From Candidatus Fimadaptatus faecigallinarum (GTDB taxonomy: Bacteria > Bacillota > Clostridia > Christensenellales > Aristaeellaceae), in the NCBI GenBank assembly GCA_018714445.1, contig DVNK01000052.1, positions 1 through 64,000 on the forward strand: DNA of 64,000 bases, given 5' to 3'. This document shows positions 1-64,000 of the stretch, piece by piece. Numbering within the stretch: the stretch's first letter is position 1; every line of letters starts with the position of its first letter. Both the position numbers and the translations under genes were made by a program. The notes under the pieces were generated by a model, which worked only from the letters and a program-made list of their open reading frames with translations, did not search any database and was not told the DNA's origin.

Positions 1-402
1 GGGGTATGTTTATAGCAGGTTATTCCCGCGTGAAATGATGCGCAAAACTGAGTGGCAGTGCCGCGACTTGTGGCTGCTGAGCAGTCCGTTCGCCGCGCGA
101 TATATCTGCTGAAGTGTGCGGCTGCGGCGCAGTTTATGGCTTATGCATCCACCTGCAACAATGTGCATCCGGTTTGCCTGTGGAGCAGCGTCCGGTCACA
201 GCCAAGCGCTACCAGACCATACATGCCAGGCTTGCGGCATATTCTGCACGGCACATATCCTGCACGGCATGTGCGACGCGCGCTCGACCAATTGCAGTGA
301 GGCGCGCTCATCCAAACGCCTGTCGGGCATTGAGCTTTTTTTGCTGTCCGCGCCGCTTTGCAACTGCAAGCGCCGGCTGCCGCAAAATCCGCCAAATGAA
401 AA
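1..402. other. Left-edge stretch with no recognised gene
   Basis: All reading frames here are short, overlapping and Arg/Ala/Cys-rich, as expected of random GC-rich sequence. No ribosome binding site precedes any of them. Nothing beyond the terminator at its right end was recognised. Confidence 0.5.
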
Positions 403-437
403 GCGCTCCGGCGCGAGCAGACTCGCAACCGGAGCGC
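403..437 (-). terminator. Terminator of the flavodiiron-rubredoxin operon
   Basis: The arms GCGCTCCGG and CCGGAGCGC enclose a second short pairing (CGCGAG with CTCGC). Read on the minus strand, the hairpin is followed by TTTT. It lies about 20 bases past the rubredoxin stop codon. Confidence 0.7.
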
Positions 438-456
438 GATTGGTTATTGCGGCAGC

Positions 457-618
457 TTACTCCTGAAGGCTGAAGCTGTCCTTGCCGACGCCGCACAGCG
501 GGCACTCGAAATCGTCGGGCAGATCTTCCCAGCGGGTGCCGGGAGCTATGCCGTTATCGGGATCGCCCGCAGCCTCGTCGTAGACATAGCCGCATACGTC
601 GCAAACATACTTTTTCAT
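457..618 (-). CDS. Rubredoxin
   Basis: Small cytoplasmic electron carrier with one iron held by four cysteines. The 53-residue product has both knuckles (CDVCGYVYD from residue 6, CPLCGVGKD from residue 39), the family signatures [10 protein letters not shown] and WEDLPDDF, and the usual length. The ATG at 618 follows a GAGGAGG ribosome site eight bases upstream. It lies 129 bases after the flavodiiron gene on the same strand with no terminator seen between, so the two are probably cotranscribed. By family knowledge it would pass electrons to the flavodiiron protein or to a peroxide/superoxide reductase. Which partner it serves is inference, because the flavodiiron protein carries its own rubredoxin domain. 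Confidence 0.93.
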
Positions 619-747
619 TTGATTGGCCTCCTCATATATTTATATTGGGATACGCGTGATGATGCGAGCCGGGCAACATGGCTCTATGGCTCGCGGGGGG
701 GGGGATCCGGCGCGCCCCAGCCGGCGCTCCGGACGTCCAGGAATCGA

Positions 748-2607
748 TCACTTGAGCGGTTCGAAGTCCTCTGCGCCGTGCTTGCACAGCGGGCAGATGA
801 AGTCGGCCGGCAGCGTCTCACCCTCGTACACATAGCCGCAGATCTTGCAGACCCAGCCCTTCTTTACGGTATCGGCGGGTTGGGGCTTGGGCTTGATGTG
901 GTCGAAGTAGTAGGTATAGGTAGCGCTGGGCACGCTGGAGAGCGTGCGCGCCTCGGTCACGTCGGCCACGAACAGCGTATGAGTGCCCAGATCCTGCTCG
1001 GAGATCACGCGGCCGCTGATCAGCGCGTTGGCGGGGCCGGTTATGTAGGTCACGCCGTTTACGGCGCGCTGCACGCCGTCCAGTCCGGCGAACTTGTCGG
1101 CATCGCGCCCGCTCTGGAAGCCGAAGCGCTTGAACAGTCCAAACGGCGCGTCCTGGCTGAGCACCGACAGATTGAACACGCCGGATGCGTGGATCATGTC
1201 GTGGGTGTAATTGGCCTTGTTGACGGCGATGGCTATGCGCTTGGGCGTATCGGTGACCTGCATGACGGTGTTTATTATGCAGCCGTTGTCGCGCTCGCCG
1301 TTGCGGCTGCTGACCACGAACAGGCCGTAGCTGAGCTTGAACAGCGTCTGCGGATCCACGGCGGCCTCATCCACCGGCGCGGCGGCGTCTGCGGCGGGCT
1401 TGGCTATGTTCATGGACGCGGCGATCTCTTCAGCCAGCGCGTTGAGCTGAGCCACGTTGTCGGCCTTGACCGACGACTTTATGCGCAGCGGATTGCCCAG
1501 TATCGTGGTATTCTTGATCTGACCCAGCAGCGAGCTCATGAGTTCGCCGGCAGTGGGGGCCCACGAGCCGTTCTCAATCAGCGCTATCGTGCGCTTCTGG
1601 AGGTTATGGGCGATCAGGTCGGTTATCACGGTCTCCATGTTGAGGAACATGCAGGCGTTGTAGGTCGTCGACGCGAACACCAGGTGGCTGCACCGGAACG
1701 CCTCGGCGACTATGTATGAGCTGTGCGTGACCGATACGTCGTACATCGCTATGTTGCGCACGCCCAGGTCGCTCAGGCGCGAGGCGAGTATGTTGGCGGC
1801 GTTTTCGGTGCCGCCGTACACGGACGCGTACGCTATCATGACGGCGTCTTCTTCGGGGGTATAGGTCGACCAGTGGACGTACTTGTCGACGAACCAGGCG
1901 ATGTCGCTGCGCCAGATCGGGCCGTGCAGCGGGCAGATCATCGATATATCAAGTCCCGAGGCCTTGCGCAGCAGCGCCTGTACCTGCTTGTCGTACTTGC
2001 CGACTATGTTGGTGTAGTAGCGGCGGGCGTCGGGCAGCCAGTCGGTCTCGAAGTTGACCTCGTCGGCGAATATGTTGCCGCTGAGCGCGCCGAAGGTGCC
2101 GAACGCGTCGGCCGAGAACAGTATCTTGTCGGTCAGGTCGTAGGTGACCATGACCTCGGGCCAGTGCACCATCGGGGCCATAACGAACGTGAATGTATGG
2201 CGGCCGGTCGACAGCGTATCGCCCTCTTTTACGACTATCGCGCGCGAGGCGGCGTCAAAGTCGAAGAACTGACCCATCATGTTGAGCGTCTTCTGATTGC
2301 AGACCAGCTTAACGCCGGGCCAGCGCGCGACTATGCCGGGTATCTCGCGGCAGTGGTCGGGCTCCATGTGGTTGACGATGAGGTAATCCAGCTCACGTCC
2401 GCCCAGCGCGTGTTCGACGTTCTCAAAGAACAGGCCGCTGACCGAGTGATCGACGGTGTCCAGCAGCACGGTCTTTTCGTCCAGCATCAGATACGAGTTA
2501 TACGATACGCCGCGCGGAATCGGGTATACATTCTCAAACAGCGCGAGCCGGCGATCGCTGCCGCCCACGTATATCAGGTCGGGTGTGACATTCTTTACGC
2601 AGTACAT
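748..2607 (-). CDS. Flavodiiron protein fused to flavin reductase and rubredoxin domains
   Basis: Oxygen/nitric oxide reductase of anaerobes (A-type flavoprotein), 619 residues in three parts. The metallo-beta-lactamase-like diiron domain (about 1-245) keeps every iron ligand: His80, Glu82, Asp84 and His85 in HMEPDH, then His148, Asp167 and His228. A flavodoxin domain (about 255-390) follows. After an Ala/Pro/Asp linker comes a flavin-reductase-like domain (about 415-560), then a C-terminal rubredoxin (CKICGYVYEG and CPLCKHG). The enzyme can therefore carry electrons internally from a reduced flavin or NAD(P)H to the diiron site. Start ATG at 2607 follows GGAGG. A promoter lies about 70 bases upstream and rubredoxin follows. 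Oxygen versus NO preference cannot be read from sequence. Confidence 0.93.
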   Translation of the reverse strand: MYCVKNVTPDLIYVGGSDRRLALFENVYPIPRGVSYNSYLMLDEKTVLLDTVDHSVSGLFFENVEHALGGRELDYLIVNHMEPDHCREIPGIVARWPGVKLVCNQKTLNMMGQFFDFDAASRAIVVKEGDTLSTGRHTFTFVMAPMVHWPEVMVTYDLTDKILFSADAFGTFGALSGNIFADEVNFETDWLPDARRYYTNIVGKYDKQVQALLRKASGLDISMICPLHGPIWRSDIAWFVDKYVHWSTYTPEEDAVMIAYASVYGGTENAANILASRLSDLGVRNIAMYDVSVTHSSYIVAEAFRCSHLVFASTTYNACMFLNMETVITDLIAHNLQKRTIALIENGSWAPTAGELMSSLLGQIKNTTILGNPLRIKSSVKADNVAQLNALAEEIAASMNIAKPAADAAAPVDEAAVDPQTLFKLSYGLFVVSSRNGERDNGCIINTVMQVTDTPKRIAIAVNKANYTHDMIHASGVFNLSVLSQDAPFGLFKRFGFQSGRDADKFAGLDGVQRAVNGVTYITGPANALISGRVISEQDLGTHTLFVADVTEARTLSSVPSATYTYYFDHIKPKPQPADTVKKGWVCKICGYVYEGETLPADFICPLCKHGAEDFEPLK

Positions 2608-2674
2608 ACTTTACCTCCGCACGCAAATTTATTCCAACGGCGCGCCCAGGCGCGCTCCTGTGCTGACCATCTCC

Positions 2675-2704
2675 ATTATAACCGATTTGGTGGATACTAA
2701 TCAA
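2675..2704 (-). promoter_or_regulatory. Sigma-A promoter of the flavodiiron operon
   Basis: On the minus strand TTGATT (2704-2699) and TATAAT (2680-2675) are separated by 18 bases, about 70 bases before the flavodiiron start codon. Confidence 0.65.
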
Positions 2705-2871
2705 CCACGCGCGTTAATTTATCAAATATATACGGCATATTTTTGCATCAGCGCTTGCGGGCGTGCGGCGGCGCGCTGTATGATTGGGACAGCGCAGAAT
2801 ATGCGTATTGTAATATGCTTACCATTATATATCTGCCGCGGGCCGGCAGAGCGGACAGGAGGCTGTAAACA

Positions 2872-3642
2872 GTGACGACGGGCGGCGTTGAAGTGCTCGC
2901 GGATGAGACGCTGGAAGAACTGGGTCGAGGCGATATGGTGATACTGCAAAAGCGCAAGGGGTTTCGATTCGGCACCGACAGCATATTGCTGGCGCACTTT
3001 GCGGCTGTTAAGGGCGGGGTGCGCGTGGGCGATTTCGGCACGGGCAGCTGCATACTGCCGCTGCTGCTGAGCGACGACGCGCCGCGGGCCAGATTCGACG
3101 CGTGGGAGATACAGCCCGATATAGCCGACATGGCGGCGCGCAGCGTGCGCATGAACGGGCTGGAGGCGCGCATACGGGTGCATGCGGGCGATGCGCGCAG
3201 GGCTGCCGACGATGTGGGACATGGCGTGCTGGACATGGTGGTATGCAATCCGCCGTACTACCGCAGTGGAGCCGAGCTGCCGTCCCAGAGCGAGTCGCTG
3301 CGCATAGCCAAGCATGGCGCAGAAGGGCTGCTGGACGAATTGATGGCGGCGGCGGCGCAGGTTTTGCGCTACGGCGGCAAATTGTGCGCGGTGTATCCGG
3401 CGGGCGGCGCGGTGGACATGGTGTGCACGCTGCGCGCGCGGGGCCTTGAGCCCAAGCGGCTCAGGTTCGTGCATTCGCGCCTGGACAGACCGCCGCAGCT
3501 GGTATTGGTGGAGGCCATGCGCGGCGCGCGGCCGGGTGTGCGGATACTTGCGCCGCTGGCATTGAGCGACGCCGACGGCGCGCCCACCGCTGAGCTGCGC
3601 GCTATATACCGCTTGGATTCGCCTGCGCAAACTCAGACCTGA
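2872..3642 (+). CDS. trmN6: tRNA1(Val) adenine-37 N6-methyltransferase family (TrmN6/YfiC)
   Basis: SAM-dependent N6-adenine methyltransferase, 256 residues, expected to methylate A37 of a tRNA. The SAM-binding loop reads DFGTGSCILPLLL (about 53-65) and the catalytic motif is NPPYYRSG (about 126). The N-terminal stretch LQKRKGFRFGTDSILLAHFA is typical of this subfamily, where it precedes motif I. The start is GTG at 2872, nine bases after AGGAGG. The last 41 bases overlap the convergent AbrB-type gene. Family assignment is firm. The exact tRNA target is carried over from E. coli YfiC and not proven here. Confidence 0.85.
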   Translation: MTTGGVEVLADETLEELGRGDMVILQKRKGFRFGTDSILLAHFAAVKGGVRVGDFGTGSCILPLLLSDDAPRARFDAWEIQPDIADMAARSVRMNGLEARIRVHAGDARRAADDVGHGVLDMVVCNPPYYRSGAELPSQSESLRIAKHGAEGLLDELMAAAAQVLRYGGKLCAVYPAGGAVDMVCTLRARGLEPKRLRFVHSRLDRPPQLVLVEAMRGARPGVRILAPLALSDADGAPTAELRAIYRLDSPAQTQT

Positions 3643-3871
3643 TGAGCTGCGCGCACTGGGCGCAGATGTACTTGTCGCCGATGCGGCGCATATCGCTGTT
3701 GCTGCCGCACAGCGCGCAGGCGGTCTGTTGCCGGCGCAGTACTATCGTGTCGCCGTCTATTGAAATTTCTATGGGGTCTTTGACGTCTATCGACATTGCG
3801 CGCCGGATTTCGATGGGTATCACTATCCGGCCCAGATTGTCCACTTTGCGTACTATTCCGCTGGATCGCAT
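3602..3871 (-). CDS. AbrB/SpoVT-type transition-state regulator with C-terminal zinc knuckle
   Basis: DNA-binding regulator of 89 residues. The swapped-hairpin N-terminus (MRSSGIVRKVDNLGRIVIPI, then EIRRAM) matches AbrB closely. The C-terminal half has two CxxC pairs (CALCGS, CAQC) that probably bind zinc, where Bacillus AbrB has none. An in-frame upstream ATG would give 108 residues, but the ATG at 3871 has GGAGGA at the right distance and opens with the conserved MRSSGIVRK, so it is preferred. A consensus sigma-A promoter lies 98 bases upstream. AbrB proteins repress post-exponential and sporulation genes, which fits the spo0A in this window. The regulon is unknown. Confidence 0.9.
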   Translation of the reverse strand: MRSSGIVRKVDNLGRIVIPIEIRRAMSIDVKDPIEISIDGDTIVLRRQQTACALCGSNSDMRRIGDKYICAQCAQLIRSEFAQANPSGI

Positions 3872-3968
3872 GGCGTTCTCCTCCTTAAAAAAGCGCCGGA
3901 AACAATGGCTGAGCTGTGTGCAAGACATGTGGCTGCTTCATGCATAAAAGATATGAATCAGTGGTTAG

Positions 3969-3997
3969 ATTATATAATATGACAAACCTGTTGTCAA
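3969..3997 (-). promoter_or_regulatory. Perfect consensus sigma-A promoter of the AbrB-type gene
   Basis: On the minus strand TTGACA (3997-3992), a 17-base spacer, then TATAAT (3974-3969). The leader is about 95 bases long. Confidence 0.85.
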
Positions 3998-4234
3998 TAC
4001 ACACCTGCATGTTTTTGGCATTTGCACAATAGCTCGCCCGCGGCGTGGGGCGATGGCTCGGCGAGCATCATGGCGCGGGCGGCGGCGCGCGGTGACGGCC
4101 TGCGTAAGTTTGCGCGGGCCTGACATGCGCTTGAGCACGCTGTGGGGAGCGCGCGGCGCGGGAACGCATGATCGGATGTGTAAGCCTTGCATGGCTTTAA
4201 TCCGGCGCCATAAAAGCCCTTCATGCGTGACACG

Positions 4235-4570
4235 TGCGCCGCAACCGGTGTTTGTGCATTGAATGGCGCGCCGCAACCGACGTATGTGTCAACCGACGTA
4301 TGTGTATTGAGAGGCGTGCTGCAACCGACGTTTGTGCATTGAGAGGCGTGCTGCAACTGACGTATGTGTATTGAGAGGCGCGCCGCAACCGACGTTTGCG
4401 CATTAAAAAGCGCGCCGCAACCGACGTTTGCGCATTAAAAAGCGCACCGCAACCGACGTTTGTGCATTGAAAAGCGCGCCGCAACTGACGTATGTGCATT
4501 TAAAAGCGCGCCGCAACTGACGTATGTACATTGAAAAGCGCGCCGTACCCGGTGTCTATGCATTGAATGC
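4235..4570. repeat. 32-bp tandem array, about 10 copies
   Basis: Units carry the core GCCGCAACCGACGT followed by TGTGCATTGAAAAG-like sequence, with point differences (TTTG/TATG, CATT/TATT) and one shortened unit near 4275. It fills most of the gap between the AbrB-type promoter and the metG promoter. Copies abut with no spacers, so this is not CRISPR. The frames open through it have no ribosome site. The flanks (3998-4234 and 4571-4691) show nothing recognisable. Confidence 0.9.
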
Positions 4571-4691
4571 CACGCTGCAGCTTAGCGTGCTGGGCGCGGA
4601 GCCGATGCGCGCACGGCAAGTGTTTCGACGCGCGCATGTATGCGGGCGTTTATGGCGCGCGATGTGCTCAGACAATTTACCGCAGCGGCTA

Positions 4692-4720
4692 TTGACAGCG
4701 GCGCGGGGCGATGCTATACT
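4692..4720 (+). promoter_or_regulatory. Sigma-A promoter of the T-box/metG transcript
   Basis: TTGACA (4692-4697), 17-base spacer, TATACT (4715-4720). Transcription would begin near 4727, just before the T-box leader. Confidence 0.88.
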
Positions 4721-4729
4721 TGATACAAT

Positions 4730-4980
4730 GTACAGGCGATGAAGGGAAGAGTAGCGCGCAGCGGACGCAAAGAGAGCCGGGCAAGGTGCGAGCCGGCCGC
4801 CGCGCACGCGTGAACATGGCCCCGGAGCCCCGGCGTCGATGAGGCGTCGGCGTGAGGCAGCGTTAATGCCGAGCCGCGCGCAGTGCGCGGCAAAGAGCGC
4901 CCGGCGCAGCGGCCGGGAACAAGGGTGGTACCGCGATGAATTCGTCCCTTCCGGCAATGTTCGGAAGGGGCTTTTTTTAC
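4730..4980 (+). promoter_or_regulatory. T-box riboswitch with terminator, upstream of metG
   Basis: Leader RNA that senses uncharged tRNA. Stem I elements run in order: GAAGAGTA-like box (4746-4754), AGAGAG (4771-4776) and GGTGCGAGCC, then GTGAACATGGCC, where ATG (4816-4818) is the likely methionine specifier. The T-box core AGGGTGGTACCGCG is at 4922-4935. A terminator follows: CCCTTCCG (4946-4953) pairs with CGGAAGGG (4962-4969), then seven T. Base-pairing of uncharged tRNA-Met with the T-box bulge would favour the antiterminator and switch metG on. The call rests on the near-universal T-box core and the downstream synthetase. The specifier position is inferred. Confidence 0.93.
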
Positions 4981-5007
4981 GCGGATCATGGGGGAGGTAA
5001 GCGCAAT

Positions 5008-7020
5008 ATGGCAAAGAAATACTACATAACCACGCCGATATACTATCCCAGCAGCAAGCTGCATATCGGCCACACGTTCTGCTCGGTGGCGACCGACGCG
5101 ATGGCGCGCTTTAAAAAGCAGACCGGATATGACACGTTCTTCCTGACCGGCACCGACGAGCATGGCCAGAAGATCGAAAACAAGGCGCGCGAGGCCGGCG
5201 TCACGCCGCAGGAGTACGTAGACAACATAGTCGTGGGCATTAAGGAGCTCTGGCGGCTGATGGACGTGGACTACTCCGACTTCATACGCACCACCGACGA
5301 GCGCCATGTAAAGGCCGTGCAGAAGATATTCATGCAGCTCTACGAAAAGGGCGACATATACAAGGGCTCGTATGAGGGCCTGTACTGCACGCCGTGCGAG
5401 GCGTTCTGGACGCCCACTCAGGCCAAGGACGGCAATTGCCCCGACTGCGGCCGCCCGGTGCAGAAGGTGCGCGAGGAGGCGTATTTCCTCAAGATATCCA
5501 AGTATCAGGACTGGCTGATCGACTACATCAGGTCCAATCCCGATTTCATACAGCCGGCGTCGCGCGCCAACGAGATGCTTCAGAACTTCCTGCTGCCGGG
5601 CCTGGACGACCTGTGCATATCGCGCTCGTCGTTCACGTGGGGCATACCGGTGCCGATAGACGAAAAGCACGTGATATACGTGTGGCTGGACGCGCTGAGC
5701 AACTACATAACCGCGCTGGGCTACGGCTCGGACAACACCGAGCTGTATGACAAATACTGGCCGGCCGACAAGCACATCGTCGGCAAGGAGATAATACGGT
5801 TCCATACGATTATCTGGCCTATCATGCTCAAGATGCTGGACCTGCCGCTGCCCAAGCAGATATTCGGGCATGGCTGGCTGGTGTTCGACGGCGTGAAGAT
5901 GTCCAAATCGCTGGGCAACGTCGTGGATCCGGTGGTGCTGTGCAAGCGGTACTCGTCGGATGCGATACGCTACTTCCTGCTGCGCGAGACCAACTTCGCC
6001 TCGGACAGCGAGTTTTCCACGGCGGCGCTGCTGGGGCGCATAAACTCCGACCTGGCCAATGACCTGGGCAATCTGGTCAGCCGCACGGTGGCCATGATAG
6101 AGAAGTACTTTGGCGGCGAGATACCCGCGCCGGGCGAGTATACCGAGGTCGAAACGCCGCTGATAGAGCGCGTGCATGCGCTGCCGGCGCTGATAGAGAA
6201 GTACATGGATCTCATGCAGCCCAATAACGCTTTGGCTGATATATGGAAGCTGATAGGCGACTGCAACAAGTATATCGATGTAACTCAGCCCTGGGTGCTG
6301 GGCCGCACCGATGAGGGCAAGCCGCGGCTGCGCACGGTGCTGTACACGCTGGCCGAGTGCGTGCGTGCGATAGCGGTGTTTGTGGAGCCGTTCATGCCGC
6401 GCACGCCCGGGCGCATATTTGAGCAGCTGGGCGTGACCGACAGCGCGATAATGACCTGGGAATCTGCGTCGCAGTTTGGCTCGCTGCCGGCGGGCGCGCA
6501 TGTGCATAAGGGCGCGGCGCTGTTCCCGCGGCTGGACGTTGAAAAGGAACTCAAGGAGCTGGACGCGATGCTGCCCAAGCACGAGGCCGACAAGGCTGAA
6601 AAGCCCGCCGAACCTGCCAAATCCGGCAAGACCGCTAAAGCTGAAAAGCCCGCTTCCAAGGCCGACGCGCCCGCCGCGGCCGCGCCTGGCGACGGCACGA
6701 TCACGATAGACGACTTTGCCAAAGTGCAGCTCAAGCTTGCGCGCGTGATTGCCGCCGAGCGCGTTGAAAAGTCGGATAAGCTGTTGAAGCTCCGGCTGAA
6801 GGTCGGCGACAGCGAGCGCACGGTCGTCAGCGGCATAGCCAAGCATTACGCGCCCGAGGAGATGGTCGGCAAGACTGTCGTAGTCGTCGCCAACCTCAAG
6901 CCTGCCAAGCTGCGCGGCATCATGTCCGAGGGCATGATACTGTGCGCGTCGGATGACGCGGGCAAGCTGAGCCTGATAACCGTGGACGGCGACTTTGCCG
7001 ACGGCAGCTCGATAAGCTGA
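5008..7020 (+). CDS. metG: Methionyl-tRNA synthetase with C-terminal tRNA-binding domain
   Basis: Charges tRNA-Met with methionine in the cytoplasm, 670 residues. The class I signatures are HIGH (about residue 22) and KMSKS (about 300). A zinc-binding insertion has CxxC pairs (CTPC, CPDC near 130-150). The catalytic and anticodon-binding parts end near 515. An Ala/Lys/Glu linker (about 525-560) leads to an EMAP-II/Trbp111-like tRNA-binding domain to the end. The ATG at 5008 follows GGGGGAGGT. A longer frame from 4936 would begin inside the T-box terminator and is rejected. Regulated by the T-box immediately upstream. Confidence 0.97.
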   Translation: MAKKYYITTPIYYPSSKLHIGHTFCSVATDAMARFKKQTGYDTFFLTGTDEHGQKIENKAREAGVTPQEYVDNIVVGIKELWRLMDVDYSDFIRTTDERHVKAVQKIFMQLYEKGDIYKGSYEGLYCTPCEAFWTPTQAKDGNCPDCGRPVQKVREEAYFLKISKYQDWLIDYIRSNPDFIQPASRANEMLQNFLLPGLDDLCISRSSFTWGIPVPIDEKHVIYVWLDALSNYITALGYGSDNTELYDKYWPADKHIVGKEIIRFHTIIWPIMLKMLDLPLPKQIFGHGWLVFDGVKMSKSLGNVVDPVVLCKRYSSDAIRYFLLRETNFASDSEFSTAALLGRINSDLANDLGNLVSRTVAMIEKYFGGEIPAPGEYTEVETPLIERVHALPALIEKYMDLMQPNNALADIWKLIGDCNKYIDVTQPWVLGRTDEGKPRLRTVLYTLAECVRAIAVFVEPFMPRTPGRIFEQLGVTDSAIMTWESASQFGSLPAGAHVHKGAALFPRLDVEKELKELDAMLPKHEADKAEKPAEPAKSGKTAKAEKPASKADAPAAAAPGDGTITIDDFAKVQLKLARVIAAERVEKSDKLLKLRLKVGDSERTVVSGIAKHYAPEEMVGKTVVVVANLKPAKLRGIMSEGMILCASDDAGKLSLITVDGDFADGSSIS

Positions 7021-7063
7021 CGCGATGATGCGCGTGTGATCTGATGCGAAACGGATGGATGCG

Positions 7064-7093
7064 GCCCGCCGCCTGCGTGAGCAGGCGGCGGGC
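7064..7093 (+). terminator. Hairpin after metG, terminator-like
   Basis: Perfect 12-bp stem GCCCGCCGCCTG / CAGGCGGCGGGC with a 6-base loop, 44 bases after the metG stop. Only a weak T stretch follows (TGCTTAAAT), so intrinsic termination is likely but not certain. Confidence 0.5.
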
Positions 7094-7126
7094 TGCTTAA
7101 ATCATCCGGAACGTTATTGAGGGGCT

Positions 7127-7270
7127 ATGATAATTGGCGAAGCGGGCTTGCAGATAAACGACGTGCCCCGGCGTGCGGCGTTCTATAAGCAACTTCTTAA
7201 AATATAAATGGCAGCGATAAAGAAACCCGTGAGCGTATCATCGTGATGTTATCATTCTGATGGAACCGCC
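7127..7270 (+). pseudogene. Decayed glyoxalase/VOC-family gene fragment
   Basis: A short frame from ATG 7127 (preceded by GAGGGG) reads MIIGEAGLQINDVPRRAAFY then KQLLKI and stops. In the next frame it continues NINGSDKETRERIIVMLSF. The order (G-LQTNDV-R-A-FYK-LL-I, then NGSD-E) resembles the N-terminus of small VOC/glyoxalase-like proteins. A single frameshift near 7200 would join the two parts. No C-terminal half was found. Recognition is from memory of the family pattern. Confidence 0.4.
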
Positions 7271-7368
7271 CCGGACATGCGGGCGCTCATGCATTATGAA
7301 AGCAAGGCCGCGCTTAAATCCAATGGCATGATTGCAGCGCAGTACGGAGCCGCGCCGCCATAAACCAG

Positions 7369-7407
7369 AACCCGGCTCACCGCCTCATGCAGGCAGTGGG
7401 CCGGGTT
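7369..7407. terminator. Hairpin between metG and the convergent MATE gene
   Basis: AACCCGGC(T)CAC...GCCT pairs with AGGC...GTG(G)GCCGGGTT across a 5-base loop. It lies 72 bases past the MATE stop on that strand and could stop transcription from either side. T-runs are weak. Confidence 0.4.
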
Positions 7408-7478
7408 GTATTGTGATTGTGGTTTGACGCCAATCCCGCGCGTGCACGCGCCCAAGCTGCGCTGAGATGCAAACCTAC

Positions 7479-8876
7479 TCAGCGCCCCGCCTTTCCATGC
7501 TCGCCGGCGATGCCGGGTCGCGGTTCAAGGCGCAGTATGTGCCGGTAGAACCAGACCTGATACGGTATCGATATTATGAACGTCAGCAGGTCGGCCAGCG
7601 GCTGAGTGAGCATAACGCCGTCCAGCCCGATGAAGTGCGGCAGCAGGTATATCAGCGGCAGATAGAATATGCCCTGGCGGCAGCTGGCCAGAAAGCTGGC
7701 CTGTCCGCTGAAGCCCAGGCACTGATAGAGCTGGTTTACGTAAGTCGAATACGCCAGCAGCGGCGTCACGGCACTGAAGTAGTACAGCGCCTTTACGCAT
7801 AGCGGTATCATTTCGGCGTCCTTGCTGAACAGTCCGGTTATCTCGTGCGCGAACAGCGTCAGCACCCCAGTGGCCACCACGCACAGCGCCGTGCCGATCA
7901 CGCAGGTCACAAAGAACGCCTCGCGCACGCGCTTGGTGTTGCGCGCGCCGTAGTTGTAGCCCGCGACCGGCTGGAAGCCCTGGCCCACGCCTATGACTAT
8001 GTTGCGCACCAGCAGGTACACCTTGTTGGACACGGTGAGCGCTGCCACTGCGGCATCGCCAAACAGCGCGCCCTGTATGTTCATCAGCGCCGAGGCCAGG
8101 CTGGCCAGTCCCTGACGGCAGATCGTCGGCAGGCCCATGCGCAGTATCATGAGGTAGTCGCCCGGACGATGGCTTATGTAGCGCGGACGCAGCTGCACTA
8201 TGCTGCGGTCGCGCAGGAACACGCTCAGCAGTATGGCAAAACTCACGCACTGGCTCAGCAAAGTGGCGACGGCCGCGCCCTCAATGCCCATGTTGAACGC
8301 GAATATAAGCAGCGGATCCAGCGCGATGTTGAGCAGGCCGCCCGCGCACAGGCCCCACATTGCCAGCGTGGCCTGACCCTGCGAGCGCAGTATGTTGTTG
8401 AGCACGAACGACGAGCACATTATAGGCGCGCCGATCAGTATATAGCGCGCGTAGCCGCATGCGTAGGGCAGTATCGTCTCGGTCGAGCCCAGCAGCCGCA
8501 TGAACGGTTCCAGTGCGCACAGCCCTGCCACCAGTATCGCCAGTCCGAATGCGATTGCCGCGGCGAATGCGCTGGAGCCAAAGCGATGGGCGTCCTCCTC
8601 CTGGCGCGCGCCGAGCTTGCGGCTTATTATGCTGCTGGCGCCCATGCCCAGGCCAAAACCGAACGCCTGTATTATCGACATCAGCGAAAACACTACGCCG
8701 ACCGCCGCAGTTGCACTGGTGCCCATCTGCGAGACGAAGTAGGTGTCGGCGGTGTTGTATATAACCGTCACGAGCTGACTGGCCGTCGTCGGCAGCGCCA
8801 TGGCTACGATCAGCCGGGTCATGGGCGTTTCGACCATGCGCTTGTGTTGAGCTTCTACATCGGTAATGTTGCTCAT
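7479..8876 (-). CDS. MATE-family cation/drug exporter
   Basis: Inner-membrane multidrug or metabolite antiporter, 465 residues with about twelve hydrophobic helices in two pseudo-repeats, the usual MATE length. Family hallmarks include MTRLIVAMALPTTASQLVTV near the start and the glycine-rich FGLGMGASSIISRKLGA (about 75-90) and VGQGFQPVAGYNYGA (about 305-320). The ATG at 8876 follows GGAGG. It stands alone, with a hairpin beyond its end. Ion coupling and substrate cannot be told from sequence. Members near this type are often called MepA/NorM-like. Confidence 0.92.
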   Translation of the reverse strand: MSNITDVEAQHKRMVETPMTRLIVAMALPTTASQLVTVIYNTADTYFVSQMGTSATAAVGVVFSLMSIIQAFGFGLGMGASSIISRKLGARQEEDAHRFGSSAFAAAIAFGLAILVAGLCALEPFMRLLGSTETILPYACGYARYILIGAPIMCSSFVLNNILRSQGQATLAMWGLCAGGLLNIALDPLLIFAFNMGIEGAAVATLLSQCVSFAILLSVFLRDRSIVQLRPRYISHRPGDYLMILRMGLPTICRQGLASLASALMNIQGALFGDAAVAALTVSNKVYLLVRNIVIGVGQGFQPVAGYNYGARNTKRVREAFFVTCVIGTALCVVATGVLTLFAHEITGLFSKDAEMIPLCVKALYYFSAVTPLLAYSTYVNQLYQCLGFSGQASFLASCRQGIFYLPLIYLLPHFIGLDGVMLTQPLADLLTFIISIPYQVWFYRHILRLEPRPGIAGEHGKAGR

Positions 8877-9128
8877 ATGAGCCTCCTTTGTATGGTCGTG
8901 CGGCGATGCGCCGCGTGTCGCGGGCGGTTAAAATCGCTCGTGAGGGTGGCAGGGGATGCGCCTGCGCGGCGGTGTGCGCGAGAATGCGCAGTGGACGCGA
9001 TATTGCTCGCAAGCCAGTTGGGGCGCCGGCTTATGCAGTGCAATTCGGCGGCTTGGGCCTAAATGGCGGCGTCGGGTTTGGTCCCGGCGTTGCGCTCTGT
9101 GCCGCGGGCTGCGTCAGGCTGCGCCACG

Positions 9129-9716
9129 TCAGCTTGACGGCTTGCGCTTTGAAGCGCGGCCTTTTGCGTAGCTGGGCGATTTTTTTATGCCGGTGAACAC
9201 CAGATAGCCGTCGATCTCGTCGATCTTGACGCCGCCGAAAACCGAGATGAACTTGTTGCGATACCAGTCGCGGCGCTTGGTGACCATCATCATGCGGCCG
9301 CCCAGTTTGAGCCGGTTAAAGCCCTTTTCGATGAAACGGCGCGCGACTGCAAAGTCGGCGTGGTACGGCGGATTGGACAGTATCAGCGTATAGCCGGCGT
9401 CGTCCAGCGCGTCGTAGGCGTCGCTGACTATGGGGTGGAGCGCGTCAAGCCCGTTGCGCAGGCAGTTGCGGCGCGCGCAGTCCACGGCGGTAGGATCGAT
9501 ATCGAGCATCGTCACATACTCGGGCCCCCACATCAGCGCGCAATATATGCCCACCAGGCCCCAGCCACAGCCCAGATCCAGTACTTTTTCAGGCGCGTCA
9601 GGGGTCAGCTTTGCGGCCCTGAGCATGGCCAGCGTACCTCTGTCGGCGGCGCAGGGCGAGAATACGCCCTCGCAGGGCTCAAATTCGATCTGGGTATCCA
9701 ACACGTCTATCAGCAT
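9129..9716 (-). CDS. RsmC-like small-domain methyltransferase
   Basis: SAM-dependent methyltransferase of 195 residues. Motif I is LDLGCGWGLVGI (about 48-59), the acidic ribose-binding end of beta-2 is LDID, and the catalytic motif is LSNPPYH (about 112). The fold matches the catalytic half of RsmC/RlmG guanine-N2 rRNA methyltransferases without their N-terminal domain, a form common in Firmicutes. The preferred ATG is 9716, with GGAGGATCAA upstream. The longer frame to 9932 crosses the promoter. The C-terminus is Lys/Arg/Ser-rich. Substrate (probably rRNA guanine) is inferred from the family. Confidence 0.85.
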   Translation of the reverse strand: MLIDVLDTQIEFEPCEGVFSPCAADRGTLAMLRAAKLTPDAPEKVLDLGCGWGLVGIYCALMWGPEYVTMLDIDPTAVDCARRNCLRNGLDALHPIVSDAYDALDDAGYTLILSNPPYHADFAVARRFIEKGFNRLKLGGRMMMVTKRRDWYRNKFISVFGGVKIDEIDGYLVFTGIKKSPSYAKGRASKRKPSS

Positions 9717-9762
9717 TTGATCCTCCTTGCGGCCGGTTGCGGCACGCTCACAGAACTTAATC

Positions 9763-9774
9763 AATATTATAGCA
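9763..9774 (-). promoter_or_regulatory. Extended -10 promoter of the RsmC-like gene
   Basis: On the minus strand TGCTATAAT (TATAAT at 9771-9766) lies about 50 bases before the start codon. No good -35 was found. Confidence 0.45.
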
Positions 9775-9885
9775 CTGTGACGCGCGGCGGCGCAACCGCA
9801 TATTATGCAGTGACGCGCAATGTCCAGATGCCTGGAGGCGCGCAAGCATTGCCGCGCCTTAAAGCGGCATAGGAGGAGAAGGCGA

Positions 9886-10761
9886 ATGAAGCTAAAAATG
9901 GAGTTGGGCGAAAAGGACGTAAGCGAGCTCAAGTTCTTTGCAGACGCGGTGCTGTGGAGCGGCGAGGCGCTGGCGCAGGAGGTTCAGGGCCGCATGACGC
10001 TGGACGACATGGTGCCCGACCCGGGCAACAATTGCCCTGAGCTGGAGCGGTTGAGCGTGCTGGACGAGTGCGCCCGCGCGTCGTGCGCGCGCGTGGAGTT
10101 CGGACAGGACGGCGCGGCACGCGTGCTGGGGCGGCTGGATTTGCCGCTGGAGGCCGAGTTCCGCGACAAATGCGGCAATACATATTTCTGCAAGGGCATG
10201 GCCACTTATAACGTATCGCTGGATGCGCCCGACATATCGCGCAGCGACTGCGGCGAGATAGTGCTCAGATGCGAGGCGCAGGAGTTGACGGTTCAGGCTA
10301 CCAGTCTCGAGTGCATAGCGTACCTGCTCAAGCTCGACGTGCATGCGTACCTGGTGCGCCAGGAGCTGATAGAGCTGGAGCTTGATGATGACGATGAGTG
10401 CGTGCAGACGCCTCCGAGCTGTCAGTGCCGGCCCTGCGGCCCGAGCAGACCCTGCGGCCCCGGCAAGCCCTGTAAGCCCTGCAAGCCGCAGAACCCGTGT
10501 GCGCCGCAGCCGCGCGCGGACGAATGCGCTGCGGAAGCGGACAACAGCTGTCCGGTACTGGGCGAGGCGGCGCGCGCGAGCATGGCGCAGTCCACGCAGG
10601 TCGGCTGTACGCTCAACTCGCTGGCGGCGGGCGCGGCGCGCAGTTGCGGCGCGCGGCCCATGCCGGCACAGGCGCAGTCCACTGCGACCACGCCGCCCGA
10701 GGACGATGACGATGCGTACCGCACGGTTGTAAAGCTGCCGGTGCACCGTCGCCGCAGGTAA
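9886..10761 (+). CDS. Unknown Cys/Pro-rich tailed protein, possibly spore-related
   Basis: 291 residues, not recognised with confidence. Residues 1-165 look like a compact beta-rich domain (from VSELKFFADAVLW through YLLKLDVHAYLVRQEL). The alternation of beta strands around a G-RLDLPLEAEFRDKCGN segment recalls the SPOCS/DUF3794 fold of spore-coat proteins, but only weakly. After an acidic DDDDE turn comes a keratin-like stretch (about 180-205) of CxPC, CGPS, CGPG and KPCKPCKP repeats, then an Ala/Ser/Gln-rich tail ending in basic HRRRR. The ATG 9886 follows AGGAGGAG. No signal peptide. A possible structural or cross-linked coat protein, by inference only. Confidence 0.75.
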   Translation: MKLKMELGEKDVSELKFFADAVLWSGEALAQEVQGRMTLDDMVPDPGNNCPELERLSVLDECARASCARVEFGQDGAARVLGRLDLPLEAEFRDKCGNTYFCKGMATYNVSLDAPDISRSDCGEIVLRCEAQELTVQATSLECIAYLLKLDVHAYLVRQELIELELDDDDECVQTPPSCQCRPCGPSRPCGPGKPCKPCKPQNPCAPQPRADECAAEADNSCPVLGEAARASMAQSTQVGCTLNSLAAGAARSCGARPMPAQAQSTATTPPEDDDDAYRTVVKLPVHRRRR

Positions 10762-10796
10762 GGCTTGAACGGCGATAGACTGTTCCGAACGTAGAA

Positions 10797-10832
10797 GCGG
10801 GCCATGACGCGTTCAATTGCGTCATGGCCCGC
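10797..10832. repeat. Perfect 14-bp inverted repeat, copy 1
   Basis: GCGGGCCATGACGC and its exact reverse complement flank the 8-base loop GTTCAATT. It lies 36 bases after the Cys/Pro-rich gene. No T-run follows. An almost identical element lies 227 bases downstream. Confidence 0.85.
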
Positions 10833-10884
10833 ACGGCGGATTGGCACGGCGGATTGGCACGGCGGATTGGCACGGCGAATCAGC
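10830..10884. repeat. 13-bp tandem array, about 4 copies
   Basis: Three exact units of GCACGGCGGATTG and a fourth diverged one. The run starts at the edge of the palindrome just upstream. The rest of the gap to 11023 shows nothing recognisable. Confidence 0.85.
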
Positions 10885-11023
10885 ACGAAGGTCAATCGTT
10901 GCTACACGCCGGCCATGTCGTGCAAATCGCCGGTTCAGGCGATGAAAGCGGCCGCTTGCCCCAAAGTGAGAGCGCCAATAGAGCGTTCGAACTATTTTGC
11001 GGTTGAATGCCCATTAACGGTTT

Positions 11024-11059
11024 GCGGGCCATGACGCGTTCAATTGCGTCATGGTCCGC
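11024..11059. repeat. 14-bp inverted repeat, copy 2
   Basis: Same element as at 10797 with the identical loop and one mismatch in the right arm (GGTCCGC for GGCCCGC). The following ATTTTAT gives it some terminator character for the plus strand. It separates two convergent genes. Confidence 0.85.
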
Positions 11060-11173
11060 ATTTTATAAAGCGCGTTAAACCAGGCGTTCAGACCCGCGGC
11101 ACATGCAGCAGGTCGCGCGTGTCGGGCGGAGCTGCATTGTCGCATGGCGCTGGGGCGTTGGCCTTGGACGGAC

Positions 11174-12625
11174 TCAGCCCTTGCCGTACTTTGCGCGCAG
11201 CTTGACCGCGGCCTCGTGGCGGCCGGTGTGCTCCAGGCGCTCTATGTAGCCGTCCAGCGCGCCCCAGGTGTGGAACGGGCCGTTCTCGCGCATGACCGTC
11301 CACATCGGGTCGGAGTCCACGTCGTTTTTGAGCATCTGATCCTCCTGCCAGGTGAGTATCAGCCTTGCGCCCTGAGCGCACAGGTCGGGCCTGCCGGCGG
11401 CCAGGTTGTTCAGCTCATGCGGGTCGTCGACGACGTTGAACAGCATCTCGCGGTCGAACAGGTGGAAGCCGTCGTGTATGGTGCGCATGTAGATGTAGTC
11501 GCCAAAGCGCGCGCTGCGCTGGCAGACGTGAGCCATCTGGGACACTATCAGGCTGTCGCGGCCCTGAGGCGCGCCGGTGCGGAGCGTGGCGGCATATGAC
11601 TGCCCATCCCACCACGGGGTGGGCGCGACGCCCAGCAGTTCGCACATGGTCGGCCCCAGGTCGAGGCTGTAATGGAGCTGGTCGTCGGTGCCGCGCGCGC
11701 CGCCGGGCCATTTGACTATCATAGGTATCCGGCAGGTGATGTTGTCGGCGGTGCCGTGCTCGGCGTACAGGCCCAGCTCGCCCAGGTTTTCGCCATGATC
11801 GGAGGTCAGTATTATCGCGGCGTCGTCGTATATGCCCATATCGCGCATCGCATCCAGCAGCTGGCCCAGCAGCATGTCGGCGTAGCGCACGCCGCAGTCA
11901 TAGCCGTCGAATACGCGCCTGAGCTCGTCATAGGTGCGTATACTGCCGGGGTGCTTGGGATAGGCGGGGTTTTCGGCGTCGTCGAACATGTTGATCTCGT
12001 TGGCGCCATGGGGTGAAGCCATGCGCTTGTGCTGAGCGAATATCTCCGGGGTTATCCAGTCGGGTATCGGGTCGTCTGCGAAGGGGTCGTCGAAATCGGC
12101 GGGCGTGCGATAGGGGGTGTGCGGATCCCACAGGTGCACGTGCAGAAACCAGTTGTCGCGCATGCCGTTGCGCTTGAGCCAATCCAGCGCAACCGGCATG
12201 ACCTCTTCGCCCGACTCGTTGCCGCACTTGCCGACGTTGTAGGTCTCGTTGAACCCCGCGCTGAACCAGAACGACGAGTGCCGCTCCGGGAACGTGCTGA
12301 TCGATACCGTGTGCATGCCGGCCTTGCGGAATACGTTGTGCAGGTTGCCGTCGTTGACCTGGTCGCGGAAGCCGCGGGTCGGGCCGACCAGCTTGCGATC
12401 GCCGGCGGTGCCGCCGTGACCGACTGCGCCATTGCGTATGCCGAACATGCCGGTCACCAGCGCCGCGCGCGACGGCAGGCATGGCGCGTCCGAGCAGTAG
12501 TAGTTGTCAAACCGCATGCCGTCGGCGCACAGCGCGTCCAGGTTGGGCGTGGTATTGCGGAAGTAGCCGTAGCAGCCCATGTGATCGGGCCGCAGCGTGT
12601 CTATGTCTATGAACAGTATGCGCAT
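11174..12625 (-). CDS. Type I sulfatase (formylglycine-dependent)
   Basis: Hydrolyses sulfate esters, 483 residues. The N-terminus FIDIDTLRPDHMGCYGY gives the metal-binding Asp residues. The activation motif is C49-L-P-S-R53, where Cys49 must be oxidised to formylglycine (by an anaerobic maturase in such organisms, not in this window). Further metal ligands lie in LTSDHGENLGELG (about 280). No signal peptide, so it probably acts in the cytoplasm on imported sulfated sugars. Start ATG at 12625 follows GGAGG. The epimerase upstream is on the same strand 72 bases away. Exact substrate unknown. A sulfated sugar from host glycan or algal polysaccharide fits the neighbours. Confidence 0.93.
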   Translation of the reverse strand: MRILFIDIDTLRPDHMGCYGYFRNTTPNLDALCADGMRFDNYYCSDAPCLPSRAALVTGMFGIRNGAVGHGGTAGDRKLVGPTRGFRDQVNDGNLHNVFRKAGMHTVSISTFPERHSSFWFSAGFNETYNVGKCGNESGEEVMPVALDWLKRNGMRDNWFLHVHLWDPHTPYRTPADFDDPFADDPIPDWITPEIFAQHKRMASPHGANEINMFDDAENPAYPKHPGSIRTYDELRRVFDGYDCGVRYADMLLGQLLDAMRDMGIYDDAAIILTSDHGENLGELGLYAEHGTADNITCRIPMIVKWPGGARGTDDQLHYSLDLGPTMCELLGVAPTPWWDGQSYAATLRTGAPQGRDSLIVSQMAHVCQRSARFGDYIYMRTIHDGFHLFDREMLFNVVDDPHELNNLAAGRPDLCAQGARLILTWQEDQMLKNDVDSDPMWTVMRENGPFHTWGALDGYIERLEHTGRHEAAVKLRAKYGKG

Positions 12626-12697
12626 GATGTCCTCCTTAGATAACGTCGGTCATGTACAGTCGGCGATGCATGTTGGGGTAGAAAGCCAGATCGCGCG

Positions 12698-13468
12698 TCA
12701 GTCGTATGCCACGCCCAGCGCGTCCAGTGCGCCGCGCAGATATCCCAGCGACTGCGCCATGCAGCAGAACGCGTCACACTGCCAGGACTCCTGTTCAGCC
12801 AGCACGACCTTAACGCCCGCGCCTTCGCATGCGCGCAACACCGGCAGGTAGTTTATCGCGCCTGCGCCCACCGGGGTGAGCGGGGCGCGCGGGTCGAGCG
12901 CCTGGGCGTCCTTGATGTGAACCAGGTCGACGCGTCCGGCGTAGCGGCGCATCAGCGCCGGCGTATCCAGATGGCATACTTCGGTGTGGTATGCGTCCAG
13001 CGTCAGCTGCATGTCGGGCACCAGCTCCAGCAGCCGTTCGGTCGGCGTCGAACCGTCCATGGGCACGTACTCATGGTAGCGTGGATGGAACGTGAGTATC
13101 AGGCCGTGTTCGGCGAGCCTGTCGCGCGTCGCGCGCAGTTCGGCGGCCATGGCCTTCAGGCCGTCGGGCGACATGAACCGCTCGGGCACGCCGCTTACGC
13201 AGATGTAGCGCGCATTGTATTTACCGGCGGCGGCAATCTCGTAGTCCAGCCGCGCCATGACCACGTCGTAGTAGTCCTGCGTGCCCCAACAGCGCATGCC
13301 GTGTGCGCGCAGCAGTTCCGCCAGAAAGTCGCTGTCCACGTCGGGGCCGGTCCACTGCAACTGCACGTCCTGATAGCCCAGCTCGCGCACGCGCCGGAAG
13401 GTCTCAGCCGTGTCGTCGCGCGTCTGGATATACTTTTTTAAACTGGATATCTGCAAGCCAATACGCAT
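12698..13468 (-). CDS. Sugar phosphate isomerase/epimerase, TIM-barrel family
   Basis: 256-residue xylose-isomerase-like TIM barrel (AP-endonuclease-2 superfamily). Metal-site residues are visible as LTFHPRYHEY (about 145), LTLDAYHTEVCH (about 175), LVHIKD (about 205) and VLAEQES near the end. The ATG at 13468 follows GGAGGTGC. The extra 33 residues of the longer frame cross the promoter and are rejected. First gene of a likely two-gene operon with the sulfatase, which suggests it handles the desulfated sugar. The substrate cannot be named from sequence. Confidence 0.85.
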   Translation of the reverse strand: MRIGLQISSLKKYIQTRDDTAETFRRVRELGYQDVQLQWTGPDVDSDFLAELLRAHGMRCWGTQDYYDVVMARLDYEIAAAGKYNARYICVSGVPERFMSPDGLKAMAAELRATRDRLAEHGLILTFHPRYHEYVPMDGSTPTERLLELVPDMQLTLDAYHTEVCHLDTPALMRRYAGRVDLVHIKDAQALDPRAPLTPVGAGAINYLPVLRACEGAGVKVVLAEQESWQCDAFCCMAQSLGYLRGALDALGVAYD

Positions 13469-13501
13469 GGGCGCACCTCCGTTAATTCCTTCATCAAGTA
13501 A

Positions 13502-13530
13502 GTTATACCTTGACGCGGCGGATTTGTCAA
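13502..13530 (-). promoter_or_regulatory. Sigma-A promoter of the epimerase-sulfatase operon
   Basis: On the minus strand TTGACA (13530-13525), 17-base spacer, TATAAC (13507-13502), about 35 bases before the start codon. Confidence 0.82.
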
Positions 13531-13573
13531 TATCACCGATGAAATATTTTTCATATAACATTGGCACTATGCA

Positions 13574-13602
13574 TTGACTAAATTGAATAAACCTGTTAAA
13601 AT
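13574..13602 (+). promoter_or_regulatory. Sigma-A promoter of the membrane sensor gene
   Basis: TTGACT (13574-13579), 17-base spacer, TAAAAT (13597-13602). It is divergent from the epimerase promoter inside an AT-rich island (about 13490-13625). Confidence 0.75.
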
Positions 13603-13678
13603 TAACTTACGAATTTTTTTCGTGCGTGGTGCGCCGGGGCGCTGCGCGCTTTGCGATAGCGGGAGGCGCTGATATATT

Positions 13679-15484
13679 ATGAAGATAGACAGGCGCTCTG
13701 CGGTGGCAGTGCTGTGTGCGGTGGCGCTGTGCCTGGCGGGGCTGACGGTGTGGGACGGGATATACCACACGCGCAACACGGCGCGCACACAACTGCTGGA
13801 ACAGCTCAGTGACTTGTCGGACTATTCGAGCCACTATGTGCGCATGTACTTTGACAATCTGCTGCAGCTGAGCGAGGACGCGGCGCTGTTGATCGCGCGA
13901 AACGGCGACATGCTGGGCGCGGATGTGCTGGGCTCGTTGGACGATGTGGGCGAGCGTTCGGGTGCGCGGGAGATAGTGGTCACGCGCATGAACGGCGAAT
14001 ACGCAAGCACTCAGGGCACGGTCGGGTGGACCGGGGCGCTTGAGTATGACGGCTCCGGCGCGCCGCACAGCAGCATATCGCTCAGCGGCGAGGATGAGCA
14101 GCGCGCGGTGTGCGTTACGACGCCGATAGTGCGCAATGGACAGAGTGTGGGTCAGCTGGAATGGCTGTACGATCTGGCGACGGTGTCGGGAGCGCTGAGC
14201 GCGTCTCGACTGGGCACGGTGGGCGGTTTTCATGTGTTTGCGCCGGGCAGTGGATACGTGGTGTGTACGGCTGTGCAGGGCCTGTCCGGTGCGGGTGATG
14301 CGGCGTGTTCGCTCAGCGGCGCGCAGTTCGTGGGCGATTCGAGCTATGAAGGGCTCATGGCCGATGTGAAGGCCGGGCGCAGCAATACGGTGAACTATGT
14401 GTCGCTCAGCGGCGAGCGCATGCTGGGGTTTTATACGCTGCTGGGCATAAACGACTGGTACATAATGTCGGTGATACCCGAGAGCGAGTGGCGGCGGCTG
14501 TCGGCGGAACATGTGAGCGTGTTGTTGCTGATGGCGCTGAAGCTGGTGCTGCTGGGCGGTGCGCTGGCGGCGGCCATAATGGAGCTGACGCACAGGCGGT
14601 TGCGCGGAATGTTTGAACGCGTGGGCGTGCTGACGGCGCGCGTGCGCAAGCAGGACGTGGCGCTGGCGGCGCTGGGGTTGCCGCCGTTCGAGTTCGACAT
14701 GCACGCGCTGGCGGCGCGCCCGATAGACCCGGGCGATCACTCGCACGATTGGCTGCTGGAGCGCATACTGATGCCCGAACACGCCGGGGAGATCGTCGAT
14801 CCGCGCGACGAGGCGGCGTATCTGAAGTTGTGCGACGCGATACTGGGCGCGCGGGGCGTGCTGTCGGGCGACTTCCGGCTGCGCGCGCAGGAGGGCGCGG
14901 CAACGCGCATGTACCGGCTGGTGTTGAGCGCGCCCGAGCACACCGCTGATTCCGATTGCACTATCGTGACGCTGATAGACATAGACGATGTGGCCCGGCG
15001 CATGGACGTGCTGCGCCAGCGGGCCGCGCGCGATGCGCTGACTGGACTGGACACGCTGTCCGAGTTCCGGCTCAAGGCCGGTGAGCTGCTGGAAAAGCGA
15101 ATACATCATTGCGGCGCGCTGTGCGTGGTGCGCGTGGACAATGCGGACGAGGTCTGCGACAGCGCGGGCATAACGCTGCTGGAGCTGATCAAGCAGGGCG
15201 GGGCGCTGATGCGTGACGCGCTGGGTGAGTGCGATGTGCTGGCGCGCGGTGTGGGCGGCGAGTACTGGGCGTTCTCGTGCGACCAGACCGGGCAGGACAT
15301 AATCCAGAAGGGCATAGGCGCGGTGCTGGACAGCGCGATAGGCACGCCGGAAGTGCATCTGACGTTCAGTTGCGGCATAGCGTGCGCTGAGCCCGGCGAC
15401 GGAATTGAGGAACTGATGCGCCGCGCAAACGATGCGGCGCAGCTGGCGCACAAGGATGGCGGCAATCGCGTGCAGCACGGCTGA
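13679..15484 (+). CDS. Membrane sensor with Cache-like ectodomain and degenerate GGDEF domain
   Basis: 601 residues: membrane helix about 8-25, extracellular sensor of about 250 residues resembling a double Cache domain, second helix about 278-302, a PAS-like linker, and a C-terminal GGDEF-fold domain from about 449 (ARDALTGLD). The signature that should read GG(D/E)EF is VGGEYWAF near 523, so the second acidic residue and Phe are changed. Diguanylate cyclase activity is doubtful, and it may bind rather than make c-di-GMP. Start ATG 13679 follows GGGAGGCG. Divergent from the sulfatase operon, so it could sense that sugar; this is inference. Confidence 0.82.
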   Translation: MKIDRRSAVAVLCAVALCLAGLTVWDGIYHTRNTARTQLLEQLSDLSDYSSHYVRMYFDNLLQLSEDAALLIARNGDMLGADVLGSLDDVGERSGAREIVVTRMNGEYASTQGTVGWTGALEYDGSGAPHSSISLSGEDEQRAVCVTTPIVRNGQSVGQLEWLYDLATVSGALSASRLGTVGGFHVFAPGSGYVVCTAVQGLSGAGDAACSLSGAQFVGDSSYEGLMADVKAGRSNTVNYVSLSGERMLGFYTLLGINDWYIMSVIPESEWRRLSAEHVSVLLLMALKLVLLGGALAAAIMELTHRRLRGMFERVGVLTARVRKQDVALAALGLPPFEFDMHALAARPIDPGDHSHDWLLERILMPEHAGEIVDPRDEAAYLKLCDAILGARGVLSGDFRLRAQEGAATRMYRLVLSAPEHTADSDCTIVTLIDIDDVARRMDVLRQRAARDALTGLDTLSEFRLKAGELLEKRIHHCGALCVVRVDNADEVCDSAGITLLELIKQGGALMRDALGECDVLARGVGGEYWAFSCDQTGQDIIQKGIGAVLDSAIGTPEVHLTFSCGIACAEPGDGIEELMRRANDAAQLAHKDGGNRVQHG

Positions 15485-15595
15485 GCGCCGCCGCAACATG
15501 GCCCTGCGTCGCCGGACGCAGCATGCCGGGCACGCGAGCAGCCCTGTAACGCAGGCGACAATGTGCACGCACCGCTGAACTGTAGATCAAACTGA

Positions 15596-15636
15596 GCCGC
15601 CCTGTACCGCGAATGTATCGCGCGGTACAGGGCGGC
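15596..15636 (+). terminator. Long perfect hairpin downstream of the sensor gene
   Basis: 16-bp stem (GCCGCCCTGTACCGCG with its exact complement) and a 9-base loop, followed by TTGT. It lies 111 bases after the sensor stop and probably ends that transcript. Confidence 0.6.
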
Positions 15637-15830
15637 TTGTCGCAACTGTTGCGCGCCGTTGCGTACCAATGAATGGGCATGCGGCTTGCGCGTTAGCGGC
15701 GCGGGATTGATGTTGCGGTCAGGATATTGATATGGCAGGTCAAACTGTCCAAAGCTCGGCCGCAACCATGCTGGCTGATGTGAGTCGTTGTGTGCGGACG
15801 TAACCTGTCGGAATGCCGCCAGCGCATAAA

Positions 15831-15868
15831 ACAGCCCGCGCCGCGGCATGATCCGTGGCGCGGGCTGT
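15831..15868 (-). terminator. Terminator of the spo0A-deoB-punA transcript
   Basis: ACAGCCCGCGCCGCGG pairs with CCGTGGCGCGGGCTGT (one G.T wobble) around CATGAT. Read on the minus strand it is followed by TTTTATG. It lies 473 bases past the punA stop with the 37-bp array between, so the array is expected to be in the mRNA. Confidence 0.7.
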
Positions 15869-15871
15869 TGC

Positions 15872-16340
15872 CAAAATTGCATGAGCCGCGGGCTCGTTAT
15901 GCTGCTGCCCAAAAGGCATGAGCCGCAGGCTCGTTAAGCTGCTGCCCAAAAGGCATGAGCCACGAGCTCGTTAAGCTGCTGCCCAAAAGGCATGAGCCAC
16001 GAGCTGGTTAAGCTGCTGCCAAAAGGGCATGAGCCACGAGCTCGTTAAGCTGCTGCCCAAAGGGCACGAGCCGCAGGCTCGTTAAGCTGTTGCCGAAAAG
16101 GCATGAGCCGCGGGCTCGTTAAGCTGCTGCCAAAATCATGGGTCGCGGGCTCGTTAAGCTGCTGCCCAAAAGGCACGAGCCACGAGCTCGTTAAGCTGCT
16201 GCCAAAATGGCATGAGCCGCAGGCTCGTTAAGCTGCTGCAAAACGGCATGGGCCGCGAGCTCGTTAAGCTGCTGCCAAAACGGCATGAGCCGCGGGCTCG
16301 TTAAGCTGCTGCAAAACGGCATTGGTCACCAGCTCGTTAA
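15872..16340. repeat. 37-bp tandem array, about 12.5 copies, in the punA 3' untranslated region
   Basis: Units of 35-37 bp built from GCATGAGCCGCAGGCTC and GTTAAGCTGCTGCCCAAAA. Each contains a short palindrome (GAGCC-NNN-GGCTC or the variant GAGCCACGAGCTC) and a second possible stem (TGCC-AAAA-GGCA). The array starts within three bases of the punA stop codon and ends at the transcript's terminator. Variation is by point changes and 1-2 base indels. Confidence 0.92.
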
Positions 16341-16341
16341 G

Positions 16342-17166
16342 TCAGACTATGGCCTCGACTATCGCGGCCATCAGGCGCTGGAAGTCGTTGGCGGCGCGAT
16401 GGCTGACCTCGGTGACTTCCTCGTGGCTCAGCGTCTGGTCGCACACGCCCGCCGCCATGTTGGTTATGCAGCTGATGCCCAGCACGCGCGCGCCCATGTG
16501 GCGTGCGGCGATGACCTCGGGCACTGTCGACATGCCCACGGCGTCGGCGCCCAGCGTGCGCAGCATGCGGATCTCGGCCGGCGTCTCATAGCTGGGGCCG
16601 GGCAGCCACGCGTACACGCCCTGACGTATGCTCATGCCCAACCTTGAGGCGCACTCCTGCGCCAGTGCGCGCAGTTCGCGGTCGTAGGCATATGTCATGT
16701 CGGGGAAGCGCGGGCCGAGTTCCGGCTCATTGGGGCCGGTTAGCGGATTGCGGCCGGTGAGGTTAAGGTGGTCGCTTATCAACATGAAGTCGCCGGGGCG
16801 ATAGTTCAGGTTGACGCCGCCGGCGGCGCAGGTCAGCAGCAGGCGCTGAGCGCCGGCGCGGATAAGCGCACGCACTGGCAGTACTATGTCCTCAAGCGAA
16901 TGCCCCTCGTACATGTGGAATCTGCCACGCATCGCGGCTATCAGCTTGCCACCGGCGCGGCCTATTACCAGCTCGCCGGCATGACCAGATATCGTGGGGA
17001 TGAGGAAGCCGGGTATGTCGGCGTAGGGCACGCGGCGCTCGACTGTCATGAAATCCAGCGCGTCGCCCAGTCCCGAACCCAGTACAATTGCCAGCGCCGG
17101 CCGGCCGCCGGCCAGCTCTTCGATGTGGCGCGCGGCCTCATCTATGCGGTTTAAAATATCACTCAT
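16342..17166 (-). CDS. punA: Purine-nucleoside phosphorylase (trimeric type)
   Basis: Cleaves inosine/guanosine with phosphate to base and ribose-1-phosphate (salvage), 274 residues. Signatures are IVLGSGLGD (about 25), the phosphate-site GRFHMYEGH (about 80), LLTCAAGGVN (about 112, usually TNAAG), GPSYETPAE (about 190) and MSTVPEVIAARH (about 213). The ATG at 17166 follows GGAGGATACG. It lies 36 bases after deoB on the same strand. The pair forms a complete route from nucleosides to pentose-5-phosphate. The first unit of a 37-bp array starts at its stop codon. Confidence 0.93.
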   Translation of the reverse strand: MSDILNRIDEAARHIEELAGGRPALAIVLGSGLGDALDFMTVERRVPYADIPGFLIPTISGHAGELVIGRAGGKLIAAMRGRFHMYEGHSLEDIVLPVRALIRAGAQRLLLTCAAGGVNLNYRPGDFMLISDHLNLTGRNPLTGPNEPELGPRFPDMTYAYDRELRALAQECASRLGMSIRQGVYAWLPGPSYETPAEIRMLRTLGADAVGMSTVPEVIAARHMGARVLGISCITNMAAGVCDQTLSHEEVTEVSHRAANDFQRLMAAIVEAIV

Positions 17167-17202
17167 GCCGTATCCTCCGTGTAAAGTGCAGTTTTGTGGG
17201 CG

Positions 17203-18366
17203 TCAGTTAATGCAGGACACGCCCGGCAGCCCTGCTGCGGGCACGCCCAGCGCATCCAGTACCGTGGCCGCGACATCGCAAAACGATGTGCGCGTGCCCA
17301 GCGGCCCGGGTTCGAGTCCGGGCGAATAAATCACAAGCGGCACATGCTCGCGGGTGTGATCGGTGCCGTGATGGCGCGGGTCGCAACCGTGATCGGCGGT
17401 TATTATCAATAGATCGTCGTCCGTCAGCTCGTCCAGCAGCGCGCCCAGCCACCGGTCGAACTCGCCCAGCGCGCGCGCATAACCGGCCGGATCGCGCCTG
17501 TGCCCGTACATGGCGTCGAAGTCGACCAGGTTTACGAACTCCAGCCCACGATAGCCCTGCCTGAACGCGGCGAGCGCGCTGGCCATGCAGGCGGGATTGC
17601 CGCTGGCGTGGTCGGAGCGGGTAATGCCGCGGTGGGCGAATATGTCCTCGATCTTGCCTATCGCGACTACGTCCTGACCGGCGCGTACGATCAGATCCAG
17701 CATCGTATCGCCGGGCATTTCGGCCGAAAAGTCGCGCCGGTTGCCGGTGCGGGTGAACGCGCCCGGCTCGCCCACGAACGGCCGCGCTATGACCCGGCCC
17801 ACGCACAAGTCGCCGGTCAGCAGCCCGCGCGCGATGCGGCAGTACTCCCAGAGCTGTGCAGGGGGCACGATACTCTCGTGTGCGGCCACCTGGAATACGC
17901 TGTCGGCGGAGGTGTAGACTATCAGCTTGCCGGTGCGCAGGTGCTCCGGGCCCAGGCGCTGGATTATCTCGGTGCCCGAGGCCGGCTCGTTGCCCAGCAC
18001 GCCGCGTCCGGTGCGCCGGCTGAACTCGTCAATGACGTTTGCCGGGAAGCCGTTTGGGAACACCGGGAATGGCTTTTTGAGCGGCAGTCCGGCCAGCTCC
18101 CAGTGACCGGTCGTTGTGTCCTTGCCGGGCGATATCTCGGTCATGCGACCGTAGCGCGCGCGGGGGTGCGCTGCGCCCGGGCCGAGCTGTGCGCCGGGTA
18201 TATTGTACAGACCCAGCGCGCGCAGCGTATTCAATTCGACGTCGCTGCCTTCAAGCGCGTGTTTCAGCGTGTGCGCGCCGGCGTCGCCATATGCGGGCGA
18301 ATCGGGCTGCGCGCCTATGCCGACCGAGTCCATTACGATCAGCAACACGCGACTGTATCTAGCTAT
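17203..18366 (-). CDS. deoB: Phosphopentomutase, apparent ATA start codon
   Basis: Interconverts ribose-1-P and ribose-5-P, 387 residues, alkaline-phosphatase-like metalloenzyme. Metal motifs: VLLIVMDSVGIG at the N-terminus, ITADHGCDP (about 320) and HTREHVPL. No ATG, GTG or TTG lies at a usable distance. The stop codon of spo0A (18370-18368) sits inside the ribosome site region, and AGGAGG (18380-18375) is eight bases before ATA at 18366. This gives (M)ARYSRVLLIVMDSVGIG, exactly the family N-terminus. An upstream in-frame ATG (18399) lies within spo0A and gives unrelated residues. Translation is probably coupled to spo0A. Confidence 0.9.
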   Translation of the reverse strand: MARYSRVLLIVMDSVGIGAQPDSPAYGDAGAHTLKHALEGSDVELNTLRALGLYNIPGAQLGPGAAHPRARYGRMTEISPGKDTTTGHWELAGLPLKKPFPVFPNGFPANVIDEFSRRTGRGVLGNEPASGTEIIQRLGPEHLRTGKLIVYTSADSVFQVAAHESIVPPAQLWEYCRIARGLLTGDLCVGRVIARPFVGEPGAFTRTGNRRDFSAEMPGDTMLDLIVRAGQDVVAIGKIEDIFAHRGITRSDHASGNPACMASALAAFRQGYRGLEFVNLVDFDAMYGHRRDPAGYARALGEFDRWLGALLDELTDDDLLIITADHGCDPRHHGTDHTREHVPLVIYSPGLEPGPLGTRTSFCDVAATVLDALGVPAAGLPGVSCIN

Positions 18367-18367
18367 A

Positions 18368-19129
18368 CTAATCACCTCCTGGTAAGTACTCGCCGCCATG
18401 ACGCAGTTTGTCGGCGATGCGCGCGATGAATTCGGCATTGGTGGGTTTGCCGCGATCGCTGTCAATCGTGTTGCCGAATTCGCGCTGCAATACATCCAGT
18501 GCGATGTGCGCCCAGGCGGCCTCTATTGCGTGGCGTATCGAGCGCTCAACGCATCCGGTGGTTGTATTATACCGCCGCGCGACAGCCGGGTAAAGGTATT
18601 TCGAAAAATTGTCCAACAAATACGGCTCAGATAGCGCCATGAGCACGGCCTGAGTTATGTAATTGAACCCATCGAGATGGCGGGGCATGCCCAACTCCAG
18701 CAGCAATTTGTGCAATCGCGCTTCGGCGTCGGGCGGCAGCGGTTGCTGTGCGGTCTGAGCGCGGCGCAATATTGCCGACAGTCGCTCCCGTGTCAGCTCG
18801 CGCTTTTCGACGACCATGCACGCGCCCAGTGTCATCGCCTGACGTGCGGCCGCCTGTTGACCGGGTTCTATCATTATAATAATGCGCGGCATGTGCGGCG
18901 GATGTGTGTCGCTCAGGTAGCGCATGATGCCCAGCGCATCCATGCCGGGCAGCACCAGATCGATAAACGCTATGTCGGGTTGATGGCGGGTGATGGCCAG
19001 TGCGGCGTCTATGCCGTTGGCGGCGGAGTAGACCGTGGCGCCGGTGATAAGGCGCAGGTCATGGCGCAGTTGAGCCAGCTCATGCGCGTCGTCGTCGCAC
19101 AGCAGCAGTGTGAATTGAGGCTTTATCAT
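18368..19129 (-). CDS. spo0A: Sporulation master regulator Spo0A with unusual receiver
   Basis: Response regulator controlling entry into sporulation, 253 residues. The receiver has acidic pocket Asp12-Asp14, phospho-acceptor Asp57 (FIDLVLPGMD) and Lys109. The conserved switch Thr/Ser position is Glu88 (IIIMIEPG where Bacillus has VIMLTAFG), and the Pro after the Lys is Arg. The C-terminal DNA-binding domain is typical: LYPAVARRYNTT, VERSIRHAIEAAW, GKPTNAEFIARIADKLR. The ATG at 19129 follows GGGAGGT. It lies downstream of spoIVB as in other Firmicutes, but 693 bases away across an 88-bp array, and is coupled to deoB. Confidence 0.95.
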   Translation of the reverse strand: MIKPQFTLLLCDDDAHELAQLRHDLRLITGATVYSAANGIDAALAITRHQPDIAFIDLVLPGMDALGIMRYLSDTHPPHMPRIIIMIEPGQQAAARQAMTLGACMVVEKRELTRERLSAILRRAQTAQQPLPPDAEARLHKLLLELGMPRHLDGFNYITQAVLMALSEPYLLDNFSKYLYPAVARRYNTTTGCVERSIRHAIEAAWAHIALDVLQREFGNTIDSDRGKPTNAEFIARIADKLRHGGEYLPGGD

Positions 19130-19282
19130 AGTGTTAGACCTCCCGGTGGTACTGCGCGCGTCCTGCGCTCGGGCGGCGCGGGACGCAGTTGCGTGTGTTA
19201 TGAGCGTTGGGTGCCTGTCAGCCGCGCGGGTCATATTCATGGCAGCCAGGCGTTGTTGGACATTATTGCGCGTGTTGTGATT

Positions 19283-19785
19283 ATGCGAGCCGGCCGCGCC
19301 ATTGCGGCATATGCGCACTGCGCCATGCTAAGCAGCCGTGCCATTGCGGCATAACCGGCGGGGTTTAAGCATGTCCGGCGGCTCAAGCCGTTACGGCATA
19401 TGCGCGCAGTGCCATGCAAAGCAGCCGCGCCGTTGCCGCAAACCGGCGGGGTTTAAGCATGTCCGGCGGCTCAAGCCGTTGCGGCATATGCGCGCAGTGT
19501 CATGCGAAGCAGCCTTGCTATTGTGGCATAACCGGCTGGGTTTAAGCATGTTCGGCGGCTCAAGCCGTTGCGGCATATGAGCGCGATGTCATGCGAAGCA
19601 GCCGCGCCGTTGCCGCAAACCGGCGGGGTTTAAGCATGTTCGGCGGCTCAAGCCATTGCGGCATATGCACGCGATGCCATGCGAAGCAGCCGCGCCGTTG
19701 CCGCAAACCTGCGGGGCTTAAGCATGCCCGGCGGCTCAAGCCGTTGCGGCATATGCGCACAGTGCCATGCGAGCCGGCCGCGCGC
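19283..19785. repeat. 88-bp tandem array between spoIVB and spo0A, about 5.7 copies
   Basis: GGTTTAAGCATG recurs at 19363, 19451, 19540, 19628 and 19716 (last as GCTTAAGC), giving periods of 88, 89, 88 and 88. Units contain CCGGCGGCTCAAGCCGTTGC and GCCATGCGAAGCAGCC. Both ends carry TGCGAGCCGGCCGCGC, so the array may be bounded by one sequence. No start signals support the frames through it. The remainder of the gap (19130-19282) shows nothing recognisable. Confidence 0.92.
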
Positions 19786-19822
19786 AATGGAAACGTCAAA
19801 GCGCTTGTCTGCGCGGCAGGCG

Positions 19823-21061
19823 CTATGCGGCCTCGAGCGAATCGGCGGCATCCAGCATCCAGTCTATATATATGCCGTAGCCCTGGGTAGGATCGTTGAT
19901 GAAGACGTGCGTGACCGCGCCTATCAACATGCCGTCCTGCACTAGCGGGCTGCCGCTCATGCCCTGGACTATGCCGCCGGTGCGCTCGATCAGTTCGGGG
20001 TCGGTGATCTTGATTATCATGCTGCGTGTGGACGGCTCGTCCTGGTGGAACACGCGGGTTATCTCGCAGTCATATGCGCGAATGCCCTCGCTGTCCAGCG
20101 TGGTCAGCAGCTGAGCGGGGCCGGTGTGCACCAGCGTGCGATTGGACACGGTGATGCCGTCGGGATAGAGCGGGTTCTGTATATCGGAATACATGTTGCC
20201 GTATATGCCGCAGTTGAGGTTTTCGGTTATCGCACCCAGCCGCAGCGCCTGCTCTATGAATGCGCCGCGCAGTTCGCCGGGGGTGCCGCGTTCGCCCTCG
20301 CGTATCGACACTATGTCGCTTTTGAGTATCTCGCCGTCGGACACGGACAGTATTCCGCCGGTGTCTACGTCGCATATGGCGTGCCCCAGCGCGCCGTAAT
20401 GCGCGGTTTCGGGATCGTAGAACGACAGCGTGCCCACGCCGGCGGTCGAGTCGCGCACCCATGCGCCCAGACGGTAGCTGTTGTCGTGAGGATCCAGCAC
20501 GGGCGTGACTTCAGCAGTGCGCGTACCGGATTCGCCGCTTATCGTGAGCTCAACTGGTTCGCCGCCGGCCTGAGCCAGCAGTTGAGTGAACTCGTCGACC
20601 GAGTTTACGGCCTGACCGTTTATCTCATCTATGCTCTCGCCGGCGCGCAGGTCGGCGCTGCGCGCGGGGCAGACCGCGCCCGATTCGGTATTTATGTCGG
20701 ACACGCCCACGACCAGCACGCCCTGAGTGCGCAGCGCGACGCCAATGCTGTGGCCGCCGGGCACCACGCGGCGCTCCTGAGTCACGCTCAGCGTCACGCG
20801 CTTGACCGGCACGCCCAGCATGCTCAGCGTGACCTGGCTTTCGCCCGAGGCGGCGAGCTGTTCGTCATAGCTGGCTGCGGCGGCGGTGTATGCGCTCTGC
20901 AGCGGTTGGAAGGGCAGCAGTTCGCTCAATGCGCCCGCCTGGCCGGCGGGCAGCACTATCTCGCTGGGCAGCTCGGCAATCTGGCGTGCGCGCGGCGTGA
21001 ACGACAACAGCAGGCCCGCGCTGAGCAGGCCCGCCGCTATGCGCCTGATAACTTGTTTCAT
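19823..21061 (-). CDS. spoIVB: SpoIVB serine peptidase (sporulation signalling)
   Basis: Forespore-made peptidase that crosses the inner forespore membrane and triggers pro-sigma-K processing, 412 residues. It shows an N-terminal signal/anchor helix (about 8-22), a PDZ domain (about 110-200, with AGESIDEINGQAVNSVDEF) and an S55 peptidase domain. The catalytic His lies in YGALGHAICDVDTG and the Ser in GGIVQGMSGSPLVQDG. The ending THVFINDPTQGYGIYIDWML is family-typical. Start ATG 21061; GAAAGGATG precedes it. Its partner in other species, spo0A, is the next gene. Confidence 0.96.
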   Translation of the reverse strand: MKQVIRRIAAGLLSAGLLLSFTPRARQIAELPSEIVLPAGQAGALSELLPFQPLQSAYTAAAASYDEQLAASGESQVTLSMLGVPVKRVTLSVTQERRVVPGGHSIGVALRTQGVLVVGVSDINTESGAVCPARSADLRAGESIDEINGQAVNSVDEFTQLLAQAGGEPVELTISGESGTRTAEVTPVLDPHDNSYRLGAWVRDSTAGVGTLSFYDPETAHYGALGHAICDVDTGGILSVSDGEILKSDIVSIREGERGTPGELRGAFIEQALRLGAITENLNCGIYGNMYSDIQNPLYPDGITVSNRTLVHTGPAQLLTTLDSEGIRAYDCEITRVFHQDEPSTRSMIIKITDPELIERTGGIVQGMSGSPLVQDGMLIGAVTHVFINDPTQGYGIYIDWMLDAADSLEAA

Positions 21062-21096
21062 GGTATCAGATCATCCTTTCGCGCGTTTTATGCGAT

Positions 21097-21126
21097 TAAG
21101 ATAACCTGTTTGGGCGCGAGCTATGC
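21097..21126 (-). promoter_or_regulatory. Candidate forespore (sigma-F/sigma-G) promoter of spoIVB
   Basis: On the minus strand GCATA (21126-21122), 15 bases, then GGTTATCTTA (21106-21097), resembling the GYATA / GGnnAnAnTA pattern. SpoIVB is forespore-expressed in Bacillus. Match judged by eye. The rest of 21127-21460 shows nothing else. Confidence 0.35.
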
Positions 21127-21463
21127 GCCGGCCGCGGCGAGCCTGGCGAAGCATATTTATGCAACTTTTGTACTTTTGCGGAGCTTTGGTGAACTGCGCG
21201 CGAGAAGTATGTGGCGCGCGTATATGTGATGTGCGTGTGCATATGATCCGGCAGTGCGCGCCGTATTCGGACTGCATGTCGCGAAAAGGCGCGGCGCTGA
21301 AGCGTTTGGATCCAGCTTTTGTATTGAATTGTTTGCATGCATGAACTGAATATGCATGTGCATATTATACCATGGGTGCGCATGGCTGTCCATAGGCGGT
21401 GCGACGGCCGGATGTTAATAGACGGTAAAGACATGCAGCGGCGTTGCAGGCGCATATAATAAA

Positions 21464-21487
21464 GCCGCGCAGGCGAACCTGCGCGGC
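21464..21487 (-). terminator. Terminator of the zinc-ribbon gene
   Basis: GCCGCGCAGG / CCTGCGCGGC with loop CGAA. On the minus strand it is followed by TTTATTAT, 36 bases past the stop codon. Confidence 0.78.
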
Positions 21488-21522
21488 CATAGCAGTCAAA
21501 TAGGAGTCAGGGACGCGGGGAG

Positions 21523-21807
21523 TTATTGACCTCTGCGCGCCGCGAAGCATTCGCTGCAATAGATGGGACGGTCGTTCTTGGGAATAAAGGGCACGCGCGT
21601 CGGGCGTCCGCACTCAGCGCACACGGTCTCGTACATCTCACGCTGGCCATTGCTGGCGCCACGGCTGGCCTTGCGGGCATCGCGGCATTCCTTGCAGCGA
21701 AGCGGCTCGTTCTGGAAGCCCTTTTCAGCGTAGAACTCCTGTTCGCCGGCAGTGAATATGAACTCCTTGCCGCAGTCCTTGCAAACCAGCGTCTTGTCTT
21801 CGTACAT
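21523..21807 (-). CDS. Zinc-ribbon domain protein (CxxC-x17-CxxC type)
   Basis: 94 residues with four CxxC pairs: CKDC (about 9), CKEC (about 38), CAEC (about 64) and CSEC (about 84). They form two treble-clef or ribbon units, the first with the recurring KFIFTAGEQ(E)FYAEKGF-like motif. Such small proteins are common in Clostridia, of unknown function. They may bind nucleic acid. The ATG at 21807 follows a GGGGGG stretch. It lies directly after the structured RNA, with no terminator between, and ends at a clear terminator, so the RNA is either its 5' leader or is processed from a shared transcript. Confidence 0.88.
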   Translation of the reverse strand: MYEDKTLVCKDCGKEFIFTAGEQEFYAEKGFQNEPLRCKECRDARKASRGASNGQREMYETVCAECGRPTRVPFIPKNDRPIYCSECFAARRGQ

Positions 21808-21830
21808 TGGATTTTTCCCCCCGCTAAACT

Positions 21831-22065
21831 AAATAAATCTTGCTCATGGAAGCGCGGCTGACCTGATCTTTGACCCCACACTCGCCGCCTGAGGCTATCG
21901 CTACCCGGGACCTGCCCTCTCACTACACGCCTTCTCCGGATAGACCGGGGCGGACTTACTTCTAGACCGCACCATGCTCGCCGGGGCTTTGCCCGGGTTA
22001 CGTGGATCGCTTTGCCTGCGGCTGGCATCGACTTTCAATCACAGACCCGTGTCCCACAAGTCCCC
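21831..22065 (-). ncRNA. Structured RNA, probably the raiA motif
   Basis: About 235 bases with its own strong promoter. Transcription would begin at the GGGG at 22065-22062. Conserved-looking unpaired blocks (GGGACACGGGTCTGTG, GATGCCAGCCGCAGGC, GTAAGTCCGCC, GTAGTGAGAGGGCAGG) alternate with hairpins CCGGG-GCTTTG-CCCGG (21981-21996) and CCGG-N5-CCGG (21936-21948). No long frame with a start signal fits it. The block order resembles the raiA motif, a widespread Firmicute/Actinobacteria RNA linked in Clostridium to sporulation and aggregation. The name is from memory. That it is a structured, independently promoted RNA is better supported than the family name. Confidence 0.6.
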
Positions 22066-22068
22066 TAT

Positions 22069-22097
22069 ATTGTAACCCCAATCAACTAAAATAGCAA
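22069..22097 (-). promoter_or_regulatory. Sigma-A promoter of the structured RNA
   Basis: On the minus strand TTGCTA (22097-22092), 17-base spacer, TACAAT (22074-22069), within an AT-rich island. Confidence 0.8.
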
Positions 22098-22215
22098 GCA
22101 CTTTTTTCAAAAAGGGTAACTTTATTTTTAAATTGGGATTAGAAACCCGGATATGTGTTATGTTTAAACTAAAGTGGCGGAGGCGGTACGCAGGGCGTTT
22201 ATTTTCGGTTTCCGG

Positions 22216-22244
22216 TTGAAAAAGGGCGCAAAATCCTGTATACT
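22216..22244 (+). promoter_or_regulatory. Sigma-A promoter of asp23-fakA
   Basis: TTGAAA (22216-22221), 17-base spacer, TATACT (22239-22244), 57 bases before the asp23 start. Confidence 0.8.
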
Positions 22245-22301
22245 ATATATGGCAGGGCGCGCGTGGGCGCGGCCGCCCGTCTCGTAAAGGAGAGTGGATT
22301 T

Positions 22302-22652
22302 ATGGATTGCAAGTTTAAGACCGACCTGGGCACCGTAACGGTGAACGAGGAGGTTTTGCTCAAGATCGCCAGCTATACCGCGCTGGGCTGTTATGGTATC
22401 GTGGCAATGGCGTCCAAATCGGCCAAGGACGGGCTGATACAGCTGTGGAACCGCGACAACCTGGGCCGGGGCGTGCGGCTGCGCGCGAATGGCGACTATG
22501 TGGATGTGGATCTGTTCATAGTGGTCGAGTACGGCACCAGCATAGGCACCGTAGCCAAATCGATAATAGACACGGTCAAGTACAACGTGGAGTACCTGAC
22601 CGGCATAAAGGTCAACAAGGTCAATGTGTCCATCGAGGACATCAGGGTCTGA
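22302..22652 (+). CDS. Asp23/Gls24 family envelope-stress protein (YloU-like)
   Basis: 116 residues of the Asp23 family, small cytoplasmic or membrane-associated proteins tied to envelope stress. Typical features are TDLGTVTVNEEVLLKIASYT, the GCYGIVAMASK turn, and the C-terminal VNKVNVSIEDIRV. The ATG at 22302 with AAAGGAGAG upstream is preferred over the longer frame. It is followed by fakA, as yloU is by yloV in Bacillus. Specific role not known. Confidence 0.92.
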   Translation: MDCKFKTDLGTVTVNEEVLLKIASYTALGCYGIVAMASKSAKDGLIQLWNRDNLGRGVRLRANGDYVDVDLFIVVEYGTSIGTVAKSIIDTVKYNVEYLTGIKVNKVNVSIEDIRV

Positions 22653-22735
22653 TCGATCGTCAGGGAGGGCGCGCGCCCTCCCGTCCGTGCGCCCGGGCGG
22701 CGGCGGAGTTACATGTGCGTAAGGAGTGGTAATGT

Positions 22736-24379
22736 TTGGCGCTTAGAACGATTGACGGGATCCTGCTGAAGGATATGATATCAGCCGGCGCGGCGCTGCT
22801 GGAAAAGAACCGGCAGACCGTCGATCAACTGAATGTCTTTCCGGTTCCCGATGGAGATACCGGTACGAATATGTCGCAGACCATGAACGCGGCGGTGCGC
22901 GAGATGACCAGCCGCGATCTGGTCATGGCGGGCGAGATAATGCAGGCGGTGGCGCGCGGCGCGCTCAAGGGTGCGCGCGGCAACTCGGGCGTGATACTGT
23001 CGCAGATATTCCGCGGATTCGCGCGCGCGGCCGAGGGACTGGACAATATTGACGCGACCGCGTTGCGCAACATGCTGCGCCAGGGCGCGGATACCGCATA
23101 TAAGGCCATAATGAAGCCCAAAGAGGGCACGATACTCACGGTCATACGCGTGATAGCCGAGGATGTCGAAGCCGCGTTCCGGCCCGACTGGGACCTGATT
23201 GACATGATGGGTTTCGCGCTGGGCAGCGGCGACGCGATACTGCGCCGCACTACCGATATGCTGCCGGCGCTCAAGCAGGCGGGCGTGGTGGATTCGGGCG
23301 GCAAGGGCCTGTGCGTAGTGCTGGCGGGCTTTTTGAGCGCGCTCAAGGGCGAGCATATAGACGCGGTGGGCATAGAGGCCGCGCCGGCCGCGCTGCCGGG
23401 CGACTTCGTGGACGACCACGCGGCGCTGGAGGAAATTACGTTTGGCTACTGCACCGAGTTCATAGTGTCGCATCCCAACGAGGACTGCACCGATGCGGCG
23501 GTCACGCGGTTCCGCAACCGGCTTGAGAAGATCGGCGACTGCGTCGTGGTCGTCAGCGACGGCGAGGTCGTTAAGGTGCATGTGCACACAAACGATCCCG
23601 GCAAGGCGATACAGATGGGCCTGGCGCTGGGCGAGCTGGACGCGATAAAGGTCGACAACATGATGGAGGAGTTCCGCGAGCGCATGGCCAAAAAGACCGA
23701 GCAAAAGCCCGTGGAGCTCAAGGACTACGGCATGGTGTCGGTGTCGCAGGGCGACGGACTGGCTGCGATAATGGCCGATCTGGGCGTGGACGTAGTCGTG
23801 GACGGCGGTCAGACGATGAACCCCTCTATCGACGACATAATGCAGGCCATCGAAAAGGTGCCGGCGCGCACGGTGTACGTGTTCCCCAACAATTCGAATA
23901 TAATCATGGCCGCCGACCAGGCCGCGCAGATAGTCACCGACAAGAGCGTGCTGGTCGTGCCGACGCGCTCGGTGCCGCAGGGCATAGCCGCGGCGGTGGC
24001 GTTCATGCCCGAGGATCCGGCCGACGTTAACCTGGAACACATGAAGGAGGCCGCGCGCGCGGTCAAGACCGGCCAGGTTACCTACGCGGTGCGCGACACC
24101 ACGCTGGACGGCGCCGAGATACATGAAGGCGATATAATGGGCCTTATGGACGGCAAGATAAGCTCGCTGGGCCAGGACGTCAGCGCGGTGTCAATCGACC
24201 TGCTGCGCGGCATGGTCGACGATGAGTCCGAGCTGATTACGGTGTTCTACGGCCAGGACGTCAGCGAGGCCGATGCCGAGGCGCTGTCCAAGCAGCTTAC
24301 TCAGATATTCCCCGACTGCGATGTTGAGGTACATAAGGGTGGTCAACCGCTGTACTATTATCTGTTTTCGGTCGAGTGA
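22736..24379 (+). CDS. fakA: Fatty acid kinase catalytic subunit-like protein (FakA/YloV, DhaL-DegV fusion)
   Basis: 547 residues. The N-terminal DhaL kinase domain binds ATP-Mg through DGDTGTNMSQTM (about 38), GNSGVILSQIFRGF (about 83) and PKEGTILTVIRV (about 127). The C-terminal half resembles DegV-like fatty-acid-binding folds. In Gram-positives FakA phosphorylates fatty acids presented by a separate FakB (DegV) protein, not encoded here. The start is TTG at 22736, nine bases after AAGGAG. The ATG at 22732 is out of frame. Second gene of the conserved asp23-yloV-recG cluster, ending at a terminator. Confidence 0.92.
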   Translation: MALRTIDGILLKDMISAGAALLEKNRQTVDQLNVFPVPDGDTGTNMSQTMNAAVREMTSRDLVMAGEIMQAVARGALKGARGNSGVILSQIFRGFARAAEGLDNIDATALRNMLRQGADTAYKAIMKPKEGTILTVIRVIAEDVEAAFRPDWDLIDMMGFALGSGDAILRRTTDMLPALKQAGVVDSGGKGLCVVLAGFLSALKGEHIDAVGIEAAPAALPGDFVDDHAALEEITFGYCTEFIVSHPNEDCTDAAVTRFRNRLEKIGDCVVVVSDGEVVKVHVHTNDPGKAIQMGLALGELDAIKVDNMMEEFRERMAKKTEQKPVELKDYGMVSVSQGDGLAAIMADLGVDVVVDGGQTMNPSIDDIMQAIEKVPARTVYVFPNNSNIIMAADQAAQIVTDKSVLVVPTRSVPQGIAAAVAFMPEDPADVNLEHMKEAARAVKTGQVTYAVRDTTLDGAEIHEGDIMGLMDGKISSLGQDVSAVSIDLLRGMVDDESELITVFYGQDVSEADAEALSKQLTQIFPDCDVEVHKGGQPLYYYLFSVE

Positions 24380-24395
24380 GCGGGCGCTGCCCGCC

Positions 24396-24431
24396 GCCGC
24401 CCATGACCCGCTGCGGTCAGGGCGGCTTTTT
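24396..24431 (+). terminator. Intrinsic terminator between fakA and recG
   Basis: GCCGCCC-A-TGACC pairs with GGTCA-GGGCGGC (one bulged A, loop CGCTGC), then TTTTT. It starts 16 bases after the fakA stop, so recG probably has partly independent transcription. Confidence 0.85.
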
Positions 24432-24480
24432 GTTGAGCAGGCGCGGCCATTGGCATTTATCGGCGGTAAGGAGGGCGCAA

Positions 24481-26484
24481 ATGGCGCAGACAAGCGAACT
24501 GGCGGCGCTGCGCAACCTGGGCGCAAAGCGCATCGAGGCGCTGGGCGGCGCGGGGATATATACGTTTTCGGATCTGGCGCGGTTCTTTCCGCGCGCGTAC
24601 CGCGACCTGGACGACATATGCCCGATAGCGCAGGCGCGGTTTGACCGCCCGCAGGTGATACAGGCGCGGGTCGCAGGGCGAGTTGATCGGACTTTTCTGG
24701 GCAAACTGAGCATTGTGCGCGCACGCGTTGAGGATGAAAGCGGCGCGCTGTATGCGGTGTGGTACAATCAGCCGTGGCTGGCGACGCAGATAGCGCCAGG
24801 TCAGCTGCTCAAGCTGTACGGCCGCGCCGAATACCGCCGGGGCGTGAGGCAGATGGCCTCGCCGCAGATCTGCCATGGCCACGGCATAGAGCCGCTGTAC
24901 AAGCGCATACCCGGCGTGCCCGAGAACATGCTGCGCGGCTGGATTGCGATAGCGGCGCAGCGCGAAGCCGATGAGGTCCCCGAACTGCTGCCGGATGAGA
25001 TAAGGCGCAAGTACGGCCTGTGCAGCTATGCGCAGGCGATACGCTGGGCGCACGCGCCCGAATCGCGCGAGGCGCTCGCGGCAGCCAAGCGGTATCTGGA
25101 GTTCGAACAGCTGCTTATATACCAGCTGGCGCTGGGCTCGATGCGCGCGCGCGGCGAGGGCGGCGCGGTGATAGCCGTCGACCGCGCGGGACTGGACGAA
25201 TACATATCCGCGTGGCCGTTTGCGCCGACCGGCGCGCAGCGGCGCGTGATAGACGCGATAGTCGCCGACATGGCCGCGCGCACGCCTATGGCGCGGCTGG
25301 TGCAGGGCGACGTGGGCTGTGGCAAGACGGCGGTGGCGTTTGCGGCGATATACGCGGCGGCGCGGGCGGGCTGGCAATCGGCGCTGATGGCTCCGACCGA
25401 GGTGCTGGCGCGCCAGCACTATGAAAATGCGCTCAAAGAGCTGGAGCCTTACGGCATACACTGCGAGCTGCTGACCGGTTCGGTCACGGGCGCGCGCCGG
25501 CGCGCGGTGCTTGCGGCGCTGGCCGACGGCAGCTGCATGGTCGCGATAGGCACGCACGCGCTGATATCCGAGGGCGTGGAGTATGCGCATCTGGGGCTGG
25601 TCGTGACCGACGAGCAGCACCGCTTTGGCGTCAGGCAGCGCACGCGACTGACCGAAAAGGGCCTCAGTCCCAACACGCTGGTGATGAGCGCGACGCCTAT
25701 ACCGCGCACGCTGGCGCTGGTGATATACGGCGATCTGGACGTGTCGGTGATAGACGAGCTGCCGCCGGGCCGCACGCCGGTGCGCACGTACATCGTGCCC
25801 GAACGCAAGCTGGACGGGCTGTATGGGTTTGTGCGGGCGCGGGTGAATGAGGGCCGGCAGGCGTACTTTGTGTGTCCGCTGGTCGATGACAGCGAGGAGA
25901 CCGACGCCACCTCGGCGCAGCAGCTCTTTGAGGAGCTGAGCACGCGCCGGCTCAGCGGGCTTACGGTCGAGCTGGTGCATGGCAGGATGCGCCCGGCTGA
26001 GAAGGACGCGGTGCTGGAGCGCTTCCGCACAGGTGCGACGCAGGTGCTGGTGTCCACGACGGTCATAGAGGTCGGCGTGAACGTGCCCAATGCGAGCGTG
26101 ATGGTGATCGTCAATGCCGAGCGGTTCGGCCTGAGTCAGCTGCATCAGCTGCGCGGACGCGTGGGACGCGGCGAGTATGAGAGCTATTGTTTTTTGCTGG
26201 CCGAGCCCGACGAGCGGCTGTCGGGGTTTTGCCGCACGAATGACGGCTTTGAGATAGCGCGGCAGGACCTTGCGCAGCGCGGTGCGGGCGAGCTGATGGG
26301 CGCGCGCCAGTCGGGCATGGACGAGCTGATGAACGGGCTGATGAGCGCGGGCGCAGAGCTGATAGAGCTGACGCATGACGAAGCGCGGCGGCTGCTGGTC
26401 AGCGACGAGCCGTATGCGCGGCAGCTGGTGCTGGAGGCGCGGCGGCGGTTTGAGCGCGACGCGCGCAAGTATGGCGTGAACTGA
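24481..26484 (+). CDS. recG: ATP-dependent DNA helicase RecG
   Basis: Remodels stalled replication forks and recombination intermediates, 667 residues. The N-terminal wedge/OB part reaches about 210. Helicase motifs follow: QRRVIDAIVADM (Q-motif region), GDVGCGKT (I), APTEVLARQH (Ia), DEQHRFG (II), SATPIPRT (III) and QLRGRVGRG (VI, about 590). The ATG at 24481 has TAAGGAGGGCG upstream. The longer frame starts before the fakA terminator and is rejected. Completes the asp23-fakA-recG cluster. Confidence 0.97.
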   Translation: MAQTSELAALRNLGAKRIEALGGAGIYTFSDLARFFPRAYRDLDDICPIAQARFDRPQVIQARVAGRVDRTFLGKLSIVRARVEDESGALYAVWYNQPWLATQIAPGQLLKLYGRAEYRRGVRQMASPQICHGHGIEPLYKRIPGVPENMLRGWIAIAAQREADEVPELLPDEIRRKYGLCSYAQAIRWAHAPESREALAAAKRYLEFEQLLIYQLALGSMRARGEGGAVIAVDRAGLDEYISAWPFAPTGAQRRVIDAIVADMAARTPMARLVQGDVGCGKTAVAFAAIYAAARAGWQSALMAPTEVLARQHYENALKELEPYGIHCELLTGSVTGARRRAVLAALADGSCMVAIGTHALISEGVEYAHLGLVVTDEQHRFGVRQRTRLTEKGLSPNTLVMSATPIPRTLALVIYGDLDVSVIDELPPGRTPVRTYIVPERKLDGLYGFVRARVNEGRQAYFVCPLVDDSEETDATSAQQLFEELSTRRLSGLTVELVHGRMRPAEKDAVLERFRTGATQVLVSTTVIEVGVNVPNASVMVIVNAERFGLSQLHQLRGRVGRGEYESYCFLLAEPDERLSGFCRTNDGFEIARQDLAQRGAGELMGARQSGMDELMNGLMSAGAELIELTHDEARRLLVSDEPYARQLVLEARRRFERDARKYGVN

Positions 26485-26535
26485 CGCAGGGCGCGGCCCG
26501 GCGGGCGGCGCAGGTGAAAGGCGGATCGGATATAT

Positions 26536-27168
26536 ATGAAACAGTTGTATGTGGACATAAACGAACTGGCGCGAAACGGTCGGAACGGCCCGATAATGTG
26601 CGCGATAATAAGTCAGGGTGGCGATCAGGTAAATGTGACGCCGTGCGGTGTGAACATGTATATGATGCCCGCGAGCGACCGCGAACGCGCATATGACATA
26701 GCGCGCGACTGCATAGGGATGGAGTTCCTGTTTGAAGACGCGCCCAAGCGGGCGATGTTCTATCCGGTGCCGTTCATGACGGTGTTTGCGCATGACCGGG
26801 CGGGCGGATGGTTCTGCTCGCTGGGGCAGTGCGCCGACATGCACGAAGAGGTAGCGGTATACTATGTGGACGAGGCGCGGCGATGCATATACCTGGCGCC
26901 GAGTCTGCGGGCGCTGTTGACGGCGGCGGTGTTTGACACGGGATTCATGCGCCGGGCGGGTTGCACGGGCGGCATGTGCGCGTTGAGCTACGCCGACCAG
27001 CAGTACATGATCGATAAGATGGGCCTGAAGGCGGGCGATGCCGCGCGGCTGGATGACGTGCGGCCTGCGCCCGAAGTGCGGGTGTACATGTGCCGCGAGA
27101 TTGCCGAGCGGGAGTTGGAGTTTGTGCGGCCATTTCCGCACATGGGCGGTATGCGGATGCCGGAGTGA
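26536..27168 (+). CDS. Conserved-looking protein of unknown function
   Basis: 210 residues, not recognised. It looks soluble, with no signal peptide or membrane helix, alternating short strands and helices, and several Cys (MCAI, WFCSLGQCADM, AGCTGGMC, YMC) and Met residues. Codon use matches its neighbours, including many ATA. The start ATG 26536 has GGCGGAT upstream, a modest ribosome site. It sits 51 bases after recG and 57 before the ADP-ribosylglycohydrolase on the same strand, so all three may share a transcript. The function of the neighbours does not identify it. Confidence 0.7.
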   Translation: MKQLYVDINELARNGRNGPIMCAIISQGGDQVNVTPCGVNMYMMPASDRERAYDIARDCIGMEFLFEDAPKRAMFYPVPFMTVFAHDRAGGWFCSLGQCADMHEEVAVYYVDEARRCIYLAPSLRALLTAAVFDTGFMRRAGCTGGMCALSYADQQYMIDKMGLKAGDAARLDDVRPAPEVRVYMCREIAERELEFVRPFPHMGGMRMPE

Positions 27169-27225
27169 GCGGCATGACGATTCGAGCGGCGTGGCCGGTG
27201 TGCCGCGCATGACAGGAGGTGCACA

Positions 27226-28125
27226 ATGCGGTTGAGCATGGATGTTGCGCGCGGCGCGCTGTACGGCGTGGCGGTGGCCGACGCGCTGGGCGCGACGCTG
27301 GAGTTCATGAGCGCGGCTGAGATCGCGCGCAGGTATGGCACGCTTCGCGACATAGTGGGCGGCGGATGGCTGGCGCTGCGCCCGGGCCAGGTCACGGACG
27401 ACACCGAGATGACGCTGGCCGTGGCCGAGGGCATAGCTGAGCAGCCCGACGCGCCGGTGGAGGCCGTGGGGCGCAGGTTCATCGAGTGGCTGGATACCCA
27501 GCCCCGCGACGTGGGGCGGACATGCGCGGTTGCGCTGAACTACGCCCGGCGGCGGGGCTGGGCGGACGCGGCGCGGTTTGCGCACGACGATCTGGGCGGG
27601 CGCAGCGCGGGCAACGGCTCGCTGATGCGCAGCGCGTATCCGGGCTTGTGGTATGCCGACCGGGCGCAGGCGCTGCGCGTGGCGGTCGAGCTGTCCCGTA
27701 TGACGCACTATGATCCACTGGCGAGCGAGGCCTGCGAGCTGTACACGGCGGCGATATGGGATATGGCGCGCGGCGGCGTGCCGGCGCGGCAGGCATTGAA
27801 GGCTGCATTTGGCGGCACGCGCTATCAGGCGGCGCTGGCTGGCCAGGCCCGGCTTGATCCGACCGGCTTCGTGGTGGACACGCTGAACTGTGCGCTGGAT
27901 GCGGTTGCGTGCACGTCGAGCCTGGAGGACGCGATAGTCAGGGCAGTCAATCTGGGCGGGGACGCCGACACGGTGGGCGCGGTAGCCGGCGGGCTGGCGG
28001 GCGCGATGTACGGCTACGACTCGATACCGACCCGCTGGCGCGAAGCGCTGGACGTGCGCACACGGGCACGGCTGGATGCGGCGGCTGAGCGCGCGGTGAA
28101 TGCCGGCGCTGATTTGGTGCAGTGA
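27226..28125 (+). CDS. ADP-ribosylglycohydrolase family protein (DraG-like)
   Basis: Removes ADP-ribose from proteins or small molecules, 299 residues, all-alpha fold with two Mg ions. Metal motifs are present: GQVTDDTEMTLAVAE (about 55) and LGGDADTVGAVAGGLAGA (about 245), with GDALG-like VADALGAT near 20. The ATG 27226 follows AGGAGGTG. Genes of this family serve nitrogenase regulation, toxin-antitoxin systems or nucleoside metabolism. No ADP-ribosyltransferase partner was seen next to it, so the target is unknown. Confidence 0.92.
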   Translation: MRLSMDVARGALYGVAVADALGATLEFMSAAEIARRYGTLRDIVGGGWLALRPGQVTDDTEMTLAVAEGIAEQPDAPVEAVGRRFIEWLDTQPRDVGRTCAVALNYARRRGWADAARFAHDDLGGRSAGNGSLMRSAYPGLWYADRAQALRVAVELSRMTHYDPLASEACELYTAAIWDMARGGVPARQALKAAFGGTRYQAALAGQARLDPTGFVVDTLNCALDAVACTSSLEDAIVRAVNLGGDADTVGAVAGGLAGAMYGYDSIPTRWREALDVRTRARLDAAAERAVNAGADLVQ

Positions 28126-28396
28126 CATCAGAATCGCAGCGGCATGCAAGATATGGCGACATGCCCGATGCGGCTAAGTAGCTCTATAAGAGCAGCACCG
28201 CGAGGCGGCAACTCGGCATAGGCCGATCAGAGCGGCGCGCGGTTTAGCGTCAATGCATGTTATCACTAAAGCCCGGACGATATTGACCGAACCGCTGGAC
28301 GGGATATGGGTTCCAGCGTGCGGCGCTTTGCCGTGATTATAGCGACGCCAGCCTGCATCGCGCCGGACGCGAGCTGCGGTTGGAGCCAAAATGCGA
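28126..28396. other. Intergenic stretch without recognised content
   Basis: Between the convergent ADP-ribosylglycohydrolase gene and the fucI terminator. No repeat, RNA or supported frame was seen. Confidence 0.5.
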
Positions 28397-28434
28397 ACAG
28401 CCCCGCGTGCGGCATGTGCCGTGCGCGGGGCTGT
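28397..28434 (-). terminator. Terminator of fucI
   Basis: 17-bp arms (ACAGCCCCGCGTGCGGC and near-exact complement) with loop ATGT, 66 bases past the fucI stop. The minus-strand T stretch (GCATTTTGG) starts four bases after the stem. Confidence 0.6.
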
Positions 28435-28499
28435 GCAGTTTGTGACTTGCTTGATTCAACTCATGCCTGAGCATTTGCGCGCGTCAGGCGCGGCGCGGC

Positions 28500-30320
28500 T
28501 TACTTGCGGCCGTAGAGCGGGCCGAAGTTCGCGCAGGCGCGGTAGTCGGCGCCTTCCTGATCCATGCCGAACGCGTTCCACGCCGACGGACGGAAGATCT
28601 TGTCGCTGGACACGTTGTGCATGCATACCGGTATGCGCAGCATCGAGCACAGCGTGATGAGATCCGCGCCGATGTGGCCGTAGCAGAACGAGCCGTGATT
28701 GGCGCCCCAGTTGTTCATGACGCTGTACACGTCCTTGAACGCGGGGGTCGAGTCCAGGCGCGGCACGAAGAAGGTGCTGGGCCAGGTGGGATCGGTGCGC
28801 TTGTTGATGATCTCGAACACGTCGTCGGGCAGATCGACGGTCCAGCCCTCGGCCAGCTGCAGCACCGGGCCCAGGCCGTCCACTATGTTGACGCGCACCA
28901 TGGTCATCGGCATTACGCCGTTGGTGCGGAACTGGCTGGAGTATCCGCCGCCGCGGAAGTAGCCCAGATCGGCGTAGCAGTACTGCGTGGCGTCCATGCA
29001 GGCAGCGGCGTCTTCGCCCTTGAGCTCCCACCAGGGCTTGACGCAGCTTTCGCCCTTGTCGTTCTTGATGGCGCCGGTGGCGTCGAGCATCGCCGCGCCG
29101 GAATTGATGAGGTGTATGAAGCCGTTCTCAGCCAGGCCGGTGGGCGTCCAGCCGGTTACGGCCTTGAGCGCCTCGGGGCTCCAGTAGGTGCGCACATCCG
29201 CAAAGCCCTGAGCCTGATTGGTCAGCAGCTTGCCGAACAGCATCGCTATGCCGTTCAGGTGATCGTTTTCGGTTGCGACTACGAACGGCTCGCGTATGCC
29301 GTTCCAGTCGAACGACGAGTTGAGCAGGCTCTCCATGTAGTCGCCGTTGGGGAAGTGGTCGGTCCACTGGCGCTGGCCCTGGAAGCCGGCGGCTATGGCA
29401 TTGTGGCCCAGCGCCTCCTCCGGGAAGCCCAGCTCGGCCAGCTTGGGATTGCCCTGCATCAGGTCTTCGGCGATTATGCCCATCTTGACGCAGGTCTCGA
29501 GCACCCACTCCTTGCGAGCGGCGTCATGCTGCTGCTCTGCGGGGTTCTTGTCGTAGCCGATATTGACGTTTTCGCGGGCCCAGGCCAGCGCCTTTTCGTA
29601 CATCTCCTTGTCGTAGATGCCCTCTTCCCAGCGACGGGTGAATTCGACCATGTCGACCGATTCGGAGCGCATGCCCAGGTACTTCTCCAGGAACGCCGGG
29701 TCGACCATCGAGCCGGCTATGCCCATCGCGGTGGAGCCCATCGACAGGTAGCTCTTGCCGCGCATCGTGGCCACGGCCAGGCCGGCCTTGGCAAAGCGCA
29801 GCAGCTTTTCACGCACGTCCTCGGGCAGCTCCATGTCGGTAGCCTCGCGCACGTCGCGGCCGTAGATGCCGAATGCGGGCAGGCCCTTCTGCGCGTGGGC
29901 GGCGAGCACGCTGGCCAGGTACACCGCGCCGGGGCGCTCGGTGCCGTTAAAGCCGTAAATCGCCTTGGGGCGCAGCGGATCCATGTCCATGGTCTCGGCG
30001 CCGTAGCACCAGCACGGCGTGACGGATATCGTCAGGCCGACGCCTTCGCGGTCGAACTTCTCCTGGCACGCGGCGGATTCGGCGACGCGGCCTATCGTGG
30101 AGTCGGCTATCACGCACTCTACCGGCAGACCGCAGGTATGGCGCAGGTTGGCCTCGAGGAACTCCTTGACCGACTTGGCGATGTTCATCGTCTGCTCTTC
30201 CAGGCTCTCGCGCACGCCGCGGCAGCGGCCGTCTATGCACGGGCGTATGCCTATCTTGGGCAGGCCGCCCTTCAAGCGGTTTTTGCACTCATTTACCGGA
30301 AACGCCTTGGGATTTGCCAT
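28500..30320 (-). CDS. fucI: L-fucose isomerase
   Basis: Isomerises L-fucose to L-fuculose (also D-arabinose), 606 residues, Mn-dependent. The full-length match includes [11 protein letters not shown] near the start, the metal-site Glu in [12 protein letters not shown] (about 348) and Asp in FADVRTYW (about 372), and the C-terminal [21 protein letters not shown] region containing the third metal ligand. Start ATG 30320 follows AGGAGGTAATAAG. It is a single-gene unit with its own promoter region and terminator. Fuculose kinase and aldolase are not in the window. It fits with the alpha-L-fucosidase at 57 kb. Confidence 0.96.
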
Positions 30321-30374
30321 CTTATTACCTCCTGATGCGGCCCTGAGCGCGGGCCGATATTTTACTGCCTACAA

Positions 30375-30382
30375 TTATAACA
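30375..30382 (-). promoter_or_regulatory. fucI -10 region with nearby TTGCTG/CAGCAA repeats
   Basis: On the minus strand TTATAATTG about 55 bases before the start. Upstream (30388-30419) TTGCTG and CAGCAA words alternate as short inverted repeats, a possible operator. Between 30420 and 30949 nothing else was recognised. Confidence 0.4.
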
Positions 30383-30949
30383 CAGACTTGCTGAAATTAC
30401 CAGCAATCTGGTTTGCTGATTTCTTTCGACGATTTGCGCGGTGTGCGGGCGACCGGGCATTTGCGGGCCGGTTTAGTGCGCCGTTTGCGGGTCGGCGCGT
30501 CAGGCGGTTATGTGGCATGACCGGGCAGGGCCGGGCTGAATCTGAGTGAGGTGCTGTCGCGCCGTTGAATGCCGGGCGTGATCGCGAGGGCATATATACT
30601 GCAATGCCTGCGTGAAGGCCTGGTGCGCGCAAGTGCGGTGGCATGCATCGGCTGTTGACGGCTCAGACTGAGTTTTGCGGATAGCGCATCAGGCTGACGC
30701 AATACGTACTTCGCAGGTTGATTTAATTTAATAGAGTTCACGCGCGTGCGCATGAATCAGTATGTGAACGGCCATTGGCCTGCAATGTCCCGACGAATCA
30801 ACTGGCGTCAGCCCTGGCGATGGCTACGCCGAAAACGCCGGGGCGTTTACGTAGCGGCGCCGGCGAAATCCGAATATCAAGTTCGCTTGATTTAAACCGC
30901 CGTCGCTCATCGAACGCGCGCGACAGGTCTTCCTAAAATCGCGACAAGG

Positions 30950-30958
30950 TGGTATAAT
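30950..30958 (+). promoter_or_regulatory. Extended -10 promoter of the Nudix-epimerase operon
   Basis: TGGTATAAT with TATAAT at 30953-30958, 40 bases before the start codon. No strong -35. Confidence 0.5.
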
Positions 30959-30997
30959 CACAGGTAGGATCACATCCGCGGAGATAAGGAGGATACT

Positions 30998-31423
30998 ATG
31001 AACGGAGCAAGTGGCGATATGGGCAAGTCCGTCAGCGCAATCGTGGTGGAGTCGGGCAGGGTGCTGCTGACCTGGCGCGACTCTGACGGCGAACGGCGGC
31101 TGACGCTGCCGGGTGGGCCGGCATGCCCGGGCGAGTCGCCCGAGGACACGCTGGCGCGCTATGTGAAAGCGCAGACCGGACTTGACGTGCGCGCGATGAC
31201 GCTGGCCGGATTCCACTTTGGCCTTAAGAGCTGGAACGCGGCGTTCAACTGCCAGCTGCTGGGCGGCACGCTGAACGCCGATTCGCAGTACATGAGCGTG
31301 GATGAGGCGCTGCGCCGCAAGGATCTGGGCGAGCTGACCCGGTTGATGCTGGCCGGCCACGAGCGCGCGCTGGAAAAGGACGAGATTTTCGAGATGAAGA
31401 ACGCCGGGTCGCTGTACCTGTGA
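30998..31423 (+). CDS. Nudix-fold protein with lost catalytic residues
   Basis: 141 residues, small Nudix-like fold. The Nudix box should read GX5EX7REUXEEXGU. Here it is GGPACPGESPEDTLARYVKAQTG split over about 44-66: the first Glu remains but RE-x-x-EE is replaced by RY-x-x-AQ. Metal-dependent hydrolysis is therefore unlikely, and a sugar-nucleotide-binding or regulatory role is possible, as in NrtR-type sensors (but no DNA-binding domain is present). Start ATG 30998 follows AAGGAGGATA. It is 20 bases before the sugar epimerase gene, so the two form an operon. Confidence 0.75.
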   Translation: MNGASGDMGKSVSAIVVESGRVLLTWRDSDGERRLTLPGGPACPGESPEDTLARYVKAQTGLDVRAMTLAGFHFGLKSWNAAFNCQLLGGTLNADSQYMSVDEALRRKDLGELTRLMLAGHERALEKDEIFEMKNAGSLYL

Positions 31424-31443
31424 CGCCGGAAAGGAGGGCGAAT

Positions 31444-32625
31444 ATGTATCCCCGGATATTTCTGGCGATAGACAATTGCTTTGCAAGCAAGCGCTATACC
31501 CGCCCCGTGGACTGGATGTGCATAACGCGCGACATGGGCGTGTACCAGATAGAGGCCAGCGCCGATACCGAATGCGATCCGCTGTACATGGGCCCGGAAT
31601 ACATGGCGCGCTGGCGGGCCGAGGTGGCGCGCGTGGCGGATGAGACCGGACAGACCGTGCGCAATCTCTACTCGGGTCACGGCACGTATGCGACGCTGGG
31701 ACTCATGCATACCGATGCCGGCGCGCGCATGTTTTTCCGCGACAACTGGATCAAGCGGCAGGCCGCGTTGGCGGGCGAGCTGGGCGCGGGGTTCGGATTC
31801 TTTGCACACGGCGTCGATATGAGCGTGTTGAACGATGCGCAGGAGTACCGCGCCGCGTATGAGCGTCTGGTTGACGACCTGTCGGATGTGGCTGCCAGCG
31901 GGCTGGCGGCGGGCGCGCGGGAGATCGGGCTGGAGCAGATGTACTCTCCGCATCAGATACCGTTCACCGTACCGGGTGCACGGCGCCTGGTGGCCGATGT
32001 GTATGCGGTGCGGCGCGCGCCCATGTATCTGACGATAGACGTCGGCCACATGAATGGCCAGCGTCGATTCATAATGCCCGACTCCAATCAGGTCGCCGGC
32101 GCGATTGAGGCCGCGCGGCGCGGCGAACCGACTCAGATATACCTGGGCCCGGACGCGGCGTATCGCGCGTTTGAGCGCGCGGTCGACTCGGAAGACGGCG
32201 CGCTGAGCGAGGCTGAGCGCATCTGCGACGTCATGGACGCCTATCCGCACATGTTTGCGGAGTACTCCGACGGCTCGGTCGAGCATTGGCTGAGCGAGTT
32301 GGGAGCGTACGCGCCGATAGTGCACCTGCAGCAGTCCGACGGCAAGTCGTCGCCGCACTGGAACTTCACGCGCCTGCGCAATGCAAACGGCATAATCAAT
32401 GCGCCCGACGTGCTGCGCGCGCTGAAGGCGGCTTACGACGCGCCGGAGCAGCCTGACATGCCGCCGCGCGTGAGCGAGATTGCGCTGACGCTGGAGCCGT
32501 TCATATCCACGGCCGCCGACGTACATGCCGACCTGAAGGAGATTGCCGAGTCGGTCGAGTATTGGCGGGGCTTCGTGCCCAAGGACGGCATGACGCTGGA
32601 TGAAATCTGTGAACGTCTGGGCTGA
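31444..32625 (+). CDS. Sugar phosphate isomerase/epimerase-like TIM-barrel protein
   Basis: 393 residues, larger than most of its superfamily. The barrel metal and substrate motifs include IEASADTECDPLYMG (about 35), NLYSGHGTY (about 74), GLEQMYSPHQIP (about 160), YLTIDVGHMNGQ (about 198) and VHLQQSDGKSSPHWNF (about 295). The ATG 31444 follows AAAGGAGGGCG. Related proteins act on four- to six-carbon sugar phosphates in polyol and rare-sugar routes. The exact substrate cannot be fixed. Cotranscribed with the Nudix-like gene. Confidence 0.82.
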   Translation: MYPRIFLAIDNCFASKRYTRPVDWMCITRDMGVYQIEASADTECDPLYMGPEYMARWRAEVARVADETGQTVRNLYSGHGTYATLGLMHTDAGARMFFRDNWIKRQAALAGELGAGFGFFAHGVDMSVLNDAQEYRAAYERLVDDLSDVAASGLAAGAREIGLEQMYSPHQIPFTVPGARRLVADVYAVRRAPMYLTIDVGHMNGQRRFIMPDSNQVAGAIEAARRGEPTQIYLGPDAAYRAFERAVDSEDGALSEAERICDVMDAYPHMFAEYSDGSVEHWLSELGAYAPIVHLQQSDGKSSPHWNFTRLRNANGIINAPDVLRALKAAYDAPEQPDMPPRVSEIALTLEPFISTAADVHADLKEIAESVEYWRGFVPKDGMTLDEICERLG

Positions 32626-32683
32626 ACACGGTATATTTGCGACACAAATGCATATGATCACCGGACGCATGGTTCGGTTATCG

Positions 32684-32724
32684 AGCGCCGGGGCGCGTCA
32701 ACACGACGGCTCCGGCGCTTTGTT
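32684..32724 (+). terminator. Terminator after the epimerase gene
   Basis: AGCGCCGG pairs with CCGGCGCT, followed by TTGTTT, 59 bases past the stop. The remainder up to 33013 holds nothing recognised. Confidence 0.55.
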
Positions 32725-33013
32725 TAACAGTTCGATTGTGGTGTTTTCGGCGGCAAGCGTTGGAGCAGGATGCGGCGGACATGGTCGGCATTGTTCAGGT
32801 TACTACCTGGGTTGTGACATGCACGGTTGCGTCGGCCGGCGTGCTGAAAATGCAGTGCATGGTCGGGCGTATCCGCATGAACTGTTGGGCAAAAGCTCAG
32901 TTCCAGTTATCGCATGTCATATCCATATAAGCTGCTTTGCTGGAAACTCGGTTCGATTGACACAAGTTTTCTGGATATTGCGCAGTGTATCGCGCCGAGC
33001 CGGAAACCCCATG

Positions 33014-33823
33014 TCATTCGTTGTGACTTGCGCGTCGGAACTCGCGCGGCGACGTGTGCTCGAACCGCCGGAATGCGTCGGCCATCTGAGGCGCGCCCGA
33101 ATAGCCCGCGGACGCCGCCACTTCGCTCAGCGTGAGCGCGGGCTGGCTCAGCAGCAGTTCACGCGCCCGCCTTAGACGCGCGCGCTGTATCCACTGCTGC
33201 GGCGACGCACCGTCAGCCGCCATGAACACTCGGTACAGCTGGGAGCGGCACAGGCCCACGTATGCCGCGACCTCATCCACGGTCACGCCCTGGCTCAGGT
33301 TGCCCTCTATGAACCAGGTGGCCTTGCCGAAGTATTCCATGAGCACGCCGCGCCGGGGATCGGTCTGGCGCGGGGCATTGAACTGACCTATGCGGGCCAT
33401 TATGCGCATCAGGCAGCCCAGCGCGCCCAGCTCACCCAGCCGCAGCGCGCGTACGTCCTGGTCGGCGGCGCGCATCAGTTCGGCCATTGAGTCCACGTCG
33501 GGCGCGTCGAATACCGGCCGCGCCGGGTCAAGCCCCGCCATGCGCGTAAGTTCCGCGCTGCCGCTGCCCGCGTAGCCAATCCACAGGTAGTGCCAGGGGT
33601 CAAAGGCGTCGGCGCGGTAGGTCGTCACGTCGCCCGGCGCTATTAGAAAGCCCTGACAGGCGTGCACTTCCCATGTGTGGCCGCGCGCTATGTACTGGCC
33701 CCGGCCCGAAACGGCATAGTGTATAAGATAGCAGCCGCGCACCGCAGGGCCATATTGATGCTGCGGTGCACAGCGTTCTTCGCCGGTATTGGTTATGCGT
33801 ATCGTCATCGCGCCCATATCCAT
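33014..33823 (-). CDS. AraC-family transcriptional regulator
   Basis: 269 residues: an N-terminal cupin-like sugar-sensing domain (HYAVSGRGQYIARG, GFLIAPGDVTTYRAD) and a C-terminal double helix-turn-helix (VDEVAAYVGLCRSQLYRVFM and LSEVAASAGYSGAPQMADAF, then FRRFEHTSPREFRR). The longer frame from 33841 places its ATG on top of the GGGAGGTG site that serves the ATG at 33823, so the latter is preferred. It is divergent from melA and the likely local regulator responding to alpha-galactosides. That link is inferred from position. Confidence 0.92.
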   Translation of the reverse strand: MDMGAMTIRITNTGEERCAPQHQYGPAVRGCYLIHYAVSGRGQYIARGHTWEVHACQGFLIAPGDVTTYRADAFDPWHYLWIGYAGSGSAELTRMAGLDPARPVFDAPDVDSMAELMRAADQDVRALRLGELGALGCLMRIMARIGQFNAPRQTDPRRGVLMEYFGKATWFIEGNLSQGVTVDEVAAYVGLCRSQLYRVFMAADGASPQQWIQRARLRRARELLLSQPALTLSEVAASAGYSGAPQMADAFRRFEHTSPREFRRASHNE

Positions 33824-33876
33824 GGCGCACACCTCCCGCATGCAACATTTCCAACGATATTATGCAACAAACCGGG

Positions 33877-33906
33877 CTGTAATTCAAGCGGGCCGCGCGA
33901 TATAAT
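33877..33906 (+). promoter_or_regulatory. Promoter of melA
   Basis: CTGTAA (33877-33882), 18-base spacer, TATAAT (33901-33906), about 73 bases before the GTG start and facing the AraC-type regulator. Confidence 0.55.
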
Positions 33907-33978
33907 GTGTGTGAAAAACACGGTTAAATTGCGCGCACATGGAGCGCGGTGACATTAAAAAATGGGAGGAAATGTAAA

Positions 33979-35310
33979 GTGTCAAAGAAGATAGCGTTCA
34001 TAGGCGCGGGCAGCTTCGGGTTCACGCGCAAGCTCGTAAACGACCTGCTGACGTTCCCGGCGTTTGCCGACGCAACAATCGCGCTGATGGACATCAATCC
34101 TGAGCGCCTGGACTACATAAAGCGCGCCGTGGATCGCATAGTCGAACAGGGCAAGTACCCGGCCAAAGTCGTGGCCACGCTCGACCGCAAGGAAGCGCTG
34201 ATGGGCGCGGACGGCGTAGTGACGACGATACTGCACGGCGAAGTTGACGTCTGGCAGCACGACATACTGATACCCAAGAAGTACGGCGTGGATACCAACG
34301 TCGGCGACACGCGCGGTCCCAGCGGCATATTCCGCTACCTGCGCACCGTGAACCCGATAATGGACATAGCCGCCGACATAGACCGCTACTGCCCCAACGC
34401 GGTGTACCTGAACTACACCAATCCCATGGCCATGCTGTGCCGCACGGTACAGGGCGCGTTCCCCAAGATGGTGTGCTCGGGCCTGTGCCACAGCGTGCAG
34501 GGCACTGCGTCGATGCTGGCGCGCTGGATAGGCGCCGATGAAAAGGACATCGCCTACACCTGCATGGGCATAAACCATCAGGCGTTCTACACCGAATTCC
34601 TGTACAAGGGCGAGGACGCATACCCGCTGATCCGCAAGGCGATAACCGAAAACGAGGCCATATACAATGAAGAACAGGTGCGCAATGAGATGTTCCTGGC
34701 GCTGGGCTACTACGTGACCGAGTCCTCGGGCCACAACAGCGAGTACAACGCCTGGTTCCGCAAGCGCCCCGACCTGATTGAGAAGTACTGCATACACGGC
34801 ACCGGCTGGAATCCGGGCGAGTACGCGTACATACTCAACGAGTACCGCAAGCGCGAGACCACCTGGAAGGGCGAGATGGACAAGTGGTTCGAGGAGCCGC
34901 TGGAGCTCAAGCGCGGGTTTGAGTATGCGGCGTACATATTCAACGCGATATTCGGCGACGGCGAGATGTTCAAGTTCAACGGCAACGTGCGCAACTTCGG
35001 GCTGATAGACAACCTGCCGGCGGGCTGCTGCGTCGAGGTGCCGGTGCTGGCGAGCAAGCGTGGACTGGAGCCGATCGCGGTCGGTCACATGCCGGCGCAG
35101 CTGGCGCTGCTGAGCGGCACGTCGGCGCAGATAGAGGAGATGGTCGTCGAGGCGTCGCTGACCGGCGACAAGGAAATGGTGTATCGCGCGATATGCTACG
35201 ATCCGTTGACGGCGGCGGTGTGCAGCCTGCGCGAGATCCGCGATATGGTCAACGAAATGTTCGAGCAGAACCGCGACTGGCTGCCGCAGTTTAACGGCGG
35301 CAAGCTGTGA
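33979..35310 (+). CDS. melA: Alpha-galactosidase, glycoside hydrolase family 4 (MelA type)
   Basis: NAD- and Mn-dependent hydrolase of alpha-galactosides such as melibiose, cytoplasmic, 443 residues. The N-terminal NAD site is [13 protein letters not shown]. The metal Cys lies in [10 protein letters not shown] (about 165), a motif specific to MelA as opposed to phospho-glycosidases. The metal His is in MGINHQAFY, and the C-terminal [17 protein letters not shown] also matches. Start is GTG at 33979, eight bases after GGGAGGA. The last bases overlap the GNAT gene (GTGA), so translation is coupled. No sugar transporter is adjacent. Confidence 0.94.
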
Positions 35311-35852
35311 CGGGCGAGCAGTGCGGCGCTGTGGCGGCGCGGCTGCATCTCAGGCCGCTGTCGCCGGACGACGGGCGCGAGATTTACGACATGCTCCAGC
35401 AGATAGCCTCAAACGACAACGGCTTTCACAACCCGGTGTGCGGAATGAGCGTTGGCGAATACGGCGAGTGGCTCAGGCGCGAGTACGGCTATGACACCGG
35501 CGACCTGGAGGACTGGATGGTGCCACAGTCGTCCTACTGGCTGTACGACGGCGACCAGCCGGTCGGGTACGGGCGGCTGCGCCATAGGCTCAATGCGGCG
35601 CTGGAGGCGCACAGCGGGCACATAGGCTATGCGATAGCCCAACCATATCGTGGCCGCGGCTATGGCAATGCGATACTTGCGCTGCTGCTGAACGAGGCGG
35701 CGCGGCTGGGGCTGAAGTGGGTGCAGATCGGCGCGAACGCCGACAACGCGCGCTCAAACCGCGTGATACGGCACTGCGGCGGCGAGCTGATTCGCACCGA
35801 TGGGAGCAAGAACTTCTATCGGATCACGCTAAAGCGCGGTGCACAAGCGTAG
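35307..35852 (+). CDS. GNAT-family N-acetyltransferase
   Basis: 181 residues. The acetyl-CoA loop is visible as [17 protein letters not shown] (about 112-128), followed by [23 protein letters not shown], the usual RimJ/RimL-like ending. GTG start at 35307 shares four bases with the melA stop. Its substrate is unknown. The coupling to melA suggests a galactoside- or amino-sugar-linked role, which is inference. Confidence 0.88.
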
Positions 35853-35969
35853 ATGCCGATGTTGACGCCGTAGTTTTGCGGCCAATATGCGCGCGCAAGT
35901 TGCGCATGCGCACAGGGCGGGCGGAAACGCTCCAATGTTGATTGCTCCGATGTTGATTCTTAAAAAAAA

Positions 35970-35998
35970 CCGCTGTCGGTCGACGGCGGTTTTTTTGC
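35970..35998. terminator. Strong bidirectional terminator after melA-GNAT
   Basis: CCGCTGTC / GACGGCGG (one wobble pair, loop GGTC) is flanked by eight A on the left and seven T on the right, so it works for both strands. It is 118 bases past the GNAT stop. From 36000 to 36428 nothing else was recognised. Confidence 0.85.
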
Positions 35999-36428
35999 TG
36001 GGCTTGTACGGAGGTGATTGCGCAATTTGGCCCATGGCTTGCGTGGGAGTATAAGGTGATGGCGCGGCATTAGCTCAGGCAAATGCCGCCCAGCACTTGC
36101 GGCATGTCCAGCGGTGCAGTGCGAAGGCGCAGCGCAAAGGCGCAGTGCAAATCGGTAATTGCCGATGAGCATATATGCTGCATGGAAATGCGCGCAATGG
36201 CGTTGCTCATGACGTTATTCATTACGGCGCGCCATTGGCATAAGCTAAAGACGGGCGTGACCAGTATCATACTGGGTGCAATGACCGCGCAGCATGCGGC
36301 GCTCAGACGCAAGCTCACAGCGCCACACTGGTATATTCGCCAAAAAACGACGGCAATATATGTCGAATTTTGGAAAAATAAGCTGGCGGCGGCATATGAA
36401 AGCGACTCAGGCATATATAAACTAGCAG

Positions 36429-36884
36429 ATGATAATACACTTTAGCTTACGTGAACCACACCCGAGGTATACTGGAGGTGTAGCAAAGACGAGCAAGCAC
36501 CGATGTAGCGACGTCCGCGAGCGGCAGGCGCTTATCGACCGGCATGCGGGTCTGATAGCGTGCGTGGCCCGGCAACTGGCCAAGTCCGGCGCGGACATTG
36601 ACGAACTGACGGCCGTGGGCGCAATCGGCCTGATAAAGGCGGCAAATACGTTTAAACCGACGCGGCATCGCGACTTTACCACATACAGCCTCAGATGCAT
36701 AGTGCGCGAGGCGGTACTATACCTGCACAACAAGGGCCATGTGACGCTGGAGCAACGGACGTATAAGGCATTGATGTGTTCGATATGCTCCGAAAGGTCG
36801 AACGGCTGTGCGCCCGTGCCCGAGCAGAACGGCCCCGTAAATGACGCGGCAGATCCGGCAGACGCCGGATCTAAACGCGATTAG
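36429..36884 (+). CDS. Truncated sigma-70 factor with region 2 only (SigE/SigK-like N-terminal half)
   Basis: At most 151 residues. The stretch ALIDRHAGLIACVARQLAK ... IDELTAVGAIGLIKAANTF ... TTYSLRCIVREAVLYLHNK is a clear sigma region 2, closest to the sporulation factors E/K (compare [16 protein letters not shown] in sigE 640 bases away). After LEQRTYKA the protein ends in a Cys/Pro/Asp tail, with no region 3 or 4. The start is uncertain: ATG 36429 lacks a ribosome site, while GGAGG (36474-36478) has no standard in-frame start after it. It may be a decayed duplicate, a stand-alone regulator, or the first half of a split sigK. Confidence 0.65.
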   Translation: MIIHFSLREPHPRYTGGVAKTSKHRCSDVRERQALIDRHAGLIACVARQLAKSGADIDELTAVGAIGLIKAANTFKPTRHRDFTTYSLRCIVREAVLYLHNKGHVTLEQRTYKALMCSICSERSNGCAPVPEQNGPVNDAADPADAGSKRD

Positions 36885-37255
36885 CGATATCGGTGCGGTG
36901 GTTAATCGGCAAGGCTCCGGGCTGACCGCGCTCTGATGCAGCGCGGATATTTGCTTATGGCCTGGCGGTGCGTGATTTGCGCTGCGGACTCGACTGCGCG
37001 CCATGTCTTATTATGAAACTGTTCTTACGAGCCTGCGCGGCGGACGCGCATTCACAGACAGGTTGCGTTGTACGCTTATCGACGCCCGGCGCAGTCAAAT
37101 TCAGCGCGGGTGACTGACCGGGCTTTATGCCATGTGACGCCAACTCATATATGCGAACCAGCCCGAATAACGCGCAATTGTAAACCCACGCCCCGCCGTG
37201 GGGCAAGCGGCACTTGTACCGGCGTAGCACGCCGCTTGCGCGCATGCCGTCAAAT

Positions 37256-37285
37256 CAAAAAAGGCCGTTCGAATATCGAACAGCC
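37256..37285 (-). terminator. Terminator of spoIIGA-sigE (hairpin copy 1)
   Basis: GGC(C)GTTCGA-ATA-TCGAAC(A)GCC. On the minus strand it is followed by seven T. The identical hairpin core also occurs at 37475. It lies 240 bases past the sigE stop. Sequence between 36885 and 37255 holds nothing recognised. Confidence 0.7.
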
Positions 37286-37474
37286 TCCGGCCGTTGACAA
37301 GTCCCAACAGCTGGACAAATGCATCGTTTTAAGCCTGCTATGAAATTACGCATGGACGATGCTTCAAATACGTTTGATATAACGGACATTATGGCATGGT
37401 TTGCAGATGCCATTTGTCGTTATTGTAAGTTTAGCCAAGCTGGCAGTATGCGCAATACCTTGTCAGTGAACTGA

Positions 37475-37497
37475 GGCCGTTCGAATATCGAACAGCC
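37475..37497 (-). repeat. Second copy of the sigE-end hairpin, without T-run
   Basis: Same 26-base sequence as at 37263 (GAGGCTGTTCGATATTCGAA then CGGCC on the minus strand), 27 bases past the sigE stop, without the T-run. It may be a pause or processing site. Confidence 0.7.
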
Positions 37498-37524
37498 TCC
37501 TTAATCAGGCATGACGCCGCAGCG

Positions 37525-38283
37525 TCACTGCAACCGGGCCATCTCGCCGCGCAGCCGCGATATGATGCGCTTTTCGAGGCGGGAGATGTAGGACTGGGAT
37601 ATGCCCAGCAGCTCGGCGACCTCGCGCTGAGTCATCTCGGGCCGGCCGCCCAGACCGTAGCGCAGCGCCATTATGCGGCGCTCGCGGGGTGAGAGCGTGC
37701 TCAGCGCCTGAGTGAGCATTTCGCGCTCGGTATCGCTTTCTATGTCGCGACTGACCAGGTCGGGTTCTGTGCCCAGTATGTCGCTCAGCAGCAATTCATT
37801 GCCGTCCCAGTCGGTGTTGAGCGGCTCGTCGAATGATACCTCGAGTTTCAGGCGGCTGTTGCGGCGCAGGTACATGAGTATCTCGTTTTCGATGCAGCGC
37901 GAGCCGTATGTGGCGAGCTTTATATTTTTGGCTGGGTCAAATGTGTTTACGGCCTTTATCAGGCCTATAGTGCCTATCGATATCAGATCTTCTATGCCCA
38001 CGCCTGTGTTTTCAAATTTGCGCGCTATGTAGACGACCAGGCGCAGATTGTGCTCTATCAGTGCCTGGCGCACCTGCGTGTCGCCCTGTTTCAGCTTTTC
38101 CAACTGCTCTAACTCCTCCTCATGTGTGAACGGAGCCGGGAGGGATACGCCCCCGCCTATGTAGTGCACGCCGTCGCCGCGCACTCCCAGCTTTGACATT
38201 ATGTTGTATATGAACTGGTATATGGCGCTGCGATGCGGGCATGTGCGTGTAGTGCGCTCAGCCTTTGAGCGAGTAACTGGCAT
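37525..38283 (-). CDS. sigE: Sporulation sigma factor SigE
   Basis: Early mother-cell sigma factor, 252 residues, made as an inactive pro-form. The N-terminal pro-sequence runs to about residue 45. Region 2 follows ([53 protein letters not shown]). Region 4 is [14 protein letters not shown] and [20 protein letters not shown]. The ATG at 38283 follows GGGAGGTGA. A GTG nine bases upstream lies inside that ribosome site and is rejected. It overlaps the end of spoIIGA by 26 bases, so the protease and its substrate are translationally coupled, as in other spore formers. Confidence 0.97.
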
Positions 38284-39100
38284 CGGGTTCACCTCCCTGC
38301 GTTATGCCGGGCGCGCAGCTCAACTCCAATGGGGCCAACGCCTGCGCGCCGCCGGGCAGCTCGCCCGGATACACCGCGACCCACACATCGTCGCGTCGGG
38401 CGCACAGCTTGCCGGCGCGTACCTCGACCGAATCGGGGCAAAAGCACTTCATGCGCCCGCTCTCACCCAGCGCGGTATAGTACACCATGCGCCACCGGCG
38501 CGAGGGCAGTGCTGCGTCGCGCGCGTCAAAGCCCTCCGGCAACAGCGCGCGCAGCGCCTTTTCGGACGCTATCAGCACACAGGCGCCGCTTATCGGCTCG
38601 CGCAGACGGTTGCCGGTGTCGACCAGCGCTGTGAGGCAGCGGCGCTGACCGCCGTCGCTTATGCCGATCTTCAGCTCCCAGCCCCAGCAGCGCTTAAGGT
38701 GTGCGCTGGTCAGCCATAGCCCTGCGCCGCCGCACGCCGTGAGGCACCAGCCCAGCTGTCCCCAGCCCCATCCGCCGCTCATCAGGCTTATCAGCAGCGC
38801 GCCGCCGCCCAGCAGCATCGTCATGCACATCACGGCGGCGGCGACCGAGGCCGCATCCCGTGCGCTGCGCACGCCGCAGGCGCCCAGCGCCATCAATGCC
38901 GGCACGGCCAGCCGCATCGGCAGACTGCCCAGCCACTCCATGCGCGGCAGGTATATGAGTACTGCCCATATGCCGCCCAGCGCAGCGGCCACGAGCACCC
39001 TCAGCGGATGCCGGCGGCCCAGCGCACGCGCGGCCAGGTCCAGTATAAGCGCGTTCATCATGATGTTGACCAGTAAGTAGCTTTCCAGGCATATCTCCAT
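38258..39100 (-). CDS. spoIIGA: Pro-sigma-E processing peptidase SpoIIGA
   Basis: Membrane aspartic protease that cleaves pro-SigE once activated by SpoIIR across the septum, 280 residues. It has five hydrophobic helices (about 5-150: [20 protein letters not shown], then segments rich in Leu/Ala/Gly). The C-terminal protease domain has its catalytic Asp in ALVDTGNRL (about 172). The ATG at 39100 starts the family-typical [12 protein letters not shown]. The longer frame to 39208 lacks family residues. Followed by sigE with overlapping ends. Confidence 0.93.
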
Positions 39101-39495
39101 CCGATACCCATCCGGCTCCTCATTGCGCCCTGAATATTTTTTGCGGGAAATAGTATTGCATATTGACATCATCCGCAACGCGCGGCCCGTCCTCCTTGTT
39201 CCGGGCACATATATTGTATAACGAATCGTCTGTCGAAAGCCGTTGCGCCAATGCTTAAATTTCGGCCATGCGTCGCGCTAATGCGGCGTCAGACCGCGCA
39301 ATGTGAGGAAGCCGTGCGGGTGTTTTGTCGAATGTGGCGAAAGTGTGGCGTGGAGCGCGTGGGGCGAAAGTCTATGCGTAAGTTGGCGGCACGCCGCCCG
39401 TAAATGCGCAATACGAATCGGTACGGCTGGCGCGCGGCGCGTTTCGCGCGCCGACGCTAACAGGGCGCGGTGCGTCTGGCTAATCGGTTTTATCG

Positions 39496-39810
39496 ATGCA
39501 GGGCGCGTTTATAGAGATCAATGCAGTGGGTATTTATGGAGCTGACGCGGCAAATTTGGCGTGCGCTTATCGAGCCAAAGCGGCAAACGCAGTGTGCGTT
39601 TATGAAGCCGACGCGGCAAATGCAGTGTGTGTTAATCGAGCTGACGCGGCAAACGCAGTGTGCGCTTATCGAGTCGACGCGGCAAGTGCTGTGTGCGTTT
39701 ATGGAGCCGACGCGGCAAATGCAGTGTGCGTTAATCGAGCCAACGCGGCAAACGCAGTGTGCGTTTATGGAGCCGACGCGGCAAATGCAGTGTGTTCTTA
39801 CTAATCCGCG
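39496..39810. repeat. 33-bp tandem array, about 9 copies, between spoIIGA and the his operon
   Basis: Units contain GACGCGGCAAATGCAGTGTG and CGTTTATGGAGCC or CGTTAATCGAGCC. Because 33 is a multiple of three, several frames stay open, for example an 11-residue repeat YGADAANAVCV from ATG 39496. No ribosome site precedes it, so coding is doubtful. It lies in a divergent intergenic region. 39101-39495 and 39811-39949 show nothing else. Confidence 0.9.
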
Positions 39811-39949
39811 CGCCCAATGAGTGCCACGTTCGTCGAGTTGGTGCGACTAACGCGCAGTGCGGCCGCTGCGCGCCGGCGCACATCCCCCTTCACAACCTGC
39901 TGTGCAAGGTGTATACTTGAAATTGTGCGGCGTAAATAGCGCCCGCATA

Positions 39950-39978
39950 TTGACATGTGCGGCAAAATAAGTTATACT
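39950..39978 (+). promoter_or_regulatory. Sigma-A promoter of the histidine operon
   Basis: TTGACA (39950-39955), 17-base spacer, TATACT (39973-39978), 40 bases before hisZ. The leader is too short for a T-box or attenuator. Confidence 0.87.
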
Positions 39979-40017
39979 ACTGGCAGTTTAGCATGATAAA
40001 GCGATGAGGTGCATTCT

Positions 40018-41202
40018 ATGGCGCGATTGAGGTTATACCCGCCGGAGGGCATGCAGGACTACCTGCCCGACGAGCGGTGGCACAAGCGGCGCGTGGAGGC
40101 GCAGGTGCGCGAGCAGTTTGCGCTGAGCGGCTATGAGGAGATAGAGACGTCGATGTTGGAGTACTGCGACGTGGTATCGGGCGGCGAGGGACGGCTGCCG
40201 GCGGAGCAGCTGTTTAAGACATTCGACCAGCGGGGCAGCGTGCTGGCAGTGCGGCCGGACAATACGCTGCCGATAGCGCGGCTGATAGCGGGCCATGCAC
40301 GCGAGATGCCTGCGCCGGTGCGGGTGAGCTATGTGCAGGACATAGTGCAGTACCCGCTGCCCAAGGGCGGCCAGATGCGCGCGCATACGCAGGCGGGCAT
40401 AGAGCTGATGGGCGAGGGCGGCGCGGCGGCCGACGCCGAGGTGATCGCGGTGGCGATACGCGCGCTCAGGGCCAGCGGCCTGCGCCAGTTCCAGATAGAC
40501 ATAGGCCAGGTCGAGTACTTCAAGGGGCTGATGGAGGAGGCCGGTTTGACCGGCGACACCGCCGAGCGGTTGCGCGTGTGCGTGGAGGAGAAGAACTCGC
40601 TGGCGATAGAGCTGATGAAGAGCCGCGGCGAGATAAGCGAGATGGCGGCGCAGCGGCTGCGCGAGTTGCCGGGGCTGTACGGCGGCGAGGAGGTGCTGGA
40701 CGCGGCCGAGGCGCTGTCGAGCAACGCGCGGTGCCGGGCTGCGGTGCGCAATCTGCGCGACATACTGGCCATGCTCAGGGCGTACGAGCTGGACGGCTAC
40801 ATATCGATAGATCTGGGCATGGTGCATTCGATAGACTACTATACCGGCATGATATTCAGGGGCCTGACGGGGCATCTTGGATATCCGCTGCTGTCGGGCG
40901 GGCGGTATGACGAGCTGATGGCGCAGTTCGGGCGGCCGATGGCGGCGACCGGGTTTGCGCTGAGCGTCAAGCCGTTGCTGGTGGCGCTGGAGCGCGAGGG
41001 CGGCATGCTCAAGCGTCCGGCGGTGGACTGGATGCTGGCGTTCACGCCCGACGGTTGCCAGCGGGCGCTGAGGCTGGCCGAGTCGCTGCGGGCGCAGGGG
41101 CTGAGCGTGCGCATGTGCTATCAGCCCGAGCGCCTGGAAGAGCAGGCGCGCGCGGCGGGTTGCCGCGACTGGAAGCTGATAGATGGGGGTGACGCGAGAT
41201 GA
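40018..41202 (+). CDS. hisZ: ATP phosphoribosyltransferase regulatory subunit HisZ
   Basis: Histidyl-tRNA synthetase paralogue that activates short-form HisG and carries histidine feedback, 394 residues. The class II catalytic core is seen (PEGMQDYLPDE, motif 2 VRVSYVQDIVQY, YTGMIFRGL, LLSGGRYDELMAQFG, ATGFALSVKPLL). The position downstream next to short HisG and the lack of a proper anticodon-binding domain argue for HisZ over HisS. ATG 40018 with GATGAGGTGC upstream. The stop overlaps the hisG start (ATGA). Confidence 0.92.
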   Translation: MARLRLYPPEGMQDYLPDERWHKRRVEAQVREQFALSGYEEIETSMLEYCDVVSGGEGRLPAEQLFKTFDQRGSVLAVRPDNTLPIARLIAGHAREMPAPVRVSYVQDIVQYPLPKGGQMRAHTQAGIELMGEGGAAADAEVIAVAIRALRASGLRQFQIDIGQVEYFKGLMEEAGLTGDTAERLRVCVEEKNSLAIELMKSRGEISEMAAQRLRELPGLYGGEEVLDAAEALSSNARCRAAVRNLRDILAMLRAYELDGYISIDLGMVHSIDYYTGMIFRGLTGHLGYPLLSGGRYDELMAQFGRPMAATGFALSVKPLLVALEREGGMLKRPAVDWMLAFTPDGCQRALRLAESLRAQGLSVRMCYQPERLEEQARAAGCRDWKLIDGGDAR

Positions 41203-41849
41203 GCGCGATTAAGCTGGCGCTGGCCAAGGGCCGGCTGGCCGATGAGACGCTGAATCTGCTGGAGCGCGCCGGGGTGAGCTGTCCCGAGCTGCATGAGAAG
41301 AGCCGCAAGCTGGTGTTCCGCGATCAGTCGGGCATGTACGAGTTCATAATGGTAAAGCCGTCGGACGTGCCGACATATGTGGATTACGGCGTGGCGGACG
41401 TGGGCGTGGTCGGCAAGGATACGCTGATGGAGGAGAACCGGCCGCTGTACGAGCTGTTGGACCTGGGGTTTGGCAAGTGCAGGATGTGCGTGGCGGGGTT
41501 CCCGGAGCAGCGCGACAAGCTGATAACGTCGTCGCACTTCCGCGTGGCGACCAAGTATCCGGCGATAGCGCGGCGGTTTTACGAGGAGCGCGGCGAGAAC
41601 GTGGAGATAATCAAGCTCAACGGTTCGGTCGAGCTGGGGCCGCTGGTGGGACTGAGCGACGTGATAGTGGATATAGTGGAGAGCGGCGCGACGCTGCGCG
41701 CCAATGGGCTGGAAGTGCTGGAGACCGTGTGCGACCTGAGCGCGCGGCTGGTCGTGAACCGCGTCAGCCTCAAGACGCGCGCCGGCGACATCAAGCGGCT
41801 GATAGAGGCGCTCAAGGCGCAGCTGAACGCGCCGCAGGACGCCACCTGA
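41199..41849 (+). CDS. hisG: ATP phosphoribosyltransferase, short form
   Basis: First step of histidine synthesis (ATP + PRPP), 216 residues, the short form that lacks the C-terminal regulatory domain and needs HisZ. Signatures are KLALAKGRLADETLNLLERA at the start, VDYGVADVGVVGKDTL (about 60) and the PRPP-site VELGPLVGLSDVIVDIVESG (about 148). Start overlaps hisZ by four bases. The next gene, hisD, is 696 bases away across a 45-bp array. Confidence 0.96.
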   Translation: MSAIKLALAKGRLADETLNLLERAGVSCPELHEKSRKLVFRDQSGMYEFIMVKPSDVPTYVDYGVADVGVVGKDTLMEENRPLYELLDLGFGKCRMCVAGFPEQRDKLITSSHFRVATKYPAIARRFYEERGENVEIIKLNGSVELGPLVGLSDVIVDIVESGATLRANGLEVLETVCDLSARLVVNRVSLKTRAGDIKRLIEALKAQLNAPQDAT

Positions 41850-41935
41850 CAGAGCGCTGTCACGCGAGGCGGCGTGCGATAGCGTCGCGGTCAACTTTGC
41901 GCTTGACAGGGGTTTGATTGAATGGCATGATGGCA

Positions 41936-42350
41936 GCATGCAAGGCTACATCGGATAATGCAGCAGCCATCCGCACGCTATCATGCAAGGAAATATCGGA
42001 TAATGCAGCAGCCATTCGTACGCCATCACGCAAGGCGACATCGGATAATTTAACGGCCATCCGCACGCCATCACGCAAGGTGACATCGGATAATGCAGCA
42101 ACTACCCGTACGCCATCATGCAAGGTGACATCGGATAAAACAGCGGCAATTCGTACGCCATCATACAAGGTGACATCGGATAAAACAGCGGCCATCCGCA
42201 CGCCATCACGCAAGGCAATATCGGATAATGCAGCGGCCATCCGTGTGCCATAATGCAAGGTGACATCGGCTAATGCAGCAGCCATCCGTACGCCATCATG
42301 CAAGGCAATATCGGATAAAACAGCGCACATCCATCCGGCATAGTGCAAGG
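41936..42350. repeat. 45-bp tandem array inside the his operon, about 9 copies
   Basis: Units consist of TGCAAGGTGACATCGGATAA then TGCAGCAGCCATCCGTACGC and CATCA. 45 is divisible by three, so open frames run through it on both strands (15-residue repeats such as SDNAAAIRTPS on plus and DGVRMAAALSDVTLH on minus). Neither has a convincing ribosome site. It separates hisG from hisD, and no terminator or promoter was identified in 42351-42545. Confidence 0.9.
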
Positions 42351-42545
42351 CAAAAACAAGCGATAAGTCAGCCGGCGGGCAGATGCCCAATCAACCGGAA
42401 CATAGGTGTGGTGTGGGGCGGTGCGCGCTGAGGCAGCGCAGCCATTGCGGCAGTTTTAAATAGCGGTTCCATTTAGCGCCGGGCGCGTGCGGCATGGGGC
42501 GGCGCGCTGACGCCGGCGCATTTAGATACGAAATCAGGAGAGTGC

Positions 42546-43844
42546 ATGACAATGCTTCCAATAATAAGATTTACCGGCGAACTGCCGGAGCGGCTCAGGG
42601 GCCGGTCACAGCTGGCCGACGAAGGCGTGCGCGACAGCGTGCGTTCGATAATCGCAGGGGTGCGCGAGCGCGGCGACGCGGCGCTCGTCGAGTACACCGA
42701 GCGCTTTGACCACGCGCGCCTGACGCCTGAGACGATAAGGGTAAGCGAGGCCGAGATCGACGCGGCCTACGATAGCGTGGACGCGCGCCTGCTGGAGGCG
42801 ATGCGCCACAGCGCCGCGCGCATACGCGCCTACCATGAAAAGCAAAAGAAACTCACGTGGCTGGACTTCAATGAGAGCGGCTACGCGCTGGGGCAGAAGG
42901 TCACGCCGCTGGACAGCGCGGCGGTGTATGCGCCGGGCGGCACGGCGATGTATCCGTCCAGCGTGCTGATGAATGTGATACCGGCGTCGGTGGCGGGTGT
43001 CAGGCGCATAGCGCTGCTGACGCCGCCGATGCGCGACGGCAGCGTGTACCCGTTGACGCTGGTGTCGGCGCGCGAGGCCGGCGCGACCGAGATATACCGC
43101 ATAGGCGGCGCGCAGGCGATAGCGGCGGCGGCGTTTGGCACCGAATCGGTGCCGCGCGTGGACAAGATAACCGGCCCGGGCAACATATTCGTGGCCAATG
43201 CCAAGCGCGAGGTGTTCGGGTATGTGGGCATAGACATGATCGCGGGGCCGAGCGAGGTGCTGGTCGTGGCCGATAGCAGCGCGCTGGCACGGTATGTGGC
43301 GGCCGACCTGCTTTCGCAGGCTGAGCACGACGCGCTGGCGCAGGCGGTGCTGATAACCGACAGCGAACAGCTGGCGCTTGAGGTGCAGCAGGAGCTGCCG
43401 CGGCAGCTGGCCGCGCTGGGCCGCGCCGAAATCGCGGGCCGCTCTATCGACGACTATGGCACGATACTGCTGTGCGACTCGATCGAGCAGGGCATTGACG
43501 CCGCCAACCTGGTCGCGCCCGAGCATCTGGAGCTGATGCTGAGCAGTCCGTTCGAATATCTGGGCCGGGTGCGCAACGCGGGCGCGATATTCCTGGGGCG
43601 GTATTCGCCCGAACCGCTGGGCGACTACTACGCCGGCCCCAACCATGTGCTGCCCACTTCGGGCACGGCGCGGTTCTCGTCGCCTTTGTCGGTGGACGAC
43701 TTTGTCAAGCGTTCGTCGATAATATACTGCGAGCGCGATGCGCTGCGGGCGGCGGCGGACGACGTGGCGGCGTTTGCGCGCGCCGAGGGACTGGGCGCGC
43801 ATGCCCGTGCCGTGGAGGTGCGCTTTGAGGGGGATGAGCCATGA
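42546..43844 (+). CDS. hisD: Histidinol dehydrogenase
   Basis: Last two steps of histidine synthesis (histidinol to histidine, NAD- and Zn-dependent), 432 residues. Features: GGTAMYPSSVLMNVIPA (about 135), IYRIGGAQAIAAAAFGT (about 185), KITGPGNIFVANAKREV (about 205), IAGPSEVLV, LLSQAEHDALAQAV with the Zn ligands, and NLVAPEHLELML. The ATG 42546 follows CAGGAGAGTGC. Stop overlaps hisB by four bases. Confidence 0.96.
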   Translation: MTMLPIIRFTGELPERLRGRSQLADEGVRDSVRSIIAGVRERGDAALVEYTERFDHARLTPETIRVSEAEIDAAYDSVDARLLEAMRHSAARIRAYHEKQKKLTWLDFNESGYALGQKVTPLDSAAVYAPGGTAMYPSSVLMNVIPASVAGVRRIALLTPPMRDGSVYPLTLVSAREAGATEIYRIGGAQAIAAAAFGTESVPRVDKITGPGNIFVANAKREVFGYVGIDMIAGPSEVLVVADSSALARYVAADLLSQAEHDALAQAVLITDSEQLALEVQQELPRQLAALGRAEIAGRSIDDYGTILLCDSIEQGIDAANLVAPEHLELMLSSPFEYLGRVRNAGAIFLGRYSPEPLGDYYAGPNHVLPTSGTARFSSPLSVDDFVKRSSIIYCERDALRAAADDVAAFARAEGLGAHARAVEVRFEGDEP

Positions 43845-44422
43845 GGACGGCCGAGATAGCGCGCGACACCAATGAGACGCGCATAAGCCTGGAACTGGAG
43901 CTGGACGGCGAGGGTCAGACGCAGCTCAACACCGGCGTGGGGTTTTTCGATCACATGCTGGACGCCATGTGCAGGTTTGGGCTCATCGATCTGGAGCTCA
44001 AGTGCGCGGGCGATCTGGACGTGGACGCGCACCACACCGTGGAGGACTGCGGGATATGCCTGGGGCTGGCTATAAAGCGGGCGCTGGGCGACAAGAGCGG
44101 CATAATGCGGGTGGGCTCGTGTTACTTTCCGATGGACGAGGCGCTGGCGCTGTGTGCGCTGGACATAAGCGGACGCGGACTGCTGGCGTTTGCGGCGGAG
44201 TTCCCGCAGCCGAGTTGCGGGCTGTTCGACTGCCAGCTGGCCGAGGAGTTCTTCCGGGCGGTCGCGGTCAATGCGGGGATAACGCTGCACATCCGCTGCG
44301 ACGGGCGCAACTCGCATCACATGCTGGAGGCGATGTTCAAGGCGTTCGGGCGGGCGCTCATGCAGGCGATAGAGATATCGCCGCGCGTAAACGGCGTGCC
44401 GTCAACCAAGGGCGTGATCTGA
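43841..44422 (+). CDS. hisB: Imidazoleglycerol-phosphate dehydratase
   Basis: Sixth pathway step, 193 residues, Mn-dependent. The metal-binding His/Asp/Glu clusters are present: GVGFFDHMLDAM (about 31), AHHTVEDCGICLG (about 63), FAAEFPQPSCGLFD and RNSHHMLEAMFKAFG (about 160). The monofunctional form without the phosphatase domain. Start ATGA overlaps hisD. The 101-base gap to hisA is where hisH often lies, but no frame for it exists. Confidence 0.96.
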   Translation: MRTAEIARDTNETRISLELELDGEGQTQLNTGVGFFDHMLDAMCRFGLIDLELKCAGDLDVDAHHTVEDCGICLGLAIKRALGDKSGIMRVGSCYFPMDEALALCALDISGRGLLAFAAEFPQPSCGLFDCQLAEEFFRAVAVNAGITLHIRCDGRNSHHMLEAMFKAFGRALMQAIEISPRVNGVPSTKGVI

Positions 44423-44523
44423 AATATTTACACGCGCGCGCGGCCGGCGTGCGGGCGCGCTTAACCGAATATATGGTATTATTTACGTGAAATACGCTTG
44501 GTCAGGGGAGGAAACTTGTCCAA

Positions 44524-45237
44524 ATGAATATATATCCGGCAATCGACATGGTGGAGGGCCGTGCGGTGCGGCTCAAGCAGGGGCGCGCGGACGACATGAC
44601 GGTATATGGCGACCCGCTGATGCTGGCGCGGCAGTTCTATGGCGAGGGCGCGCGGTATCTGCACATGGTCGATCTGGATGGGGCGTTCACCGGTGAAGGC
44701 GGCAATAAGGCGCTGGCGCTGGAGATAGCCCGGCAGGTGCCGGCCAAGATACAGTTGGGCGGCGGCATACGCGATATGGCTACGATAGAGCGCCTGCTGG
44801 AGGGCGGCATAGCGCGCGTGATACTGGGCACGGCGGCGCTAAAGGATCCCGAGCTGGTGCGCGAGGCGATAAAGCGCTACGGCGGCGAGCGCATAGCGAT
44901 AGGCATAGATGCGCGCGACGGGCGCGTTGCGGTGCAGGGCTGGGTCGAAGGCTCGGACGTGACGCCGTTGGAGCTGGCGCTGAGCATGCGCGAGGCCGGC
45001 GCGCTGTACATCATATACACCGACATAGCGCGCGACGGCATGCTGTCCGGCCCGAGCCTGAGCAGCATTGGCGATCTGGTCGAAAAGAGCGGCATGCGCA
45101 TAATCGCGTCGGGCGGCGTCAGTTCGCCCGAGGACGTGGAAAAGGTCAAACAACTCGGCTGCGAGGGCGCGATAATCGGCAAGGCGCTGTACGAGGGCCG
45201 GTTGACGCTGGGTCAGGCGCTGCGCATAGCGCACTGA
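44524..45237 (+). CDS. hisA: ProFAR isomerase HisA
   Basis: Isomerises the ribosyl-AICAR intermediate, 237-residue TIM barrel. Catalytic acid/base Asp residues are in [13 protein letters not shown] (Asp8) and YTDIARDGM. Phosphate loops are QLGGGIRD and [11 protein letters not shown]. It is HisA rather than HisF because of GRAVRLKQG and the absence of HisF's RVIPCLDV start. ATG 44524 follows GGGGAGGAAAC at a long spacing. 16 of its 21 isoleucines are ATA. Confidence 0.95.
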
Positions 45238-45280
45238 GCGCGGCGGCGATAAAGGCTTAAATGAAATGAGGCGTAATGAT

Positions 45281-45928
45281 ATGGAAAACAAGTTTACCGT
45301 GGACGCGTCAAAGCTGGACGCGCTTAAATTCGGCCCGGACGGCCTGATACCGGCGGTCGCGCAGGACGTAAAGTCGGGCGACGTGGTGATGCTGGCGTAC
45401 ATGAACCGCGAGTCGCTTGAGGCCACGCTGAATACGGGCCTTGCGACCTACTTCAGCCGCTCGCGCCAGGAGCTGTGGCAAAAGGGCGCGACGTCGGGCA
45501 ATGTGCAGCATGTGCGCGAGGTGCTCTACGACTGCGACGGCGACGCGCTGCTTTTGAAGATAGATCAGGTCGGCGTGGCGTGCCACACCGGCGAGTACAG
45601 CTGCTTCCATAATTCGCTGACCGGCGCGGACGGCACGGCGCCCGCCAGCAGCCATGTGCTCGAGGAAGTGTTCGAGGTCATAGAGGGCCGCAAGGCGCAG
45701 CCGGTCGCCGGTTCGTATACCAATTACCTGCTCGAAAAGGGCGTCGAGAAGATATGCAAGAAGGTCGGCGAGGAGGCCAGTGAGACGATCATCGCCGCGG
45801 TCAAGGGCTCAAACGATGAACTGCGCTATGAGGCCAGCGACCTGTTGTATCATCTGATGGTGCTGCTGTCCAACCAGGGCATGCGGCCCGAAGAGCTGTA
45901 TTCCGAACTGCGCTCGCGGCGCAAGTGA
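45281..45928 (+). CDS. hisIE: Bifunctional PR-AMP cyclohydrolase / PR-ATP pyrophosphatase
   Basis: Steps two and three, fused, 215 residues. The N-terminal cyclohydrolase has [34 protein letters not shown] and the zinc Cys residues ([18 protein letters not shown]). The C-terminal pyrophosphohydrolase (from about 120) has [17 protein letters not shown] and [16 protein letters not shown]. The ATG at 45281 has GAGGCG upstream and is preferred over 45266. Last recognisable his gene. hisF, hisH and hisC do not follow. Confidence 0.96.
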
Positions 45929-46663
45929 GAAGACGGCGGTTAAACGCGGGCCATGCAAATCAGCGAGTCATACAGCATGCGGTGCGCTTGCATCAAACCT
46001 GAACCGGCATAAATCTACTCAAAGGCGCCGGGCTGGCGGCGCAGGTGCGCAAAATGATGGGCCGCGCAACGAGCCGGCTGTCCACCATGACGACGCGGGT
46101 TTTGCGGCTCGCGCGCGGGATGCTGTCGAAGCTACTGCATGCGACTCAATGTATAAAGAGTCGCACTTACATTGACCTCTGCTCCGGCAATGGCGGCGTC
46201 ACCACGCGCGGCACTTGACGCGGCGCAGTGCGACGTGACGATGTGCGCTACGATGAAGCGCCGTTCAATGACGTTTGCCAGGGACGCAAAGCGTTACAAG
46301 CCGGATTTGATGGGTTGTACCTGACGGACGTGGCGGCGACATGCGGATGAGCATGGACAGCTGCGAGGCGTTGGCCGCGGCCGGAGCGCTGCTGGGGCCG
46401 GCACGGAGCGTAAATCCGGCGGCATGGTTTGATGGGGCGTCAATGCCTAGGCTTTGGCTAAATGCAAACGGGGCAGGCAAAAGCGTACGCGCAGGCCAGA
46501 CCGCGCTTGTATGGCGCAATGTCACAACCGCGGCGTATCGAGTTGGGCTGGCGGCATATGCAAATGACAGTGATGGATTGCTTTCGGTTTGGTCCGAAAG
46601 ATGAAAAATGCATTCTTACGGCGACGCGCAACAATGTGCGTCGCCGCACTGCATTTTGGCCTT
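45929..46663. other. Gene-poor stretch, one possible methyltransferase remnant
   Basis: No supported gene. Between 46168 and 46350 one frame with a single internal stop reads YIDLCSGNGGVTTRGT and further on APFNDVCQGRKALQAGFD, GLYLTDVAATCG. The first part recalls a SAM-binding motif I, so this may be a decayed methyltransferase. The evidence is thin. Confidence 0.2.
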
Positions 46664-46918
46664 GATTCAGGGTAAATGAGTCCAGACTCTGCGCGCAGTT
46701 TAGCGTTGGTTTAGGGCAAATGAGTTCATACGCCGCGTGCAGTTTAGCGTCGGTTTAGGGTAAATGGGTTCAGACACTGTGCGCTGTTTAGCGTCGGTTT
46801 AGGGCAAATGAGTTCATACGCTGTGCGCTGTTTAGCGTCGGTTTGGGGCAAATGAGTTCATACGATGTGCGCAGTTTAGCGTTTGTTCAGGGAAGCTGAG
46901 TTCATACGCCGCGCACTG
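46664..46918. repeat. 44-bp tandem array, about 5.8 copies
   Basis: Units contain GGTTTAGGGCAAATGAGTTC and ATACGCTGTGCGCTGTTTAG, diverging by point changes. It lies in a 1.4-kb gene-free region. 46919-47305 shows nothing else recognised. Confidence 0.9.
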
Positions 46919-47305
46919 ATGGCTACGCTGGCGCGCAGCAATCCGGCGTTCTGGCCACTATGGCGTATAGCTGTGCGCCGTGCGAACGCATGGCGCCCGG
47001 CTTGAGTGCAGTGCGAGCGTTTTGCTATATGAGCCGTGCACGGCACCTTCGGTGTGTCGCTCAGCGATAGGCGCAATTAGCCCAGCCATTTAACGCACAC
47101 ATGGCTAAACGTGCAGTTGCAATGAGCTGTTTGCGGTACGCATGGCCTTGTGCGGGTCGCATGCCGGATCGCATTGCGGCCGCATAAATATCCGGAGCAC
47201 CAAGCGGCCACGGCCGTATGACTGCCAGAATTGCCTGATTATGGAAAAGCGACGGTCGGAGTGCGGTCGATTTGTGTACAAAGCATGAATAAATTACAAA
47301 ACGCA

Positions 47306-47335
47306 TTGACAGGCGTGCGGTGATTGTGACAAAAT
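47306..47335 (+). promoter_or_regulatory. Promoter of the foldase gene
   Basis: TTGACA (47306-47311), 18-base spacer, CAAAAT (47330-47335), 51 bases before the start. Confidence 0.55.
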
Positions 47336-47385
47336 GCAATTACACGCACCGCGCGTGACTTTTTCAAGGAAGAGGGATTTGCCAA

Positions 47386-48951
47386 ATGAGATCAAATACC
47401 ATGGCGCGATTGCTGGCGCTTGTATTGGCGGCGCTGATGCTCGTCGGCACGGCGGGCGCGCTGGCCGACTCAGCCGACGGCGACGCCGCTGTGACCGCCG
47501 CGCCTGATGCTCAAACCACCGTCGAGTCGACCGCCACGCCTGATGCGCAAACCACAGCCGAGTCGACCGCTGAGCCCACGGCTGAACCCAGCGCCGCGCC
47601 CACTGCCGACACTCGGCCGGCTGTGGATTCGTCGGTCGTGGTTACGATAGGCGACGTCAATGTGACCGCTGATGAGGTGGCCGAACTGTATTCATACGTG
47701 CTGGACATGTACAGCTACTACGGTTACGACACGACCGACCCCGAAGTGCTGAGCATGTTGCAGGATGTGACGCTGGATGCGGCGATAATGTCCAAGGTAG
47801 AGCAGCTGATGGAGGCTGAGCGCGGCCTGGACGTGTTCACCGATGAGGAACTGGCCGAGTTCCGCACCCAGGCGCAGGCCACGTACGACGAGGCATATGC
47901 CGACCTCTACGACAGCCTGAACGACGGCGAAATGACCGAAGACGAGCTGAATGCGCAGACGCTGGCGCAGCTGGAGAGCTATGGCTACACGGTTGACGCG
48001 CTGGTGGAGCAGGCCAAGTCCGAAGCGGCATACAATAAGCTCTATGCCGAGCTCACGCAGGACGTGCAGGTCACCGACGAGGACGTAGCCGAGTACTACG
48101 CTCAGATCGTCGAAAACGACAAGCAGATATACGAAAACGACCTGGCGTCGTATACGTTGCAGAGCATGTACGGTTCGCGCCCGTCGTATACGCCCGCGGG
48201 CATACGCACGGTCAAGCATATACTGATTAAGTACCTCGATGAGGACGCCCAGAAGATCAGCGAACTGGTGGCGATGAGCGAAAAGCCCGACGACTATGAG
48301 GAGCAGTACGAGGCGCTCAAACAGGCCGCCTATGCCAACATAAAGGACACCGTGGACGAGATAATGGCGCGCATAGCGGAGGGCGAGGACTTCGACGCGC
48401 TGGTCGAGGAGTATGGCGAGGACCCGGGCATGCAGAGCGAGCCGTACAAGTCCGAGGGCTACATGGTTTACGACGGCGCGACGACGCTGGTCGCCGAGTT
48501 CGTGGACAGCGCGATGGCGCTTGAAAATGTGGGCGACGTCACGACCGAACCCGTGCTGACCGAGTACGGCGCGCACATCATGCTGTACTACAGCGATCTG
48601 GAGCCGGGCGAGGTCGAGCTCACCGACGAAAAAGCCGAGACGTTGCGCGCCGAACTGCTGGCCGAACGCCAGGACGAAGCCTACAATGATGCGCTGAACG
48701 CATATCAGGCCGAGCTGGGCCAGGTGTATCGCTATCCTGAGAACCTGGTGCGCGCCGACCTGACCGCCGAGCAGGAGGCCGTAGAGGAATCCATAATCGC
48801 CGATGAAAGCGTAATAATTGATGGCGACGCTGCCGAAAGCGATGCGGATGCGGCCCAAAGCGATGCGGACGCACCTGCCGCGACTGAAAACGTTCCGGAT
48901 GCGACCGAGCCGGCCGCGACCGCTGAGACCGATTTGTCCGAGGGCGCGTGA
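47386..48951 (+). CDS. Secreted parvulin-type peptidyl-prolyl isomerase (PrsA/SurA-like foldase)
   Basis: 521 residues. Signal peptide about 1-27 (basic start, LLALVLAALMLVGTAGALA). No Cys follows, so unlike PrsA it is not a lipoprotein. A Thr/Ala/Pro/Glu low-complexity stretch (about 35-75) leads to a SurA-like helical part, then a PpiC domain (about 272-405: VKHILIKY ... FDALVEEYGEDPG ... LTEYGAHIMLYY). The acidic C-terminus has SDADAAQSDADA. It assists folding outside the membrane. Its final 18 coding bases plus stop match units of the 38-bp array that follows. Confidence 0.88.
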   Translation: MRSNTMARLLALVLAALMLVGTAGALADSADGDAAVTAAPDAQTTVESTATPDAQTTAESTAEPTAEPSAAPTADTRPAVDSSVVVTIGDVNVTADEVAELYSYVLDMYSYYGYDTTDPEVLSMLQDVTLDAAIMSKVEQLMEAERGLDVFTDEELAEFRTQAQATYDEAYADLYDSLNDGEMTEDELNAQTLAQLESYGYTVDALVEQAKSEAAYNKLYAELTQDVQVTDEDVAEYYAQIVENDKQIYENDLASYTLQSMYGSRPSYTPAGIRTVKHILIKYLDEDAQKISELVAMSEKPDDYEEQYEALKQAAYANIKDTVDEIMARIAEGEDFDALVEEYGEDPGMQSEPYKSEGYMVYDGATTLVAEFVDSAMALENVGDVTTEPVLTEYGAHIMLYYSDLEPGEVELTDEKAETLRAELLAERQDEAYNDALNAYQAELGQVYRYPENLVRADLTAEQEAVEESIIADESVIIDGDAAESDADAAQSDADAPAATENVPDATEPAATAETDLSEGA

Positions 48952-49292
48952 GCGGTGTTTGCGTGAATGGTTTGCCCGAAATCGCATGAATTGCGTTTGG
49001 GTTAATGGATTGCCCGAGGGCGCGTGAACAGCGTTTGCGTGCATAGCTTGCCAAAGGGCGCATGAACAGCGTTTGCGTGAATAGCTTGCCAAAGAGCGCA
49101 TGAACTGCGTTTGAGTGAATGGTTTGCCAAAGAGCGCATGAGTTGCGCTTGGGTGAATGGTTTGCCAAAGGGCGCATGAACTGCGCTTGCGAGAATGGAT
49201 TGCCCGAGGGTGCATGCACTGCGCTTGGGTAAATGGTTTGCCAAAGGGCGCGTGAACCGCATCAGTGCGAATGGTTTGCCCAAGAGCGAATG
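48934..49292. repeat. 38-bp tandem array seeded at the foldase stop codon, about 9.4 copies
   Basis: Coding end TTGTCCGAGGGCGCGTGA (stop included) reappears as TTGCCCGAGGGCGCGTGA at 49011 and as diverged units GGTTTGCCAAAGGGCGCATGA throughout. The array runs to about 49292, 125 bases before the terminator of this gene, so it should be transcribed in the 3' untranslated region. Confidence 0.9.
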
Positions 49293-49416
49293 GGCCGGCA
49301 CCCGAGCCTGCCGCGCCCTGATCCTGTGGCACGGGTGTATCGCAAAACGCAGTGCGCGTCCGGCGCTGGTGCGCGGGCTTGCGCCTGGGGGAAGAACAGC
49401 TGAATTATTGTAAAGT

Positions 49417-49451
49417 GCCGGCAGCGCGGCTTTGCGCTGCCGGCGCTTTTT
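49417..49451 (+). terminator. Terminator of the foldase transcript
   Basis: GCCGGCAGCGC / GCGCTGCCGGC with a 6-base loop, then GCTTTTTG. Lies 465 bases past the stop codon, beyond the 38-bp array. Confidence 0.85.
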
Positions 49452-49515
49452 GTGTCCGAACGTGAATTAACCTGAGTTAAGCATGGCTGCATGGATATAC
49501 AAACCCGCGTCGAGG

Positions 49516-49524
49516 TGGTATAAT
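49516..49524 (+). promoter_or_regulatory. Extended -10 promoter of the ABC exporter
   Basis: TGGTATAAT, with TATAAT at 49519-49524, 33 bases before the start codon. No strong -35. Confidence 0.55.
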
Positions 49525-49557
49525 GGAAACGATTCTTGTTTATACGTGGAGGCACAG

Positions 49558-51324
49558 ATGATTAGGCGATTCATACCGTACTACAAACCTCATTTGAAGC
49601 TGTTTGCGTTTGACTTTGCGTGCGCGATACTGCTGGCGCTGCTGCAGCTGGTGTTTCCCAGCGCGGTGAACGTGGTTATGGACCAGCTGATACCGGCAGG
49701 GGATTTTGGGCCGGTGTTCAGATGGGGTTTGTTGCTGGCGGGGCTGTACGTGGCGCAGTACCTGTTGCAGATGGTCGTGGAGTACTGGGGGCACATCGTG
49801 GGCGTGCGCATCGAAAAGGACATGCGCCACGATCTGTTTGAGCATGTGCACGAGTTGCCGTTCGCGTACTTTGACAACACCAAGACCGGCCAGATTATGT
49901 CGCGAATAGTGAACGACTTGAACGAAATCGCCGAACTTGCTCACCATGGTCCGGAGGACTTCCTGATATCGGTGTGCATGCTGATAGGCACGTTCACGAT
50001 CATGGCCACCATGAACTGGAAGCTGACGCTGATACTGCTGATACTGGTGCCGTTCATGCTGGTGCTGTCGGGCAAGTGGAACAAGCGCATGCGCGCGGGC
50101 TTTACCGACATGCGGGCCGAATTGGGCGATATAAACGCCAGCGTCGAGGACTCGCTGTCGGGCGTGCGGGTCGTGAAGTCGTTCACCAACGAGCAGTACG
50201 AGAACGCCAAGTTTGAACAGGGCAATCAGCGCTTTACCAAGGTAAAGTCGCGCACTTACTACGTGATGGCGCGATTCCACACTATGATAGGGTTGTTCTC
50301 AAATGCGTTCTATCTGATAGCGCTGATCTGCGGCGCGTACTTCGTCATCAAGGGCGAGATGAGCGCGGGCAATCTGACGGCGTTCATACTGTATATAAAC
50401 CTGTTCCTGTCGCCGCTGCAGAAGATAACCAACCTGATAGAGACATATCAGCGGGGCATGGCGTCGTTTGGCCGGTTTGTCGAGATAATGAGCATCAAGC
50501 CTCAGATCGAGGATCGTCCGGGCGCGCGCGAGCTGACCCGGCCCAAGGGCGACATCAAGTTCGAGCACGTTACGTTCAAGTACAACGATTCGCAGACGGT
50601 GCTGCGCGACTTGAACTTTGAGATATATGCGGGGCATACCGTGGCGCTGGTGGGGCCGTCGGGCGGCGGCAAGACCACGCTGTGCAATCTGATACCGCGC
50701 TTTTACGACGTGACCGGCGGGCGAATACTGATTGACGGCCAGGACATACGCGATGTGACGCTCAAGTCGCTGCGCCGCAACATAGGCATAGTGCAACAGG
50801 ATGTATTCCTGTTCGGCGGCACTGTGCGCGAGAACATACTCTACGGCCGCCCCGACGCGACCGAGGAGGAAGTGATCGAGGCCGCGCGGCTGGCCGACGC
50901 GCACGATTTCATAATGCACTTCCCGCAGGGCTATGACACGGTCGTGGGCCAGCGCGGCGTAAAGCTGTCGGGTGGCCAGAAACAGCGCATCGCAATCGCG
51001 CGCATATTCCTCAAGAACCCGCCGATACTGCTGTTGGACGAGGCCACCAGCGCGCTGGATAACGAGACCGAACGCATAATCCAGCAGTCGCTCAGCCGCC
51101 TGAGCGAAAACCGCACATCGCTGGTCATAGCGCATCGGTTGGCCACGATACGCAACGCCGACTGCATATTCGTCATGACCGACGAGGGCATAGTCGAAAG
51201 CGGCAACCACGCGCAGCTGTTGGCCAAGGGCGGGCTGTACGCCCGTCTGTACAACTCGCAGTTTGAAGGCTTGGAATCGGTAGACTGTGGCCGGCTGACG
51301 GCTGATAGGCCGGTTGACGGCTGA
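49558..51324 (+). CDS. ABC exporter, fused permease and ATPase (MsbA/LmrA type)
   Basis: 588 residues, works as a dimer in the membrane. Six membrane helices fill about 1-310. The nucleotide-binding domain follows with Walker A GPSGGGKTT (about 367), Q-loop IVQQDVFLFGGTV, signature LSGGQKQR (about 470), Walker B ILLLDEATSALD (about 490) and the H-loop IAHRLATIRNADCI. ATG 49558 follows GTGGAGGCAC. The earlier start at 49483 lies upstream of the promoter. Substrate (drug, lipid or peptide) unknown. The stop codon lies in the middle of a 19-bp triple repeat. Confidence 0.95.
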   Translation: MIRRFIPYYKPHLKLFAFDFACAILLALLQLVFPSAVNVVMDQLIPAGDFGPVFRWGLLLAGLYVAQYLLQMVVEYWGHIVGVRIEKDMRHDLFEHVHELPFAYFDNTKTGQIMSRIVNDLNEIAELAHHGPEDFLISVCMLIGTFTIMATMNWKLTLILLILVPFMLVLSGKWNKRMRAGFTDMRAELGDINASVEDSLSGVRVVKSFTNEQYENAKFEQGNQRFTKVKSRTYYVMARFHTMIGLFSNAFYLIALICGAYFVIKGEMSAGNLTAFILYINLFLSPLQKITNLIETYQRGMASFGRFVEIMSIKPQIEDRPGARELTRPKGDIKFEHVTFKYNDSQTVLRDLNFEIYAGHTVALVGPSGGGKTTLCNLIPRFYDVTGGRILIDGQDIRDVTLKSLRRNIGIVQQDVFLFGGTVRENILYGRPDATEEEVIEAARLADAHDFIMHFPQGYDTVVGQRGVKLSGGQKQRIAIARIFLKNPPILLLDEATSALDNETERIIQQSLSRLSENRTSLVIAHRLATIRNADCIFVMTDEGIVESGNHAQLLAKGGLYARLYNSQFEGLESVDCGRLTADRPVDG

Positions 51325-51353
51325 CGGGCCGGTTGACGGCTGATAGGCCGGTT
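51297..51353. repeat. 19-bp triple repeat spanning the ABC exporter stop codon
   Basis: Three units of GACGGCTGATAGGCCGGTT (the middle one GACGGCTGACGGGCCGGTT) at 51297, 51316 and 51335. The stop codon TGA (51322-51324) is in unit 2, and unit 1 encodes the last residues. Confidence 0.93.
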
Positions 51354-51403
51354 CCGGCGCGCTGAACCGCCTACGTCGGGTGCAAGATTCCGGCTCAGTC
51401 GCG

Positions 51404-51728
51404 ACCAATGCGCTACTGAGCGGCGTATGCGCAGTAAGCCTCAACGCCAGATTGCGGCAATGCGCTACTGAACGGCTGACGTGCAGTAAGCCTCAACGTC
51501 GGATTGCGGCAATGCACTACTGCATGGCTGATGCGCAGTTCGCCTCAATGTCATATTGCGGCAATGCACTACTGAGCGGCTGACGCGCAGTACGTCTCAA
51601 CGTGATATTGCGGCAGTGCGCTACTGAACGGCGTATGCGCAGTAAGCCTCAACGCCATATTGCGGCAATGCGCTACTGAGCGGCTGACGCGCAGTACGCC
51701 CCAACGTCATATTGCAGCAATGCGTTCC
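51404..51728. repeat. 52-bp tandem array after the ABC exporter, about 6 copies
   Basis: Units hold AATGCGCTACTGAGCGGCTG and CGCAGTAAGCCTCAACGTC with ATTGCGGC. Lies between the exporter stop and the bidirectional terminator at 51857. 51729-51856 shows nothing else. Confidence 0.9.
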
Positions 51729-51856
51729 GCGCCGGTTGCCAGACGGCCCGGCGTCAGTCGCGGCCAATGCGATCTTGGGTGACTGACAAGCAGCACGGCC
51801 CGCCGCCGTCCTGACGCGCCGGGATATATGATCCGTTGAATCATGTTGAATAATAA

Positions 51857-51904
51857 TGCGCCCGCACCCTGTATACCGCTCAGGCGGCATGGGGTGCGGG
51901 CGCA
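51857..51904. terminator. Bidirectional terminator between the ABC exporter and the sugar kinase
   Basis: 13-bp arms TGCGCCCGCACCC / GGGTGCGGGCGCA around a 22-base loop, with ATTTAA on the right and TTATTATT on the minus-strand side. It lies 27 bases past the kinase stop. Confidence 0.7.
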
Positions 51905-51930
51905 ATTTAACGCTCAGGTCATTTACGGGT

Positions 51931-52989
51931 TCAGCCCAGCTCGTCTATCACGCGGCGCATGGCGTCCCACTGAGCTTCCATGCTGGCCACGAGCTTGAAC
52001 TGCGTGCGGCAGCGGTCGAGGTTGTGCTCGGGGCGGGACACGTGGAAGTATACGTCGCCGGCCAGATAGTCCGACAGGAAGCGCACGCCGCATTCCAGCG
52101 TCATCAGCTTTGCGCCCATGGGCAGCGTGGCGCGCTCGGCGGCGGTCAGATTGCGGCACGCGCCCAGGTAGCCGCGCGCGTAGGCGGAATACAGCTCAAG
52201 CGACATGCTGACCTTGTTCAGATCCTTTTCGTCCTCGAGCGCGGTCGACGCGCCGAAGCGTATCGAATCGCCAAAGTCGTTGCCGGCCAGACCGGGCATG
52301 ACCGTATCCAGGTCTATCACGCACAGCGGCGTGCGCGTCCGGGCGTCGAGCATGACGTTATTGAGCTTGGTGTCGTTGTGGGTCACGCGCAGCGGCAGCT
52401 CGCCTGCGGCCAGCATGTTGGTCATAGTGGCGGCCTCATCGCGGCGCGCCATTACGAAGTCGATTTCGGGACCGACCTCGCGCAGGCGATTCATGGTGTC
52501 GGCCTTGATGGCCGCGTCGAGCTGCGCGTAGCGATTGGGGGTATCATGGAAGCGCGGTATCGTCTCGTTGAGCGTGGCGGCCGGGAAGCCGGACAGCTGG
52601 TTCTGGAAGTTGCCGAACGCGACTGCGCTCTGGTAGAAGTCCTCGGCGTTTTCGGCCTTGTCGAGGCAGATGCTGTCCTCTATGAACTTGTACACGCGGA
52701 AATAGCGATCCTGTTCATCGCGGTAGTAGGATTTGCCGTCGAGCGTGGGCACCAGCGTCAGCACATGGCGCGGGTCTGCGTCCTGCCGGGCCAGGTAGCC
52801 CGTTACCGCTACTATATTGGCCATCAGCGCGTCCACGTCGGTGAAGATGGAGTTGTTTATCTGTTGGAGTATATAGCGCCGGCCTGCGTCGGTCGTGACC
52901 AGTTCGGTGCGGTTTATGTGGCCGCTGCCGTATATGTCACAGGATACCGGTGTGCCTTCGAGCTTGAAATGGTTAAGTGCGTTATTCAT
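51931..52989 (-). CDS. Sugar kinase of the aminoglycoside phosphotransferase fold (NahK-like)
   Basis: 352 residues. The kinase core has the catalytic loop THNDTKLNNVML (about 208) and the metal-binding VIDLDTVMPG (about 230). The N-terminal GSGHINRTELV and QQINNSIF match the N-acetylhexosamine 1-kinase/'mucin desulfatase' group, which phosphorylates GlcNAc/GalNAc from host glycans. The ATG at 52989 follows GGAGGATGCGC. The ATG six bases earlier lies too close to that site. Divergent from a PocR-AraC regulator that probably controls it. Substrate from family resemblance only. Confidence 0.85.
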   Translation of the reverse strand: MNNALNHFKLEGTPVSCDIYGSGHINRTELVTTDAGRRYILQQINNSIFTDVDALMANIVAVTGYLARQDADPRHVLTLVPTLDGKSYYRDEQDRYFRVYKFIEDSICLDKAENAEDFYQSAVAFGNFQNQLSGFPAATLNETIPRFHDTPNRYAQLDAAIKADTMNRLREVGPEIDFVMARRDEAATMTNMLAAGELPLRVTHNDTKLNNVMLDARTRTPLCVIDLDTVMPGLAGNDFGDSIRFGASTALEDEKDLNKVSMSLELYSAYARGYLGACRNLTAAERATLPMGAKLMTLECGVRFLSDYLAGDVYFHVSRPEHNLDRCRTQFKLVASMEAQWDAMRRVIDELG

Positions 52990-53034
52990 GCGCATCCTCC
53001 TTAGTCTGAGCGTGGCGTCTAATCACTTATGTAC

Positions 53035-53040
53035 ATTATA
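53035..53040 (-). promoter_or_regulatory. -10 element of the sugar kinase promoter
   Basis: TATAAT on the minus strand (53040-53035), 46 bases before the start. The -35 is unclear, which suits activator control by the divergent AraC-type protein. Confidence 0.5.
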
Positions 53041-53113
53041 GGACAAATCCGCCCTGATGGATATGGACAAAAGCCCGAATAAATAGTACAATCTTCCTGA
53101 AGACGCAATATAG

Positions 53114-53122
53114 TGCTATAAT
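53114..53122 (+). promoter_or_regulatory. Extended -10 promoter of the PocR-AraC regulator
   Basis: TGCTATAAT with TATAAT at 53117-53122. Transcription would begin near 53129, which rules out the upstream GTG at 53123 as start codon. Confidence 0.55.
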
Positions 53123-53143
53123 GTGGGCAAGGGGGCTGAAGCG

Positions 53144-54094
53144 GTGTTCAGCGCGGGCGAATTCGAGAAGTTGGGGCGACTGCTCAATAACCTGCACATC
53201 TGCATGGACATAAAGTTCGGACTGCTGGACATCAACGCGCGCGAGGTGTACACGGCGGCATACCGGACTCCGTTTTGCCGGTTGATAGCGCAGGCCGAGG
53301 GCGGCTATGCGCGGTGCGTGAACTGCGACGCCGAGGCGCTGCGGCACGCCGGGCAGGCCGAGGGGCCGGTATGCTATCGATGTCATGCAGGGCTGATAGA
53401 GGTGGCGCTGGCGGTGCGCGTCAGCGGCGAGCAGGTGGGCTACATACTCTTTGGGCAGATGCTGGATGACAGCCCGCTGGAGCGGCAGTGGCAGGACACG
53501 CGCCGCAGGTGCGCGTGGTATGGCGACATGGACGAGCTGTACCGGGCGTTTTGCCTGCTGAAGGTTATGTCGCGCCAGCAGATCAGCGCGCTGGGCGAGA
53601 TTGTGGATGCGTGCGTGAGCGAGGCGCGACTGTCGGGTATGCTGATTAGCGCGAGCCGCGACGAGGCGGGGCGGCTGCGCGATTACATAGCTGCGCATTA
53701 CGCAGAGCCGATAACGATACCCGGAATATGCGCGGCGCTGTCGCTGAGCAAGAGCAAGCTCTACGCCATCTGCCGCGCCGATACCGGCCGCACCGTAAGC
53801 GAGCTTATATGCGAAAGGCGCATCGATGCGGCGCGGGCGCTGCTGCGCGGCACCGACGACAGCGTGCGGCAGATATCCGAAACGGTGGGCTATGCCGACT
53901 TCAACTACTTCACGCGGGTATTCAGGCAGCATGCCGGGCTGACGCCCAGCGAATACCGCCGGCAGGTACGCGCGGCGGATGACAGCGCTGTGGACAGCCG
54001 CGCCACCGATGGCGCGGCGGGCAATGGCGGCTCCACAAGCGCCGATAGGGCGAGCGATGCCCCAACAAAAACACGCGCGGATGCCAAAGCCTAG
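53144..54094 (+). CDS. AraC-family regulator with PocR sensory domain
   Basis: 316 residues. An N-terminal PocR-type ligand domain (about 10-150) contains CRLIAQAEGGYARCVNCDAE and the CYRCHAGLIEVA motif with conserved Cys. A C-terminal AraC double helix-turn-helix follows (ITIPGICAALSLSKSKLYAI ... VRQISETVGYADFNYFTRVF). The tail after about 270 is Ala/Asp/Ser-rich low complexity. Start GTG 53144 with AAGGGGG eight bases upstream. PocR-type regulators usually activate sugar or diol pathways. The divergent NahK-like kinase is the obvious target. Confidence 0.88.
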   Translation: MFSAGEFEKLGRLLNNLHICMDIKFGLLDINAREVYTAAYRTPFCRLIAQAEGGYARCVNCDAEALRHAGQAEGPVCYRCHAGLIEVALAVRVSGEQVGYILFGQMLDDSPLERQWQDTRRRCAWYGDMDELYRAFCLLKVMSRQQISALGEIVDACVSEARLSGMLISASRDEAGRLRDYIAAHYAEPITIPGICAALSLSKSKLYAICRADTGRTVSELICERRIDAARALLRGTDDSVRQISETVGYADFNYFTRVFRQHAGLTPSEYRRQVRAADDSAVDSRATDGAAGNGGSTSADRASDAPTKTRADAKA

Positions 54095-54262
54095 CGAGTG
54101 TGCAGAGTCCAATCAGCGTGCGCAAGCGTCAGCGCGACAAGCGGCGACGCGATAAACTTTGGCAAGGCGAGCAGTCGCATAACAAAAGCCAACGCCAGTC
54201 ATAGCGAGCGTGCAAAGCCCAATCAGCGCGCGCAAGTGTCAACGCGACAAGCGGCGGCAGCG
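54092..54262. repeat. 61-bp direct duplication starting at the regulator's stop codon
   Basis: The segment from the stop TAG (54092-54152: TAGCGAGTGTGCAGAGTCC, AATCAGCG...) recurs at 54202-54262 with a handful of changes, period 110. The rest up to dinB (54263-54429) holds nothing recognised. Confidence 0.75.
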
Positions 54263-54429
54263 CAGGAGGCGGCAAAGCAATCAACGGCAGCGCGGGTAGC
54301 GACATATCCAGCGCCGCCCGGACCGCATCGGGCTTTGGGCGGCGCGTCGACCGACAGTGGAACATCCGGCGTCGATACAGCCTGACGGCCGGTGGCTCCG
54401 ACAGCATGACCGCAGGAGGTGAGCGGCAG

Positions 54430-55656
54430 ATGGACAGGACGATACTGCATTGCGACTGCAACTCGTATTTTGCATCGGTGGAACTGCTGACGCGGCCCGA
54501 ATTGCGCGACCGGCCGGTGGCGGTTTGCGGCGACCCGGCGGCGCGCCATGGCGTGATACTGGCCAAAAACGAGCTGGCCAAGCGCTGCGGCGTAAAGACC
54601 GCCGAGACGATAGCGTCCGCGCGGCGCAAGTGTCCGGAGCTGGAGCTGCTCAGGCCGCATCGCGAGCTGTATTCGGCATACTGCCGGCGCATAAATGCGA
54701 TATACGCGCAGTACACCGACCTGGTTGAACCGGCAAGCGTAGACGAGTCATATCTGGATGTGACCGGTTCACGGGCGCTGTTTGGTTCAGGGGAGCGCAT
54801 AGCCAACGAACTGCGCGCACGCATTCGAAGCGAGATAGGGCTTACAATATCTGTGGGGGTGTCGTTCTGCAAGATATTCGCAAAGCTGGGCAGCGACTAT
54901 AAAAAGCCCGATGCCACTACGGTCATAACGCGTGACAACTACCGTGAACTGCTGTATCCGCTGCCGATAGGCGACATGATGTATGTTGGACGGGCGTCGG
55001 GCGAGGTGTTGCGGGGCGCGGGCATATACACGCTGGGCGATATATATGCGGCGGGCCCGGAGCGGATCAGGCAGTTGCTGGGCAAGGGCGGCGACGGATT
55101 GTGGCGCAATGTGGCGGGGCTGGACGATACGCCGGTCATGCCGCTGGGCTACCATGAGCCGGCCAAGTCGGTGGGCAACTCGACCACGTTCAGGCGCGAC
55201 TTGACGAGTTGGGCTGATGTGGATGCGGGGCTGACGCTGTTGTGCGAGAGCGTGGGTGCGCGGCTGCGCGAGGCGGGGCTGTATGCGCAGTGCGTGACCG
55301 TGCAGATAAAGGATCCGTCGCTAAGAAAGATCTCGCGGCAGGCGCGGCTGGACGCTCCGGTCAATGCGACCGACGCGCTGCTTGAGGCGGCGCGCGGCAT
55401 AATGCGGCTCAACTGGCGTGAGGGCTCGCCAGTGCGGATGCTGGCGGTGAGCGCGAGCGCGCTGACGGATTCGCCGGGAGTGCGCCAGCTGAGCTTCTTT
55501 GGCGATGGCGACGAGGCACGGCGCGAGCGCGCAGTACGCCTGGACTCGGCGGTGGACGGCATACGCGCGCGCTTTGGCGAGGGCGCGGTGCGCCGGGGCA
55601 ACATACTGGCGACGGATATCGTGACGCCGGGCGGCGGAGATGATGCCAGACTGTGA
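54430..55656 (+). CDS. dinB: DNA polymerase IV (Y-family, translesion)
   Basis: Error-prone polymerase bypassing lesions, 408 residues. Catalytic acids in ILHCDCNSYFASVE (about 5) and VDESYLDVTG (about 103). SVGVSFCKIFAKLGSDYKKP (about 140), the HhH thumb, and a little-finger domain to about 370. The C-terminal clamp-binding motif is probably QLSFFGD (about 352). The ATG 54430 follows GGAGGTGAGC. Its last 35 coding bases form the first part of a 55-bp array that carries on past the stop codon. Confidence 0.94.
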   Translation: MDRTILHCDCNSYFASVELLTRPELRDRPVAVCGDPAARHGVILAKNELAKRCGVKTAETIASARRKCPELELLRPHRELYSAYCRRINAIYAQYTDLVEPASVDESYLDVTGSRALFGSGERIANELRARIRSEIGLTISVGVSFCKIFAKLGSDYKKPDATTVITRDNYRELLYPLPIGDMMYVGRASGEVLRGAGIYTLGDIYAAGPERIRQLLGKGGDGLWRNVAGLDDTPVMPLGYHEPAKSVGNSTTFRRDLTSWADVDAGLTLLCESVGARLREAGLYAQCVTVQIKDPSLRKISRQARLDAPVNATDALLEAARGIMRLNWREGSPVRMLAVSASALTDSPGVRQLSFFGDGDEARRERAVRLDSAVDGIRARFGEGAVRRGNILATDIVTPGGGDDARL

Positions 55657-55914
55657 GCCAAGCGTTTGCCGGCGGATGGCGCCGGGCGGCGGGGATGACG
55701 CCCGTCTGTGAGCCAAGCATTTGCCGGCGGATGGCGCCGGACGGCAGAGATGACGCCCGTCTGTGAGCCAAACATTCGCCAGCGGTTGGCGCCGGGCGGC
55801 GGGGATGACGCCCGTCTGTGAGCCAAGCATTCGTCGGCGGGTGACGCCGGGCGGCGGGGATGACGCCCGTCTGTGAGCCAAGCATTCGCCGGCGGGTGAC
55901 GCCGGGCGGCATTT
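55622..55914. repeat. 55-bp tandem array grown from the dinB 3' end, 5 copies
   Basis: GATGACGCCCGTCTGTGAGC begins at 55639 (coding version GATGATGCCAGACTGTGAGC), 55694, 55749, 55804 and 55859, exactly 55 apart. The real stop TGA (55654-55656) is in unit 1 and is copied in each later unit. The rest of the unit reads AAGCATTCGCCGGCGG then GTGACGCCGGGCGGC. 55915-56184 shows nothing else. Confidence 0.95.
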
Positions 55915-56184
55915 GGAGTGTGGGCGGCAGGGTGTGCGCTTTTGTGCTGCTTTCACACGGCGGCCTCTATCGCTGCGCGATCAGCGTGTACTTGCAGGGC
56001 GCGTTGGTGCTGCGGTACGCGCTGCCACATGCCCGAACAGTGCGGTCATGGCCCAAAATACAACGCGTTTTGCAGCTTCTGGCAGATTCTTGCATCCGGG
56101 CGCGGCGCGGCAGGAAATCGCGCGGCGATGTTGAATACATATACCGCGCGCATCGCGTAGATTGACGGGGAGTGATATTGTCTT

Positions 56185-57117
56185 ATGGAAGTATTTACGT
56201 CTGCGCTGGGCGCGGTACTGACGCTGTTTGTGTTCATGGCGGGCGGGTATGTGTTTGCGCGTTGGGGGCTGGTCAAGCCGGACTTTTCGCCGCAGTTATC
56301 GGGCGTGGTGTTCAAGTTCTTCTTTCCGCTGATGCTGCTGAAGGTCATACTGCTCCAGACCGACATCGCGTCGGTCGTTGCGGGCTGGCGGCTGCTGGTC
56401 ATAAGCACGGCGCTGATAGCGCTGGGCATACCGCTGGGCAAGCTGGTTGCGCATCTCATGAAAGGTCGCATAGCGGTTGCGCCGGCGCAGTTTGCCACGA
56501 TGTTTCCGAACTACATATTCATGGGCATGCCGGTGATACTGGCGATGTATGGCGAGATCGCGTCTGCGACGCTGGTGATGTACTCGCTGCCGATGAGCCT
56601 GCTGGTGTCGACGCTGGGGTACATGGTCATGGCGTCGACGGGCGGTGTGAACTGGCGCGCGGCGTTCAATCCATGCACGGTTGCCATTGTGGTGGGGCTC
56701 ATCTGGCTGGCGCTGGGCGTGCCGGTGCCGGGCTTTGTGGCGGAGGTCATAACGCTGGGCAACAACGTGGTGTCGCCGGTGGCGATGTTCCAGGTGGGCA
56801 TGGTCATAGCGAGCTTTAAGTTTCAGGGAGTGGGCGAGCTGCGGGACGCGGCGCTGTTTTCGGCGTTGCGGCTGGTGGGGTTGCCGCTGGTTGTGGCGGT
56901 GGTATTGACGCTTGTGGGGCTGCGCGGGCTGGAGGTCAGCGTGCCGGCGATGGTCACCGCGATGCCGGTCGCGGCCAATATGACGATAACCGCCGGCGCG
57001 GTCGGGCGGCATGAGGAGATATCGGGCCAGCTGGTGTTTGTGAGCACCGTGTTGAGCCTTATCACGATACCGCTCATGGCGGTCGTGGTCGACATGATAC
57101 TGGGCCTGGTTGCGTAA
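56185..57117 (+). CDS. AEC-family (auxin efflux carrier-like) permease
   Basis: 310 residues with about ten membrane helices in two inverted five-helix halves, the family's usual size. Typical features are an early FKFFFPLMLLKVIL helix, PNYIFMGMPVILAMYG (about 108) and the C-terminal TAMPVAANMTITAGAVG (about 260). Bacterial AEC members move malate or other carboxylates. Here it precedes the fucosidase gene by 26 bases, so a role in sugar-derived product export or import is possible. Start ATG 56185, with GGGGAG 13 bases upstream. Confidence 0.88.
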   Translation: MEVFTSALGAVLTLFVFMAGGYVFARWGLVKPDFSPQLSGVVFKFFFPLMLLKVILLQTDIASVVAGWRLLVISTALIALGIPLGKLVAHLMKGRIAVAPAQFATMFPNYIFMGMPVILAMYGEIASATLVMYSLPMSLLVSTLGYMVMASTGGVNWRAAFNPCTVAIVVGLIWLALGVPVPGFVAEVITLGNNVVSPVAMFQVGMVIASFKFQGVGELRDAALFSALRLVGLPLVVAVVLTLVGLRGLEVSVPAMVTAMPVAANMTITAGAVGRHEEISGQLVFVSTVLSLITIPLMAVVVDMILGLVA

Positions 57118-57143
57118 TACAATAAATACGGGAGGTAAATCGA

Positions 57144-58439
57144 ATGTTTGACAGGGCGGCATACGAAAAGCGCGTGGAGTGGTTCAAGCAGGCGCGCTTT
57201 GGCATGTTCATACACTGGGGCCTGTACGCGATACCGGCGCGGGGCGAGTGGATACGCTCGGTGGAGCGCATATCGGTGGAGGATTACCAGCAGTATTTCG
57301 ACGAGTTCAACCCGGTGGACTACGACCCGCGCAAGTGGGCGCGCGCATGCAAGCAGGCCGGCATGCAGTACGCGGTGCTGACGGCCAAGCATCACGACGG
57401 GTTCTGCCTGTTCGACAGCGCACTCACCGACTACAAGTCGACGACCTGCTGCGGGCGCGACCTGGTGCGCGAGTATCTGGACGCGTTCCGTGCCGAGGGC
57501 ATACGCGTGGGCCTGTACTACTCGATAATCGACTGGCATCATCCGGACTTCCCGCACTATGGCGACAAACAGCACCCTGAGCGCGACAATCCCGCGTTCA
57601 AGGACTACAAGTACGACTTCGACAAGTACCTCGAGTACATGCACGGCCAGATACGCGAGCTGTGCACCAACTACGGCAAGATAGACATATTCTGGTTCGA
57701 CTTCTCCTACGACGACATGCGCGGCGAGAAGTGGAAGGCAACCGAACTGGTGCGCATGATACGCTCGTACCAGCCCGACGTGTTGATGGACAACCGGCTG
57801 GAGGTGTCGGGCGAGGGCTTTGGCTCGCTCGCTACGCAGAACCCGAGCGAATACAGCGGCGATTTCGTAAGCCCCGAGCAGATAATCCCGCCCGAGGGCG
57901 TCGTGGACGACATGGGCAAGCCGGTCGTCTGGGAGAGCTGCATCACGATGAACAACAACTGGGGCTACAACAGCCGCGACGACCATTTCAAGACCGCCGA
58001 CATGATAATCAAAAAGCTGGTCGAGTGCGTCAGCAAGGGCGGCAACATGCTGCTCAACGTCGGCCCGGACGCGCGCGGCAACATACCCGAAAAGTCGCTT
58101 GAGATACTGCGCGGCATAGGCGACTGGATGCGGCTCAACTCCGAGTCGATATACGGCTGTGGGCGGTCGCTGCTGCCGCGGCCCGACTACGGCCGCGTGA
58201 CGCAGAAGGGCAAGACGCTCTACTTCCACGTCAACGAGCCGCAGATAGGCTTTGTGCCGCTGGCGGGCATCAAGGCCGACGACGTCAAGTGCATACGGCT
58301 GCTGCGCGACGGCAGCGAGCTCAAGATAGAGCGCAACTGGATAACCAACAACTATCCCGACATAGTGTTCGTATCGTTGGGCGAGAACCCGCTGTTGCCC
58401 GACCCGGTGGATACGGTCATAAAGGTCGAACTCAAGTGA
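57144..58439 (+). CDS. Alpha-L-fucosidase, glycoside hydrolase family 29
   Basis: Removes terminal L-fucose from glycans, 431 residues, no signal peptide, so it acts on imported oligosaccharides. Hallmarks are WFKQARFGMFIHWGLYAIPA (about 13), YAVLTAKHHDGFCLFDS (about 75), GLYYSIIDWHHPDFP (about 120) and the nucleophile Asp in KIDIFWFDFSYDD (about 178). GGNMLLNVGPDARGNIPE (about 296) is also family-typical. ATG 57144 follows GGGAGGTAAATCG. Middle gene of an AEC permease-fucosidase-epimerase operon. Complements fucI at 28.5 kb. Confidence 0.95.
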   Translation: MFDRAAYEKRVEWFKQARFGMFIHWGLYAIPARGEWIRSVERISVEDYQQYFDEFNPVDYDPRKWARACKQAGMQYAVLTAKHHDGFCLFDSALTDYKSTTCCGRDLVREYLDAFRAEGIRVGLYYSIIDWHHPDFPHYGDKQHPERDNPAFKDYKYDFDKYLEYMHGQIRELCTNYGKIDIFWFDFSYDDMRGEKWKATELVRMIRSYQPDVLMDNRLEVSGEGFGSLATQNPSEYSGDFVSPEQIIPPEGVVDDMGKPVVWESCITMNNNWGYNSRDDHFKTADMIIKKLVECVSKGGNMLLNVGPDARGNIPEKSLEILRGIGDWMRLNSESIYGCGRSLLPRPDYGRVTQKGKTLYFHVNEPQIGFVPLAGIKADDVKCIRLLRDGSELKIERNWITNNYPDIVFVSLGENPLLPDPVDTVIKVELK

Positions 58440-58506
58440 CGCGCAAGCGCGTCGCATACGCGGCGCAGGCGATATAACGCAAATCAAAAGAGGAAACGGA
58501 GTGTGT

Positions 58507-59238
58507 ATGACTATGAAGTACGGATTGCAAATGTACTCGGTGCGCGACGTAGCGCAGAGCGATCTGCTGGGCACTATCGAGAAGGTGGCCGCGCTGGGCT
58601 ATCACTACGCGGAGTTCGCGGGGTTCTTCGGCATACCGGCGGCCGATGTCAAGGCCAAGCTGGACGAGTGCGGCATGGAGGTGTCCTCGACGCACACCGG
58701 CTGGCAGGAGCTGACTGACGACGTCATCGACAAGACAATCGAGTACCACAAGACGATAGGCAATTCGTTCATAATAATACCGGGCGCCGACCTGAGCGAT
58801 CAGCAAAAGCTCGACGACTTCATAGCGCTGGTCAACAAGGTTCAGCCGGTGCTGGCCCAGGCGGGCATCAAGCTGGGCTATCACAACCACGCGCATGAGT
58901 TCAAGCTCAACGCCGACGGCTCGCACATCTACGAGCAGCTCAAGAGTCGCACCAACATGGAGCTGGAGATAGACACCTACTGGGCATACGTGGGCGGCCA
59001 GGACCCGATAGCTATGATGCACGAGCTCAAGGACCGCGTGCACATAATCCACATCAAGGACGGTTCGGCCGACGGTCATGGCACGCCGCTGGGCATGGGC
59101 ACCGCGCCCGCAGCCGAAGTCTACAAGACTGCCTGCGAGCTGGGCATGCAGCTGATAGTCGAGTCCGAGACCTGCACGCCGTCCGGTCTGGAAGAGGCGC
59201 GCATATGCATGGAGTTCCTCAAGGCGCAGGAGAAGTGA
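58507..59238 (+). CDS. Sugar phosphate isomerase/epimerase, TIM-barrel family
   Basis: 243 residues. Opening KYGLQMYSVRDV is typical of the IolE/hydroxypyruvate-isomerase-like group. Metal-site motifs are GYHNHAHEFK (about 125), MELEIDTYWAYVGG (about 148), VHIIHIKDG (about 178) and LIVESETC (about 218). ATG 58507 follows GGAAACGGAG. The GTG six bases upstream is less well placed. Last gene of the fucosidase operon. Substrate unknown. Confidence 0.85.
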   Translation: MTMKYGLQMYSVRDVAQSDLLGTIEKVAALGYHYAEFAGFFGIPAADVKAKLDECGMEVSSTHTGWQELTDDVIDKTIEYHKTIGNSFIIIPGADLSDQQKLDDFIALVNKVQPVLAQAGIKLGYHNHAHEFKLNADGSHIYEQLKSRTNMELEIDTYWAYVGGQDPIAMMHELKDRVHIIHIKDGSADGHGTPLGMGTAPAAEVYKTACELGMQLIVESETCTPSGLEEARICMEFLKAQEK

Positions 59239-59407
59239 TGTGAATATGTCCGGCGTGCGTGCCGGCGGGGTGACATTCAGGGCGGATGGCGATGAGCCGT
59301 CCGCCCATTTTTGCATGCAAAATTTTCTGCGCCGCGAACCTGAGTTACTGCCAGGCGCATCTAATATATGTAATTACGATGAGGGGCCCCGGCTGGAGGA
59401 GTAACAT

Positions 59408-59872
59408 ATGGACGAGCGGGAATTCAGCGAGCGCGCGGCCGCGCTGGAGCGTAGGCTGTACCGGGTGTGCTTTGCGCTGCTGCGCTGCGACGCCGACTGC
59501 GCCGACGCCGTGCAGGAGGCGCTGCTCAAGGCGTGGCGCGCGCTGGCCTGGCTAAGGCGCGAGGAGTACTTCGAGACGTGGCTGACGCGCATAGCGATAA
59601 ACGAGTGCAGGCGCATACTGCGCATGCGTCGGCATGCGCTGGAGCTAGACGCGCGGCTGCCCGCGCCCGAGCCGCCGGACGTAGGGCTGCGCGATGCGCT
59701 GATGGCGCTAGACGTGCAGCTGCGGTTGCCGGTGGTGCTGCACTATGTGAACGGGTTCGACATAGCCGAGACGGCGCGCATACTGCATCTGCCGCAGGGC
59801 ACTGTAAAGAGCCGGCTGTACCGGGCGCGCGCGCGGCTGCGCGAGCTGATGAGTGAGGAGGACTGCATATGA
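59408..59872 (+). CDS. ECF-type RNA polymerase sigma factor
   Basis: 154 residues. Region 2: LYRVCFALLRCDADCADAVQ ... EALLKAWRAL, then EYFETWLTRIAINECRRILR. Region 4: LRLPVVLHYVNGFDIAETAR ... LPQGTVKSRLYRARARLRE. ATG 59408 follows GGAGGAG. Stop overlaps the next gene by four bases, the standard arrangement for a sigma/anti-sigma pair. The target promoters were not identified, and its own promoter region shows no obvious autoregulatory pair. Confidence 0.94.
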   Translation: MDEREFSERAAALERRLYRVCFALLRCDADCADAVQEALLKAWRALAWLRREEYFETWLTRIAINECRRILRMRRHALELDARLPAPEPPDVGLRDALMALDVQLRLPVVLHYVNGFDIAETARILHLPQGTVKSRLYRARARLRELMSEEDCI

Positions 59873-60759
59873 AGCGCAGCTGGGACGACGCGTTTTCAGC
59901 GACGCCGGCGGAGTTCCACCGGCGCGTGGCGCTCACGCTTTCCCGCATAGAGGAGGATAACATGAAACGCAGAAGTAAGCTGAGCATGGGGCTGATAATG
60001 CTGGCGATAGTTTTGGCGCTTGCGGGCGGGGCGGCGCTGGCTACGGGCAATGTATTCGGCTGGGTGGCACCAAGGTATGCAGACGATGAGCTGAACGCGC
60101 GCTTTGCCCGGCTCAACGAATTGGCCGACGCGCAGGTGCAGACGGCGGTGAGCGCGGACGGCGCACAAGTGCTGGAGCTGACGCAGAACTACTACGACGG
60201 CGACGTGCTGTGCGTGGCATACAGACTGAGCGGTCTGAGCGAGGCGGACGCCATAGACGCGGAATTCGAACCGGATGCTGAACTGCGCGCGCGCATAAAG
60301 TCGGAAGGCGCACCGGTGGACGAATTGACCAGTGTATACGGTGCGGAGGACGAGAGCGTGCGCGCGCTGCTCGAAGACCTTGCGCGGCGAGAGTTCACTG
60401 GCGACGATTGGGCCTGCATAGCAGTGTACGGCGCGTTCCTGAGCGACCATACGTTCGTCACCGTGGACGGCGAAAGGGTCGATGTGGCATACTGCTTTGA
60501 CGGCGCAAAGTTGGAGGGCGACGTACTTATCGGCTACCGCGAATATCGGGTCGGTGAGGACGAGTATGCGCTGCCCGCATCCGACGGCGCGCAGCAGATA
60601 ACCTACGAGATGGCGCTGAATCGTCAGGTGTGGTATTACTATCGCGATGCCAGCGGTTTCTATACGCTGAGCGAACGGCTGGCCAAGGAACCGTTCGAGT
60701 TTACTGTGCGGCGCATTGAACAGCCCGCAGGCGATGCAGGTCAGGCCGATATCGATTGA
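59869..60759 (+). CDS. Membrane anti-sigma factor-like protein (DUF4179 type)
   Basis: 296 residues. A short cytoplasmic part (about 1-38, with FHRRVALTLSRIEED, the likely sigma-binding helix) precedes one membrane helix (about 40-62, MGLIMLAIVLALAGGAALA) and an extracellular domain of about 230 acidic residues. The layout and the four-base overlap with the ECF gene mark it as the cognate anti-sigma factor. The signal sensed outside is unknown. No zinc-binding HxxxCxxC motif is present, so it is not a ZAS-type anti-sigma. Confidence 0.85.
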   Translation: MKRSWDDAFSATPAEFHRRVALTLSRIEEDNMKRRSKLSMGLIMLAIVLALAGGAALATGNVFGWVAPRYADDELNARFARLNELADAQVQTAVSADGAQVLELTQNYYDGDVLCVAYRLSGLSEADAIDAEFEPDAELRARIKSEGAPVDELTSVYGAEDESVRALLEDLARREFTGDDWACIAVYGAFLSDHTFVTVDGERVDVAYCFDGAKLEGDVLIGYREYRVGEDEYALPASDGAQQITYEMALNRQVWYYYRDASGFYTLSERLAKEPFEFTVRRIEQPAGDAGQADID

Positions 60760-60962
60760 CGCATGGCAACGCGTGCTGCTGAACCTGCGGGCGTCTGGCG
60801 ATGCAGGCGGTCCGGCGGCGCGCGTTAGCGGTGTGCAAATAGGGCAGCCTGCGCGGAGCCGGCTTGGCTCGATTAAGCGGGAGCGCATATGCCCAGTGCT
60901 GCGGTCAGGCGCCCTACTGCGCTCGACAGGCAACGTGGCTGTGGATTTTACCGACGGCTTTT
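60760..60962. other. Gap after the anti-sigma gene
   Basis: No supported frame, repeat or RNA was seen between the anti-sigma gene and the terminator at 60963. Confidence 0.5.
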
Positions 60963-60992
60963 GCCGCCGCCTCCAGGTATGAAGGCGGCGGC
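60963..60992 (+). terminator. Terminator of the ECF sigma operon
   Basis: 10-bp stem GCCGCCGCCT / AGGCGGCGGC with a 10-base loop, followed by ATTCTTG. It is the only strong hairpin in the 350-base gap before the next gene. Confidence 0.55.
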
Positions 60993-61110
60993 ATTCTTGT
61001 CCGCCGAACTAATCAAATTTTCATCCGCCCAAACAGGAAAACCACCCGCGCGCGCAGAATAACCATGTTATCTGGCTCGCGCCAAATACGCCCGAAAGAA
61101 GACGCTGCAC

Positions 61111-62019
61111 ATGGATGTATTGCAGAGGATGATAAACACGCAGACGCTGATGTTCATATACATGATATGCGGCGTGGTACTGCGCAGGATAGGCATTATT
61201 AACGCGCAGAGTCGCGGCAGCTTTGTTAAGCTGCTGACCAATCTGCTGTTGCCGTGCATGATACTGGACTCGTTCAACAAGCCGCTGGACATGGACGAGC
61301 TCAAGGGCGCGGCGCTGGTGATGTGCGTAAGCGGCGCGATGTGCTTTCTGGGGTATGTCGTGGGCAAGCTGATATGGCGGGGCAAGGCCGCCGACCGGCA
61401 GGGCACGCTGCTGTTCGGCACGATGTTCTCAAACGCCGGCAATGCGGGCACGCCGATAGTGTCGATGGTGTTTGGCGAGTCGGGCGTGGTATACGCATCG
61501 TTTTTCATGATACCGGTCAGGATACTGCTGTGGACTATGGGAGTATCGCTGTACGTGCGCGGTTCACGGCGCGAGAAGTTCACCAAGGTGCTGCTCAACC
61601 CATGCGTTGTGGTAGTGTTTCTGGGCGTGGCGCTGATGCTGATGCCGTTTACGCTGGACGGCGTGGCGGCGACTGCGATAAGGAGCATAGGCGATATGAC
61701 CGGGCCGTTGGCGATGATGATAATCGGGGCGTCGCTGGCTGAGCAGAACGCGCGCGAGTTGCTGGATCTGGACGTGCTGCTGGTAAGCCTGATGCGGCTT
61801 GTCGTCATGCCGCTGATAGCGCTGGCGGCGCTGAGGCTGGCGGGCGTCGACGAGACGCTGGTGCAGGTCACGGTGATACTGCTGGCGATGCCGGTTGCGT
61901 ATACGACTGCGATACTTGCCGAGCGCTACAATGCCAATTATCACTTTGCCAGCAAGTGCGTGTGTCTGTCGACGCTGCTGTCGCTGGTGACTGTGCCGCT
62001 TATGTGCCTTGTGCTCTAG
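61111..62019 (+). CDS. AEC-family permease, second copy
   Basis: 302 residues, about ten membrane helices. Recognised by LLTNLLLPCMILDSFNKPLD (about 35), FGTMFSNAGNAGTPIVSMVFG (about 105) and the C-terminal LLAMPVAYTTAILAERYNAN (about 255). It differs markedly from the copy at 56.2 kb, so this is not a recent duplication. Start ATG 61111 has only a weak GAAAGAAG site, and a later ATG (61132) preceded by AGAGG is possible. It lies 24 bases before a response regulator gene, which suggests a sensed carboxylate substrate. Confidence 0.87.
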   Translation: MDVLQRMINTQTLMFIYMICGVVLRRIGIINAQSRGSFVKLLTNLLLPCMILDSFNKPLDMDELKGAALVMCVSGAMCFLGYVVGKLIWRGKAADRQGTLLFGTMFSNAGNAGTPIVSMVFGESGVVYASFFMIPVRILLWTMGVSLYVRGSRREKFTKVLLNPCVVVVFLGVALMLMPFTLDGVAATAIRSIGDMTGPLAMMIIGASLAEQNARELLDLDVLLVSLMRLVVMPLIALAALRLAGVDETLVQVTVILLAMPVAYTTAILAERYNANYHFASKCVCLSTLLSLVTVPLMCLVL

Positions 62020-62043
62020 CGCGGGGCCGACTGAGGAGGGCTT

Positions 62044-62733
62044 ATGGCCAGAATACTGCTAGTTGAGGATGAAAAGATGCTGGCGCGCTATGTCGAGCTG
62101 GAGTTGACGCACGAAGGCTACGAGGTCGACGTGGCAAACGACGGCCGCGAGGGCCTGGACAAGGCGCTGGAGGACAAGCATGACCTGATGCTGTTGGACC
62201 TGATGCTGCCACGGCTGTCGGGCATAGAGATCTGCCGGCGCGTGCGCCAGCACAGCACAAAGCCCATAATAATGCTGACGGCCAAGGACGACGTCAGCGA
62301 CAAGGTCATGGGCCTGGATATGGGCGCGGACGACTACGTGACCAAGCCCTTTGCGATAGAGGAACTGCTGGCGCGGATCCGCGTAGCGCTCAAGCACGGC
62401 GAGCGCGCACGCACCGGCGCCGATTCGGATGGACGGCTCAGCGCGGGGCCGCTCGTGGTCAATCCGCGCAATCGCCAGGTGTCGTTTGGCGGCGAGGAAG
62501 TCGCGCTCACCAAGACCGAGTTCGACATGCTGGCGTACATGGTCGCGCACCAGGACAAGGTGCTCAGCCGGGACGAGTTGCTCAGCGAGGTGTGGGGCTA
62601 TTCATACGCGGGCGACACCAACATAGTGGACGTGTACGTGCGCTATCTGAGGCAGAAGCTGGACGAGAAGTACGGCGTAAAGCTGCTGCACACGGTGCGC
62701 GGAGTGGGGTATCTGTTTAAGTATGAGCAATAG
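62044..62733 (+). CDS. OmpR/PhoB-family response regulator
   Basis: 229 residues. The receiver has the acidic pocket EDE (9-11), phospho-acceptor Asp in LLDLMLPRLSG (about 53), conserved Thr in IMLTAKDDVSDKV and Lys in DYVTKPFAIEELLARIR. The winged-helix DNA-binding domain shows LTKTEFDMLAYM and VDVYVRYLRQKLDE ... VRGVGYLFKYE. ATG 62044 follows GAGGAGGGCTT. Its stop overlaps the downstream sensor-like gene by 11 bases, so the two form a two-component pair. Confidence 0.95.
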   Translation: MARILLVEDEKMLARYVELELTHEGYEVDVANDGREGLDKALEDKHDLMLLDLMLPRLSGIEICRRVRQHSTKPIIMLTAKDDVSDKVMGLDMGADDYVTKPFAIEELLARIRVALKHGERARTGADSDGRLSAGPLVVNPRNRQVSFGGEEVALTKTEFDMLAYMVAHQDKVLSRDELLSEVWGYSYAGDTNIVDVYVRYLRQKLDEKYGVKLLHTVRGVGYLFKYEQ

Positions 62734-64000
62734 CAGGTGGCGCGCGGTGCTGGGCGCGTGGGGCCGGCGCGCGCGGCGCAGCGCTCAGGCGCGGCCCGGG
62801 GCTGCTCAGTCCGAGCGACCGCGCCCGGACCAGAGCGCTGCTGCGCCCGACGCGTCGGATGCGTCCGGCGTATTGCAGGAGCCATGGGTCGAGCGCGCGG
62901 AGGATCGCAACGAGCGTGGCGCGTCCCGCGGGTCGGCCGGAGATGCGCACGCGCGGCGCGCCGTTCGGGCAGCGCGGCGCGTGGAGCCAAAGCGTGGCAG
63001 CGCGGTGGCGCCCAAGCGGCAGCCCGGTGCGGGCGTGCGGGAAACCGCCGCGCCCGCCCGAACATCCGGAGGGCAGTCCGCAGTGGCGGACAGTGCCCCG
63101 ACACGCGCCGAGGCTCCTGAGCAGCCCGCCGTCGCAGGACAGCCTGCTGGAAGCCGCGCAGATCCGCGCGCGCGCAACGCACGCCAGCGCCATGCGGCGC
63201 GTGCGCTGGGGCGTTGGTGGCGCATGGGGCGGAGCGCACCGGTTGAGCCTGTGCCCGATGTGGACGCGGGCGAACTGGACGACGTGGCGCGGCGCGTCGA
63301 GGAAGCGCTGAATACGGCCCGAACGCGCATTGAGTCAAATATAAGCGCCGCAAACGCCACGAAATCGAGCGCACACGCGGCGTATCAGTCGGGCGCCGGA
63401 CGCAGGCTGGGCCGTGGCGACAAATGGCAGCGCGACGACAACGTATTCAATGAGGTCAGCCGCGCCGTAAATGCGCGTGCGCGCGGCACGCTGCATGACA
63501 TACGCTTTTCGATGTCGACGCGGATATCGTGGAACTATACGCGCATACTCTGGGAGACGCTGGTGATATCGCTGGTGCTGCTGGCGGTGGTATACGCGCT
63601 GGCGGCGCTGCCGCAGTTGGAAGCGGTGAGCGCCGATGCGGCGGCGCAGGTCGCAGACGCTGCCCGTGCGTTGCCGGGCGGTCTGGCGGCACTGCCCGAG
63701 CCTACGCCGGCGCCGTCTGCCGAGCCGACTGCGGCGTCCGATGCGGCTCAGACATCTGGGCAAACGCTTGGGTTGGAGCAATCAGCCTCATCTGTGTTGG
63801 CGACTGTGCCGGAGCAATCCGAGGCGTCTGTGCCGGGGGCTGGGTCGGAGCAATCCGAGGCGTCTGTACCGGTGGCTGGATCGAAGCAATCCGCCGGGTC
63901 TGTGCCGGCGGCCGGATCAGAGCAATCCGCCGAGTATGAGTCGACGTTTGGCTCAGCACAACCAATTTCATCTGCGCCGACGCCAGGGCCGGAGCAATCC
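62723..64000 (+). CDS. Putative sensor histidine kinase, N-terminal part (cut by window end)
   Basis: Open from ATG 62723 to the window end with no stop (426 residues seen). The position, overlapping the response regulator by 11 bases, suggests the cognate kinase, but no kinase domain is visible yet. Residues 1-270 are Ala/Arg/Gly/Pro-rich and look disordered, an odd extension for a kinase. Then comes HDIRFSMSTRISWNYTRILW and a membrane helix (about 273-295) typical of the kinase N-terminal anchor. The extracellular part begins Ala/Pro-rich and from about 352 contains 12-residue repeats (SVPGAGSEQSEA-like). GAGC-type ribosome site is poor, and coupling to the regulator is likely. Confidence 0.7.
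   Translation, partial: MSNSRWRAVLGAWGRRARRSAQARPGAAQSERPRPDQSAAAPDASDASGVLQEPWVERAEDRNERGASRGSAGDAHARRAVRAARRVEPKRGSAVAPKRQPGAGVRETAAPARTSGGQSAVADSAPTRAEAPEQPAVAGQPAGSRADPRARNARQRHAARALGRWWRMGRSAPVEPVPDVDAGELDDVARRVEEALNTARTRIESNISAANATKSSAHAAYQSGAGRRLGRGDKWQRDDNVFNEVSRAVNARARGTLHDIRFSMSTRISWNYTRILWETLVISLVLLAVVYALAALPQLEAVSADAAAQVADAARALPGGLAALPEPTPAPSAEPTAASDAAQTSGQTLGLEQSASSVLATVPEQSEASVPGAGSEQSEASVPVAGSKQSAGSVPAAGSEQSAEYESTFGSAQPISSAPTPGPEQS
63780..63935 (+). repeat. 36-bp in-frame tandem repeat in the sensor gene
   Basis: Units of TCTGTGCCGGGGGCTGGGTC and GGAGCAATCCGAGGCG, about four copies, encode (S/A)SVPxAGSEQS(E/A)x. The unit keeps frame, unlike the stop-codon arrays elsewhere in the window. 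Confidence 0.85.

What the first reader, a model, noticed from the sequence alone, without database searches (positions are those of the whole stretch)
21808..22097. raiA-like structured RNA ahead of a zinc-ribbon gene, close to spo0A/spoIVB
A strong promoter drives about 235 bases of unpaired conserved-looking blocks and hairpins that I match from memory to the raiA motif, whose deletion impairs sporulation and aggregation in Clostridium. Its biochemical role is not settled. Here it lies 0.8 kb upstream of spoIVB on the same strand and leads directly into a four-CxxC protein, a candidate partner.
Basis: partly seen in the sequence, partly recalled or inferred. Interest (0 to 1): 0.65.

Follow-up and report, generated by a model that had tools for sequence, protein, structure and literature searches.

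The report
raiA RNA leading a zinc-finger gene
The window holds a genuine raiA (ModT) RNA, an abundant bacterial RNA of unknown mechanism, and surveys of related genomes show that in many lineages it is the front part of the message for one small zinc-finger protein, a place that a shortened raiA or a tRNA-like RNA occupies in other bacteria, so the protein is a directly testable partner.

Summary
Confirmed: window 21849-22055 (-) is a full-length Rfam raiA RNA (182.8 bits, gathering 101.3, E 1.4e-46). It has its own promoter, ends 41 nt before a 94-aa protein with four CxxC pairs (PF13451+PF23477), and a terminator closes this two-part unit before spoIVB.

The pairing recurs. In the class survey this gene directly follows raiA in 21 of 57 raiA genomes (6 families), and in 21 of the 25 that hold both; a clear terminator follows 18 of 36 other raiA RNAs but none of the 21. 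Of 80 named zf loci, 35 are led by raiA. In the phylum survey 19 of 26 raiA matches are zf-linked, including all 7 below Rfam's cut-off; six of those are a 113-120-nt 'mini-raiA' lacking most of the 3' half, present in 19 of 22 genomes of one order, always 32-41 nt before zf. In other Clostridia the slot holds a tRNA-like element, never found in a raiA-zf leader.

The spo0A/spoIVB proximity is incidental. Likely mechanism (inferred): leader RNA and zinc-finger protein act as partners, possibly by feedback; processing to a trans-acting RNA is a serious rival. The RNA family is known; mini-raiA and the exchangeable leaders appear new.

The parts
22069..22097 (-). promoter-like pair TTGCTA-17-TACAAT for the raiA-zf unit
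   Evidence: consensus scan; a TTG...TA...T pair stands at the same place in all 19 related raiA-zf loci checked
21849..22055 (-). raiA (ModT) RNA, full length
   Evidence: RF03072, 182.8 bits, E 1.4e-46, model 1-209; only copy in the genome
21808..21848 (-). 41-nt spacer between the RNA and the start codon; no terminator
   Evidence: sequence; no hairpin plus T run found
21816..21822 (-). Shine-Dalgarno-like GGGGGGA
   Evidence: direct reading; relatives have AAGYGAGGGG at the same place
21523..21807 (-). two-domain zinc-finger protein, four CxxC pairs, 94 aa
   Evidence: PF13451 94 bits and PF23477 69.9 bits; TIGR04272 70.3 bits
21463..21488 (-). terminator-like hairpin (11 pairs) closing the raiA-zf unit

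Best explanation
It is a bona fide raiA/ModT RNA used as the 5' leader of a two-domain zinc-finger mRNA: promoter - raiA - 41 nt - zf - terminator is one transcription unit. Supported by sequence: the RNA's identity, the close and conserved spacing, the missing terminator between RNA and gene, the recurrence in many families, and the exchange of the leader for a mini-raiA or a tRNA-like element in other lineages. Inferred: the zinc-finger protein binds RNA and works with the structured RNA at its own 5' end, either by feedback on its own translation or mRNA stability, or by loading onto the RNA as it is made; the full-length raiA keeps its wider, unknown trans role as well. The P1-P3 core that mini-raiA keeps would be the part that matters for the gene. 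Separate confidences: identity 0.99; one transcription unit 0.85; functional RNA-protein pairing 0.5; feedback as the specific mechanism 0.3.
For: Identity. Unit. Recurrence: class 21/57, in 21 of the 25 genomes with both genes; named loci 35/80; phylum 19/26, including all 7 matches below Rfam's cut-off; mini-raiA in 19 of 22 genomes of one order, each 32-41 nt before zf. The pair persists in several contexts: comFC-raiA-zf-HPF, raiA-zf-(about 0.9 kb)-HPF, comFC-raiA-zf, and the window without comFC or HPF within 1.5 kb. Leader exchange: tRNA-like elements in 45 of 141 non-raiA zf leaders and in none of the raiA-zf leaders; across 291 genomes the 14 best tRNA-like matches all lie directly before zf.
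Against: raiA acts in trans in C. difficile and C. acetobutylicum, which speaks against a cis riboswitch there (PMC11706538). 32 of 57 raiA genomes lack the two-domain zf, and zf is about as common without raiA. Four genomes of family f26 have both but apart. No transcript data; no RNA-binding fold recognised for zf; net charge only +2. The linked state is clustered on the RNA tree (6 changes at least, 2 forced), so the independent events are few.
Confidence: 0.45

Rival explanations
1. Shared-operon view: raiA is cut out of the zf transcript and works in trans exactly as elsewhere; zf merely shares its promoter, as protein genes sometimes share one with tRNAs.
For: The window raiA keeps its whole length; raiA works in trans in two clostridia (PMC11706538); real tRNA-Gly genes lie just upstream of some tRNA-like leaders.
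Against: Does not explain why all 19 mini-raiA are attached to zf, why the RNA-to-ATG distance stays 32-41 nt in most lineages, or why unrelated structured RNAs take the same slot.
Confidence: 0.35
2. Ligand-sensing leader: raiA is a riboswitch for zf in these lineages, with the solo trans-acting raiA derived from it.
For: Cis position with close spacing and no terminator; Lence et al. leave open an ancient riboswitch origin; in family f24 the spacer holds a segment such as ATCCC complementary to the SD GGGAT (by eye).
Against: No conserved expression platform was shown in the short 32-41-nt leaders; trans complementation in other species; no ligand known.
Confidence: 0.12
3. Synteny inertia: zf happened to lie in the ancestral comFC-raiA-HPF neighbourhood and stayed.
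For: comFC and/or HPF still flank several raiA-zf loci; linkage clusters on the trees.
Against: The pair stays together where both other neighbours are absent from the flanks (window), and none of the linked RNAs has a clear terminator before zf.
Confidence: 0.12

Closest known systems
raiA motif / ModT RNA (Rfam RF03072)
   Same: Full-length match over all 209 positions well above the gathering score.
   Different: Reported neighbours are comFC (74%) and the raiA gene (66%) (Soares et al. as cited in PMC11706538); here no terminator follows the RNA and a zinc-finger gene starts 41 nt on; no comFC or HPF within the 1.5-kb flanks searched.
zf_Tbcl / CxxC-x17-CxxC proteins (PF13451, PF23477, TIGR04272)
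   Same: Both domains, scores far above the cut-offs.
   Different: No function known to me for the family; it is common without raiA.
tRNA-like structures in mRNAs
   Same: Many non-raiA zf leaders have a D-arm, a T-arm with GGTTCAANTCC and an acceptor stem.
   Different: Acceptor of about 4 pairs, no CCA, mostly shortened anticodon arm; found here as a relative's leader, not in the window.
Riboswitches (Rfam files raiA as cis-reg; riboswitch)
   Same: Structured RNA directly before a start codon.
   Different: No ligand, no demonstrated expression platform; trans action in other species.

Membership tests
raiA RNA (RF03072) | Score above the curated gathering score | tested here: met
   182.8 against 101.3 bits
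raiA RNA (RF03072) | All model positions and helices present | tested here: met
   model 1-209, few non-standard pairs
raiA RNA (RF03072) | Two pseudoknots of the cryo-EM structure | not tested
   not mapped onto the window
raiA RNA (RF03072) | Usual neighbours comFC upstream and raiA (HPF) gene downstream (common, not defining) | tested here: not met
   absent from the window locus's 1.5-kb flanks
raiA RNA (RF03072) | Very abundant, stable, trans-acting RNA | not testable with these tools
   needs expression data
zf_Tbcl two-domain protein | PF13451 plus PF23477 above cut-off with four CxxC pairs | tested here: met
riboswitch | Structured RNA in the 5' leader of a gene | tested here: met
   41-nt spacing, no terminator between
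riboswitch | Conserved expression platform that switches | tested here: inconclusive
   an anti-SD candidate was seen by eye in family f24 only
riboswitch | Specific ligand | not testable with these tools
   needs binding assays

The most novel reading that the evidence does not exclude
The zinc-finger protein is an RNA-binding protein whose mRNA leader is an exchangeable docking RNA: full raiA, a natural minimal raiA of about 115 nt, or a tRNA-like element. raiA's long-sought biochemical role would then be, at least in part, that of the RNA half of this ribonucleoprotein, and the P1-P3 core its binding site.
Probability: 0.25. Interest if true: 0.85.

Novelty: new variant of a known kind. Interest (0 to 1): 0.63.

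Why it matters
raiA/ModT is among the most conserved and abundant bacterial RNAs without a known mechanism; it affects sporulation, aggregation and c-di-GMP in clostridia (PMC11706538), and gene neighbourhood was judged a poor guide to its function. A recurrent protein neighbour, a natural minimal raiA, and a tRNA-like stand-in at the same place give a concrete candidate partner and a small RNA core to test. The raised tRNA and 5S RNA levels reported for a modT mutant make the tRNA-like stand-in more intriguing.

Tried and rejected
Folding energy of RNA plus leader against shuffles: uninformative. Structure prediction of zf (pLDDT 85.8, pTM 0.46) and Foldseek against PDB: no match at E <= 0.001; sequence searches of PDB gave only generic zinc fingers. 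A weak Foldseek match to a Methanosarcina ribosome-bound protein (9znf chain BV, rmsd 20) was not pursued; no paper was found. zf as obligate raiA partner: rejected by co-occurrence. Meaningful spoIVB/spo0A linkage: rejected. Rfam scan of 30 zf loci of raiA-less genomes at a lax threshold found no raiA. The mini-raiA model run on 98 other loci found only the two that hold copies already known from the order where it was defined. Searches for papers linking raiA, or a tRNA-like leader, with a zinc-ribbon gene found none, but Soares et al. 2024 and Weinberg et al. 2017 are not held, so prior mention in their texts or supplements cannot be excluded.

Full report
What is there. The Rfam raiA model matches 22055-21849 on the minus strand over its whole length at 182.8 bits, E 1.4e-46, against a gathering score of 101.3. 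It is the only Rfam match in the window and the only raiA copy in the genome. A TTGCTA-17-TACAAT pair lies just upstream (22097-22069), a terminator-like hairpin with 11 pairs lies after the zinc-finger gene (21488-21463), and a further promoter-like site precedes spoIVB (21392-21364). The ORF 21523-21807 starts 41 nt after the RNA; it carries PF13451 (94 bits) and PF23477 (69.9 bits), with four CxxC pairs invariant in 15 aligned sequences. So promoter-raiA-zf-terminator is self-contained, and spoIVB lies outside it.

How common the arrangement is. In a survey of 291 genomes of the class, raiA occurs in 57, the PF13451 domain in 163 and the PF23477 domain of the two-domain protein in 117. Twenty-one raiA RNAs, in six families, are followed on the same strand by this zf: 37-41 nt on in families f1, f5, f40, f45 and f53, and 113-120 nt on in f24. 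Of 25 genomes with both, 21 have them adjacent; the four exceptions are all of family f26. In a simple hairpin-plus-T-run scan, 18 of the 36 solo RNAs have a hairpin of -8 kcal/mol or lower within 140 nt, and none of the 21 linked RNAs has one before zf; the ten non-f24 linked RNAs gave nothing at all, and the f24 spacers gave weak hairpins (down to -7.9). Some of the remaining solo RNAs run straight into a T run after P1 (read by eye), so their own P1 may serve as terminator stem.

An independent, named sample: 80 zf loci from species genomes. Thirty-five carry raiA whose matched end lies about 36-50 nt before the zf start, including all of the 28 loci listed first. All 19 of these loci whose upstream DNA was checked have a TTG...TA...T promoter pair before the RNA.

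Wider survey. In 249 genomes of the phylum there are 26 raiA matches, 19 above Rfam's cut-off. Comparison with zf positions, together with reading the loci, gives 12 linked above the cut-off (window included) and all 7 below it. Six of the seven are 113-120 nt long: they keep P1, the GGUCUGUGGUUGAAAGUCGA block, the start of P3 and ACCAGGUCAGC, and lack about 80 model positions of the 3' half. A model of these (R2) finds 19 of 22 genomes of that order, each copy 32-41 nt before zf. Six of the 19 built the model and match by construction; the other 13 are new. This mini-raiA appears to be a natural minimal form tied to the gene.

What stands in the slot without raiA. In many zf leaders of genomes without raiA, a tRNA-like element of about 60-75 nt sits 25-44 nt before the start codon. 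It has the D-arm, a T-arm with GGTTCAANTCC, and a 4-pair acceptor whose pairs hold in 29-33 of 33 sequences, with changed pairs in several. On a 21-sequence subset, 172 of 189 acceptor and T-stem cells pair against a shuffle mean of 149.5 and a maximum of 160 in 2000 shuffles; a few T-arms in that script were extracted out of register, which works against the result, and such shuffles do not correct for relatedness. Model R1 finds the element in 45 of 141 such leaders at E <= 5e-6, 12 of these not used in the model, and in no raiA-zf leader. Across 291 whole genomes the 14 best matches (49 bits or more) lie directly before zf; lower matches are mostly 70-71 nt long and look like ordinary tRNAs, with a few weaker zf-leader matches (G047, G165, G282, G034 and others) mixed in. 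One gene family, sigma-factor-like by its C-terminal sequence, lies upstream in 35 of the 45 non-raiA named loci (not checked against Pfam). The remaining leaders are neither type; several look structured but were not resolved.

Context of the pair. raiA-zf occurs within comFC-raiA-zf-HPF (f5), before HPF at about 0.9 kb (f24), after comFC (f45 and 8 named loci), and without either in the window's flanks. SpoIVB and Spo0A are not recurrent neighbours; one relative (L176) has the Asp23 gene downstream. On the zf tree the raiA label needs at least 8 changes (3 forced by well-supported branches), on the RNA tree the linked label 6 (2 forced): old and clustered, with poor resolution, so the many loci are not many independent events.

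Mechanism. Supported by sequence: one likely transcription unit, conserved spacing, exchangeable structured leaders. The distance of about 25-50 nt leaves room for an initiating ribosome beside an intact RNA (inference from general knowledge). Inferred: zf binds its leader RNA and the two act as partners, perhaps by feedback. Against a pure cis role: raiA complements in trans in C. difficile and C. acetobutylicum, and the window RNA is complete. Against an obligate partnership: 32 of 57 raiA genomes have no two-domain zf. The AlphaFold model of zf gave no informative structural relatives, and nothing here shows directly that zf binds RNA.

Relation to the literature. raiA/ModT is known to be abundant and structured, and to affect growth transition and sporulation (PMC11706538; cryo-EM in PMC11751092 and PMC12286853). 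Reported neighbours are comFC and the raiA gene, and synteny was judged a poor guide. I found no paper naming a zinc-finger neighbour, a mini-raiA or this tRNA-like leader, but two key papers are not held.

Verdict. An ordinary member of a known RNA family in an informative arrangement. The window's RNA is a new member; the zf-leader arrangement, the mini-raiA and the exchange with a tRNA-like element are a new variant of a known kind.

Noticed in passing
G000:C35 7804-8073 (L098): The window's genome has a second two-domain zinc-finger gene of another subfamily (RCPACR type) with a long leader that looks structured by eye and is not raiA or tRNA-like.
   Followed up: partly
L104, L108, L109, L113, L121, L129: zf genes of family f26 share a different conserved leader that looks structured by eye (CGGATTATC...GGGCAA before GAGGAGG).
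   Followed up: no
L204, L227, L234, L235: Another zf leader type without raiA or tRNA-like match: CAGCGAAAGCTGACGCAAATAT...CAGTCCCAGCA...CTGGGC.
   Followed up: no
L012-L039 (family f24 leaders): The 113-120-nt spacer between raiA and zf holds an ATCCC-type segment complementary to the Shine-Dalgarno GGGAT, and a GAAC...GTTC stem.
   Followed up: partly
L042, L046-L048, L051, L052: raiA RNAs of family f45 match over 335-348 nt instead of about 207, so they carry an insertion of about 130 nt; its place was not mapped.
   Followed up: no
L066, L076, L083-L085, L087-L089, L091: A real tRNA-Gly(CCC) gene lies just upstream of the tRNA-like or reduced hairpin leader of zf, which suggests a tandem origin.
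   Followed up: partly
window 18368-19318 (-): Spo0A-like ORF scores 177.9 bits, below the TIGR02875 cut-off of 200; its start codon is uncertain.
   Followed up: no
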